From positions 1-38,990 of IMG/VR virus record IMGVR_UViG_3300028563_000002: 38,990 bases of DNA; one strand, written 5' to 3'. This DNA is from a virus. Shown one piece after another: positions 1-38,990 of the stretch. The position numbers and the translations under genes are program-made. The notes under the pieces were generated by a model, which saw nothing but the letters and a program-made list of their open reading frames with translations, was not told the origin of the DNA and made no database searches. The stretch's first letter is position 1. The number at the start of each line of letters is the position of its first letter.

Positions 1-127
1 AAAGAGGCATTTGAAAGTGCAAACGAAGGTCTTTATTACGGTGTACAGCTCGCTAAATTGCGTGCTAATGGGAGCTTGTGTCGGGTACCCTATGACGATT
101 CAAATGTGGTGCATACTGCTTGGGACA
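1..127. repeat. Terminal direct repeat, left copy (assembly overlap)
   Basis: Bases 1-127 are identical to 38864-38990. The two copies lie inside one continuous terminase reading frame, so this is the overlap of a circular contig rather than a biological terminal repeat with its own content. An overlap of 127 equals a common maximum k-mer in short-read assemblers (known practice); that it arose this way here is inference. Confidence 0.95.
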
Positions 128-663
128 TTGGCCTCGATGATTTTACTGCGATATTTTGCTTCCAGGTAGGACGTGGTGGCAATATTTCGATTATCAACTA
201 TTATGAAAATTGGGACGAAGGAGCATCGCATTACTGTGACTGGCTTAATAAACAACGGTACAGATTTGGACGCCATATCTTCCCGCATGATGCAAGAAAA
301 AGAGACGCTGGAGCTAAGACACAATATCTTGACCACGTTACGCCGCTCCTCGAAGGCAAATTCATTGTATTGGAGCTTAAAGAGTGTGACAAGTTGGAAG
401 GTATCCAGACGGTACGCTCTATGCTATCTCGATGTGTCTTTGACGAAGAAAAGACACTTAAAGGATTTAGACATCTCGAAGCTTATAAAAAGGTTTGGGA
501 TGATAGGCTCGGATGTTATAAAAACACACCGCTTCACGACGAACACTCGCACGCGGCGGATGCGTTTCGCTATTTGGCTGTAGGGTTAAAAGGTTTAGAA
601 AGAAAAGATGGCCGAGGAGCAGACGAAGACATTAAAGCAGTAAATAGGTATTACGGCGTATGA
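1..663 (+). CDS. Terminase large subunit, C-terminal part (wraps from 38018)
   Basis: This is the carboxy-terminal 220 residues of the DNA-packaging motor subunit; the amino-terminal part lies at the other end of the window. Frame 1 is open from base 1 and continues the frame that starts at 38018 across the duplicated 127-bp junction, giving a protein of about 502 residues. The segment holds the RNase H-like nuclease half: an acidic first strand motif AWDIGLDD, a middle HDARKRDAG segment, and a late acidic cluster DEHSHAADAFRY typical of the metal-binding end of these nucleases. The stop overlaps the next gene's start (ATGA), so downstream translation is probably coupled. A TTG at 58 is not a genuine start; it is internal to the protein. 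Confidence 0.93.
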   Translation, partial: KEAFESANEGLYYGVQLAKLRANGSLCRVPYDDSNVVHTAWDIGLDDFTAIFCFQVGRGGNISIINYYENWDEGASHYCDWLNKQRYRFGRHIFPHDARKRDAGAKTQYLDHVTPLLEGKFIVLELKECDKLEGIQTVRSMLSRCVFDEEKTLKGFRHLEAYKKVWDDRLGCYKNTPLHDEHSHAADAFRYLAVGLKGLERKDGRGADEDIKAVNRYYGV

Positions 664-872
664 CAGTTTGGAAGAATGCAAAAGAAAATCCTCCAAAAAA
701 GAAAGGAAGATATTTAATTCTTACAACTTTTATTCGCCCTTGTATTTCTAACGATTCGATCGTTAGAAAGCATGTCCCATTCGTAAGCAACTTTATTCCT
801 GAAAAGGGATGGATGAGCAAATGTGATGAGCATGAAATCACCCATTGGACGGAGATTCCTCCCTATGATTGA
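660..872 (+). CDS. DUF551-like small protein
   Basis: A 70-residue protein matching the short DUF551 pattern common in phage accessory regions: an initial W, a PPKKKGRYL segment, a central GWM and a terminal THWTEIPPYD, corresponding to the family's usual vThWmplP ending. Its function is not known. The start overlaps the terminase stop by four bases, and its end overlaps a small ORF starting at 865, so it lies in a translationally coupled chain. I see no membrane segment or cysteine pair. Confidence 0.75.
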   Translation: MTVWKNAKENPPKKKGRYLILTTFIRPCISNDSIVRKHVPFVSNFIPEKGWMSKCDEHEITHWTEIPPYD

Positions 873-1002
873 ATGGATTATATTTAGAACAGCGATGGCG
901 TGCCTGCACATGGCCGAATTCTCTATTTTTATGGGTGGCATTGGGAGAGACTTTTTCATTTGGGTGGCCGATACAATATCAGAACCTTACAGGGAAGAGT
1001 AA
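865..1002 (+). CDS. Small hydrophobic protein (45 aa)
   Basis: A 45-residue ORF beginning MIEWIIFRTAMACLHMAEF and ending EPYREE. It overlaps the end of the DUF551 gene by eight bases, and its TAA shares an A with the next ATG (TAATG), fitting the overlapping chain on both sides. A GGAG sequence lies about ten bases upstream. The first 33 residues are hydrophobic and could span a membrane once. No family is recognised. Confidence 0.5.
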   Translation: MIEWIIFRTAMACLHMAEFSIFMGGIGRDFFIWVADTISEPYREE

Positions 1003-1565
1003 TGAAAAAACTGATTGAAGACATCAATTCTATTCCAGAGATATTCACTGATGGAGTCCGTGGCATTTTACTACTCAGGAGAAATAAAGATGGTGAAGAG
1101 GGGAATGCTCAAAGAAAAGCTATCAAAAGAATCTCGCGTGATACCAACGAGTGGAAAGCATTCGTACGTGAATTATACGAACTTCAACAAACTTCACATC
1201 AGGGGTATCGTATTTATTCATCTGTTAACGAACGAAATATCACAAAAGCTATTCACGAGTTTAAAAGACGTCAGCTAGAAACAGATTATGGGAACATGCA
1301 TGAATCGCATTCATTCTATTGCGATATAAAGAATCGTTTCTTTAGCTGTTTAATGAATCCAAATTGTCGGGCTCAAAATAATTTCTTAATTGACTGTGAC
1401 ACGCAAGAAGAGTATGAACATGCGGAGTTGCAGTTGAAAAATAGTGGCCTTATTATCATGGAATACAAGACGAGAAATGGTGTGCATATCATCACTCGAC
1501 CTTTTAACCCCAATGATTATGGGAATATGCAGATTAAAAAAGATGAACTAATGTTTATAGGATGA
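1002..1565 (+). CDS. Conserved phage protein, possible primase-like (AEP) fold
   Basis: A 187-residue protein. I start it at the ATG at 1002, preceded by AGGGAAGAG, because a longer upstream extension would run over the small 865 ORF. Residues around 115-170 carry FLIDCDT, then about 30 residues later NGVHIITRPF. The hhhDxD followed by a strand containing a lone His before an R-P pair resembles motifs I and II of archaeo-eukaryotic-type primases. The basic segment YRIYSSVNERNITKAIHEFK precedes it. The assignment is an inference from motif shape only; a third acidic motif is not obvious. It sits among small accessory genes rather than with the replication cluster. Confidence 0.6.
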   Translation: MKKLIEDINSIPEIFTDGVRGILLLRRNKDGEEGNAQRKAIKRISRDTNEWKAFVRELYELQQTSHQGYRIYSSVNERNITKAIHEFKRRQLETDYGNMHESHSFYCDIKNRFFSCLMNPNCRAQNNFLIDCDTQEEYEHAELQLKNSGLIIMEYKTRNGVHIITRPFNPNDYGNMQIKKDELMFIG

Positions 1566-1566
1566 T

Positions 1567-1776
1567 ATGACAACACCACAATCAATATTATATGAATTAC
1601 ATTATAAAATCGGAGCTATTAGTCGATTAATTGACGGCGATGAAGAAAATAATGGCATATTCGAGAGAATTGATCAAGTTGAATTGCAAAATGATGATAT
1701 TATCAATTCACTACAAAGAATCGAAAATCAATTAAGCTTGATTATTCAAGTACTGGCGAACCAAACCCATGGATGA
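1567..1776 (+). CDS. Hypothetical coiled-coil protein (69 aa)
   Basis: Unrecognised. The sequence has heptad-like runs from about residue 30 on (IFERIDQVELQNDDIINSL, then QRIENQLSLIIQVL), consistent with a short coiled coil. It starts one base after the preceding stop, with AGGATGAT just upstream, and its end overlaps the next start by eight bases. Confidence 0.6.
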   Translation: MTTPQSILYELHYKIGAISRLIDGDEENNGIFERIDQVELQNDDIINSLQRIENQLSLIIQVLANQTHG

Positions 1777-2206
1777 AAGCGAAAGACTTCAAAGATGGAA
1801 AGATAATTATGGCTGGGAAGAATGCGGTATTGAATCAGCTACTAGAGATGAAGAAGTAGCTAATCGGATTGCCGCGCTATTGAATCATCCGCAGATTGAT
1901 AAATATTGCATGGTTGATGCTTATTATTATGACTTTTCAGTTATTCCCAGGGGTGTGCAAGAAAAGCTTCAGCTTTGGCGTGATGCTTATCTCATTTATG
2001 GCATTACGACCAAAGGAGAAATGATTTCCAAATGGGTTGATAGATGGGATTTGGACAGCGTCGACCCTATTAGAGATGGAAAAGTAATGCATGGTGAGCA
2101 TCCTAGAACTAATATGGTTTTACCAGAAATTAGACAAATGTACGACCCAAAGCTTTTGTCTACTCCTGCACCAGATTTTATTAAGACGGTTTTAGGTCAT
2201 TTATGA
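1769..2206 (+). CDS. Hypothetical protein (145 aa)
   Basis: No family recognised. It is an acidic, tryptophan- and tyrosine-containing soluble protein with no membrane segment or cysteine cluster. It overlaps its upstream neighbour by eight bases and its downstream neighbour by four (ATGA), which supports it being a real member of the accessory operon. Confidence 0.65.
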   Translation: MDESERLQRWKDNYGWEECGIESATRDEEVANRIAALLNHPQIDKYCMVDAYYYDFSVIPRGVQEKLQLWRDAYLIYGITTKGEMISKWVDRWDLDSVDPIRDGKVMHGEHPRTNMVLPEIRQMYDPKLLSTPAPDFIKTVLGHL

Positions 2207-2601
2207 ATGAAGACAACGGCGTACGATGTTTATTTGATACTCCAGAAGCTAATAACTTCATCTATAAACCGCCAAATGTGACAGATTCTAACATTCCTAA
2301 AGCTCAAAATGCGACTCTTGGTGTGAAATTCGCACAAGGCGTCCATTTCCTTGACCCATGGGGATTTAAACTTTGGGGTATGAGTAGATGGCAAAGAACT
2401 ATATTCCGCATGAAACACCCTGTAGCCTATACAAAAAGATGGTGGTGGGGATTCTCGCGAAAGATCAAAAGATTATTTGTTAAAGAACAAATATGGAAAT
2501 GCAACTTAGTTAACACAAACAAAAAAGAGGTAAAAAATGGAAGTTGTGGAAACACAAACGGCAATGGGTGTAATCAAAAGCAAGAGAACACTCCACAGTA
2601 G
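2203..2601 (+). CDS. Hypothetical protein (132 aa)
   Basis: Unrecognised. The middle has an aromatic- and Arg-rich stretch (WGMSRWQRTIFRMKHP, then RWWWGFSRKIKRLF), which may be membrane-associated or nucleic-acid-binding. The last 22 residues are Asn/Gly/Cys-rich, and that part of the gene overlaps the next gene by 65 bases. The upstream end is coupled by ATGA. Confidence 0.6.
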   Translation: MNEDNGVRCLFDTPEANNFIYKPPNVTDSNIPKAQNATLGVKFAQGVHFLDPWGFKLWGMSRWQRTIFRMKHPVAYTKRWWWGFSRKIKRLFVKEQIWKCNLVNTNKKEVKNGSCGNTNGNGCNQKQENTPQ

Positions 2602-2770
2602 AATTAAGGAATGCATTGATGACCTGCAAAGCGTCGACTTTAAATTTCCTTTTGAGATCAAATTTCAAGAGACTATGAGCAGCCCTGTATTTACTATTAA
2701 AATCGACAAGGAAGAGTCTAATTTCTTCGTGGATGAAAAGGGTCAGAAATGGGTAAAGGCTGATGAATAA
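2537..2770 (+). CDS. Hypothetical protein (77 aa)
   Basis: Unrecognised small soluble protein. A GAGG six bases before the ATG supports this start despite the 65-base overlap with the preceding gene. The second half looks like alternating beta strands (KFPFEIKFQET, VFTIKIDKEE, NFFVDEKGQKWV). The TAA shares its last A with the next ATG. Confidence 0.6.
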   Translation: MEVVETQTAMGVIKSKRTLHSRIKECIDDLQSVDFKFPFEIKFQETMSSPVFTIKIDKEESNFFVDEKGQKWVKADE

Positions 2771-2997
2771 TGGGTGAGCTGACTGATCTATTGTTTACTG
2801 TTCTAGGCAAAATGGGCCGATGGTTTAACGTGAAAGGTCAGCGCATTTGTTTTGTTTTGTGGGTAATCTGCTTAATCTACTGGATGGTTCGCAACTTCTC
2901 TATGGATTTGTATGTACAAACAGGGGGCTGTCTTATTAGCCTTGGATTTCATTTCTATGGCTGGTGGAATTGGAAGGATAAAGGAATTGGCAAATGA
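2770..2997 (+). CDS. Small two-helix membrane protein (75 aa)
   Basis: Two hydrophobic segments are clear: about residues 24-42 (RICFVLWVICLIYWMVRNF) and 48-66 (VQTGGCLISLGFHFYGWW), ending in a short basic tail. The arrangement of aromatic residues and the terminal YGWWNWKDKG resemble small phage membrane proteins related to half of a PnuC-type unit. That likeness is a general impression. It could also be a holin-like protein, but it is not near a lysis enzyme. Start and stop overlap both neighbours. Confidence 0.65.
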   Translation: MGELTDLLFTVLGKMGRWFNVKGQRICFVLWVICLIYWMVRNFSMDLYVQTGGCLISLGFHFYGWWNWKDKGIGK

Positions 2998-3212
2998 AAA
3001 CTTGGTGTACCTATTGTGACCCAAAGTATTTTATTATCTATGGATTTTGTGACAATTGTGGGCGTCGTTGCGAGCCACCACTATATGATCCAAAAGAGCT
3101 AATAGACTATGACGAATACCTTGAATTCCGAAAAAAATGGAATAAAGAGCGCTCAGACCTAATTTTGGACGCTATGAGGAGGATGCCAAATGAAGAGCTG
3201 GGACACAATTAG
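2994..3212 (+). CDS. Zinc-ribbon-like small protein (72 aa)
   Basis: The first third carries CTYC and CDNCGRRC, two Cys pairs about 12 residues apart, which would form a zinc ribbon. The rest is acidic and helical (EYLEFRKKWNKERSDLI). It is coupled to the upstream gene by ATGA and overlaps the next by 23 bases. The role is unknown; similar small zinc proteins recur in this genome. Confidence 0.65.
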   Translation: MKTWCTYCDPKYFIIYGFCDNCGRRCEPPLYDPKELIDYDEYLEFRKKWNKERSDLILDAMRRMPNEELGHN

Positions 3213-3576
3213 ACAAGAATGTCCTAAACTATATAAAGAAGGCATTGCATTTGAATGCGCCCACGGATGGTATGATATTGTTTATGATTTATCGGTTAAA
3301 ATCGAGAAGATTCTAAACGAATATGCAGAAAACCATAAACGGGTCGAGGGTGAAGAAAATGAAATATTTGAAATGTTTGCTGTACAAGTAAAAGAAAAAT
3401 ATGGCACATTGCGGTTTTATATGTCTTTAGAAACTGATGAGATAAGCGATCTCATACATGAAGCAGAGGCACTTTCTTCGCAGACGTGCGAAAGTTGTGG
3501 GGCTTCTGCTAAGATGCGTGGTACAAGATGGTTTGAGGTAAAATGCGATGCCTGTTTTGCTTCAAATAGAAATTAA
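3190..3576 (+). CDS. Conserved phage zinc-binding protein (128 aa)
   Basis: This follows a pattern I recognise from many phages: FECAHGWYDIVYDLS near the N-terminus, then VQVKEKYGTLRFYM, then two Cys pairs at the end (CESCG and CDAC, about 20 residues apart). The second half is therefore a probable zinc-binding module. The biochemical role is unknown. It starts inside the end of the previous gene. Confidence 0.75.
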   Translation: MKSWDTIRQECPKLYKEGIAFECAHGWYDIVYDLSVKIEKILNEYAENHKRVEGEENEIFEMFAVQVKEKYGTLRFYMSLETDEISDLIHEAEALSSQTCESCGASAKMRGTRWFEVKCDACFASNRN

Positions 3577-3593
3577 ATCAATGAGAGACTAGA

Positions 3594-3863
3594 ATGTCAG
3601 AAGAACAAATAACGCCAGAGCCCCAAAATGTCCCGACAATTCCACAGATACTTGCAAAAGCGAAGAGAGATATCTTTCGTTTTAACGGTGAAAGACCTAC
3701 CGCCATCAATCTCGAACACATTACACACATGTGCCTCGAAGGAAAAAAAATCACCTTTCACTTCTACTCGTCGGCAATTTTCGTTGAGTTGGCAGATGAA
3801 GGTGCCGCCGCATCTATCTTTGAAGTGCTCTTAACAAATTGGTCGGCCGATGTGGTGGAATGA
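3594..3863 (+). CDS. Hypothetical protein (89 aa)
   Basis: Unrecognised small soluble protein with a Pro-rich N-terminus and alternating strand-like segments (KKITFHFYSSAIFVELAD). The start is preceded immediately by GAGACTAGA, a sequence that recurs upstream of other genes here, rather than by a classic GGAGG. Confidence 0.6.
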   Translation: MSEEQITPEPQNVPTIPQILAKAKRDIFRFNGERPTAINLEHITHMCLEGKKITFHFYSSAIFVELADEGAAASIFEVLLTNWSADVVE

Positions 3864-4386
3864 TATCAAAGAAATCAAAGAATGGATGATTACTATTGCT
3901 AGTCGGCTTACGAATCTCGACGTGAATGTTGATATTATTAAGCAGACGCAAGAAGACGCCGATGGATGCAATTGCTTTTCTGACCGCCTGGAAGAAATGG
4001 AAGAGAAAATTGATAAGATAAGAGATGAATTCCCAAGATTTGAAAAGCTTGTTAATCCCGAAGAACTGGTTTCTACTTACGAAAAACACATCACTAAAAT
4101 TGAACAAATGATGCTTGAATTTAAGGGTTGTGTTTCCATGGCTCGAAGTTCAATAGCGGAAAGAAAAGAACTAGATGCCGAACTCAAAGACATGAAAAAC
4201 GTTGCTCAGATAGCAAAAGATATTTATAATTCGATGCACACTTTTATCAAATCGGCTGACAATTTTGAACAAAGAAATTACTTCAAATTAGATGCGATTT
4301 ATCGTGAAATTTGCGAAAAAACCGCGCAAAAACCTAAAAAAAAAGGTAAAACCGTCAAAAAAACGGCGATTACTCCTTCCCTTTAA
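3850..4386 (+). CDS. Coiled-coil hypothetical protein (178 aa)
   Basis: Mostly helical with long charged heptad-like stretches (FSDRLEEMEEKIDKIRDEF, then AERKELDAELKDMKNVAQ) and a Lys-rich tail (PKKKGKTVKKT). No family recognised. It overlaps the previous gene by 14 bases and is convergent with the leftward gene at 4370, overlapping it by 17 bases. Confidence 0.6.
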   Translation: MWWNDIKEIKEWMITIASRLTNLDVNVDIIKQTQEDADGCNCFSDRLEEMEEKIDKIRDEFPRFEKLVNPEELVSTYEKHITKIEQMMLEFKGCVSMARSSIAERKELDAELKDMKNVAQIAKDIYNSMHTFIKSADNFEQRNYFKLDAIYREICEKTAQKPKKKGKTVKKTAITPSL

Positions 4387-4621
4387 TCTGAATAGAACGA
4401 ATAGAACTATCTAGTATTTGCATAAAAAGATTTCTATAAAATACAACTTCATCAAGGGTCTTGCATTGTCCGAGCATGCAGTTTATCGACGCGCTCATCA
4501 ATGCTGACATGGCTAAATTACGGTCATTTTCCTGAAGAACATTGGAAATGTACATCTCCATTTTGTTTGTCATTTCCATGACATCCATCAAATCGTCGTG
4601 TGGAATGTGAGGCATTTCCAT
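4370..4621 (-). CDS. Hypothetical protein, lone leftward gene before portal
   Basis: An 83-residue Met-rich helical protein (MEMPHIPHDDLMDVMEMTN...). I prefer the ATG at 4621, with AAGGAA six bases upstream; an ATG at 4639 is possible and adds six residues. It is the only leftward gene between the terminase and 8927. It lies directly upstream of, and divergent from, portal, so its promoter region would overlap the portal leader. Function unknown. Confidence 0.55.
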   Translation of the reverse strand: MEMPHIPHDDLMDVMEMTNKMEMYISNVLQENDRNLAMSALMSASINCMLGQCKTLDEVVFYRNLFMQILDSSIRSIQIKGKE

Positions 4622-4688
4622 GATTAGTTCCTTGCGCATAATAAATTTTATCCTACAGGATTAAATTAATTAAAAGCCATGGTGAAAA

Positions 4689-6704
4689 ATGCGAAATAAC
4701 GACCCTATTTTCTGGCCGGAAGATTCTCTGAATGTGTCGCTGCGCCAAGGTATGGAAAAGAACTACTCCGATAGTATTAATATCTTACAAACGCAGTGGT
4801 ATCAAGCCGACCTCAATCAACGATTCACAATGAATGACCAAGAAGTATGGGGCTTGATTTTCCCAGGTGTTGCGACATATCGAAGGAAGATATGGAACTT
4901 CAATATTATGAACCCCATAAGCGAAGCTATCAGTGGCCAGCAAAGGCAGACACGAAAAAGTTCCGCGGTAATTCCTGTTAGAAATGGCGTACAAAAGACA
5001 GCCGATCAGCTCACGAAATGTCTTTATCACAATCATAAAGAAGGCTTCCATACAACCTTTAGCGATGCATTCCAATTAGGCGCTGTTATCCAGGGCCTGG
5101 GCTTCATGTATATGTATGGGGACTCAACTAAAGACCCTCTCAGCCCAGACCCTCGCTGGCGTTATGTCGACATGAAATCATGCCTTTTTGACCCATATTT
5201 CCGCAAGCATGATATGAGTGATGCTAGATTTTTTTGGGTTAGAACTTTCTTTGATGCCCAAGAAGCAGCTCTGATGTATCCGCAGTTTGGTGATGAAATT
5301 TTATCTTTACCTAAAGGAACATACCGCGATGACAAATTCTACTACATGCCAGAAGTCTACCAAATCCAATTCCCTAACCTCATTGCCTTCGATGAGTATT
5401 GGTACCAAACTAGCCGAGAAGCTACATTCCTCGTGGATAGAAAGACAGAAGAATGCCAGGAGTATCAAGGCACTCCAGAGCAGCTTAAAGAGATCATGCA
5501 AGCTTTCAAAGGAAAGCTCTCTACCTTAAAAAAACAAGTACCGACTGTTAGACGAAGCATTATCCTCAACGACCGTGTAATCGTCGATGAACCCAACCCT
5601 TATGGCATGGATAGATACCCAGTCGTGCCGATGCTCTCCTTCTTCACCGCAGATACCCCTTACTACGCATACAAGTTTAATAGTCCGATGACTATGCTTC
5701 GTGATTGTCAATACCTCTTAAATCGCTTAAAAGTTTCCAATTTGGAAATACTTGATGCGCAACAACAGGGCTTGAAAGTTAAAAAAGGTGCATTAGTCAC
5801 TCCAGAGGATGCGCTAAATTCAGGCCATGGACGTGTCTTGTCCATTGACCCAGACTTTCAGATGGACGACGTGCAGGCGATGCCTATTGTGCCTCCTTCT
5901 CCTGTCATGCTTCAAATGGAAGAAATGCTAAAAGGTATCTTCTTCAACATTGCTGGTATCGACCCGAATGCTATGGGGATGGATATCGACGACAAAGCCG
6001 GAATCATCACAATGATGAGGCAGGCTGCCACAGCTAGAAACCTTCAAAGACTCTTCGATCAAGCCGACGAATCGCAAAGATTATGCGCCGATATCGAAAT
6101 AGAGTACATACAAAAGAACTGGACCTATGGAAAAGTTAGACAAGTTATCGGTGAAGACCCAACAGCTGAATTTGATAGTAAGATATTCTTTAAGTATGGC
6201 TGTAAGGTCGTTCAAGCGGCTCTTACAGAGACACAGCAACAATTAGAACTAGCTCAAATTCTTCATGCACAGCAACTCTATCCAGACCTAATCCCACCGG
6301 ATGAAGTCTTAGAATGCATGACTCTGCAAAACAAAGACCGCATTGTCGAAAAAGTTATGGCTAAGCAGAAGGCAATGCAGGAACAGCAGCAGAAGATGGA
6401 GCAGCTACAAATGCAGCAGTTACAAGTTGACAACATGACAAAAGTGGCTTATGCCCATAGTCAAGAAGGGCTAGCGAAAGAGCGAGTAGCCAAAATCCAA
6501 ACGGATTCGGCAGTGGCTCAAGATAAATTGCGTCGAGCTCATCAAGAAGATACGGCGAGCTTACTTAATGTTGTCAAAGCACTTAAAGAGCTAAAAGGTA
6601 TGGATTTAGACCATTTAATGCAACAGGTCGAAATCCTAAATGCTTTAAGTCCTGCTGCTAATCCTGAGAAGGAAACGGTTGCAAGTAATCAAAATGTTGC
6701 TTAA
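4689..6704 (+). CDS. Portal protein (P22-like)
   Basis: A 671-residue protein of the size and composition of P22-type portals, which form the dodecameric DNA gate at one capsid vertex. Recognisable features are the N-terminal MNDQEVWGLIFPGVATYRRK and SGQQRQTRKSS segments, the central RYPVVPMLSFF, a GIDPNAMGMD loop in the clip/crown half, and a long C-terminal Gln-rich coiled coil from about residue 555 (QKAMQEQQQKMEQLQMQQLQ). It stands ahead of scaffold and capsid, with the partition module placed between them. The ATG at 4689 has only a weak GGTGAAAA upstream. Confidence 0.88.
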   Translation: MRNNDPIFWPEDSLNVSLRQGMEKNYSDSINILQTQWYQADLNQRFTMNDQEVWGLIFPGVATYRRKIWNFNIMNPISEAISGQQRQTRKSSAVIPVRNGVQKTADQLTKCLYHNHKEGFHTTFSDAFQLGAVIQGLGFMYMYGDSTKDPLSPDPRWRYVDMKSCLFDPYFRKHDMSDARFFWVRTFFDAQEAALMYPQFGDEILSLPKGTYRDDKFYYMPEVYQIQFPNLIAFDEYWYQTSREATFLVDRKTEECQEYQGTPEQLKEIMQAFKGKLSTLKKQVPTVRRSIILNDRVIVDEPNPYGMDRYPVVPMLSFFTADTPYYAYKFNSPMTMLRDCQYLLNRLKVSNLEILDAQQQGLKVKKGALVTPEDALNSGHGRVLSIDPDFQMDDVQAMPIVPPSPVMLQMEEMLKGIFFNIAGIDPNAMGMDIDDKAGIITMMRQAATARNLQRLFDQADESQRLCADIEIEYIQKNWTYGKVRQVIGEDPTAEFDSKIFFKYGCKVVQAALTETQQQLELAQILHAQQLYPDLIPPDEVLECMTLQNKDRIVEKVMAKQKAMQEQQQKMEQLQMQQLQVDNMTKVAYAHSQEGLAKERVAKIQTDSAVAQDKLRRAHQEDTASLLNVVKALKELKGMDLDHLMQQVEILNALSPAANPEKETVASNQNVA

Positions 6705-6742
6705 CAATTAAATTAAAGTTGCTTGAATAAAGGAGCAAAATT

Positions 6743-7036
6743 ATGGCTAAGAATTATGGTGGCCGTTCTGAAAAAGGTCAGGGTGGTTATAAAAGTCCTG
6801 GTGAAAAGGGCACAGCTGGTTCAAGAAATGGCGGAATGCCTAGTGGTGATATGGCTATGGCCGGTCTAAATCAAGGCGATATGTCGCCAAGAATTAAAGA
6901 TTATCAAAAACCAGCTAAGGAATTTTCTCAAGAAGGTTTTAGCAAAACATTGGATTATATCGAACGTCAAGATAAACTCCAAGGTACTGAAGCCTCTACA
7001 GTAGAAAAGCAAGCTTATAAGGGGAGATATTCTTAA
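6743..7036 (+). CDS. Gly-rich small phage protein (97 aa)
   Basis: A low-complexity Gly/Lys/Ser-rich N-terminal half (GGRSEKGQGGYKSPGEKG) followed by a more ordered charged C-terminus. AAGGAGC seven bases upstream is a good ribosome-binding site. It follows portal and precedes a coupled small gene; a minor head component or internal protein is plausible but not shown. Confidence 0.6.
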   Translation: MAKNYGGRSEKGQGGYKSPGEKGTAGSRNGGMPSGDMAMAGLNQGDMSPRIKDYQKPAKEFSQEGFSKTLDYIERQDKLQGTEASTVEKQAYKGRYS

Positions 7037-7221
7037 TGGCTAAGTCATCATCTTCAAAAGATAGACCAGGTCGTGTAGAAATCCAGAAAGGTCCTATCAG
7101 CATGGATGAGCAATATTCTCTTTGCTTTCCTCGTGAACCCGAAAGAACGCGAGAAGATATGCAAAATCTAGAAGATAGACGTGCTGGCATGACTTTAACA
7201 AAGCACGAGCCTAAAAGATAA
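7036..7221 (+). CDS. Small basic phage protein (61 aa)
   Basis: A charged 61-residue protein whose ATG shares an A with the previous TAA. No fold recognised. It is the last gene before the intrinsic terminator at 7239, so it closes the terminase-to-portal transcription block. Confidence 0.55.
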   Translation: MAKSSSSKDRPGRVEIQKGPISMDEQYSLCFPREPERTREDMQNLEDRRAGMTLTKHEPKR

Positions 7222-7238
7222 AGTAAAGCGCTTTATTT

Positions 7239-7274
7239 GGGGTCAGATTTGCGAGTCTGTACCCCCTTTCTTTA
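7239..7274 (+). terminator. Intrinsic terminator after portal block
   Basis: GGGGT-CAGA pairs with TCTG-T-ACCCC (one bulged T) around an 8-nt loop, followed by CCTTTCTTT. It follows the last gene of the portal block and separates it from the tRNA-like element and the partition module. Confidence 0.7.
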
Positions 7275-7275
7275 C

Positions 7276-7355
7276 GGCATGTTAGCTCAGGTAGTAGAGC
7301 GCATCTAGTTGGCATCGCCCTAGGTGAGGCGTAAGCGCAAGTCTTACACGTGCCT
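7276..7355 (+). tRNA. tRNA-like element with enlarged anticodon loop (possibly degenerate)
   Basis: Three tRNA helices can be drawn exactly. The acceptor is GGCATGT 7276-7282 with ACGTGCC 7348-7354 (7 bp, one G-U). The D arm is GCTC 7285-7288 with GAGC 7297-7300 around AGGTAGTA. The T arm is GTAAG 7331-7335 with CTTAC 7343-7347 around a 7-nt loop. The anticodon stem CATCT 7302-7306 with AGGTG 7322-7326 closes a 15-nt loop instead of 7. The T loop reads CGCAAGT, not TTCRANY, and the usual G18 is A, so the normal G18-Psi55 contact is lost. No CCA is encoded. It could be a relic, a tRNA mimic, or a tRNA with an insertion next to the anticodon. Confidence 0.45.
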
Positions 7356-7362
7356 TTTCCTT

Positions 7363-7450
7363 TATATAGACAATGTATTTGATCTATATATCACTTCTAT
7401 GTATGTTATATGCCAATTATATATAACACATATGGAGGATATATGATTAT
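7363..7450 (+). repeat. 11-bp TATAT iteron array A (parA operator/centromere candidate)
   Basis: Eight consecutive 11-bp units begin at 7363, 7374, 7385, 7396, 7407, 7418, 7429 and 7440; most start TATAT or CATAT and two are degenerate (TGTAT, TCTAT). The last unit contains the parA start codon, and GGAGGA of the ribosome-binding site lies in unit seven. The period is one helical turn, so all boxes face the same side of DNA. This layout is typical of sites bound cooperatively by ribbon-helix-helix partition proteins (known for ParG and omega families); binding here is inferred. Confidence 0.8.
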
Positions 7451-8084
7451 CGTGATCGGCGGCATCAAAGGTGGCAGTGGTAAAACCACTATCGCGACCA
7501 ATTTAGCCGTGATGCGTTCAATGAGTAAGAAAGTCTTACTAGTTGATGCTGATGAACAGAAAAGCGCATGGGACTGGTCACAACAAAGAGACGAGTTAGA
7601 TAAGAAAGACAATAAATTATGTCATTCTTTTGTTACTGTTTGCATGTCCGGCAAATCAGTTTATTCCAATTTAATTAAACTAACAGAAAACTATGATGAT
7701 ATTATAGTTGATACTGGCGGTCGAGATACAACTTCTCAGCGTTCTGCTCTGTGTGTTGCAGATAAATTAATCCTTCCTTTCAAGCCTAGTTCGATAGATG
7801 TCTGGACTATGATTCCAGTTAAGGCAATTCTTGATGAATGCGTAAATACCAAACTTAAAGTCTATGCCGTGGTAAGCCAAGCTGACCCTATCGGCAAGGA
7901 CAACAAAGAAGCTATTGAAATCCTAAAGGAATACAAAGATATCACAACAATAGAAACAACCATAGGAAACCGAAAGGCTTTCAGAAATGCAGCTGCCGAA
8001 GGTATGGGTGTGTGGGAAATGGAACCTCAAGATAAAAAAGCGTGCTTAGAGATTCAAACGCTTTACGACTTAATATATAGTTGA
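7443..8084 (+). CDS. parA: ParA-type partition ATPase (type Ib, ParF-like)
   Basis: A 213-residue ATPase for segregation of low-copy plasmids. Residues 9-16 are KGGSGKTT, the deviant Walker A with the signature Lys at position 9; VLLVDADEQ (31-39) is the A' motif and DDIIVDTGG the Walker B region. There is no N-terminal HTH domain, so the protein is of the short ParF/Soj-like type that relies on a separate DNA-binding partner. I start at 7443, after TGGAGGAT, instead of an upstream in-frame ATG at 7410. The RHH gene follows 36 bases downstream, and TATAT iterons flank both starts. Presence of parA in a phage genome points to plasmid-like lysogeny. Confidence 0.92.
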   Translation: MIIVIGGIKGGSGKTTIATNLAVMRSMSKKVLLVDADEQKSAWDWSQQRDELDKKDNKLCHSFVTVCMSGKSVYSNLIKLTENYDDIIVDTGGRDTTSQRSALCVADKLILPFKPSSIDVWTMIPVKAILDECVNTKLKVYAVVSQADPIGKDNKEAIEILKEYKDITTIETTIGNRKAFRNAAAEGMGVWEMEPQDKKACLEIQTLYDLIYS

Positions 8085-8128
8085 TATATTGAATTTATAT
8101 ACGGAATATATGGGGGATATATGGCAGT
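8074..8128 (+). repeat. 11-bp TATAT iteron array B
   Basis: Five units start at 8074, 8085, 8096, 8107 and 8118, every one beginning TATAT and separated by exactly 11 bp. The array runs from the last codons of parA into the start of the RHH gene; the final unit supplies its ATG (TATATG) and the fourth holds the GGGGGA ribosome-binding site. Occupancy would block initiation of the RHH gene, a natural autoregulation design. Confidence 0.82.
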
Positions 8129-8372
8129 GAAGAAAAAAACAAACGCTTCTATGGAAAAATTTATTGAGCAAGGAGCGGCTGTTAAATTAGTAGATGAAAA
8201 AGCTTTTAAAAATGTTTTAATTAGGATTCCATATGGGTTATTATTGGAGCTCGATGAATGGAATACCAGAAAACCTTGGATAAATAGAACTCAATGGATT
8301 GTAGAAGCGATACACGAAAAACTAAAGAGAGATTTGAATGAAGAAAAAGAAGACGTTGGAGGACGAGATTAA
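8121..8372 (+). CDS. Ribbon-helix-helix DNA-binding protein, ParB/ParG-like
   Basis: An 83-residue protein with a flexible polar N-tail (1-30) and a C-terminal ribbon-helix-helix: strand NVLIRIP (about 31-37), helix LLLELDEWNTRKP, turn, helix NRTQWIVEAIHEKLKR. Length and architecture match ParG-class centromere-binding proteins that partner short ParA ATPases. ParG's tail uses an Arg to stimulate its ATPase; this tail has Lys but no Arg, so that detail may differ. It is the obvious candidate to bind the 11-bp TATAT iterons at its own start, at parA and at two distant loci. Confidence 0.82.
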   Translation: MAVKKKTNASMEKFIEQGAAVKLVDEKAFKNVLIRIPYGLLLELDEWNTRKPWINRTQWIVEAIHEKLKRDLNEEKEDVGGRD

Positions 8373-8646
8373 TGAATTCCTCGAATATTGGGACGCCGAC
8401 CAAATGTGTGCTTTTTTGCGTGATATTATCCCTCTTTTTGAATTATACGATGTCGAAGACGAAGACGACTGGGTCGCCGATGCTGTGGGTAAAGAGAACG
8501 AAAGAAACATACGACTCATCCGTACAGTTTATTTAGTTTCTAGAATAGCAGAATTTCATGCAGGAAAGCTATGCGGTGTCAAAATCAACTTCAAAGAAAT
8601 CTATCGTAAGATGGAGAAACAAGGGGCTGTAGAAAGTGTCAGGTGA
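8338..8646 (+). CDS. Hypothetical acidic protein (102 aa)
   Basis: Unrecognised. An N-terminal basic patch (MKKKK) is followed by a strongly acidic centre (YDVEDEDDW) and a helical basic C-terminus. It overlaps the end of the RHH gene by 35 bases and the next gene by 11, so it belongs to the partition transcript. It could be a third component of partition or lysogeny control, but nothing in its sequence says so. Confidence 0.55.
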   Translation: MKKKKTLEDEINEFLEYWDADQMCAFLRDIIPLFELYDVEDEDDWVADAVGKENERNIRLIRTVYLVSRIAEFHAGKLCGVKINFKEIYRKMEKQGAVESVR

Positions 8647-8935
8647 ATGCGAAAAATGCGGAGAACATGCCCTTGAATGCACTTGTGGATCATTTTGCCG
8701 ACGTCAACAAAATGATCTACACCATCACCACAAGCAGATAAATATGGAAATTCTTCCATTGGAAGACTGTTTAGAACCACCTGCAGAACAGATTCCTGTC
8801 AGATGGGTAAATGTCCGTGGAAGAAAAGAACACGAAGCTTTGATCAAAGACGCAACCAAATGTAAAGAACTTGGATTAGATCAGGTGTACGAGACTATCG
8901 TATACCTGAAACGTTGGGGTAATTGGTTAAGCTAA
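8636..8935 (+). CDS. Zinc-binding hypothetical protein (99 aa), GTG start
   Basis: The first 20 residues contain CEKCGEHALECTCGSFC, a knot of five cysteines, followed by a HHHH run, so metal binding is likely. The remainder is an ordinary soluble domain (VRGRKEHEALIKDATKCKEL). The GTG start overlaps the preceding stop. Its end overlaps the convergent gene at 8927 by nine bases. Function unknown. Confidence 0.55.
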   Translation: MSGECEKCGEHALECTCGSFCRRQQNDLHHHHKQINMEILPLEDCLEPPAEQIPVRWVNVRGRKEHEALIKDATKCKELGLDQVYETIVYLKRWGNWLS

Positions 8936-9478
8936 AAGAATCTTGGTTTGTTTCTGTCCGTCTGGTGAACCCATCAAGAAATCTCCTCGATAAAGTTTAT
9001 TCTCCACCCAATTTCCTTCTTCATCCTTTGTAAAACCAAAATATTCAAGCTGTAGATTTTCCCATCGCTTAATCATTTCAACGCGACTCTGATCGAATAA
9101 ATCAGGGCTCATCAAAATATTCATCATTTGCGATCTATGTGGTAATTCCCAACAAAAGTAAACGTCTGCATTAGGATAGATGTGAAAGCACATCATGTCT
9201 TGTTCTGGATAAGGACGATACTTTGTTATCTTACGGATTCGAACGAGTCCACGCTTAAGCATAAGGTCATATTTCTCATAAATGGCTAAGTAAAATGCTT
9301 TACCCTCCATTTCTTTTGTGCCTTGTTCGATAGCTTCGTTGATATCTTTCACTAAATCTTTGGTGATTTCGTGATTAACATCCCCAATTACTACCCCTCT
9401 TTCCCCGTTCATCTGAGCGTCTCTATAAATAGACCCTACCGTTTGGCGCGTCGGGTCTATTTTTGATTGATGTTCCAT
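8927..9478 (-). CDS. Hypothetical protein (183 aa), leftward
   Basis: Unrecognised. A mixed alpha/beta soluble protein with no signal peptide. Segments such as YEKYDLMLKRGLVRIRKITKYRPYP and CFHIYPNADVYFCWELPHRSQMM look like a folded domain. It starts inside the end of the upstream zinc protein gene with GAGAAGG as ribosome-binding site, so both are on one leftward transcript placed between the partition and capsid modules. Confidence 0.6.
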   Translation of the reverse strand: MEHQSKIDPTRQTVGSIYRDAQMNGERGVVIGDVNHEITKDLVKDINEAIEQGTKEMEGKAFYLAIYEKYDLMLKRGLVRIRKITKYRPYPEQDMMCFHIYPNADVYFCWELPHRSQMMNILMSPDLFDQSRVEMIKRWENLQLEYFGFTKDEEGNWVENKLYRGDFLMGSPDGQKQTKILLA

Positions 9479-9780
9479 TTACCTTCTCCTCCGGCTTTCC
9501 AGGAATTTGTTGCACACGCTTTCCTGGTCCAATAATTTTTGATCTTTTCTTTGTGTCCCTTTTCGGCACATTCGCATGAACAAAAAACTGTTCGTTGACG
9601 TTTCTTCTGGTTTTCTAGTCGAATAACTTCTTTTCCACATGTCCGGCAAAGCAGTGGTTTTGGCGTTCGCTTTTCCGTCGATTTTTCTAGCTTTATCCGA
9701 TAAACACAGTGATAACAAAATTTCTGATTATTTATAAAATCGGTAACTAACCGATCAATTTTGCAACTATCACAAATCAT
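9457..9780 (-). CDS. Zinc-finger protein (107 aa), leftward
   Basis: Starting at the ATG at 9780 (GTGAGG just upstream, and a promoter 13-50 bases upstream), the protein reads MICDSCKIDR. It has two Cys modules: CDSC with CYHC near residues 3-24, and CRTC with CSCEC near 46-71. The arrangement resembles the protein at 37599, suggesting related treble-clef or HNH-like zinc folds without a visible catalytic His. An upstream in-frame ATG at 9900 would run through the promoter and is rejected. Confidence 0.6.
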   Translation of the reverse strand: MICDSCKIDRLVTDFINNQKFCYHCVYRIKLEKSTEKRTPKPLLCRTCGKEVIRLENQKKRQRTVFCSCECAEKGHKEKIKNYWTRKACATNSWKAGGEGKWNINQK

Positions 9781-9792
9781 AAACCTCACTTT

Positions 9793-9831
9793 TGTTTGAC
9801 TTATAATATTTTTATTACACAAAGTCAAACA
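9793..9831 (-). promoter_or_regulatory. Leftward promoter inside an inverted repeat
   Basis: On the minus strand TTGACT (9823-9828), a 17-bp spacer and TATAAG (9800-9805) form a near-consensus sigma70-type promoter ending 20 bp before the zinc-protein ATG at 9780. The promoter is framed by a perfect 8-bp inverted repeat, TGTTTGAC (9793-9800) and GTCAAACA (9824-9831), which looks like an operator. Confidence 0.7.
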
Positions 9832-9912
9832 TAAGGGCGTACAAAAGGCGGATAAGCCCTCCGTCACGGCGTAATGTGGGCCTAGCCGACCACCAAACAA
9901 AGAGGAAATTCA

Positions 9913-10680
9913 ATGACTGAGATTCAAAACCAAAACAGCGAAGTCCAAGAGGTAGCGCCTCAGGTAGAAACCCAAGTCAATGAAGTGAAAGAGACACAGC
10001 AACATCAAGAGCCGGTAACAAATCAGCACTTGAAGGCGATGCGTCTTAAGAATGCCGAACTCGAAAGAGAACTAAAGCAACTACGAGAAGCTCAGATGCA
10101 GATTATGCAAGCACAACTTGCCAATAGTCAGCAGCCTGTGCGTCAAGAGGTTGATGAGTTTGATAAGATCGGTGATGAAGAGTTCATTCCTTTAGGTAAG
10201 GTGAAGAAGCTAGCTGAGAAAAATACTCAGAAGGTGCTCAAAAACGCCGAAGAACTCGTACGCCAAGAAGTGCAAAAAGCATTTCATAAGCAACATCAAG
10301 ATCAATTCATGGACCGCTTGAATCGTCAGTACGCTGACTTCTCCGAGATCGTCAATCCTGAAACTTTATCAATTTTGGAAGAAAAGGAACCGGAGTTGGC
10401 GGCGACGATTGCGGATTTAAAAGACCCGTATAAGATCGGAGTCCAAAGCTACAAATACATCAAAGCGATGGGGCTTACCCAATCGGCAACGGAGCAGAGA
10501 AGAGAGAAGGAAGTAGACAAAGCGATTGCTAAGTCAGAGAAGGCGGTAACGTCTCCTATGGCTTACGATAAGCGGCCTATTGCCCAAGCTTTCAAGCTCA
10601 CCGATGCCATGAAGAAAGACCTTTATCGTGAAATGCATGGATATGCAGCACTCGCTAGCTCGGTTCCCGAAATGACCTAG
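9913..10680 (+). CDS. Scaffolding protein (putative)
   Basis: A 255-residue, highly charged, Gln/Glu/Lys-rich helical protein directly upstream of the major capsid gene, the usual place for a scaffold that guides procapsid assembly. It has a coiled coil at about residues 40-75 (LKNAELERELKQLREAQMQ) and a basic, helical C-terminus, where scaffolds normally contact the coat. AGAGGAA precedes the ATG. The assignment rests on composition and position. Confidence 0.72.
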   Translation: MTEIQNQNSEVQEVAPQVETQVNEVKETQQHQEPVTNQHLKAMRLKNAELERELKQLREAQMQIMQAQLANSQQPVRQEVDEFDKIGDEEFIPLGKVKKLAEKNTQKVLKNAEELVRQEVQKAFHKQHQDQFMDRLNRQYADFSEIVNPETLSILEEKEPELAATIADLKDPYKIGVQSYKYIKAMGLTQSATEQRREKEVDKAIAKSEKAVTSPMAYDKRPIAQAFKLTDAMKKDLYREMHGYAALASSVPEMT

Positions 10681-10698
10681 TAGGTCAAAGGGAACAAT

Positions 10699-11646
10699 AT
10701 GACAGTATCAATTGCTTCGTTGCCTCCGCAAATTCAACAGCGGTACAACGCAAAATTGCTGTCAACTCCAGAGCACAACTTAATTCACCAGTTGTTTGCT
10801 ACACCAGTAGAGTTGCCAGACAATCAAGGCTTCATTGATCGTCAGTCACGATATGACAGGCTTGACCTGTTTGAAGTGCCTCTCGACGATGGCCAAAACA
10901 ACCCACCACCACAACAGCTTAATCGCGTTGACGTGGACTGCCGTGTACGCGTCTATGCGACTTATATCGTATTGACTCGTCAGGTCACGATCACAAACGA
11001 AGACCCTGTGCTTAATTCTGCCGCGGCTCGCTTGGGACAATCCCTCCGAGAAACGCAAGATGCCCTTCAGAGAGATAACCTGGAGTCGTCTGCAAGCATA
11101 ATTAACTGCGTAGGTGGTACTAACGGCGATATTCCTACTGAGATGACTATCTCAGACGTGGATGACGTCTTCACAGTACTTCAGAATAACTCTGGAGAGT
11201 ACATCACGAACATCGTGGAAGCGGAATTGCGCTTTGGCACAAGTCCGATTGGGGACGCCTACGGGTGCATGTTGACCACACGAATGATTCCAGTGCTGTA
11301 CAACATGACTGGTTTTATCAAGAAATTCCAATATCCAAACATCTCACAAACGTTGAGCGTCGAGATCGGCGGAGCGAATAACGTGCGCTTCTTTGCTTCT
11401 GAGCAAGGTTCTGTCACTCCAAATGCTTCTATGCTTGGAAATGACATTGCTAACTGCTTTGTTTCTGCAAAAGAAGCCTACAAAGTTGTGTGGCAAGCAG
11501 GTGGTAAAGCTCGCTTTATCTATCTACCTCCTGGATATAACAACGACCCATGTATGCTTCGTCATACTGCTGGTTGCTCGTTCTACCAAGGGCAGTGCAT
11601 CACCAACGACCTCTGGATTCAAAACCTACGCTCAACAGGTATTTAA
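10699..11646 (+). CDS. Major capsid protein
   Basis: A 315-residue protein between the scaffold and head-completion genes. It looks like an N4-gp56-type/HK97-fold coat protein: an N-terminal arm with PPQIQQRYNAKLLSTPEHN, a segment DVDCRVRVYATYIVLTRQVTITNEDP, the helix LGQSLRETQDALQRDNLES, a DVDDVFTVLQNN spine, and a C-terminal beta section. AAGGGAA seven bases before the ATG supports the start. Family placement is by pattern memory, the role by synteny. Confidence 0.82.
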   Translation: MTVSIASLPPQIQQRYNAKLLSTPEHNLIHQLFATPVELPDNQGFIDRQSRYDRLDLFEVPLDDGQNNPPPQQLNRVDVDCRVRVYATYIVLTRQVTITNEDPVLNSAAARLGQSLRETQDALQRDNLESSASIINCVGGTNGDIPTEMTISDVDDVFTVLQNNSGEYITNIVEAELRFGTSPIGDAYGCMLTTRMIPVLYNMTGFIKKFQYPNISQTLSVEIGGANNVRFFASEQGSVTPNASMLGNDIANCFVSAKEAYKVVWQAGGKARFIYLPPGYNNDPCMLRHTAGCSFYQGQCITNDLWIQNLRSTGI

Positions 11647-11656
11647 GGAGGTCAAT

Positions 11657-12733
11657 ATGGCATTACCATTTTCATTTATTGGGAAGTGGGATTACACAAA
11701 TCCTGCAACTCCCGTAGCCGTCAACATTCCAATGACGGATAGACCTGATTGGGTGATTGTAAAAAACTTAACCAATTGGGGCGACACAACAGCCGTTTCG
11801 AGTATTGAATCTGAATGGTTCAGCTCTATGGCTCAAGGGTCGTATATTTCTCAAGATCAGACTGTTACAACTAACGCTCTTGCTTCTAATACAGGCACTA
11901 GTGGAGGTTTTACATTCGTAGATCAAACGAATCCTCCTACCTTTACGAGAGTCTCCATGACAGCAGTCAATGGTTCGACTTTCGTTGTTTCCACAGCAAA
12001 CACAACTGGCATCAATGTAGGCGATTTAGTTCGTCTCATCAACGTCGTTGGTGCTTTGGAATTAAGCGGATTCTTGTTCCAAGTGACCGCTGTTAGTGCA
12101 GGGGTAAGTATTACTCTAGGCTACGCTGCTACAGCAGCCACAGCTAAAGGTTCTACTTATGGCAATGGTACAACTGGATTCTTACAAAAAGTCTACCCAG
12201 GCTTTATGTATCCAGGATTGAGACAGGTGATGTTTATCACCCAAGCAACTCAAGCTAAAGTCTATTTTGCTCGTCAAAACGACTTTACTCCTGGTGAGAT
12301 GGTTGATTTCCAAATTCCTGCTCCATACGGGATGATCCAGCTAAGTAACCTTACTGGAAACGCTACAAGCGTTTACGGTGTCAACAAAGCTGGACCAGCA
12401 AGAGTTCTGGTTGTGACAAACACAGCGACAGAATCATCTATCACTATTGACTACGATACAACTGGCTTTACTGCCTTTACGTATCCGTCTTCAGCAAATT
12501 TTGCTGGTGGAGCATCCCCCCCAACTTGTTTCCCTGCTGGCTCAGGAATCGTGCCTCTTAACGGAAGCGCGACAATTCCTCAAAGTCCTCCAGGAACCAA
12601 TTTGCAGGATTCTTTTGATAATCGTGCTCAATACGTGATGAACCTCGGTCTTAATGTGGTAGGGCCTGCCTCTGCTCACATGGTCGTCATGGCATTTAAA
12701 GCCGATTTTAATAACGCGATCACCAACGCATAA
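11657..12733 (+). CDS. Virion structural protein, beta-rich (358 aa)
   Basis: Immediately after the coat gene, with a perfect AAGGAGGT before the ATG at 11657; an overlapping upstream start at 11393 is out of frame with the coat gene and rejected. The protein is Thr/Ser/Gly-rich and all-beta, as expected for a head decoration or minor capsid protein made in large amounts. Residues about 95-160 resemble an FCCH-like beta module seen in tail genes here. The C-terminal part (GMIQLSN, CFPAGSGIV, QDSFDNRAQ) is paralogous to the whole protein at 13143. A strong terminator follows. Confidence 0.75.
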   Translation: MALPFSFIGKWDYTNPATPVAVNIPMTDRPDWVIVKNLTNWGDTTAVSSIESEWFSSMAQGSYISQDQTVTTNALASNTGTSGGFTFVDQTNPPTFTRVSMTAVNGSTFVVSTANTTGINVGDLVRLINVVGALELSGFLFQVTAVSAGVSITLGYAATAATAKGSTYGNGTTGFLQKVYPGFMYPGLRQVMFITQATQAKVYFARQNDFTPGEMVDFQIPAPYGMIQLSNLTGNATSVYGVNKAGPARVLVVTNTATESSITIDYDTTGFTAFTYPSSANFAGGASPPTCFPAGSGIVPLNGSATIPQSPPGTNLQDSFDNRAQYVMNLGLNVVGPASAHMVVMAFKADFNNAITNA

Positions 12734-12738
12734 ATAAT

Positions 12739-12770
12739 AGGAGGGGGATAATTTGTCCCCCTCCTTTAAT
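12739..12770 (+). terminator. Strong intrinsic terminator
   Basis: AGGAGGGGG pairs perfectly with CCCCCTCCT around a 9-nt loop, followed by TTTAATT. Placed right after the capsid/decoration pair, it would limit transcription into the connector genes and keep coat genes at higher level. Confidence 0.88.
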
Positions 12771-12783
12771 TAAAGGAAAAACA

Positions 12784-13146
12784 ATGGAAGTTAGAGAATT
12801 AAATAAGAAGCCAAAGAACACATTGCCTGCTGCGGAGCGAGATGAACTCGTTAAAAAAATGCGCAAGGAAGACGATAGAATCGTCACCGGCATGTTCGAA
12901 TTCCTTGATGCTCAAGGCGGATGGCTAGAGTTTGCTTACCGAAAATATCCAGGTGAGCCAATTCAGATGATTAAGATGATTCATGGTGAGATTTGCGATC
13001 TTCCTATGGGGATTGTCAAACATTTGAACAACACCAAGAAAAAAATCAGACGCTATTCGATGGAATTGCCTGCTAGTGGGCAGAGAACTCCTCGTAGCTT
13101 TGAAACAGTATCGAGAGTGAGATTTACCCCAACGAATGTGCTATGA
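12784..13146 (+). CDS. Conserved virion-region protein (120 aa)
   Basis: A charged protein with an N-terminal helix (AAERDELVKKMRKEDDRIV) and a following mixed segment (GEPIQMIKMIHGEICDLPMG) that seems to be a small folded domain; the C-terminus is basic. AAAGGA precedes the ATG. It is coupled to the next gene by ATGA. Its position among head-completion genes suggests a minor head role; the function is not recognised. Confidence 0.65.
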   Translation: MEVRELNKKPKNTLPAAERDELVKKMRKEDDRIVTGMFEFLDAQGGWLEFAYRKYPGEPIQMIKMIHGEICDLPMGIVKHLNNTKKKIRRYSMELPASGQRTPRSFETVSRVRFTPTNVL

Positions 13147-13526
13147 GTGCCCCCTATAATTCAAATTATGGGCCTCCGTTTGGGTCGGACTTCATTCCGA
13201 ACCTGCAATATATAACGAATATTACGCAGTCTGCTCCTGCTATTGTTACTTTTGCCGATAATCATAATTTTACTGTGGCGGAATGGATAAGCTTTCGCAT
13301 TCCTCCTCCTAATGGAATGATTCAGCTTAATAATCAGAAAGCTCAAATATTATCTATTACCCCGACAACTGTAACAATAGCAGTAGACAGTATCAATTTT
13401 TATCCATTTATATATGTGCAAGACCCACAAGTTCCTTGTGTTGCGGTTCCGGCTGGTTCCGGAATAATTCAAGGGACTACTACAGTCACTTTAGAAGATG
13501 CATTTGATAATAGGCCGGTAACATGA
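13143..13526 (+). CDS. Structural protein paralogous to 11657 C-terminus (127 aa)
   Basis: Residues 22-120 align by eye with the last third of the 11657 protein. Both have an ITQ start, then GMIQL-N, a strand-rich centre, VPAGSGI or FPAGSGI, and finally DAFDNRP or DSFDNRA. It therefore looks like a free-standing copy of that domain produced by intragenomic duplication. Start and stop both overlap neighbours by ATGA. A role as adaptor or decoration subunit is an inference. Confidence 0.7.
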   Translation: MSAPYNSNYGPPFGSDFIPNLQYITNITQSAPAIVTFADNHNFTVAEWISFRIPPPNGMIQLNNQKAQILSITPTTVTIAVDSINFYPFIYVQDPQVPCVAVPAGSGIIQGTTTVTLEDAFDNRPVT

Positions 13527-14890
13527 GCACATTTGTACCCACATATCCTTTGTTTCCAACCTTAGCCAACGCAGTCACTAAGACTCGTAAACTGACAGGT
13601 TCGACTAACTCTTTTCAGGTGACGGATTCTTATATTGTTAATCAGATGCACAGTTTCTACGCCTACGATTTACCTGCTAAATTTAGGTCTTTAAAGTTAA
13701 AAGACATCTACACATTTACAACAAATGTCGGACAAGATGTTTACCCTTTTAATAGTGAACTTTATATTACAGTTAATCAACCATGCATGTGTGCTAAAAG
13801 AGAAATTAAACTCTTTAATAATCCATGGTCATTTTACGCAGCTAATTTTAATTGGCAACAATTTACTAATTTCGCTTCAGGTGACGGAAGTACTGGTTCT
13901 CAAACTGGATTAATTACTAACATTACAAATGCCGCAAATGCAGTAGTCACATCCACTGATCATGGTTTAGTTACAGGAACATCAGTCATCCTAAATAATG
14001 TCGGCGGCATGACCGAGGTTAATGGAAATTCGTACACCATTACTGTGATAGATGCTAACGATTTCTTTATAGGGGTAGATTCGACCTCCTTTGGCGCATA
14101 TACTTCAGGTGGCTCTTGGTACTCCTCACCTTATAATGGCTTCACCACAGCCTTCCCATTCATTCCTAGTGTAAACAACGATCCAGGTCCTCAAACCAAT
14201 CGCAACCTTTTCTTTCCGCAAAGCCGAGTACAAAACATTCTTATCACCGCCAACGTTATTGGACCTAACGGAGTGGGACAGACTCAGAACGTAACAGATG
14301 ACGGTCAAGGAAATCTAATTCAAATCTTCCAGACGTCTAACAATGGGAACCAGGAATATGGCTGGACTTATTATAGGCAATACGCTTCTGCGACACCTAC
14401 TCAGCCAGGAAATGCAACAATTAATTATCAGACCGGTGAAATTATCGGTTTAACATTTGCAGAAGCTATTCCTCCTGGAACACCAATTCAAATCCAATAC
14501 AACCCTAAGCAATTTTCGATTCCTTTAGCAATCATGTTCTATCAAAACCAGTTCACGCTGGCCCCAACGCCAGATAAAGGTTACACCGTAGAATTGACTT
14601 GCTATCGTCAACCCATTCAAGCTCTTTTAGCTTCTGATATGGCTGGAAATCCAGAACTTTCAGAATGGTGGGAGATATTGTCCGTCGGGGCTGCTAAGAA
14701 GATATTTGAAGAAAGATTGGATTCAGATGGCGTGATGTTCATCGACAAGATGCTTAAAGAGCGTTACGACATCATCGAAACAAGAACCTATGCTCAGATA
14801 GGTCAAGAAAGAATCTCAACATTATATACCGATCAGCTAACTGAGAATTATGGAAACAGCGGACAGATTTCAAATTTTGGGTCGATATGA
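13523..14890 (+). CDS. Head-to-tail connector / tail structural protein (455 aa)
   Basis: Large beta-rich protein with conserved-looking N-terminal segments (FYAYDLPAKFRSLKLKDIYTF, CAKREIKLFNNPWSFY) I associate with an uncharacterised connector family of podoviruses. An FCCH-like module occupies about residues 128-203 (ITNITNAANAVV ... GGMTEVNG ... GAYTSGG) as an insertion; similar modules occur twice in the 15786 protein. The C-terminal 100 residues are helical (AKKIFEERLDSDGVMFIDK). Coupled on both sides by ATGA. Confidence 0.7.
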   Translation: MSTFVPTYPLFPTLANAVTKTRKLTGSTNSFQVTDSYIVNQMHSFYAYDLPAKFRSLKLKDIYTFTTNVGQDVYPFNSELYITVNQPCMCAKREIKLFNNPWSFYAANFNWQQFTNFASGDGSTGSQTGLITNITNAANAVVTSTDHGLVTGTSVILNNVGGMTEVNGNSYTITVIDANDFFIGVDSTSFGAYTSGGSWYSSPYNGFTTAFPFIPSVNNDPGPQTNRNLFFPQSRVQNILITANVIGPNGVGQTQNVTDDGQGNLIQIFQTSNNGNQEYGWTYYRQYASATPTQPGNATINYQTGEIIGLTFAEAIPPGTPIQIQYNPKQFSIPLAIMFYQNQFTLAPTPDKGYTVELTCYRQPIQALLASDMAGNPELSEWWEILSVGAAKKIFEERLDSDGVMFIDKMLKERYDIIETRTYAQIGQERISTLYTDQLTENYGNSGQISNFGSI

Positions 14891-15012
14891 AACAGAAGAG
14901 TAAACCGCAGAAATTGCCGGATATTAACAAAAAGAAAAAAGTTAAATCACTGCCTAACAAGCCGATTCCTATGGGGGGAGGGCCATTCGTTGGGCGACAT
15001 ACTACAGGGTAA
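14887..15012 (+). CDS. Small basic protein (41 aa)
   Basis: MKQKSKPQKLPDINKKKKVK then a Gly-rich end (MGGGPFVGRHTTG). It is coupled to the connector gene by ATGA, which supports translation. Lys-rich and probably nucleic-acid-associated; no family recognised. Confidence 0.55.
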   Translation: MKQKSKPQKLPDINKKKKVKSLPNKPIPMGGGPFVGRHTTG

Positions 15013-15014
15013 CT

Positions 15015-15152
15015 ATGGCTGTCATTAAGGGAAAAGAAAAGAAGTTGAAAAAACCTCTCTCTCCAGCGAAAGCCCAGATGAGTAAAGAATCTAAAAAGAA
15101 GTTGCGTGACCCTAGGGCTGTGCAACCTATTCCAACAGTCTGTGTGAGTTAA
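15015..15152 (+). CDS. Small Lys-rich protein (45 aa)
   Basis: Begins MAVIKGKEKKLKKPLSPAK and ends PIPTVCVS. It lies two bases after the preceding stop, and its own TAA is followed by AAGGAGG of the next gene. Basic and probably disordered; possibly an internal head protein, but unproved. Confidence 0.5.
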   Translation: MAVIKGKEKKLKKPLSPAKAQMSKESKKKLRDPRAVQPIPTVCVS

Positions 15153-15161
15153 GGAGGAAAA

Positions 15162-15785
15162 ATGCCTATACCGACATACACCCCAGGATACCCACCAGAT
15201 GGGTCATCTTTAGGTCAAACAAAGTCGACGATAAGAAACAACCTAGATGGTACGTTTCAAACGTTAGCGGTTGATCACATAAATAATAATGGTCAGCCAG
15301 GTTCTCAACCTGCCGGATACCATACAATTATACATGAAGTTCCTCAAGCTAGCGTTTCAACAGTAAACGGATATAATCAGGTTTTCTCCGGAGTTCCAGG
15401 CACTTTGATTGTGAATGGTGTGGCAACGCCTAATATCCCATCTAATGGAGATACTCAGCTTTATTCTTTGACTGGAATGGGTGGTCTATCTCAGCTCACA
15501 GGTAATAGCGCTAATGCAAATGGATATCAATGGATTGGAGGGATTTTATTGCAATGGGGAACTGCCACAGGAACAAGCTCTTCAACAAAAGCCGTCACTT
15601 TTTCTCCTGCCTTTCCTAATAACTGCTTCAATGTAAACGCTATTCCTATTCGTGCCGCTTCATCTCCTGGAGCTGATTTTGCTTGTGTAATTGTCACTTC
15701 AAGCGTCACAAAAAACGGATTCACTATAGGTAATATCGGTTCACACACAGTTGCCGGATTTTACTGGTTTGCGATAGGTAATTAA
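15162..15785 (+). CDS. Tail fibre-like protein with gp53-type C-terminal domain
   Basis: A 207-residue protein. Residues about 115-207 follow a pattern well known from tail-fibre tips: NGYQWIGGILLQWGTA, then VTFSPAFPNNCFNV, strand-rich spacing, and a terminal GFYWFAIGN. The N-terminal half is Gly/Ser/Asn-rich and probably attaches to the virion. AAGGAGG ten bases before the ATG is a strong ribosome-binding site. It likely contributes to host recognition or to a tail collar. Confidence 0.72.
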   Translation: MPIPTYTPGYPPDGSSLGQTKSTIRNNLDGTFQTLAVDHINNNGQPGSQPAGYHTIIHEVPQASVSTVNGYNQVFSGVPGTLIVNGVATPNIPSNGDTQLYSLTGMGGLSQLTGNSANANGYQWIGGILLQWGTATGTSSSTKAVTFSPAFPNNCFNVNAIPIRAASSPGADFACVIVTSSVTKNGFTIGNIGSHTVAGFYWFAIGN

Positions 15786-18326
15786 ATGACAGGATTCCAA
15801 CAAGTAATGATCGGCGGATTTCCTGGAGGTGGTTTAACACAGGATAGAAAGCCGGCTTTATTAGCCAATGAAGCTTTTTCCGATCTCGAAAACGCCTATG
15901 TGTTCCGAGAAAGGACAAAGAAAAGAGATGGTGAAGTCCCGATGGGTCGGCTTAGCCGCTTGTTTACTGCCGCTTCCTTAGGCAATAGCGGGGCATCTCC
16001 TTGGACATTCAATATTTATACCCTTCTTACCATCACTCCTGAGCCTAATGCAGAAATCAACCCTGGAAGCGTCAGTATTTCGATAGCTACCTTAGCTACC
16101 CCTTTTGTTGATGCGGGCAATGGAACGCTTACAAATGCGACCCCTGGCAATTCTGGGACTATTAACTACATGACTGGGTCTGTGACATTAACGACGACAG
16201 TTGGCGCAGGTCACGCCTCTACAATCACATTCTCTTATTTCCCAGGTCTTCCCGTTATGGGAATTCTAAGACGAGAAGTTGCAACCATTGGGATAGATGC
16301 TACTGTTTGGTTTGATACTAAATATGCTTATCAATACATAAATGGGTTCCAAGAACTTGTTCCAGGCACAACCTGGACAGGAACAAACACAGACTTCTTT
16401 TGGGAGGCAAATTTTCAAGGTGCAACTCCTGATTTAAGATATTTCTTTGTCACAAACAATAATTTAGATTTGGTCGCTCCTTCATATGATCCCATTCGAT
16501 ATTATAACAATACAACCTGGATAGATTTACAGCCTTTGGTCACAGCTACAGTCACTTTGTGGCAAGCTCAGATTTTAATCCCTTATTATGGCCGCTTACT
16601 TGCGCTTAATACATGGGAAGGGTTAACGGCTGGAACATACGCGGGAGCAACAAATTTCTTTGCTAGATGTCGATTTAGTCAGATTGGCGATCCCACCGAT
16701 CAAACCAATGGTTGGAGATCGGATATATTTGGTCGCGGAGGATTTATTGATGCTCCTACTAACGAGGCAATAGTCAGCGCAGCATTTTTTAGGAATACAT
16801 TAATTGTATTTTTTGAATATTCTACCTGGCAACTACGTTACATTGGAGAATATGGACTTCCTTTTATTTTCGAACGAATTTCTTCCGACTTTGGCGCCGT
16901 TAGTGCTTATAGTCCTATTGTATTTGACCAGGGGGTAATGGCTGTTAGCGACCGTGGGGTTATTCAAGCCGCTGCTAATGGTGTAACTCGTCTCGATGAT
17001 CAAATCCCTGAGCAAGTATTTAGTTTTGAAATCCAAAATAATGCCCCGAATTTCGTGCATGGTATTAGAGATTTTGAAAAAGAACTTGTTTACTGGAACT
17101 ATGTAGACACGTCGAATTCCTCAACTAACCAATCTTATCCAAACACTGTCCTTGTATTCAACTACCGCAATAATACCTGGGCAAAATTTCGAGACACGAT
17201 CACATGCTTTGGCCCTGCTCAATTCCAATTTGGAATTACCTGGGACAGTCTAACAACATTCTGGGAAAGCAATGTTAGCTGGGATAACGTTGATGATCAA
17301 CAATATGTAGATTATATCACCTCAGGGAATCAACAAGGCTTCATTAATATCTATAATAACCCAGATGCTGAAACACCGCAGCCTGTGACAACTCTTTATG
17401 CTCCCACTTTAGCAATTACAGCTGTTAATTTTGGCGTGACACCTGCTCAGATAACAATTCCAAGTCATAATCTAGCTAACTCTGAAATAATATACATCCA
17501 AGGTATGCTTTGGACAGGTATTGACCCAGGATTAAATAATATGATTTATAATGTGACCGTTGTAGATGCAAACACGATCACTTTAAGTATTTGGAATTTT
17601 AATTCTCAGAGCTACGATGCTGTTAACATAACATCTAGTGCGGTTTATATTGGTGGAGGAAGAGTCACATTATTCCCTAAAATGAATATCCAAGGAAAAG
17701 ATTTCAATCCATTCCAATCAGAAGGAAAGCAATTCAAACTTTCCTATATTGATTTTCAGATGGATGCCAATATTGAATCGCCCGCGATCGCTGCCACGAC
17801 CATACAACTTTTTGTAAATTCTTATTTGGGAGAACAGGCCAATCTATTGGCTACAAATGACTCTCTAATTAACTCGGCCTTAAACAATTCATCTCAAAAT
17901 TCTCGTTTTATAACGAATGCGACACAATCAAATCCTTGCCAAATCACTAGCCCTAACCATAGCTTAATTCCTGGGACTTTGATTTATATTGGCAACGTTG
18001 AAGGAATGACCCAGCTCAATTCAGCTATCTATTCTATCACTGTTGTGGATGCAAACAACTTTACGCTGGACAATACGGATTCAACTGGGTTCAGCGCGTA
18101 TATTAAGGGCGGTGTATGGAATACAAGCCCCGTCAACGGTCAAACCTATATTCCTGGCTCACAATATGCCTGGTATCGCTTCTATAGCACTCAATTCGGG
18201 CAATATCTGCGAGTAGGTCTGACTTATGATGATAATCTAATGAATCAACTGGCAACGCATCAAACTCCCATGGAACTGAACGCGATGAATCTATGGTTTA
18301 GACCAGGTGGAAGATTAATTAACTGA
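15786..18326 (+). CDS. Large tail protein with FCCH-like beta modules (846 aa)
   Basis: The largest protein of the phage, starting MTGFQQVMIGGFPGGGLTQD directly after the preceding stop. It is all-beta by appearance and resembles long tail-hub/stabilisation proteins of podoviruses. Two related modules lie in the C-terminal third: about residues 540-625 (ITIPSHNLANSEIIYIQG ... VTVVDANTITL) and 705-780 (ITNATQSNPCQI ... TVVDANNFTLDN ... GFSAYIKGG), both of the type also inserted in the connector at 13523. The exact role in the tail is inferred. Iteron array C starts at the base after its stop. Confidence 0.72.
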   Translation: MTGFQQVMIGGFPGGGLTQDRKPALLANEAFSDLENAYVFRERTKKRDGEVPMGRLSRLFTAASLGNSGASPWTFNIYTLLTITPEPNAEINPGSVSISIATLATPFVDAGNGTLTNATPGNSGTINYMTGSVTLTTTVGAGHASTITFSYFPGLPVMGILRREVATIGIDATVWFDTKYAYQYINGFQELVPGTTWTGTNTDFFWEANFQGATPDLRYFFVTNNNLDLVAPSYDPIRYYNNTTWIDLQPLVTATVTLWQAQILIPYYGRLLALNTWEGLTAGTYAGATNFFARCRFSQIGDPTDQTNGWRSDIFGRGGFIDAPTNEAIVSAAFFRNTLIVFFEYSTWQLRYIGEYGLPFIFERISSDFGAVSAYSPIVFDQGVMAVSDRGVIQAAANGVTRLDDQIPEQVFSFEIQNNAPNFVHGIRDFEKELVYWNYVDTSNSSTNQSYPNTVLVFNYRNNTWAKFRDTITCFGPAQFQFGITWDSLTTFWESNVSWDNVDDQQYVDYITSGNQQGFINIYNNPDAETPQPVTTLYAPTLAITAVNFGVTPAQITIPSHNLANSEIIYIQGMLWTGIDPGLNNMIYNVTVVDANTITLSIWNFNSQSYDAVNITSSAVYIGGGRVTLFPKMNIQGKDFNPFQSEGKQFKLSYIDFQMDANIESPAIAATTIQLFVNSYLGEQANLLATNDSLINSALNNSSQNSRFITNATQSNPCQITSPNHSLIPGTLIYIGNVEGMTQLNSAIYSITVVDANNFTLDNTDSTGFSAYIKGGVWNTSPVNGQTYIPGSQYAWYRFYSTQFGQYLRVGLTYDDNLMNQLATHQTPMELNAMNLWFRPGGRLIN

Positions 18327-18370
18327 TATATGTACCGTATATATCAAACATATAAGAGATATATAGAATG
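18327..18370 (+). repeat. 11-bp TATAT iteron array C (before a tail gene)
   Basis: Four units start at 18327, 18338, 18349 and 18360 (TATATG, TATATA, CATATA, TATATA) at an exact 11-bp period, filling the whole gap between the large tail gene and the gene at 18368, including its start. They match the arrays at parA and the RHH gene. A partition protein bound here could repress late genes or mark a second centromere site. Confidence 0.8.
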
Positions 18371-18871
18371 ACATTCTCAAGCGATCTAGCCTTAAATACG
18401 AATCAGCTTCCTATCTCATTGGATGTTAATCCGGATGATAAGGATTTTGAAAACATTCTATTGCTTTATTTACGTCGTGTAGCTAATGCGGTAAATACCA
18501 AAGAAAGTGGCTTATTTCTTCTCCAAGAGAACGCTAACTTTGAGCAATGGTATCAGATTGGAAATCCTCAACAGAATCGGAATGCTTACAGAATTACCGC
18601 TGATTTGGTGATGCTAAATGGCGGCAATATTCCGGTGGGGAGCACAAGCATTGTTTTGTCTTCATCGACGCAACCGATGAATATTAATGGATACCTTTAC
18701 CCAGTTCAAGGATTTGGGGGTGCAAAAGACACAACTGGACTTTCTTATTTTTTAAACGACCCGTCCATTTATGTCCGATATAATAGCTCGACAAATACAA
18801 TTATTATTCAAAATAATTCAGGTAACGCTCTGACCTGGTGCGTTTGGGTCATGGAGTACTTAAAAAATTAG
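18368..18871 (+). CDS. Virion structural protein (167 aa)
   Basis: A helical N-terminus (FENILLLYLRRVANAVNTKE) followed by beta-rich sequence with SFSS-like Ser/Thr content and a tail of YNSSTNTIIIQNNSGNALTW. This pattern occurs in small tail or fibre-base proteins next to ejection proteins. The start lies inside the last TATAT iteron, so there is no normal ribosome-binding site beyond AAGAGA. The function is only positional. Confidence 0.62.
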   Translation: MTFSSDLALNTNQLPISLDVNPDDKDFENILLLYLRRVANAVNTKESGLFLLQENANFEQWYQIGNPQQNRNAYRITADLVMLNGGNIPVGSTSIVLSSSTQPMNINGYLYPVQGFGGAKDTTGLSYFLNDPSIYVRYNSSTNTIIIQNNSGNALTWCVWVMEYLKN

Positions 18872-18878
18872 GTGAACT

Positions 18879-19475
18879 ATGCCAAAATTCAGCGAATGGC
18901 TCTTCGGGAGCCCAGATAAATTAAAAAAAGTCGCAACAGGGACAAAAGAGCAACAAGGTTTGCATAATAGCATCCTTGGTCAGGCTATGGGAATGCAAGG
19001 AGCAGGCGGCGGTTATGACCTCGCTCAGAACTACTTTAATAATTTCCTTGGAGATAATCAGCAACAAGCTTTCGATCAATTCTCTCAACCCTATCTTCAG
19101 CAGTTCCAAGAGCAGATGCTTCCCCAGATAGCCGAGAGATTTGCAGGAATGGGAGCATTATCTTCGAGTGGATTTGGTCAATCATTGGGAGGAGCTGCTT
19201 CCGGATTACAATCCCAGCTGGCTCAACTATTCTCACAGCTTCAAAGTCAAGCGGCTGGTCAACAGTACAATCAATACAATCAACTCTCTCAGACAGGACT
19301 TAATTACCAACCTTTTGCTTATCAACAAAAACAAGGCTCTGGAGGCATGTTAGCTCCTCTATTAGGTGGTATTGGAACTGCTATGGGTGGTCCGATTGGA
19401 GCCGCTCTAGGGCAGGGAATCGGCGGAGGGATTAGCAGTCTGTTTAAAGGTTCCCAAGGTGGAGGGATAGGATAA
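18879..19475 (+). CDS. Internal virion / ejection protein 1 (198 aa)
   Basis: Gln/Gly/Ala-rich protein with repeated FSQPYLQQFQEQMLPQIAER-like helices and a Gly-rich amphipathic C-terminus (GGIGTAMGGPIGAALGQGIGG) that could insert into membranes. First of three ejection-type genes in the order seen in P22-like phages, where such proteins leave the head with DNA and build a conduit across the envelope. AGGTGA precedes the ATG. Confidence 0.65.
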   Translation: MPKFSEWLFGSPDKLKKVATGTKEQQGLHNSILGQAMGMQGAGGGYDLAQNYFNNFLGDNQQQAFDQFSQPYLQQFQEQMLPQIAERFAGMGALSSSGFGQSLGGAASGLQSQLAQLFSQLQSQAAGQQYNQYNQLSQTGLNYQPFAYQQKQGSGGMLAPLLGGIGTAMGGPIGAALGQGIGGGISSLFKGSQGGGIG

Positions 19476-19476
19476 C

Positions 19477-20766
19477 ATGGTACAGGTAATCAAAACAGAA
19501 AATCCTCAAGGTAGGCTTTCCGAAATGCTTGGTATGAGTTTAGGTCAAGGCATTGGGAATGGCTTAAATACCTTCTTTGCCAATCGCAGTCTTGAAAGTG
19601 TCTTACAAGACAAATCTTTGGAAGGTGCTCCTCAATCTAAAAAGCTTGAAGCTTTACGCAGCGCATTGAGTCCTTATGGTGAGAAAGGTCAAGAAATCTT
19701 TCAACAGCGCATGCAGATTGATCAGCAAGAAAGAAATGAAACTGAAATGGCGAAGAATGAAGCTCAGCAAGAAGTTCTTAGCCGTGTTGTCACTGGTGAA
19801 AATGTTCCTGCTAAGGATTTAAAAAAGCTTACTCCTGAAAATCAACTAAAAGTTCAAGAATTTCAAAAGAAACGTGAAGGCGGAAAAAGCATACACGATG
19901 CCTTGATAAAAGCAGGTTATCCCGAAGAAACTGCAAAAATTTGGCAAATGCAATATGAAAATGCTCCTGTAGGGGGCCAAACTGACGTTATCAAAAATGC
20001 CAATAATCTTATCAGTCGTTCAAAAGCTGGAAAAGGATTGGGAGCAGAACAACCAACAAGAGAAGAAATTAAACCTAATATTGATATTCCTGGTACAAAT
20101 TTGGGCGCATTAGAATTAGACTTTCCTGAATTGCCAGAACCTATAGGAATGACCCCTTCTGATATTGTTAAACAGAACGAATACAGAGAAAAGACAAACA
20201 TTCCTCTTTATACAGAAGCTGTAGATCGCTTAAATGCCTTGGATGATGAATATAGAGAAGTTAACCATCTAATGGAATTGGATGAAAATCCAGATGCACT
20301 ACCAAGCGGTATTGAACGATGGAACGTTGATTGGGACACTGGAGACTTAAGATTTAAGGCTGCCGCTACTCCTGAAGCACAAGATTATGTAAAAACAATT
20401 GCTCGTATGGCTAGAAGGGCAAAAGACTTTTTCCCTGGACGAGTAACAAACTTTGACTTAGATCAATTTAAGCAAGGTTTTCCTACATTAGCTAATACGC
20501 GAGAAGGAAGAAAAATTATTGCTCAACAACTTGCTTTAGGAAATAGAATTGCTTATCTGAAAGATGAGACATACAAAGCCGCCATGGACCATTATGGTTC
20601 AGGAGCTGACCCAGTATTAATTAAAAAGTATGCAACCGATAACTATCGAAGATTAAAATCTCAACTAGAAGATCAATTGAAACAAGTTAATAATCAAGCT
20701 AGATCAATGGTTAAAGAAGAGACTAATAAACAAACTCGCCCTTCACTGGATGATATTTTTAAATGA
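19477..20766 (+). CDS. Internal virion / ejection protein 2 (429 aa)
   Basis: Starts with SLGQGIGNGLNTFFANRSLES, a pattern I know from internal virion proteins, followed by long charged helices (QQRMQIDQQERNETEMAKNE). The C-terminal half is a helical domain (AQDYVKTIARMARRAKDFFPGR). Its stop overlaps the next gene by ATGA. Likely delivered with DNA; the assignment is from context and composition. Confidence 0.62.
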   Translation: MVQVIKTENPQGRLSEMLGMSLGQGIGNGLNTFFANRSLESVLQDKSLEGAPQSKKLEALRSALSPYGEKGQEIFQQRMQIDQQERNETEMAKNEAQQEVLSRVVTGENVPAKDLKKLTPENQLKVQEFQKKREGGKSIHDALIKAGYPEETAKIWQMQYENAPVGGQTDVIKNANNLISRSKAGKGLGAEQPTREEIKPNIDIPGTNLGALELDFPELPEPIGMTPSDIVKQNEYREKTNIPLYTEAVDRLNALDDEYREVNHLMELDENPDALPSGIERWNVDWDTGDLRFKAAATPEAQDYVKTIARMARRAKDFFPGRVTNFDLDQFKQGFPTLANTREGRKIIAQQLALGNRIAYLKDETYKAAMDHYGSGADPVLIKKYATDNYRRLKSQLEDQLKQVNNQARSMVKEETNKQTRPSLDDIFK

Positions 20767-22568
20767 CCTATCAAGAGAAGTATCAAAAAGCTAAACAAGC
20801 CGGCTATTCCGATGAAGAAATCATGGAGTATTTATCTACGAAAGACCCTACTTTCGAAGATAAGATGGTGAAAGCTCAGGAAGCTGGTTATACGCCTCAA
20901 GAGGTACTTAATCATTTCAACTCGCCTCCAAAGAAAGAAGAATTTAGTACTGGAGACTATGCAGCCGATTTCGGCAAGCAAACAGCTCAAGGCTTTGGAA
21001 TTGGTGCGCTTGGAACCTATGGCGATATTCTTGATTTATTTGGCCTACAATCAAAAGAAATCCTTCCTGGCGAACAAGCTAAGTATAGCCGCGAATTCGA
21101 CATCCTAGAGAAGATGGAACGGGGAGAAGTGCCATCCGCTGGAGAACTCATGGAACTGTCTGGTGATGATGATATAGCTCCAAGATTTTCTCGTTTACCT
21201 TCGTCTCAAGATGTTGAATCTCTAGGTAAGGATTTAGGTCTTGTATCAGAACCTAAAACAGCAGCAGGTCGCTATGGTCGTCGCATTGGTAAAATTGGTG
21301 GGGGAAGCGTTGCGTTTGGTAGCACGGGCATTGTGGCTCCTATCGTAGCAGGTGCAGCAGGACAAACATTGGAAGAAGCGGGAGCTCCTCCTTGGGCACA
21401 AGCCGCAGCTGAAATCATTGCCGCATTAAAGTTTGCTCCAAAGACAAATGTTCCAGTCACTTCAAAAAGCAAAGAAGTAGAGCAAGTCATCAAAGATTTG
21501 AGGAAAGCTGGTTACACAGAGAAAGATATCACTTTAGCGAAAAGCGCTCTTGAAGAAAGAAAGATTCTAAAAAAATATGCGTCACTGACTCCTGAAGCAG
21601 AAAATGCCATTCAGAAAGGAGTTAAAAACAGTGAAGAGTTATTCAAAGAACAAGTTAAAAAGGGGTTGCCAGGATATGCTGAAGGCGGTTTACCATACCT
21701 TGAAAAACAAGCTTCAAACGTTTATCAAACAATGGAGGAATTGGCCTCCAGCGTGCCCATAAAAAATACAGAGCCTGTTAAGAAATCCATAGAGAATGCG
21801 ATTGCTTATCTTGAGAAATACCCTCTTCTGGATGAACAGAAGAAATTTATAGAGTTTATGAAAGATGGGCTCACAAAGCTTGACAAGGCAGATACGGCGG
21901 AATTCTTTACAGGATTCTATCGAAATCTTGGTAAAGCTGGAAATTGGGGCGACCCAAAACAGAAAGAACATCTTCTTGGCTTAGTTAAACAGGGAATCAA
22001 GGATACTTTCAAAGAATCCGGACCAGAAGCAGCCAAATTCGGAAAGTATTTCGATGCTACCAATGAAACTTGGAAGCATTGGCTTAATGCCCGCGATCTC
22101 ATGCAAACCATTGAGAAAGCTCAAAATGTCGATGGCATGAATTTCAAAAAGCTAACTTCTATCCTTAATGATTCGCATAATCACGAACTTGCCAAGAAAG
22201 TTCTGGGTCCTGAGCAAGTGAACAACATTAAGACTATCGCCAATGGTGCACAAGCTATCGAATCCCTATTAAAACAAATCCCCAAAAATGATAAAACCAT
22301 TCAGTCTCTTAAACTCCTTGAAGGAGTGCGTTCTTTATTCACTGGTGACTATAAAACTTTGGGCGCCGTTATTACCATGGATGCAGCTAAAAGACTTTCT
22401 ACAAAGCTTTTAACCGATCCTGACGCACAAAATATAATGAAGCGTATTATCATAGCTGCTAGAAACAATTCCCCTCAGCAAGCGGCTATTCTTGCTCAAG
22501 AACTTGTTAAAAAACATTCCGCTCCAACCAAAGAAGAAGAAGAGCGCCGCCCAAAATCTGCAAAATAA
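20763..22568 (+). CDS. Internal virion / ejection protein 3 (601 aa)
   Basis: Residues 1-60 contain two related helical repeats (KYQKAKQAGYSDEEIMEYLS and KMVKAQEAGYTPQEVLNHF), a short motif often found in internal virion proteins. Around residues 165-215 there is a Gly/Ala-rich hydrophobic segment (GSVAFGSTGIVAPIVAGAAG) that could cross or line a membrane. The rest is helical with a Lys/Glu-rich tail. No lytic transglycosylase or peptidase motif is visible. It is the last rightward virion gene before the leftward RtcB operon, three bases from the convergent stop. Confidence 0.62.
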   Translation: MTYQEKYQKAKQAGYSDEEIMEYLSTKDPTFEDKMVKAQEAGYTPQEVLNHFNSPPKKEEFSTGDYAADFGKQTAQGFGIGALGTYGDILDLFGLQSKEILPGEQAKYSREFDILEKMERGEVPSAGELMELSGDDDIAPRFSRLPSSQDVESLGKDLGLVSEPKTAAGRYGRRIGKIGGGSVAFGSTGIVAPIVAGAAGQTLEEAGAPPWAQAAAEIIAALKFAPKTNVPVTSKSKEVEQVIKDLRKAGYTEKDITLAKSALEERKILKKYASLTPEAENAIQKGVKNSEELFKEQVKKGLPGYAEGGLPYLEKQASNVYQTMEELASSVPIKNTEPVKKSIENAIAYLEKYPLLDEQKKFIEFMKDGLTKLDKADTAEFFTGFYRNLGKAGNWGDPKQKEHLLGLVKQGIKDTFKESGPEAAKFGKYFDATNETWKHWLNARDLMQTIEKAQNVDGMNFKKLTSILNDSHNHELAKKVLGPEQVNNIKTIANGAQAIESLLKQIPKNDKTIQSLKLLEGVRSLFTGDYKTLGAVITMDAAKRLSTKLLTDPDAQNIMKRIIIAARNNSPQQAAILAQELVKKHSAPTKEEEERRPKSAK

Positions 22569-22571
22569 TAA

Positions 22572-22763
22572 TCATTGTTTAATCTCCATAAATACACTAT
22601 TAAAAATATCTTCTCTGCCTTCTTCTTTTAAAGCTTCAGCAAATTTTTCAATTAACTTTTCTAATTCGCTATTATCCTTACCTTTTAAAAATTCTACTTG
22701 ATGAGCTACTGCTAAAGTTTCTAACAACAATTTCTTTTGTTCATCATTTATATATATTTTCAT
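22572..22763 (-). CDS. Small helical protein, last gene of RtcB operon (63 aa)
   Basis: From the ATG at 22763, with AAGGA five bases upstream. The sequence MKIYINDEQKKLLLETLAVA then alternating Glu/Lys helices (NSELEKLIEKFAEALKEEG) suggests a small helical bundle. It starts one base after the RtcB stop, so it is co-transcribed. Not recognised. Longer upstream starts would overlap RtcB and are rejected. Confidence 0.6.
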   Translation of the reverse strand: MKIYINDEQKKLLLETLAVAHQVEFLKGKDNSELEKLIEKFAEALKEEGREDIFNSVFMEIKQ

Positions 22764-22764
22764 T

Positions 22765-23943
22765 TTAATCCTTATAAGGGTCAAAAGTTCTATCATCTGC
22801 CATACACACGCCAATAGGTGTCAATGTATGTAAAATTTTTATTGTCCCCGAATGCGCTTCAAGGACTTCTTCAATTCTTTTGTATGCGTAGGGTGATTCA
22901 TCCAAGTCTCCACCGCGGACTTCGACTCCTCGCTGTTTAATCCAAGCATCGTGCAAGTCTTGTTTAACAAGTCCTTCCGTGAGTTGCTTGCCTGTTTTTC
23001 TGTCTCGCTTTCCTTTGGCTTGAGTTCTTCCAAGAAGACGTCCTGCTCCATGCACAGTGGAGTACAAGGAGGCTCTGGATTCAGGGGATTCAATCCCTTC
23101 CAAGATAACTGATATATCCCCCATAGACCCCCCAACGAAGCCCTTTTGACCAGGAAAAGCAGGTGTCGATCCTTTACGCACGACCCACATATCTTTATCA
23201 AAATGTCTTTCTTTCCATGCAAAGTTGTGGTGATTGTGTATCTCTTCTTTAATAGTAGCCCGAAGTATAGTTGCAACCCTGTTGCAAACCCAGTCTCTTC
23301 CCGCGTAAGCATATTTACCAGCAAGTTCCATGCATCTAAGATACTGGGCTCCAAGGTCCGAATTTTCATCAAGAACGACCGGCTCTGCGTGTACGCCATC
23401 TTTTCCTCCTGCTGCTTTTATGAAATGAGTCGCAATACTATGTCCCAAACCGCGGCTCCCAAAATGAACGCCAATCCAAACCCTATTAAGCTCATCCGTA
23501 AAGATATCCACGTAGTGATTACCGCTTCCGACGGTTCCGAGTTGAAGTCTTGCTTTATCTTTAAGATTTCTGAGAATTTCCAATTCGTTCCACACATGGT
23601 CATCGAAGATACTATGCTCCACTTTTTCGCTATTCTTTCTACCCACTCCAAAGGAGATATGTTTTTGTACTTCATTCATTGTCCTATAGATGTTCGCTTT
23701 AAGTGCTTCCACATCGCAATCGCACAAAACAGCCTTGTTACCGCAGGCAATGTCAAAACCGACGCCATTAACACAGATACGTCCTTCATAAGCAATAACG
23801 CCACCAACGGGCACACTATAACCGATATGGTGGTCAGCCATGAGAGCGCCATACACAGCTTCATATTTCATTGCCTCCTTCATCTGAGCTAATGCTTCTG
23901 GTAGGACTTCACCCCACACAGGAATTTGATCTATTACATTCAT
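22765..23943 (-). CDS. rtcB: RtcB-family RNA ligase
   Basis: A 392-residue protein close to the usual length of about 400. RtcB joins RNA 2',3'-cyclic or 3'-phosphate ends to 5'-OH ends with GTP and Mn2+, healing cleaved tRNAs (family knowledge). The metal and guanylylation residues appear intact: Cys67 in GVGFDIACGN, His143 in GTVGSGNHYVDI, His160 in GVHFGSRGLGH, the EIHNHHN cluster near 236-239, RKGSTPA near 256-262, and the GMP-accepting His298 in STVHGAGRLLG. No archease or RtcA gene is nearby. It overlaps the upstream gene by 35 bases inside a leftward operon with an SPFH protein. In a phage the likely purpose is repair of tRNAs cut by host anticodon nucleases or toxins. Confidence 0.93.
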   Translation of the reverse strand: MNVIDQIPVWGEVLPEALAQMKEAMKYEAVYGALMADHHIGYSVPVGGVIAYEGRICVNGVGFDIACGNKAVLCDCDVEALKANIYRTMNEVQKHISFGVGRKNSEKVEHSIFDDHVWNELEILRNLKDKARLQLGTVGSGNHYVDIFTDELNRVWIGVHFGSRGLGHSIATHFIKAAGGKDGVHAEPVVLDENSDLGAQYLRCMELAGKYAYAGRDWVCNRVATILRATIKEEIHNHHNFAWKERHFDKDMWVVRKGSTPAFPGQKGFVGGSMGDISVILEGIESPESRASLYSTVHGAGRLLGRTQAKGKRDRKTGKQLTEGLVKQDLHDAWIKQRGVEVRGGDLDESPYAYKRIEEVLEAHSGTIKILHTLTPIGVCMADDRTFDPYKD

Positions 23944-24412
23944 TGATATTCCTTAGGTTAAATTCTTCAATACAGCTTAAGTCCCAGATGCAACCACTGG
24001 CGCAATCCCAACCATAATACCAACAACTCTTTTGCGACATACGACATTCCCATAGATATTGAGGAATGAGAATCCCTTGATATTCCTTTTTAATTTCGTT
24101 CCAATTCAATTGGTACGTATCTAACTCCGCATCCCAAGTCCTAGTTTTAGCAGGATATTTTTCAGCCATTTCGAATATTTCTGTTTCTGTTTCCAAGTAA
24201 AGAATCTTTGCGTTCTCTTTTAACTTTACTTCATAAGAAACGACGAGATTTTCAAGATTGTAGCTTTCACCTATACACCACCATTCCCAATCATAAGGGC
24301 CTTCTACACTAAGCCACAGGCCATTTGGCTTAGCCTGCCAGCTTAGTTCCGATTGAGCATATTCTTTCTGTTCAAGAGAAAATTTGTCATTGGTGTAGTG
24401 AATCAATCTCAT
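23909..24412 (-). CDS. Unrecognised WYYGWD protein of RtcB operon (167 aa)
   Basis: An intriguing protein: it begins MRLIHYTNDKFSLEQ, continues with KPNGLWLSVEGPYDWEWW and ends with CWYYGWDCASGCIWD. The His-Tyr-Thr opening, a GLW-S segment 25 residues later, and a later Glu/Gln-containing strand (GILIPQYLW) loosely recall ADP-ribosyltransferase-type folds, which also include the 2'-phosphotransferase Tpt1. That is an inference from motif spacing, not a firm match. The Cys-rich end is unusual. It is coupled to its upstream neighbour by ATGA, and its 3' part overlaps the start of RtcB. Confidence 0.6.
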   Translation of the reverse strand: MRLIHYTNDKFSLEQKEYAQSELSWQAKPNGLWLSVEGPYDWEWWCIGESYNLENLVVSYEVKLKENAKILYLETETEIFEMAEKYPAKTRTWDAELDTYQLNWNEIKKEYQGILIPQYLWECRMSQKSCWYYGWDCASGCIWDLSCIEEFNLRNINECNRSNSCVG

Positions 24413-24630
24413 TCTTCAAAATCTTTCCTTATTTGTTCTACAGATTTTTCAATAGCATATTGATAATGTGTGGAACAATAACCCGCTTTAATTACTTCTG
24501 ATAAACACAGAGTTAAGACTTCTATTGAAGTCTCTATAAATGAAATACCTTCAAGCTCGTCCGGAAATCTAGACATCATAAATTCTACTAATTCACCGGC
24601 TGTTTTTCCTACATTCACAAGTTCGGTCAT
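24409..24630 (-). CDS. Small helical protein in RtcB operon (73 aa)
   Basis: I start at the ATG at 24630, whose ATGA overlaps the SPFH stop; upstream extensions run through the SPFH gene. The protein is helical (TAGELVEFMMSRFPDELEG, then SIEVLTLCLSEVIKAGYCS) and ends in basic/acidic residues. Not recognised. It is coupled at both ends, so likely works with SPFH and the 23909 protein. Confidence 0.6.
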   Translation of the reverse strand: MTELVNVGKTAGELVEFMMSRFPDELEGISFIETSIEVLTLCLSEVIKAGYCSTHYQYAIEKSVEQIRKDFEE

Positions 24631-25484
24631 TTGATATTTCCCATAGGAATCATTATTCCAGAATCTGCCCCAACCACATGAGGAAGCTTTCCATCCCATT
24701 TTTGCACTGCTTGCCATTGGATAAGTTCAGGAGTAACGGATTGTGATAGCACGTGATTGGCTTTGGCTTCAGATTCAGCTTGTACAACGGCACACTTAGC
24801 TTGGCCCTCTGCTTTAGCAACCTGCTTCTTCGCTTCTGCTTCAGCCTCTCTAAGCTCATTCTCTCTTTGTTGAGCTCTCTGCATAGCCTCAATTTTAGAA
24901 TTCAAGGCCGTGATGACATTGGGAGGAAAGTGAAATCTACCTATTAGATAAATACGACTAAGTTCAATACCAATAGGAGCTAAATCATTTCTAACATGCG
25001 CTTCTACGTCTTCGAAGAAGGATTCTTTTCCTGAATATAAATCTTCAATGCGAGTATGACTTGCAGACTTGTTAACAGCATCGCGGATATAATTCCGTAT
25101 GAAAACATGGGTAATCTCATCCATTCCTCGTCTATAGCGCTGAAAAATAAGAGGGATAGATTCAGGACGAAGGTGATAAGTGATACCAATATCAGCGGAC
25201 ACAGCCATGCCCTCAGACGTTTGAAAATTGAATCCTTCACGATCACCCTCCCAAGTATCATTTTGTTCAAAGATTGGAAATTGATAGACACTACGCCAAG
25301 GGGCAATCCAGTGCATTCCTACATGCAGTTCTTTTGATTCAACCCCTTTATTATCACCTAATAGGTCGACAACTACTCCAACGTAGCCAGGGGAGATCAT
25401 TTTAAAGCAAAATACCCATGCAATAAAAAGGAATGCCGTGATGCTTCCAAGTACTGTATATCTAAACGTCCGATCTTTTTTCAT
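24627..25484 (-). CDS. SPFH / band-7 (prohibitin-slipin type) membrane protein
   Basis: A 285-residue protein with one N-terminal transmembrane helix (about residues 10-30, VLGSITAFLFIAWVFCF), a band-7 domain with PGYVGVVVDLLG, GMHWIAPW and QTSEGMAVSADIGITYHL, and an Ala/Glu/Lys-rich coiled coil (about 200-245, AEAEAKKQVAKAEGQAKCAV) ending in a short tail. SPFH proteins make ring- or cage-like membrane assemblies and are found near RtcB in several bacterial RNA-repair operons (family knowledge). Here it is transcribed with RtcB and coupled to the next gene. Its partner and function in a phage are open: superinfection, membrane integrity or delayed lysis are possible. Confidence 0.9.
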   Translation of the reverse strand: MKKDRTFRYTVLGSITAFLFIAWVFCFKMISPGYVGVVVDLLGDNKGVESKELHVGMHWIAPWRSVYQFPIFEQNDTWEGDREGFNFQTSEGMAVSADIGITYHLRPESIPLIFQRYRRGMDEITHVFIRNYIRDAVNKSASHTRIEDLYSGKESFFEDVEAHVRNDLAPIGIELSRIYLIGRFHFPPNVITALNSKIEAMQRAQQRENELREAEAEAKKQVAKAEGQAKCAVVQAESEAKANHVLSQSVTPELIQWQAVQKWDGKLPHVVGADSGIMIPMGNIK

Positions 25485-25682
25485 TTATTGTTCCTTTGCT
25501 TGTGCTAGTTCTACAGGCATAATGTTTTTCATTATCAAAACTGTTTTCAGGACAGCTAATTCTTGATGAACTTCAGAGAAACGTTTATCCACTTCATTAA
25601 ACTTTCCATTCATCCATAAAAGACTTGCTGCGAAAGCTGTCAAAATAATTACTGTATCTACATGTTTTTTCATCCAATCCAT
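25485..25682 (-). CDS. Small single-helix membrane protein (65 aa)
   Basis: A single hydrophobic segment (TVIILTAFAASLLWMNG, about 10-26) followed by a heptad-like helix (NEVDKRFSEVHQELAVLKTVL). AGGAGT lies six bases before the ATG. It ends one base before SPFH, so it may be a membrane partner of that protein; a holin or antiholin role is an alternative. Not assigned to a family. Confidence 0.65.
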   Translation of the reverse strand: MDWMKKHVDTVIILTAFAASLLWMNGKFNEVDKRFSEVHQELAVLKTVLIMKNIMPVELAQAKEQ

Positions 25683-25693
25683 AATTTTACTCC

Positions 25694-25891
25694 TTATTTC
25701 TTCCTATTCTCACACATACCTTGTAGATGCAATCTTTCTAACTCAGATTCTGCAATTCTATAAGGGGCTTTCTTTCCCATACTAGGACGCGTGGCAAATA
25801 TCTTTCCTTGCTTAATAGACCTTCTAACACTTCCTGGATGCATCTTAATGCGCTTTGCGAATTCCTCGACTGTCAGAAAATTAATGTCCAT
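25694..25891 (-). CDS. Excisionase/MerR-like HTH protein (65 aa)
   Basis: MDINFLTVEEFAKRIKMHPG then SVRRSIKQGKIFATRPS and KKAPYRIAESELERL is the small winged HTH pattern of excisionase or helix_turn_helix_17 proteins, here a likely transcription factor since no integrase is visible. The chosen start at 25891 has AGGAGT five bases upstream; a longer frame to 25936 would run into the promoter. It is the first gene of the leftward RtcB operon and probably controls it, acting on the operator just upstream. Confidence 0.8.
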   Translation of the reverse strand: MDINFLTVEEFAKRIKMHPGSVRRSIKQGKIFATRPSMGKKAPYRIAESELERLHLQGMCENRKK

Positions 25892-25918
25892 ATTCACTCC
25901 TTGTTTAGTAACACATAC

Positions 25919-25985
25919 GATCATAGTGTTACACATTGCACATTAAACGTCAACATTCTGTTAGTCAATAAATATATATATTGAC
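25919..25985 (-). promoter_or_regulatory. Promoter and operator of the RtcB operon
   Basis: Minus-strand TTGACG (25948-25953), a 17-bp spacer and AACACT (25925-25930) form a promoter about 35 bases before the HTH start. It shares GTGTAACAnTATGATC, which covers the -10, with the early promoter at 32590. Upstream of it GTCAATA (25964-25970) and TATTGAC (25979-25985) form a perfect 7-bp inverted repeat around AATATATA, a good repressor site between the HTH gene and the divergent fibre gene. Confidence 0.6.
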
Positions 25986-26042
25986 TTGTGTGAATTTTAT
26001 ACAGCAGTTTTTGGTTTTAACACCCTAAACCGGAGTAAAACT

Positions 26043-27053
26043 ATGTCTAAGATGTTTCAAGTTTACGGGATCGGCCAGGCTTTAATTCCTGTTCTGCCTC
26101 CCCCTTTGCCTTTTCAAAACCCACCTACTAGCAACCAAACAAATTATGAAATTGGGCAACTAGTTTTTAGCCCTCCTCATACACCGACAGCTTTTTATCT
26201 ATATGCTGGCGGAGGCAATTGGATTGAACTTGTGACAAGTGCCGGTGACGTGCTTTCGGTAACTGGAACAGCAAACCAAATTTTAGCGACTCCTACTACA
26301 GGAAACGTGGTTTTATCTCTGATTGGCCCATATACACCAGCTACCTATACAGCTCATGGTGTTTTAATTGGTGAAGGAACAGGTTCAATTGTCGCCACCT
26401 CAGCAGGAACGGCCGGACAATTATTAACTTCTGGCGGTGCATCAGCTGACCCAACATGGACAACAGCGACATTCCCAGCCACGGCAGGAGCTACAGGAAC
26501 TATCTTAAGATCAAATGGTACAAATTGGGTAGCCTCAACAGATACCTACCCTGATACTGTGACAGCTGGAGCTTTGATTGCAGCTACGGCAACTAATGTT
26601 GTCGGTCAAATTGCTGATGTGGCAGTTGGACAACTTCTTGCTAGCGGCGGAGTAGGTGTAATTCCTGCTTATACAGCGTCGCCTTCAGTTACAGGTAATA
26701 TGACAGCAGCAACTGGATTTGTGGCTACCGCAGCCGGCGCTGGTATTACTCTTAATTCAGGCGCCACTTCTGGCACAACCACAGCAACATTGAATGGACG
26801 TTCTGGTCAAGTTACCATAACGACCCCTACAATCAATGCTGGGGCAACTTTTACCATGACGATTGCGAATACTTCAATCACTGGTTCTTCAACTCAAGTT
26901 CTCTATGGACTCACTGGTGGAACGACAGGATCGGCCATTACAATCCAGAGTGTAACAAATAGCGCAAACCAATCTCAGGTTGTACTTCAGAACGCTTCTG
27001 CTGTGACTAACAGTACAGGCTCGTTAGTCTTAACATTCCTCGTCCTTAACTAA
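26043..27053 (+). CDS. Tail fibre-like protein (336 aa)
   Basis: Starts at 26043 (MSKMFQVYGIGQ) with CGGAG upstream. The protein is Gly/Thr/Ala-rich with repeats typical of metagenomic tail fibres: GTANQILATPTTGNVVLSL, then GTAGQLLTSGGASADPTWTT, and VGQLLASGGVGVIPAYT. The first 70 residues (GNWIELVTSAGDVLSVTG) probably attach to the virion. It heads a rightward fibre operon that continues to 29038. Trimeric fibre is the likely form. Confidence 0.72.
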   Translation: MSKMFQVYGIGQALIPVLPPPLPFQNPPTSNQTNYEIGQLVFSPPHTPTAFYLYAGGGNWIELVTSAGDVLSVTGTANQILATPTTGNVVLSLIGPYTPATYTAHGVLIGEGTGSIVATSAGTAGQLLTSGGASADPTWTTATFPATAGATGTILRSNGTNWVASTDTYPDTVTAGALIAATATNVVGQIADVAVGQLLASGGVGVIPAYTASPSVTGNMTAATGFVATAAGAGITLNSGATSGTTTATLNGRSGQVTITTPTINAGATFTMTIANTSITGSSTQVLYGLTGGTTGSAITIQSVTNSANQSQVVLQNASAVTNSTGSLVLTFLVLN

Positions 27054-27065
27054 TAGGAGAGAACC

Positions 27066-27404
27066 ATGTGGAAAGATAGCGTTAAATTTCAGACCTTAAC
27101 CGTCGTTGCAGCAGGGAGCATCACAACTAGCTACGTAGCGGTTGTGACTCTCGCTCTTCCTGTCGTTATGATGGGAATCAAAAATGGAACGAATGGTGAC
27201 GTGGTTTTGGGTATAGATGGTTCTACGGCCAAATGGGGATTTCCAGCTAGTTCTGGGGGCGCTTATGACGTTACAACCAATTCTCCAACCCATAATCAAT
27301 TAATGTTACAGCAAGGAACTACCATTTATATTAAATGGCAGGGTAGTGCCCCTGGAACACCTACAGGAAACGTTTACATCGAATTTATGGAGGTAACTAC
27401 ATGA
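27066..27404 (+). CDS. Small beta-rich virion protein in fibre operon (112 aa)
   Basis: Compact all-beta sequence (TLTVVAAGSITTSYVAVVTL ... TNGDVVLGIDGSTAKWGF ... GTTIYIKWQGSAPG) resembling small virion-surface proteins found beside fibres. AGGAGAG is a good ribosome-binding site and the stop overlaps the next start by ATGA. A fibre-associated or attachment role is inferred from context. Confidence 0.62.
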   Translation: MWKDSVKFQTLTVVAAGSITTSYVAVVTLALPVVMMGIKNGTNGDVVLGIDGSTAKWGFPASSGGAYDVTTNSPTHNQLMLQQGTTIYIKWQGSAPGTPTGNVYIEFMEVTT

Positions 27405-29038
27405 GCCAAGTTTATGTAGGTAATGGAAGCGGAGGTGGCGGAGGTGGGGGTGTGACTTCTGTTGAAGGAACAGCTCCTATTGAAGTCAATGGAGTTTCTG
27501 GAGTTCCACAGACGGGAGCGGTCGTTGTTTCTACAACACAATCCGACTTGCATGTGGCCAGATTTATTGTAAGCGCTGGGGGAACTGCGGATGGGGCTAA
27601 TTACACCACACTAGCCGCCGCTTATACTGCTGCGGTTGCTGCGGGGGGGAATCAAACTATTTTCCTTCAACCAGGAACTTATAGCATCGGAACTCAGGCT
27701 TTAACAGCTGGAATTAATATTTCTGCTTTTGATTGTGACGCAATCACTCCAAACGTGACGATCAATGGTTTGATGACGGCTAATATAACCGGAGAATGCA
27801 CATTTTCAGGAATTAATTTCTTAAATAATTCTGATAATGTTCTTGCAATCACTGGTTCAGGCGCATCTAAATTTTCGTTTGTTCAATGCTTTTTGAATGT
27901 CTCAGGGACTGCATTTGCTATTTCGAGCACTAATTCATCTGCTGCGGTGGATATTTTAGATTGTCAGGGAGACATCTCCGGAACTTCCGCATATTTTAAT
28001 ATGACCGGCGGGGGAGTTAATGTTCAAAATAGCTTTTTATTCAATGGACAAAACAGTTCAACTAATAACGTTTTAAATAATTGTGCAATTAATGTTGATA
28101 ATAGTGTTTTTAATTCTCCGATTGATGCGACAGGAGTTGGAGGAGATGTTTCAGTTATCAGCAGTAGCATGGTAATTTTAAACACAACTTGCATCACAAC
28201 AGGGGGCGGTCCTAACGCTGATTTAGTCATCTATAACAGTCACATTGATTCAAATAATGCGACAGCTATCGTGATTGGCGCGGGATCGACAATGACTATC
28301 GCCAACACTTCTGTTGGTTCTAGTGCGACGGACGCAATCAGTGGGGCAGGAGTTCTTAATTATGCGCCTATTGCATTCACAAAATCTTCTTCAACTGTGA
28401 GTGTGAGTACGCAAAATCCTATTCGTTTTGGTCCACAAATTTCCCCAGAATTGGCCAATACAAATGGAACCGTCTATTATGATGGGACCATTATTGCTAC
28501 AGTGGCGCCAGGAACCTCAGGAGATGTTTTAACATCTAATGGTGCCGGTTCCCCTCCTAGCTATCAGCCTCCTTCCGGAGGAGGAATAACAGAGTTCTTC
28601 TCTGTATATCTCTCAGCTCCTACGGGCAATGTGACCGGAGATAACACATTATATGGCCCCATTCTCTTTGATGGGATCATAACCAATACTAGCAGCTCAT
28701 ACAATGCTGGGACTGGTAATTATACCATTCCGTCGGATGGTGAATATAGTTTCCAACAAACAATTGTTTTTGTTGGTGGAGACGCCTTAACGCAAGAATA
28801 TTTGGCTCTTTGGGGAGGTTCAGGATACTCGATCAGAGCATTCCAATTGTTCCCGACAGCGCAAGCGGGAGCGAATACGACTATTTTGTCGGCTTCGATA
28901 TCATCACACTTTACCGCAGGACAAACGGTAAACGTGCAAGCATTGGTGGGAGGCACAAACAAAAATATCGCTATTTATGGTGCAGCTCCTTCGGGACTTA
29001 GTACATCCACAGTGTTTAGCGGATTTAAATTTGCTTAA
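27401..29038 (+). CDS. Tail spike/fibre with parallel beta-helix (545 aa)
   Basis: After a Gly-rich linker (GGGGGGGVTSVEGTAP) come residues about 50-310 with the periodic strand pattern of a right-handed beta-helix (TIFLQPGTYSIG, then many short INNSF/NVDNSVF-type rungs), as in pectate-lyase-like tailspikes. The C-terminal 140 residues (YLSAPTGNVTGDNTLYGPIL ... GDALTQEYLALWGGSG) form a jelly-roll-like tip domain seen in Gram-positive and Gram-negative phage fibres. No catalytic motif is clear. Probable receptor-binding protein. Confidence 0.75.
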   Translation: MSQVYVGNGSGGGGGGGVTSVEGTAPIEVNGVSGVPQTGAVVVSTTQSDLHVARFIVSAGGTADGANYTTLAAAYTAAVAAGGNQTIFLQPGTYSIGTQALTAGINISAFDCDAITPNVTINGLMTANITGECTFSGINFLNNSDNVLAITGSGASKFSFVQCFLNVSGTAFAISSTNSSAAVDILDCQGDISGTSAYFNMTGGGVNVQNSFLFNGQNSSTNNVLNNCAINVDNSVFNSPIDATGVGGDVSVISSSMVILNTTCITTGGGPNADLVIYNSHIDSNNATAIVIGAGSTMTIANTSVGSSATDAISGAGVLNYAPIAFTKSSSTVSVSTQNPIRFGPQISPELANTNGTVYYDGTIIATVAPGTSGDVLTSNGAGSPPSYQPPSGGGITEFFSVYLSAPTGNVTGDNTLYGPILFDGIITNTSSSYNAGTGNYTIPSDGEYSFQQTIVFVGGDALTQEYLALWGGSGYSIRAFQLFPTAQAGANTTILSASISSHFTAGQTVNVQALVGGTNKNIAIYGAAPSGLSTSTVFSGFKFA

Positions 29039-29265
29039 TCACCGACTTGGTTGAGTGTGTCTTGTGCAATAGTGATATGATAAATGAGCTTGTTATAGTC
29101 CTCGGAGGGTAATGCATCTTGATTTTGTTGAATGATCTCTTTAACTTCAGAAATCTGAGTTTGAATAATGAGATGGCGACAATGTTCAAGATGCTCCATA
29201 GCATGGATTGAAGTAGAAAACAAAAAAAATATAGACAAAAAAAACAGAGGAACTTTATGAAACAT
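29035..29265 (-). CDS. Small secreted protein with signal peptide (76 aa)
   Basis: Residues 1-22 (MFHKVPLFFLSIFFLFSTS, then IHA) form a Sec signal peptide with an Ala cleavage site; the mature part is a short helical protein (EHLEHCRHLIIQTQISEVKE). Its ATG at 29265 and the opposite-strand ATG at 29257 share the sequence ATGAAACAT, with GGAG seven bases upstream on this strand. It overlaps the fibre stop by four bases. A periplasmic role, possibly in lysis, is only a guess. Confidence 0.6.
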   Translation of the reverse strand: MFHKVPLFFLSIFFLFSTSIHAMEHLEHCRHLIIQTQISEVKEIIQQNQDALPSEDYNKLIYHITIAQDTLNQVGD

Positions 29266-29463
29266 TTGATACTCCTTTCGTTAATGGTTTGTTTGACTGG
29301 ATGCGCGGCATTGCCTCAATTCTTTCAGGCTGCCGAGGATATCGCCGATGATACGGCTATTAAAGTAGAAGTTTCAAGAGAAACTTTTCAAAAAGAAACA
29401 GACCTGCATATCTCAGTCGATGTGCAAAACAAAGATGAACCAGTCATAAAAAAGGATAAATAA
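29257..29463 (+). CDS. Lipoprotein (68 aa), Rz1/spanin-like candidate
   Basis: MKHLILLSLMVCLTGCAALP has a signal peptide ending in the lipobox LTGC, so the mature protein starts with a lipid-modified Cys and is an outer- or inner-membrane lipoprotein of a diderm host. The rest is short, acidic and Pro-poor, unlike classical Pro-rich Rz1. AGAGGAA is its ribosome-binding site. Placed after the fibres, near the end of the rightward block, it may belong to the lysis or superinfection-exclusion genes. Confidence 0.65.
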   Translation: MKHLILLSLMVCLTGCAALPQFFQAAEDIADDTAIKVEVSRETFQKETDLHISVDVQNKDEPVIKKDK

Positions 29464-29696
29464 TGTTAGACGAAATCAAAAACCTATTCAAAGAAGGTTT
29501 ACAGTATACTCATACAGCGGGTTTACTTCAACAAATTGCTAACCTCACTAATATCGTCAATGCCCAATACATGAAAGATGAGGATGCAAAGAATACGGCC
29601 ATCGACCTTATTTGTCAAATCTTACAAAGCCATAAAGATGTTCCAGCTCCAGCGCAACCAGCTGCAACACCAGGAGCTTGTAAAGAATGCCACTAA
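29463..29696 (+). CDS. Hypothetical helical protein (77 aa)
   Basis: Mainly helical (MLDEIKNLFKEGLQYTHTA, then IANLTNIVNAQYMKDEDAK) with a Pro/Ala-rich linker and a terminal CKECH. Coupled to the lipoprotein stop (TAATG). It could be a small internal or antiholin-type protein. No signal peptide. Confidence 0.58.
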   Translation: MLDEIKNLFKEGLQYTHTAGLLQQIANLTNIVNAQYMKDEDAKNTAIDLICQILQSHKDVPAPAQPAATPGACKECH

Positions 29697-29839
29697 TCAA
29701 AAGCGGCTCAAAAAAAGCCATCGGTGAGAATATAAAACGAGAAGAAGAAGCCGGAAAAAAACCTAAGCAGGCGATAGCAATTTCGCTAAACGTAGCTAGA
29801 AAAGCAGGCGCAAAAATACCACGTAAAGGGAAAAAGTAA
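29687..29839 (+). CDS. Conserved small phage protein, DUF6496-like (50 aa)
   Basis: MPLIKSGSKKAIGENIKREE, then GKKPKQAIAISLNVARKAG and a Lys tail. This is a common small phage protein pattern: a conserved MPLIKSxSKKA start and a Lys/Gln-rich helix. Too short for the usual cutoffs, but bounded by overlapping neighbours at both ends. Function unknown. Confidence 0.65.
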   Translation: MPLIKSGSKKAIGENIKREEEAGKKPKQAIAISLNVARKAGAKIPRKGKK

Positions 29840-29973
29840 TGGACAAAGCAATTAAGAAAGAAAAGAAAGCCATGGATAAGGGCATGGAAAAGCTCGAAAA
29901 AATGGACAAAAAGAATGATAAGAAGCATGAGAAAATGGGCATGAAAAAAGCCATGAAGAAGAAAGGATGCTAA
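29839..29973 (+). CDS. Lys/Met-rich small protein (44 aa)
   Basis: MDKAIKKEKKAMDKGMEKLE, then a Lys/Met-rich repeat (KKHEKMGMKKAMKKKGC). The start shares an A with the previous stop. Strongly basic, likely disordered or a short helix that binds DNA or acidic partners. It is the last rightward gene before the terminator. Confidence 0.5.
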   Translation: MDKAIKKEKKAMDKGMEKLEKMDKKNDKKHEKMGMKKAMKKKGC

Positions 29974-29976
29974 ATT

Positions 29977-30007
29977 AATCCCTATAGTCGCTAGTACTAT
30001 AGGGATT
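29977..30007. terminator. Bidirectional terminator between convergent blocks
   Basis: AATCCCTATAGT and ACTATAGGGATT form a perfect 12-bp stem with loop CGCTAGT. T-rich ends on both strands (ATTTCCTT rightward, TTAATTTAG leftward) allow use from both sides. It sits between the fibre block's last gene and the leftward exonuclease stop at 30015. Confidence 0.88.
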
Positions 30008-30014
30008 ATTTCCT

Positions 30015-30881
30015 TCATGCGACCATAATCTTCCAAGTCGTTGTTGACCCTTTTCGATATTTGTCGAGGTCAATACCTTTGATCTCTGGAATCTCATCGT
30101 AAGCCACACGGCCGCGAACTGTAGTCTTCATAACCTTAATCCCATCCCCTAAACAGTTTTGATCACCACAGAGCTTTAAAAGCTCTTTTCGATAGCTTTC
30201 TTTTACCTCTTCAAGATTCTTTATCTGCTCATTGAGTTTTCGGTATTCATTGGCAAATCCTTTCCATTTTGGTTCATCGGACATATCTTTGTAATCCGAG
30301 TCCTGTAAAGCAGGTGGTTCATTGAAAGCGATACACTTCAAAAAAGCTCTCGCCACAGGGATAAAGTTTTTTGCGAAATCAGGATGAGGAAACACCTCAA
30401 TCACAATATCTTTCTCCGCGTCTTCGCTGCCCACTTGATAAAAGCATTTTTCGGCTCCTGTCACTAGCAATTGATGTTGCATTTGATCAAGGTAATATTG
30501 TGGTACAACACCATCTTGAGCCATTTTATAGAGATTATTACCCCCTGTTTTTACTTCTAATATGTACTTACCACAGTCAGATAAACCGTCCAAGGATGCT
30601 CCTAGAAAGTCATATTCTGAACTTTCTACGACTATGGGAGTCATATTCAGACCGTATTTTTTTATAAATCTATCTCTGATTACAGGCTCAAGCCTCTTTC
30701 CCCTTTCCATAGCATCATTAGTTTTTTGCTCTGGAATCAACCCTAATTTCTTTTGCCAACACTTATATGCTGTAGCCCAGGGAGATGAACCCAGGATAGC
30801 TGGGCAGTCTGTAGCTGTGATGACTGTCTTTCTCCAAGACAGCCATTCTTCTGAACCTTGCTCAAGGTTAATTATTTTCAT
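30015..30881 (-). CDS. YqaJ/lambda-exonuclease-like recombination nuclease
   Basis: A 288-residue protein of the YqaJ viral recombinase family (PD-(D/E)XK fold), a 5'-3' dsDNA exonuclease that supplies ssDNA for annealing. Visible motifs are GSEEWLSWRK at the N-terminus, the Glu of AMERGKRLEP, the Asp of LGASLDGL, and the core EVK of YILEVKTGG, then DQMQHQLLVTGAEKC. The C-terminus adds a helical region (LNEQIKNLEEVKESYRKEL). GGAGG precedes the ATG. It is the last gene of a leftward operon with ERF. Confidence 0.88.
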   Translation of the reverse strand: MKIINLEQGSEEWLSWRKTVITATDCPAILGSSPWATAYKCWQKKLGLIPEQKTNDAMERGKRLEPVIRDRFIKKYGLNMTPIVVESSEYDFLGASLDGLSDCGKYILEVKTGGNNLYKMAQDGVVPQYYLDQMQHQLLVTGAEKCFYQVGSEDAEKDIVIEVFPHPDFAKNFIPVARAFLKCIAFNEPPALQDSDYKDMSDEPKWKGFANEYRKLNEQIKNLEEVKESYRKELLKLCGDQNCLGDGIKVMKTTVRGRVAYDEIPEIKGIDLDKYRKGSTTTWKIMVA

Positions 30882-31098
30882 TTACAACCTCCAATTCTTC
30901 CTGAATTTTCTTTTGCCCTTCCTTACTCAATCCGATATCAGTGAGGTGAAATTTGGCAACTCTTCCCGCATCTCTTTCGAATTTAATTTCGTATTCTCTG
31001 TCTCCAAATTCATAAAGGAAACTGGTCATCACAGTAGGAAAGTCATCACAGCTATATTTAAGCTTACAAAGTATGTTGATTATGTCGTCCCTTCTCAT
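30868..31098 (-). CDS. Small protein between ERF and exonuclease (76 aa)
   Basis: Unrecognised: MRRDDIINILCKLKYSCDDF, a central strand region and a Lys/Glu-rich end (SKEGQKKIQEELEVVNENN). Its ATG overlaps the ERF stop and its end overlaps the exonuclease start by 14 bases, so it must be co-expressed with the recombinases and may modulate them. Confidence 0.62.
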   Translation of the reverse strand: MRRDDIINILCKLKYSCDDFPTVMTSFLYEFGDREYEIKFERDAGRVAKFHLTDIGLSKEGQKKIQEELEVVNENN

Positions 31099-31793
31099 TA
31101 TGCCACCGCCATTGCTTTTTCTTGGTCTTTTAGATACTTAATTTTAGCATTGAGAGAAACCATGCACTTCTCGAAGCAAATCTTAGGAATATCCTGTATT
31201 GATTCGGCGTTGAATGACTTCTTAATCCAGTCCCGAAAGGATTTGTTGCTTTCCTCATCCAAGTTCTGAATTAAAGTTGTCAAAGCTATAATCTCCGTCT
31301 TACCTATGCGCTCAACTGGAGCTTGCTCCTTCGGTTGTGCAGGAGGTGGTGGGGGAGTTTGGTTATTTTGTTTTGGTTGTTCTTGTGCTTTACCTCTTCC
31401 AGATGCTGTCTCTCCATCATCATCTTCGTCGCAAACAACACCTACAATAGCGCTTAAACTATATCTACGAAGATAAGTGATAGCAGCCCCCATGCCCTGG
31501 CTATCATTCTTCGCAGGATTCAAAGGAAGGAATGATTTAACCCATTGGCCCGATGTATGAGCTAATGTTGTCACCATGATGACTTGATTTCTGTCGGGAG
31601 CCAGCTCAGTAGTTTGCATAATGCAAAGGCCGTATTTACTGAGCACTGGACGAGCTGCATCCCACACACTTCCTAAGTCCGCATAAGAACTTTTGAAGAA
31701 AGGATTTACCTTATCTTTAATTGCTGCCTGCATTTCCCCTTGAGCTTTTGATAAAGCTGCGGCTAACTCATTAATTATTTCTGATTGTGCCAT
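31098..31793 (-). CDS. erf: ERF-family single-strand annealing protein
   Basis: From the ATG at 31793 (AAGGAAGGA upstream) the protein is 231 residues. The core has NPFFKSSYADLGSVWDAARP, then YGLCIMQTTE, VTTLAHTSGQWVKSFLPL and QGMGAAITYLRRYSLSAIVG, with DEDDDG closing the ERF domain. A Pro/Gln-rich linker (TPPPPPAQPKEQAP) leads to a helical C-terminal region. Paired with YqaJ exonuclease it makes a Red-like recombination system, useful for circularising or repairing phage DNA. A longer frame to 31862 lies in the leader and is rejected. Confidence 0.9.
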   Translation of the reverse strand: MAQSEIINELAAALSKAQGEMQAAIKDKVNPFFKSSYADLGSVWDAARPVLSKYGLCIMQTTELAPDRNQVIMVTTLAHTSGQWVKSFLPLNPAKNDSQGMGAAITYLRRYSLSAIVGVVCDEDDDGETASGRGKAQEQPKQNNQTPPPPPAQPKEQAPVERIGKTEIIALTTLIQNLDEESNKSFRDWIKKSFNAESIQDIPKICFEKCMVSLNAKIKYLKDQEKAMAVA

Positions 31794-31893
31794 ATAAAAA
31801 ATCCTTCCTTTAAATTTTGTTTTTGATGATATTGGCGTTATAACAATCCTAGTTTTTTTCATAACGGGGGAGGCGTTCTCCCCCGACTCCTTA

Positions 31894-31948
31894 CATATAC
31901 ATGATATATGTGCTATATATATAACACATATAAGACATATATATCAAT
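31894..31948 (-). repeat. 11-bp TATAT iteron array D (recombination operon control)
   Basis: Five units at 31894, 31905, 31916, 31927 and 31938 (CATATA, TATATG, TATATA, CATATA, TATATA), exactly 11 bp apart, like the arrays near parA 24 kb away. The array begins six bases left of the end of the small acidic gene and lies about 100 bp before the ERF ATG on the leftward transcript, so it probably controls the recombination genes. Confidence 0.82.
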
Positions 31949-31954
31949 ACTGTT

Positions 31955-32140
31955 TCACATAAAGTCTCTCCAAGAAAGACCTAAACAATCCATACAGTTG
32001 CCACAACAATGAATTTGCTCCATATTTGTGTCATCTTCATCGTGTTCCAAATCTGTATCGACTTCATCATCATCTAATTCGTCGCCATGCATAGACATAA
32101 TCTCTGCATGACTCCATTGGCTCCAGTATGCTGTAGACAT
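31955..32140 (-). CDS. Acidic Cys-cluster small protein (61 aa)
   Basis: A central acidic run (HGDELDDDEVDTDLEHDEDD) is followed by CCGNCMDC, a metal-binding type cluster. Unlike most genes here it has no clear ribosome-binding site but starts two bases after the preceding stop. The acidity suggests a DNA mimic or inhibitor, which is an inference only. Confidence 0.52.
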   Translation of the reverse strand: MSTAYWSQWSHAEIMSMHGDELDDDEVDTDLEHDEDDTNMEQIHCCGNCMDCLGLSWRDFM

Positions 32141-32142
32141 TG

Positions 32143-32328
32143 TTAGACCCCATACATGTACTCGATTTCACGAATATTGCTGGCTTGAATTTCAAGCTGT
32201 CTAACCACTTCTTCCATCAGCGAAGCGCCGAATGAGTTGTAATGTTTTGGCTCATTGATGAGCTTTTCTAATGCTTTTGCTGTAGCTGCGATGTTGGCGC
32301 TCGCAGCTATCATTTCTTTATTTTCCAT
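32143..32328 (-). CDS. Small helical hypothetical protein (61 aa)
   Basis: Ala/Glu/Lys-rich helical protein (MIAASANIAATAKALEKLIN, then SLMEEVVRQLEIQASNIREI). Its ATG is preceded by AGAGACTAGAAT, the same short motif found before the gene at 3594. No family recognised. Confidence 0.58.
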   Translation of the reverse strand: MENKEMIAASANIAATAKALEKLINEPKHYNSFGASLMEEVVRQLEIQASNIREIEYMYGV

Positions 32329-32352
32329 ATTCTAGTCTCTTTGTTTTGGTTT

Positions 32353-32565
32353 TTAGTCTAAATTCCACACTTTATCAAGATGTGCTTGGGTCCATCCTTT
32401 GATATAAGCTTTATACATTTTGATTCTCAACTTAACTCCTTTGTCATCTCCGAATTTGCAATTGGGAATTGTCTTCATAAATTCGGAATTAATGTAAGGA
32501 GCGCTATGTAATTGAGGACAAGCCTCATAACCCATCTTATAACTTTGTTCTATCAGCGCTTTCAC
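32353..32565 (-). CDS. First gene of early leftward operon (70 aa, GTG start)
   Basis: I choose the GTG at 32565, preceded by GAGG, because an upstream ATG at 32595 overlaps the predicted -10/+1 region of the promoter. The protein begins (GTG read as Met) MKALIEQSYKMGYEACPQLH, continues with NCKFGDDKGVKLRIKMYKAY and ends TQAHLDKVWNLD. It is small, soluble and unrecognised, and leads the transcript through the recombination genes. Confidence 0.55.
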   Translation of the reverse strand: MKALIEQSYKMGYEACPQLHSAPYINSEFMKTIPNCKFGDDKGVKLRIKMYKAYIKGWTQAHLDKVWNLD

Positions 32566-32595
32566 CGCAACCTCATTTGTGTTATGTAAGATCAT

Positions 32596-32624
32596 ATTGT
32601 TACACGCAGATCAATATAAGTCAA
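32596..32624 (-). promoter_or_regulatory. Early leftward promoter
   Basis: Minus strand: TTGACT (32619-32624), 17-bp spacer, AACAAT (32596-32601), then ATGATC. The promoter shares GTGTAACAnTATGATC across its -10 with the RtcB-operon promoter at 25925. It would drive the leftward set 32565 to 30015. GTCAA boxes nearby (32620, 32638) may be operators. Confidence 0.62.
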
Positions 32625-32652
32625 TAGCGTTTCTTTGGTCAATGCAAAATTC

Positions 32653-32681
32653 TTGCTTTTTCCCTCGTAGAGTGATACAGA
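32653..32681 (+). promoter_or_regulatory. Promoter of the repressor-like gene
   Basis: TTGCTT (32653-32658), 17 bp, TACAGA (32676-32681), leading to the GTG at 32708 with TAAGGAGA as ribosome-binding site. It diverges from the early leftward promoter 28 bp away, the classical layout of a lysogeny switch. Confidence 0.5.
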
Positions 32682-32707
32682 AAAAGGAAAAAAATTAAGG
32701 AGATATA

Positions 32708-32965
32708 GTGAATAAATTCGCTGAATGGATAAAAAATAGTGAGAAAAAGCAAAGCGGCGTAGCACAGAAGCTCTCTATTAGCGCTTCTACCCTTCACGAT
32801 ATACTGAAGAAGGGGCAGGTTCCACGCTTGAAACTGGCTTACGAGATAGAGAAATACACAAAAGGGGCCGTTACTGTCTATGACTGGGTAGATCAACCCG
32901 TGCAAGAAAATAAGGCAACTACTAAGATTGTAGCCAAACCAAAGGCTAAAAAAGTCAGCAAGTAA
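32708..32965 (+). CDS. Cro/CI-like HTH repressor (85 aa)
   Basis: MNKFAEWIKNSEKKQSGVAQ, KLSISASTLHDILKKGQ and VPRLKLAYEIEKYTKGAV form a helix-turn-helix with the two key helices near residues 17-39, of the YdaS/Cro-like type with the typical final VYDWVDQP. The tail is Lys-rich. GTG start, AAGGAGA upstream. Divergent from the early leftward operon, it probably represses it and keeps the lytic genes quiet. No CI-type C-terminal peptidase domain is present, so induction must work differently from lambda. Confidence 0.78.
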   Translation: MNKFAEWIKNSEKKQSGVAQKLSISASTLHDILKKGQVPRLKLAYEIEKYTKGAVTVYDWVDQPVQENKATTKIVAKPKAKKVSK

Positions 32966-33021
32966 GGAAATTCCGGCATAATCTTTAATCCTTGCCAGAT
33001 TTCGGACCATACTTCTTTCAT
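32893..33021 (-). CDS. Possible small membrane ORF antisense to repressor end (42 aa)
   Basis: ATG at 33021 with GAGGGGG seven bases upstream. The reading frame MKEVWSEIWQGLKIMPEFPY then LLTFLAFGLATILVVALFSC ends after TG. One clear transmembrane segment. It overlaps the 3' end of the repressor gene on the other strand, and the hydrophobic codons could simply be the complement of its Lys-rich tail; the G-run also belongs to a hairpin. Kept as a low-confidence candidate. Confidence 0.25.
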   Translation of the reverse strand: MKEVWSEIWQGLKIMPEFPYLLTFLAFGLATILVVALFSCTG

Positions 33022-33308
33022 ACATAACCCCCTCATTAGCTAATGTTTCCTAAGGGGGAAACGTAACGAATAACGAAAACATATTGCAATTAATATTTGA
33101 TAAATATTATTACAAAATGACTCAGCCGACGCCAATCGACTGAGCCTGAGACTAGAATACCATCAAAAACGCCACAAACCAGGAGAATTGTCGACTAATT
33201 TACGCCCTAGCTAGAGGCTAAAAGCCAACATAATCGGGGAAAGCAAACGTTTCTGCGGATAATCGTAAGTTTTCCTCGATAAAAAAACAACAAATTTTAT
33301 TGAGGAAT
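32966..33308. other. Structured non-coding region before replication genes
   Basis: A 343-bp stretch with no convincing rightward gene. It contains CCCCCT (33030-33035) and AGGGGG (33053-33058) enclosing the perfect palindrome CATTAGCTAATG, with a competing GTTTCC/GGAAAC arm; an AT-rich segment near 33080-33115 containing ATATTT-GAT-AAATAT; and a CTCAG/CTGAG hairpin at about 33122-33145. GAGACTAGAAT (33148-33158) also occurs. It may hold promoters, an antiterminator target or a small RNA. Confidence 0.45.
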
Positions 33309-33584
33309 ATGAAGGATTATAGCGAATTTCCCCCCTTAAAGTACTTCACGAGGGTACTTAAGAGTTGTCCTAAGTCAGCTCTTCTTTACATCCAGTTGTG
33401 GAAGAAGAAGGGCAAGCACATGAATCTTGTCACCGAAAAAAGATACGTCCGCAAAGATTATCTTATCTCGCCAACGATGTTTAGAAATCTGCTGGCACCC
33501 CTGATGTTTCTGAATCTCATTCATTTCATCGAATGCGATGAAAAATTTCAGATCGACATCCTAGGGCCACATTTAAATGATTAG
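33309..33584 (+). CDS. Winged-helix-like small protein before rep (91 aa)
   Basis: From the ATG at 33309 (GAGG just upstream; a TTG at 33300 is the only earlier option). The pattern KSCPKSALLYIQLWKKKGKH, RKDYLISPTMFRNLLAPLMF and LNLIHFIE looks like a winged-helix fold of the kind used by replication or transcription regulators. Its end overlaps the start of the rep leader ORF (ATGATTAG), so translation of the two may be linked. It stands where lambda has cII, upstream of the O-like gene; that positional likeness is not evidence of homology. Confidence 0.62.
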   Translation: MKDYSEFPPLKYFTRVLKSCPKSALLYIQLWKKKGKHMNLVTEKRYVRKDYLISPTMFRNLLAPLMFLNLIHFIECDEKFQIDILGPHLND

Positions 33585-33762
33585 TATAAAACTTTATTGC
33601 TTTACGTGGAACATTTGTGCTAATGTGCTAAATGAAAAAGCCTCGATTCGTAGTCGAGGCTTATTCGGCGGCGTATGGAGACGCCATAATGGTGAACTGA
33701 TGACTCCCATTATATCACTCCATGTAAAAAGATGCAAAGCATTTATGGAGTGCTATGTTTGA
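33577..33762 (+). CDS. Leader ORF overlapping the rep start (61 aa)
   Basis: This frame starts in the end of the preceding gene and stops at 33760-33762, five bases beyond the rep ATG, while running through the SD-sequestering stem. The peptide MISIKLYCFTWNICANVLNE ... MECYV looks non-globular, so its value may lie in the act of translation. That would open the stem and allow coupled initiation of rep, as RepY does for RepZ in IncI-type and Tap for RepA in IncFII plasmids (known systems). No strong ribosome-binding site of its own; coupling to the upstream gene is likely. Confidence 0.5.
   Translation: MISIKLYCFTWNICANVLNEKASIRSRGLFGGVWRRHNGELMTPIISLHVKRCKAFMECYV
33633..33702 (-). ncRNA. Antisense RNA to the rep leader (about 70 nt)
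   Basis: Minus strand: TTGCAT (33732-33737), 17-bp spacer, perfect TATAAT (33709-33714), predicted start near 33701. The RNA would contain the hairpin GGCGT-CTCCAT-ACGCC (33670-33685) and end at GCCTCGA-CTACGAA-TCGAGGC followed by TTTTTC (33634-33662), a good intrinsic terminator. Its loop CTCCAT is complementary to ATGGAG, present both in the sense hairpin loop (33675-33680) and at the rep ribosome-binding site (33745-33750). Position and length also resemble lambda OOP RNA, just upstream of the O-like gene. Confidence 0.68.
33661..33754 (+). promoter_or_regulatory. Rep leader with SD-sequestering stem and pseudoknot option
   Basis: Three structures are visible in the sense RNA. GGCGT/ACGCC shows loop ATGGAG at 33675-33680. 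ATAATGG (33686-33692) pairs with CCATTAT (33707-33713). CACTCCAT (33716-33723) pairs with ATGGAGTG (33745-33752), burying the GGAG four bases before the rep ATG. The first loop can pair with CTCCAT 33718-33723, which would free the ribosome-binding site: an activator pseudoknot as known for repZ of IncI plasmids. Confidence 0.65.
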
Positions 33763-34570
33763 GCGTTTCCTAAAATTTATTCCTTCTGAGGAAGCCTTCT
33801 GGCTTATGGAAAATAAGCCAAACGCTTTCCGCTTGCTCACCCATATAGCTAATACCGCGCGTCGATATAACGGTCATCCCGACGGATTAACCATCGGTCA
33901 ATGTCATTTGCAATCCTGGACTTTTTACAAATTAACCGAGCAAGAATATCGAACTGCCAAAGAGGTGCTCGTTAAGCGAAAACATATAAAGATAATTGAA
34001 ACTAACAGAACACGCAAAAAGTCAACGACCGGAGTAACGACCAATTCAACACTCGTAGAACTATGTAGCTTAATGATTTGGGATATAAATCCTGAAGAAT
34101 GTAACGACCGAATCAACGACCGAGCAACGACCGAGCAACGACCGAGCAACGACAAACAAGAAAGAAGAAGAATAGATATATCTAACGATATATCTAATAA
34201 AGAAGATGCTCCGCTCGATGGAGCTCATCCGGCTTCGCCGATTCGCTCAAAAGATTTATTGATTTTCAATTTTGAGAAATGGGAATTCGAAGGCATCACC
34301 GAGAAAGATATCGCTGATTGGAAACTCATGTATCCCCATATCGACCTAACGGTCGAAACTCTCAAAGCTAGCCAATGGCTAAAGAATAACCCATCAAAAA
34401 GCAACAAAAAACAGTGGAGGAAATACCTCACAGGATGGTTTGGACGTGCAAATGACTCAATCGAAAACAAAAAAGCTTACCGATCTGCTTCCGGCAGCGG
34501 TAGCCAAGATCGCAGCACCAAAGATATCAACGGAAACCCTGTCGCTAACCCCTACGCAGGAAAGTTCTAG
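33755..34570 (+). CDS. Replication initiator / replisome organiser (lambda O-like role)
   Basis: A 271-residue protein. The N-terminal 100 residues form a winged-helix domain (FLKFIPSEEAFWLMENKPNA, ARRYNGHPDGLTIGQC, LTEQEYRTAKEVLVKRKHIK), a type seen in phage replisome organisers. A low-complexity linker NDRINDRATTEQRPSNDKQ is translated from tandem DNA iterons. The C-terminal part (YPHIDLTVETLKASQWLKNN ... KQWRKYLTGWFGRA) resembles domains that recruit helicase loaders. The helicase-loader gene follows. Translation is probably controlled by the leader hairpins and antisense RNA upstream. I recall similar proteins from Chlamydiae-type genomes, which is a weak host hint. Confidence 0.8.
   Translation: MFERFLKFIPSEEAFWLMENKPNAFRLLTHIANTARRYNGHPDGLTIGQCHLQSWTFYKLTEQEYRTAKEVLVKRKHIKIIETNRTRKKSTTGVTTNSTLVELCSLMIWDINPEECNDRINDRATTEQRPSNDKQERRRIDISNDISNKEDAPLDGAHPASPIRSKDLLIFNFEKWEFEGITEKDIADWKLMYPHIDLTVETLKASQWLKNNPSKSNKKQWRKYLTGWFGRANDSIENKKAYRSASGSGSQDRSTKDINGNPVANPYAGKF
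34103..34198 (+). other. Candidate replication origin inside the rep gene
   Basis: Five direct repeats of AACGACCGAGC (units at 34103, 34115, 34126, 34137, 34148; the first and last degenerate) run at an 11-bp period, the first gap being 12. They are followed by a purine-rich stretch and two AT-rich 12-mers, GATATATCTAAC (34175-34186) and GATATATCTAAT (34187-34198). Iterons plus an AT-rich unwinding region within the initiator gene is the layout of lambda ori in O. Confidence 0.72.
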
Positions 34571-34577
34571 GAAACCT

Positions 34578-35081
34578 ATGGTCAAGATAAGCGAAATAAA
34601 CGAAAAGCCAGAAGAATACATGCGCCATGTGCATGAGTTTGTGGCAAATCCAGTAGGTTTTTTTCTCATCTCTGGAAACAATGGCAATGGCAAAACATTC
34701 ACTTCTCAAGCTATCTACGATAAGTTTTGGCATCCCCACACAGACAATCAATTTTGGAATCAAGCTGACCTGAAGATGAAATGGCAAAGCCTTTACGCCC
34801 AATACGGGAATACTGATTATTTTTTTAATCAGATTGCTCAGGCACCCTTGCTAGTTTTGGACGATATCGGTACAACAAGACCAACAGAAGCTTTTATGGA
34901 ATTTCTTTATGCAATTGCAAACAAGAGAGAGAAACAAAAACACACACACGGGACCATAATTACCACTAATCTAAACTCTAACTCGATGAGAGAGATGTTT
35001 GGAAGTGCTTTTGTTAGTAGAGTTGCTTGTGGTAGATGTGTGAGGCATGACGGTCCGGATAGGCGGCCAATGCTTTTTTAA
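34578..35081 (+). CDS. DnaC/IstB-like helicase loader ATPase
   Basis: AAA+ ATPase with Walker A SGNNGNGKT, Walker B PLLVLDDIG, sensor-1 TIITTNLNS and a terminal arginine segment (SRVACGRCVRHDGPDRRP), as in DnaC-type loaders that place the replicative helicase at the origin. Directly follows rep, seven bases after its stop, with AGGAAA before the ATG at 34578. A longer start at 34440/34452 would add KKLTDLLPAAVAKIAAPKI and overlap rep by over 100 bases; that extension reads like a possible N-terminal domain, so the start is uncertain. Confidence 0.85.
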   Translation: MVKISEINEKPEEYMRHVHEFVANPVGFFLISGNNGNGKTFTSQAIYDKFWHPHTDNQFWNQADLKMKWQSLYAQYGNTDYFFNQIAQAPLLVLDDIGTTRPTEAFMEFLYAIANKREKQKHTHGTIITTNLNSNSMREMFGSAFVSRVACGRCVRHDGPDRRPMLF

Positions 35082-35133
35082 TAACTAGAGACTAGAAGAA
35101 CGCCAAAAACAAAAAAACAAAAAGGAAAGTAAA

Positions 35134-35445
35134 ATGAGTGCATTTGATTTCGTGAGTCACGAGTCCTACCCTGAAGATAAATTCATCTGCGAATCAGCAG
35201 TAATCTGCGTCGAAAACAAATATCGGGTTGTATACATCCGCAAAGTGATGCAAAACGGTGGAAAATTCTGGGATGAAATCTCCGCCGCTGTCACTCAAAA
35301 CGGTGAAAAGAAATACTTGAAATCATGGAAGGCAGATAGCAATTTCCTTCGCGATGACATACTTGCGTTTCTGGATAGCCGCAGTTGGGAGAAAGGAAAG
35401 GGGGGTTCGATTGCGCAAGAAAATAACGACAACATGCCGTTTTGA
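35134..35445 (+). CDS. SSB-like protein with acidic C-terminal tip (103 aa)
   Basis: A small beta-rich domain (ICESAVICVENKYRVVYIRKV, KFWDEISAAVTQNGEKKYLK) followed by a Gly-rich linker and the tail AQENNDNMPF. The ending resembles the DDDIPF tip by which bacterial SSB recruits repair enzymes (family knowledge), and the gene lies between the helicase loader and a resolvase. No canonical OB-fold signature is recognisable, so I call it SSB-like by tail and context. AGGAAAG before the ATG. Confidence 0.6.
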   Translation: MSAFDFVSHESYPEDKFICESAVICVENKYRVVYIRKVMQNGGKFWDEISAAVTQNGEKKYLKSWKADSNFLRDDILAFLDSRSWEKGKGGSIAQENNDNMPF

Positions 35446-35947
35446 TTCTGTAACACGAAACGCAGATGGCTCAATTTCGATCAGAAAGGCACCCCCAAGA
35501 TCGAAAAATGGGGAGGGGAATACCAAAGCCAAGGGTAAGAGAAAAAAGAAGCCTGTGGCCAAAATTCCGATGAAAACGGAATTCAGCGAAGGAAAGGTTT
35601 TAATCGACCTTCCTTTGCAAACTGTAAGCGAAGCTAATTGCTTTGAACCTTGGCAAGTGAAACATGGAAGGCATAAACAGCAGCAACGCTTAGTTGCTCT
35701 GGCTATGAACCCTTTGCGTGATAAAATTCAACTGCCTTGCAAAGTGATGTTAACGCGATTTGCTCCTGATGAATTGGATGCATTTGAGAATCTTCCGATG
35801 TCATTCAAATACATCGTAGATGCAATTTGCGCCATAATCACAGGAGATTATAGGCCAGGACGCGCAGATAGTGATAAACGCATATCTCTCGCATGCGGCC
35901 AGATAGATAGTAAAGAGTATGGAATTAGAATAGAAATAACTTTTTAG
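35411..35947 (+). CDS. RusA-like Holliday junction resolvase (divergent)
   Basis: I start at TTG 35411 with AAGGGGGG upstream; an ATG at 35354 overlaps the SSB-like gene by 92 bases. Residues 1-60 are a basic extension. The rest follows RusA: KVMLTRFAPDELDAFENLPM, SFKYIVDAICAIIT, a GDYRPGRADSD loop and the terminal CGQIDSKEYGIRIEI strand. The usual DDDN of RusA is replaced by LDAFEN, keeping Asp and Glu but losing the DDD run, so activity is uncertain. It would resolve recombination or replication intermediates before packaging. Confidence 0.7.
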   Translation: MRKKITTTCRFDSVTRNADGSISIRKAPPRSKNGEGNTKAKGKRKKKPVAKIPMKTEFSEGKVLIDLPLQTVSEANCFEPWQVKHGRHKQQQRLVALAMNPLRDKIQLPCKVMLTRFAPDELDAFENLPMSFKYIVDAICAIITGDYRPGRADSDKRISLACGQIDSKEYGIRIEITF

Positions 35948-35958
35948 GAGATTAGAAT

Positions 35959-36198
35959 ATGTTAACGCCAGTAGGAAAAAGAATTCTTGTAAAACCTGTC
36001 GAAGTCAAACACGGCAATCTGATTGTTTCAGGTCAAAAACCCACCCAGTTTCACGTCATTACAATCGGCGACGAAGTCACAAAAGTGAAATCGGGCGATA
36101 CGATTTACATGGATAAACATTATGGCGCGGAAATCGAACACGAGAAAGAGAAATATTTAGTAATTGATGAATCTTCAATACTAGCAAAGCTTGACTAG
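35959..36198 (+). CDS. GroES-like co-chaperonin (short)
   Basis: 79 residues fitting the Cpn10 barrel: PVGKRILVKPVEVKHGNLIV at the start, VITIGDEVTKVKSGDTIYMD in the middle and KYLVIDESSILAKL at the end, matching the GroES strands KPLDVKVGDIVIF and VLIMSESDILAIV. Host GroES is about 97 residues; here the mobile loop that binds GroEL is cut to roughly HGNLIVSGQKP. The protein probably redirects host GroEL towards phage coat folding, as T4 gp31 does (known). TAGGAG upstream. It lies in the late-region run before the small terminase. Confidence 0.85.
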   Translation: MLTPVGKRILVKPVEVKHGNLIVSGQKPTQFHVITIGDEVTKVKSGDTIYMDKHYGAEIEHEKEKYLVIDESSILAKLD

Positions 36199-36226
36199 AA
36201 TCTTTTTTATTACCTAGTTTGAGTTT

Positions 36227-36412
36227 ATGAGCGAACTTACAGTGATATTAAAAGATTCCGACCGTACCTATAGACAAAAATTCTTGATCTATGAGGATTA
36301 CGCAGTGTCATGCGATGACCCTGTGATACTCATGTGCATAGATGAAGCAAAGAAGAACTTCGAAGGCGAGCCGGAAAATATCCAAATTAAAATTCATTTG
36401 GAGTTTCAATAA
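36227..36412 (+). CDS. Hypothetical protein (61 aa)
   Basis: Compact acidic protein (MSELTVILKDSDRTYRQKFL ... IQIKIHLEFQ) that looks like a small beta sandwich. Its stop overlaps the small terminase start (TAATG). No family recognised. Confidence 0.58.
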   Translation: MSELTVILKDSDRTYRQKFLIYEDYAVSCDDPVILMCIDEAKKNFEGEPENIQIKIHLEFQ

Positions 36413-36846
36413 TGCCAGCCGGCAGACCACGAACTACATCTTTCTCAGTAGAAGAAATGATCGCTCTTGGTGAGGAGATGGTAGCATTTGTTAAGAAAAA
36501 CAAAAAGACAATTCTTCACCTAAGCGAATGGTACACGATTGAAAAAGGCTTTATCTATAGGGAATGGAAAACCTTCATTCAAAAAGAAGAATTTCTTCCC
36601 TATTACGAGCAAGCTTTAAAACTTATAGGAATAAAGTATGTCGACAAAAGCAGTAACGTCAGGGATGGGATATCCAACCGCTGGCAAAGGGTCTACTTCG
36701 ACGACCTCAGGGAAAAAGAAGACATCGACGCCGACGCTAATGAGCTTCGGAAAGCTTCCTCCCTTAAAGGGGAGGCTAGAGCCATCGAACAAGAAAGGCA
36801 AAAAGTCTTAGAAGAAGTACAGAGAAACAAGAGGACGCCAAAGTAG
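36412..36846 (+). CDS. Terminase small subunit
   Basis: MPAGRPRTTSFSVEEMIALG is the characteristic AGRP opening of small terminases, followed by a helical DNA-binding domain (HLSEWYTIEKGFIYREWKTF) and a long acidic/basic C-terminal helix (KGEARAIEQERQKVLEEVQR). It recognises the packaging start and brings DNA to the large subunit. It lies about 1.2 kb before the large-subunit gene with three small genes between. Confidence 0.82.
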   Translation: MPAGRPRTTSFSVEEMIALGEEMVAFVKKNKKTILHLSEWYTIEKGFIYREWKTFIQKEEFLPYYEQALKLIGIKYVDKSSNVRDGISNRWQRVYFDDLREKEDIDADANELRKASSLKGEARAIEQERQKVLEEVQRNKRTPK

Positions 36847-36848
36847 GA

Positions 36849-37208
36849 ATGTTAACGCCAAGCATATCCGCACAGCCGCAAATGTATTTGTTTCCGATGG
36901 AGAAGTACTCACGAATAGATATCCATCCTAGAGACACAAAGAAATGGAATGAGTTCATGCGCTTCCATAAGGACCACCCTGAAGTGTACGAAGCTTTCGT
37001 ACGTTTGGCTAATGAAGCTAAGCAAAAGGGATTCACCAGCATAGGAGCGCATTTACTCATTCAGCGCATTCGCTGGGAATGCCAAGTTGAACGAAAAGAA
37101 AATGCTTACAAGATATGCAACAATCATTTCCCTTACTATGCGCGTCTTTTCATATTAAACAATCCAGAGTTCGAAGGATTCTTTGAACTTAGAAAGCTAA
37201 AGGAATAA
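36849..37208 (+). CDS. Conserved phage protein (119 aa)
   Basis: Belongs to a common but uncharacterised phage family: WNEFMRFHKDHPEVYEAFVR, AKQKGFTSIGAHLLIQRIRW, then INN-like ICNNHFPYYARLFILNNPEF and EGFFELRK. Members usually sit near terminases or recombination genes. Starts with the same 12 nt (ATGTTAACGCCA) as the GroES-like gene. AGGA directly precedes the ATG. Confidence 0.78.
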   Translation: MLTPSISAQPQMYLFPMEKYSRIDIHPRDTKKWNEFMRFHKDHPEVYEAFVRLANEAKQKGFTSIGAHLLIQRIRWECQVERKENAYKICNNHFPYYARLFILNNPEFEGFFELRKLKE

Positions 37209-37211
37209 TTG

Positions 37212-37520
37212 ATGAATCATCGTAAATGGAAAGAATTGCAGAGTGATGAGATATATGCAATTTGGACTGAATATCTTCGATCAGAAGGGTTAGCAGGATG
37301 TGACCCGTTAAGACTAGACCCTTTTAAATCAAGACCAATGAGATTATCACCAATTGAAATCATCAAGTTAGTCGATGAATTACTTGATAGATTAGAAGCA
37401 AAGGAGATTAAAGAAGATGGCCAAAGAGAAATGGATTCAGGGTGCAATAAAGCACAAAGGCGCCTTGAGGGAAACTCTGGGTGTAAAGAAAAACGAAAAG
37501 ATTCCTGCTGCCAAGCTTAA
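37212..37520 (+). CDS. Hypothetical protein (102 aa)
   Basis: Begins MNHRKWKELQSDEIYAIWTE; an ordered first 70 residues (SRPMRLSPIEIIKLVDELLD) precede a Lys/Glu/Cys-rich tail encoded by the 104 bases that overlap the next gene. I use ATG 37212, not TTG 37209; AGGA is eight bases upstream. The overlap makes the last third doubtful as functional protein, but the reading frame is open to a stop. Confidence 0.5.
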   Translation: MNHRKWKELQSDEIYAIWTEYLRSEGLAGCDPLRLDPFKSRPMRLSPIEIIKLVDELLDRLEAKEIKEDGQREMDSGCNKAQRRLEGNSGCKEKRKDSCCQA

Positions 37521-37599
37521 GAAAGCTGAGCATAGCAAAAACCCTAAGACAGCTAAGCGAGCACGTCTTGCAGAAACACTAAAAAAGATGCATAAGTAA
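37417..37599 (+). CDS. Small basic phage protein, conserved (60 aa)
   Basis: MAKEKWIQGAIKHKGALRET then LGVKKNEKIPAAKLKKAEHS and KNPKTAKRARLAETLKKMHK is a familiar pattern shared by many environmental phages: WIQ-AIKHPGAL, IP-KKL, HSKNPK--KRA-LA-TLK. Function unknown. AGGAG ten bases before the ATG; the stop overlaps the next gene (TAATG). Confidence 0.75.
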   Translation: MAKEKWIQGAIKHKGALRETLGVKKNEKIPAAKLKKAEHSKNPKTAKRARLAETLKKMHK

Positions 37600-38018
37600 T
37601 GGTCGTTAAAGTCTATCAATTCAAATGCAAACATTGTAACAAGATTAGAAATAGTTATGACCCTACTATGGAGTTTTGTTCAACTGCATGCAAAGGTAAG
37701 CTTGAGTATTACGAAAAGATGTCCTTAGTTTCTTCTCGCGTCAAACGTCAAAAATCTCAATTAAAGAATGATGTTCTCTATCCCTGTGTAGTATGTGGGA
37801 TGGAGACATCAAATCGCAAGTATTGCTCTAGGGAATGTCAAAAGTCGCAACGCAATAAGATAAATAGAGAGAAAACACTTCTGAAGTCAGGTGAAACATT
37901 CTTAAAAGAAAAAGTTAAACCTAAATACTCTTTAGCTGCTCTGAATAGAATGGCTGAGTGGAAAAGAGTGAATGATGATGAATCATGGTTGAATAGATTT
38001 CAGGCTTCAAGGAGATGA
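37599..38018 (+). CDS. Two-zinc-finger protein upstream of terminase (139 aa)
   Basis: Two treble-clef-like Cys modules: CKHC with CSTAC near residues 10-31, and CVVCGMETSNRKYCSREC near 63-80, followed by a basic helical C-terminus (KYSLAALNRMAEWKRVNDDE). The layout is similar to the leftward protein at 9457. Many phages have HNH-type zinc proteins near terminases, but no HNH triad is visible here. Its stop overlaps the large terminase start. Confidence 0.65.
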   Translation: MVVKVYQFKCKHCNKIRNSYDPTMEFCSTACKGKLEYYEKMSLVSSRVKRQKSQLKNDVLYPCVVCGMETSNRKYCSRECQKSQRNKINREKTLLKSGETFLKEKVKPKYSLAALNRMAEWKRVNDDESWLNRFQASRR

Positions 38019-38990
38019 TGGAAGAATACATTCCGACTCAGGATGAGCTTAACGATAAGTTATGGCGTCTTACTCATCTCTATTACATCACAAACAAATC
38101 CGGCGAAGAAGTCCTCTTTGACCTCAATTGGGCGCAGAAAGAGCTATTCCATAAGGAATGGCATCAAATGCTAGTTCTTAAAGCGCGTCAGCTTGGAGTC
38201 ACTACATATTTCTCAATAAACTTCTTGGATGATTGCTTTTGGCATGGCAATACTCATGCGGGAATTATTGCACATCGTAAAGAAGACGCCGAAGATATCT
38301 TTAAAAAGAAGGTTAAATATGCCTACGACAGAATGCCTCAATGGACTCGAACCTTTAACTCAGCAACAAACGACCGAAGTGGTGAGCTTGCTTTCGAGAA
38401 TGGCTCTAGTTATAGAGTCTCTACAGGATTTCGATCAGGAACTTACCAACGGCTGCTTGTATCCGAGTTTGGAAAGATATGCGCAAAATCACCTGATGTT
38501 GCTAAAGAGATCGTCACAGGAAGCCTTAATACAGTTTCTTCAGATCAGGTTATCGCTATCGAGTCGACTGCTGAAGGGCGAGAAGGATATTTCTACGAAT
38601 TTAGTAAGCAAGCCGAGGCCCTATCCTTGCTTGGACGGGAGTTGTCTGCAATGCAACAAAGATTCTTCTTTTTCCCTTGGTACGACGAACCAGGATACCG
38701 AGAAGCAAGCCAGGAAATCACCGTGAGTAAAGAAACTAACGAATATCTTGATAAGATTGAATTGGAACGTCAAAGAAAGATTGATGAAGAACAGCGACGC
38801 TGGTATGAAATGAAACTTAAGATGCTTGGCGATGCCATGAAGCAAGAATATCCATCAACTCCTAAAGAGGCATTTGAAAGTGCAAACGAAGGTCTTTATT
38901 ACGGTGTACAGCTCGCTAAATTGCGTGCTAATGGGAGCTTGTGTCGGGTACCCTATGACGATTCAAATGTGGTGCATACTGCTTGGGACA
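38018..38990 (+). CDS. Terminase large subunit, N-terminal part (continues at base 1)
   Basis: The ATPase half of the packaging motor. With AAGGAG upstream I start at ATG 38018; ATG 38015 in the same frame is possible. Residues 53-63 contain Walker A LVLKARQLGVTT, and 145-151 hold Walker B RLLVSEFG with the catalytic Glu after Ser; a coupling motif follows in AIESTAEGREGYFYE. The reading frame has no stop before the window's end. Exactly 282 codons precede base 38864, where the duplicated 127 bases begin, so the protein continues in frame at base 1 and ends at 663 (about 502 residues). Confidence 0.93.
   Translation, partial: MEEYIPTQDELNDKLWRLTHLYYITNKSGEEVLFDLNWAQKELFHKEWHQMLVLKARQLGVTTYFSINFLDDCFWHGNTHAGIIAHRKEDAEDIFKKKVKYAYDRMPQWTRTFNSATNDRSGELAFENGSSYRVSTGFRSGTYQRLLVSEFGKICAKSPDVAKEIVTGSLNTVSSDQVIAIESTAEGREGYFYEFSKQAEALSLLGRELSAMQQRFFFFPWYDEPGYREASQEITVSKETNEYLDKIELERQRKIDEEQRRWYEMKLKMLGDAMKQEYPSTPKEAFESANEGLYYGVQLAKLRANGSLCRVPYDDSNVVHTAWD
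38864..38990. repeat. Terminal direct repeat, right copy (assembly overlap)
   Basis: Identical to 1-127. Removing one copy closes the genome to a 38,863-bp circle and restores a single large terminase gene. Confidence 0.95.

Follow-up and report, generated by a model that had tools for sequence, protein, structure and literature searches.

The window, that is, the whole stretch of 38,990 nucleotides analyzed here (IMG/VR virus record IMGVR_UViG_3300028563_000002), represents a circular assembly of 38,863 bp with a 127-nt direct terminal repeat (positions 1 to 127 and 38864 to 38990), the joint of which is crossed by the terminase gene. The contigs of four relatives (L006, L016, L022, and L028) have comparable end repeats of 120 to 127 nt. 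The gene content includes a P22-type portal, ERF and YqaJ recombination genes, ParA, and a DnaC-like loader. The features considered below, most of them within the short leader that precedes rep, are listed in Table 1. We take rep to encode a putative replication initiator on the grounds of its iterons, the DnaC-like loader, and its position. Its product had no family match in Pfam or PHROG, no detectable relation to RepA/RepZ-family proteins, and no plasmid match. In the AlphaFold model (mean pLDDT of the whole model, 65.8), the N-terminal domain was confident and winged-helix-like. A fold search gave no significant match in the PDB; it did retrieve four phage proteins at values below 0.001, of which one bears the name helix-turn-helix. 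The iterons, also found at positions 34024 to 34042, are shared with L002 and L014, while in L022 the repeated unit is altered to GGGCGACCGAG in every copy. The conserved ORF upstream of the leader had no Pfam or PHROG match. Farther upstream, there is another strong leftward terminator-like hairpin of 12 pairs (positions 33119 to 33146, minus strand).

Table 1. Features of the window discussed in the text, with the basis for each assignment
Feature	Position	Strand	Basis
ParA-type partition ATPase	7410–8084	+	phrog_164, 2.6e-41
Conserved ORF of ca. 91 to 94 aa, unknown family, overlapping the leader ATG	33309–33584	+	60 to 87% identical in 22 relatives
Leader ORF, 61 codons, TGA at 33760–33762, stop overlapping the rep start	33577–33762	+	Frame conservation
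Rightward promoter motif, TTGCTT-N18-TAATGT with TGn (extended −10), probable rep promoter, +1 at ca. 33634	33597–33626	+	Conservation
Predicted antisense RNA of ca. 69 nt (5′ tail, CUCCAU-loop hairpin, terminator)	33634–33702	−	Fold, conserved promoter and terminator
Terminator hairpin that ends the antisense RNA and begins the rep mRNA	33638–33662	−	Conservation
SL1, target hairpin GGCGT-ATGGAG-ACGCC, loop AUGGAG at 33675–33680	33670–33685	+	Sequence, alignment
SL2, hairpin separating SL1 from the arm, 3′ strand carrying the antisense −10	33686–33713	+	Pairing kept in most relatives
Leftward promoter of the antisense RNA, TTGCAT-N17-TATAAT (−35, 33737–33732; −10, 33714–33709)	33709–33737	−	Conservation, consensus scan
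SL3, RBS-hiding hairpin CACUCCAU/AUGGAGUG	33716–33752	+	Covariation
CUCCAU shared arm, pairing with the SL1 loop (pseudoknot) or with the RBS strand	33718–33723	+	Covariation
rep Shine-Dalgarno GGAG	33747–33750	+	Sequence
rep, putative replication initiator, winged-helix-like N terminus	33755–34570	+	AlphaFold, iterons, position
11-bp iterons (AACGACCGAGC), candidate origin, inside rep	34103–34153	+	Repeat seen in sequence
DnaC-like helicase loader, after rep	34578–35081	+	phrog_50, 2e-21

Searches with Rep and the upstream 91-aa ORF yielded 22 distinct relatives, all of them from metagenomes or a metagenome-assembled genome (MAG), which together with the window provided 23 aligned loci. Four further loci carrying the module (L067, L068, L072, and L088) came from a scan of viral contigs for the rightward promoter motif and terminator start, in which neither protein was used; this brought the total to 27 loci, i.e., 26 relatives. 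Seven other matches of this pattern were due to chance. No relative carrying the module was found among the isolated phages and plasmids searched, the upstream ORF had no match in either collection, and the leader DNA had none among isolated phages. A Vibrio phage with a weak Rep match (33% over 55% of the query) was discarded as a relative, since the gap of ca. 50 bases to its preceding gene is too short to hold the leader. Bacterial genomes contributed a single relative, L028. This is a circular contig of 40.4 kb that had been binned with a Verrucomicrobia MAG, and its portal is 93% identical to that of the window. Since the portal was present in no other of 289 Verrucomicrobia genomes sampled, the binning may be either a hint of the host or an artefact. 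Behind the same cassette, L025, L031, L068, and L072 have Rep proteins of different types, pointing to module exchange at the rep start.

The rep ribosome binding site (RBS) is sequestered in a stem, as the initial annotation of this stretch had described it: CACTCCAT (positions 33716 to 33723) pairs with ATGGAGTG (positions 33745 to 33752), covering the GGAG. Over the 23 leaders, 88% of the SL3 pairs are formed, and none of 500 shuffles was as good. The same annotation had pointed out that the loop ATGGAG of an upstream hairpin (SL1) is complementary to CTCCAT in the hiding arm and had proposed covariation in related phages as a check. Both pairings covary. In the loop-arm pseudoknot, 82% of the pairs are formed across the 23 leaders, with 22 double-changed cells compared with 8.4 ± 3.5 in shuffles (0 of 500), and the pairing in register beats every slid version of it. 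Between the two partners lies SL2, not mentioned in the initial annotation (AUAAUGG/CCAUUAU in the window and AAUAGGAUC/GAUCCUAUU in L015), whose letters differ in most loci while the pairing is kept. With 0 nt between it and SL1 and four nt to the pseudoknot arm, SL2 brings the SL1 loop and the arm close to each other.

Automatic helix detection put SL1 in the wrong place in L006 and L033; the permutation tests were therefore based on shift-tolerant regions, each SL1 region being compared with its own arm versus the arms of the other loci. Own SL1-arm complementarity was not equaled in any of 100,000 permutations, with either 23 or 27 loci, in a test that does not model phylogeny. The arm also pairs with the RBS, and for that reason arms were further permuted only among loci sharing the first six arm bases, which leaves the SL3 core fixed; the association persisted (P = 0.0014). 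In L019 (GUAGGGG/CCCCUAC) and L036 (UCAUGGAA/UUCCAUGA), the loop tracks the arm even outside its RBS-pairing segment. As a partial answer to the lack of phylogeny in these tests, we counted changes on the upstream-gene tree, where the four most variable pseudoknot columns change 5 to 12 times per side, so that shared ancestry does not explain the covariation. One locus (L004) has no convincing loop-arm pairing, and in four others (L003, L027, L068, and L072) it is short, weak, or interrupted. The duplex energies of the pseudoknot overlap those of SL3, an overlap that a switch requires.

The sense leader is more stably folded than its shuffled versions (z = −3.85). SL1 is not part of the lowest-energy structure predicted for the window mRNA alone. 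RNAalifold on the MAFFT alignment recovered the terminator hairpin as the sole structure, and Rfam gave no match at gathering score. The MAFFT-based count of SL1 pairs formed in the 23 leaders (38%) understates this hairpin, given that its stem shifts between loci. Given the covariation, we consider the conserved RNA switch to be very probably real and working.

On the opposite strand, the proposed leftward promoter and terminator, delimiting an RNA of about 70 nt with a CTCCAT loop, are both in place. The promoter, as TAnnnT-17-TTG, occurs at the same location in all 23 aligned loci. A consensus scan detected it in a register shifted by one base (10/12, with TG before the −10); the scan listed 3 promoter-like sites versus 3.5 expected, and one such site alone would be unremarkable. 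The terminator (stem and T run) was recovered independently by a scan for leftward terminators, and in the 23 leaders its hairpin keeps 91% of the pairs, five of them with compensatory changes. The predicted 69-nt RNA folds as a hairpin plus terminator (−22.6 kcal/mol; z = −4.8 versus shuffled sequences). One terminator pair in L006, L034, and L068 is C-A on the sense strand and U-G on the antisense strand, which favors selection acting on the antisense RNA; these three lineages apart, the polarity of G-U versus A-C pairs over all loci was not decisive for the strand.

The rightward promoter motif (TTG-N18-TGnTAnnnT), likewise not mentioned in the initial annotation, is invariant in 23 of 23 loci, even though it lies within the leader ORF, third codon positions included. 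The T residues at leader positions 21, 42, and 45 are invariant third codon positions in codons whose amino acids vary, so it is the DNA and not the peptide that is kept in this part of the leader. Of the 30 invariant leader positions, the majority belong to the two promoters, the terminator with its A/T run, and the rep start. As the motif is a poor match to the Escherichia coli consensus and is not listed by a simple scan, its assignment rests on conservation. Judging from its position, the main rep mRNA probably begins at ca. 33634, where the antisense RNA ends and 57 nt 3′ of the leader ATG, and would thus not include that ATG.

Together, these elements suggest an antisense/pseudoknot translational on/off switch for the putative phage replication initiator, a reading to which we assign a probability of about 0.72. 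Comparison of the loci establishes the pairings, the two promoter motifs, the terminator, and the open leader frame; we infer transcription from both promoters, the direction of regulation, and folding of the mRNA as it is being made. The rep mRNA starting at the leader-internal promoter would open with the terminator hairpin, followed by SL1, SL2, and SL3. With SL1 free, its loop would pair with the newly transcribed shared arm, and the resulting pseudoknot would hold the arm away from the Shine-Dalgarno sequence, allowing rep to be translated. A constitutive 69-nt antisense RNA would bind SL1 and block the pseudoknot, SL3 would then close over the Shine-Dalgarno sequence, and rep would be off. 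More genome copies would mean more antisense RNA and, therefore, lower rep output. On the other hand, mRNAs reading through from upstream would carry the full leader ORF, and ribosomes translating through SL3 as far as the overlapping stop would expose the rep site, which would probably serve as a lytic override.

The leader ORF, which does stop five bases past the rep ATG (positions 33755 to 33757), deserves separate consideration. Its frame is open in 21 of 23 loci, where shuffling predicts 0.41 and never exceeded 5 of 23. Each of the other two forward frames is open in none of the loci. In the two loci with a broken frame (L022 and L025), a new ORF begins seven bases after the GGGAG of SL1, and its stop overlaps rep. 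The peptide itself is not conserved and there is no third-position excess of variation, a pattern suggesting that ribosome passage is kept and the peptide is not. The suggestion that a repY-like ORF begins at the leader ATG within the rep mRNA was not supported, both because of this lack of protein-type conservation and because the promoter motif lies downstream of that ATG. Since the ATG precedes the short mRNA, the frame must serve either readthrough transcripts or an internal start. A search of the aligned leaders for a conserved start of this kind, from which the short mRNA could express a repY-like ORF, found none.

Such a well-kept frame is also what would be expected from a leader-peptide attenuator, in which ribosomes translating the leader ORF open SL3 and the antisense RNA acts by blocking that translation, the pseudoknot being of minor importance. 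The CopA/Tap/RepA system of the IncFII plasmid R1 works along these lines and shares with the window the antisense RNA and the coupling of rep to translation of a leader peptide; its initiator is different, and we know of no pseudoknot activation in it. The restart of the frame in L022 and L025 is in agreement with this possibility, and so is the position of the stop, since in every locus the frame that crosses SL3 terminates over the start of rep, with small shifts. However, attenuation of this kind does not require loop-arm covariation, and neither the probable rep promoter 3′ of the leader ATG nor the variable peptide is what it would lead us to expect. We therefore regard it as unlikely.

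The location of the antisense RNA raises another alternative, an OOP-like role, which the initial annotation had already mentioned. In this case, the leftward RNA would affect the upstream gene or convergent transcription, in the manner of lambda pO/OOP, and not rep translation. The map position is indeed that of OOP: in both cases a leftward RNA of ca. 70 nt and its promoter immediately precede an O-like initiator gene with iterons, which in lambda O and in rep are located in mid-gene (PMC3985674). Besides, the two promoters of the window converge over the antisense RNA. The target, however, differs. OOP is antisense to cII and was reported not to alter O-P mRNA stability (PMC3985674), whereas the window RNA has no complementarity to the 3′ end of the upstream gene: it ends ca. 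50 nt short of that ORF (last position, 33584), lies wholly outside it, and cannot pair with it. The available part of the same source describes no pseudoknot with the O RBS for OOP (PMC3985674). An OOP-like logic also predicts no covariation between the SL1 loop and the RBS arm, which is strong here, making this role rather improbable.

A simpler scheme would dispense with the pseudoknot, the CUCCAU loop of the antisense RNA binding the rep Shine-Dalgarno sequence directly in trans. The SL1 loop of the window, like that of many relatives, duplicates the Shine-Dalgarno region, which makes its antisense complementary to this region. Yet the correspondence between antisense loop and RBS was not clearly above permutation (P = 0.056), compared with P = 2e-5 for loop and arm, and in L036, L033, L017, and L014, the loop fits the arm better than its antisense fits the RBS; direct binding thus seems very improbable. 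That the leader merely encodes a small protein, with the RNA pairings as by-products, is hardly credible: an open frame with overlapping start and stop is typical of compact phage genes, but third codon positions are as conserved as the others, the invariant ones are in codons with varying amino acids, and the pairings covary.

A few groups of enterobacterial plasmids are documented to control an initiator through an antisense RNA and a pseudoknot. The closest known system, repY/repZ of the IncI-alpha plasmid ColIb-P9 with its Inc RNA (and likewise IncB/O, IncK, and IncL/M), also sets a short antisense RNA against a target hairpin, with a target loop complementary to sequence beside the stem that blocks the RBS and a leader ORF whose stop overlaps the rep start. 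In the ColIb-P9 sequence, the loop UUGGCG is at positions 325 to 330, CGCC is at positions 436 to 439, the repY TGA is at positions 464 to 466, and repZ starts at position 455. In IncI-type plasmids, the pseudoknot is needed for rep translation (PMC8383071), and their control shares its logic with the switch proposed here (PMC8383071, PMC10724649). Of the repY/repZ parallel drawn from the window sequence at the outset, the antisense RNA, the hidden RBS, and the loop-arm pseudoknot are supported, while the repY-like leader start is not. The conserved promoter and terminator predict a small RNA gene complementary to the target hairpin in the rep leader, covariation ties the target loop to the RBS-sequestering strand, and the frame open in 21 of 23 loci supports, indirectly, translation coupled to the rep start.

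There are also clear differences. The pairing sequences are ca. 106 nt apart in ColIb-P9 and ca. 38 nt apart in the window. repY starts 3′ of SLI, whereas in 21 of 23 loci, the window included, the leader starts upstream of both the target hairpin and the rightward promoter; only L022 and L025 have a leader ORF beginning 3′ of the target hairpin, the ColIb-P9 layout. Finally, the initiator is unrelated, and the IncI replicon is a conjugative plasmid and not a phage. The window thus falls outside the IncI type on account of its initiator and, in most loci, of the leader start position. The best reading is a translational switch of IncI-like antisense/pseudoknot design, carried by an uncultured phage lineage at the place where OOP lies on the lambda map. 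We found no antisense/pseudoknot switch on a phage-type initiator in the open-licence literature searched.

Copy control of an episome is a possible use of the switch to which we give less weight than to the switch itself. It is suggested by the presence of ParA in 8 of 23 records, the circular assemblies, and the lack of integrases: no integrase or resolvase domain (PF00589 or PF00239) was found in the window, and no tyrosine integrase or serine resolvase was found in the 22 viral records. With phage structural genes, a partition gene, and no integrase, the window has the gene combination that defines phage-plasmids. The other 15 of the 23 records lack ParA even though several of them have full phage length, and partition is therefore not a general trait. 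The window phage may have a stable extrachromosomal prophage state, the circular assembly in itself indicating only circular or terminally redundant DNA. Phages as partitioned replicons are represented by the phage-plasmids P1, N15, and SSU5 and by extrachromosomal mycobacteriophage prophages (RepA or RNA based). An RNA takes part in some of the latter (PMC7157519), where, in contrast to the RNA of the window, it initiates replication. The Inc types listed for the P1 and pMT1 groups include IncFII (PMC11652158).

If the switch is confirmed, its logic would be portable or would have evolved more than once, considering the unrelated phage initiator and the independent covariation, and phages of this kind could run a plasmid-type copy control. 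It would also provide a testable circuit for how episomal prophages limit their copy number, and diverged loop-arm sequences would predict mutually incompatible phages. For the lineage as a whole, we tentatively propose, at somewhat less than even odds, a switch independent of IncI that acts as a portable copy module of episomal prophages, in which the cassette of ca. 180 nt is kept, the initiator is exchanged, and loop and arm diverge like incompatibility types.

Two observations on other parts of the genome can be added. At positions 7410 to 8372, the ParA-type ATPase is followed by a small protein that weakly matches short phage families, a repressor included, and the two may form a partition pair. 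In addition, the phage encodes a Cpn10 (GroES-like) protein (positions 35959 to 36195), an RtcB RNA ligase (positions 22765 to 23943), and an SPFH/Band 7 membrane protein (positions 24627 to 25484).
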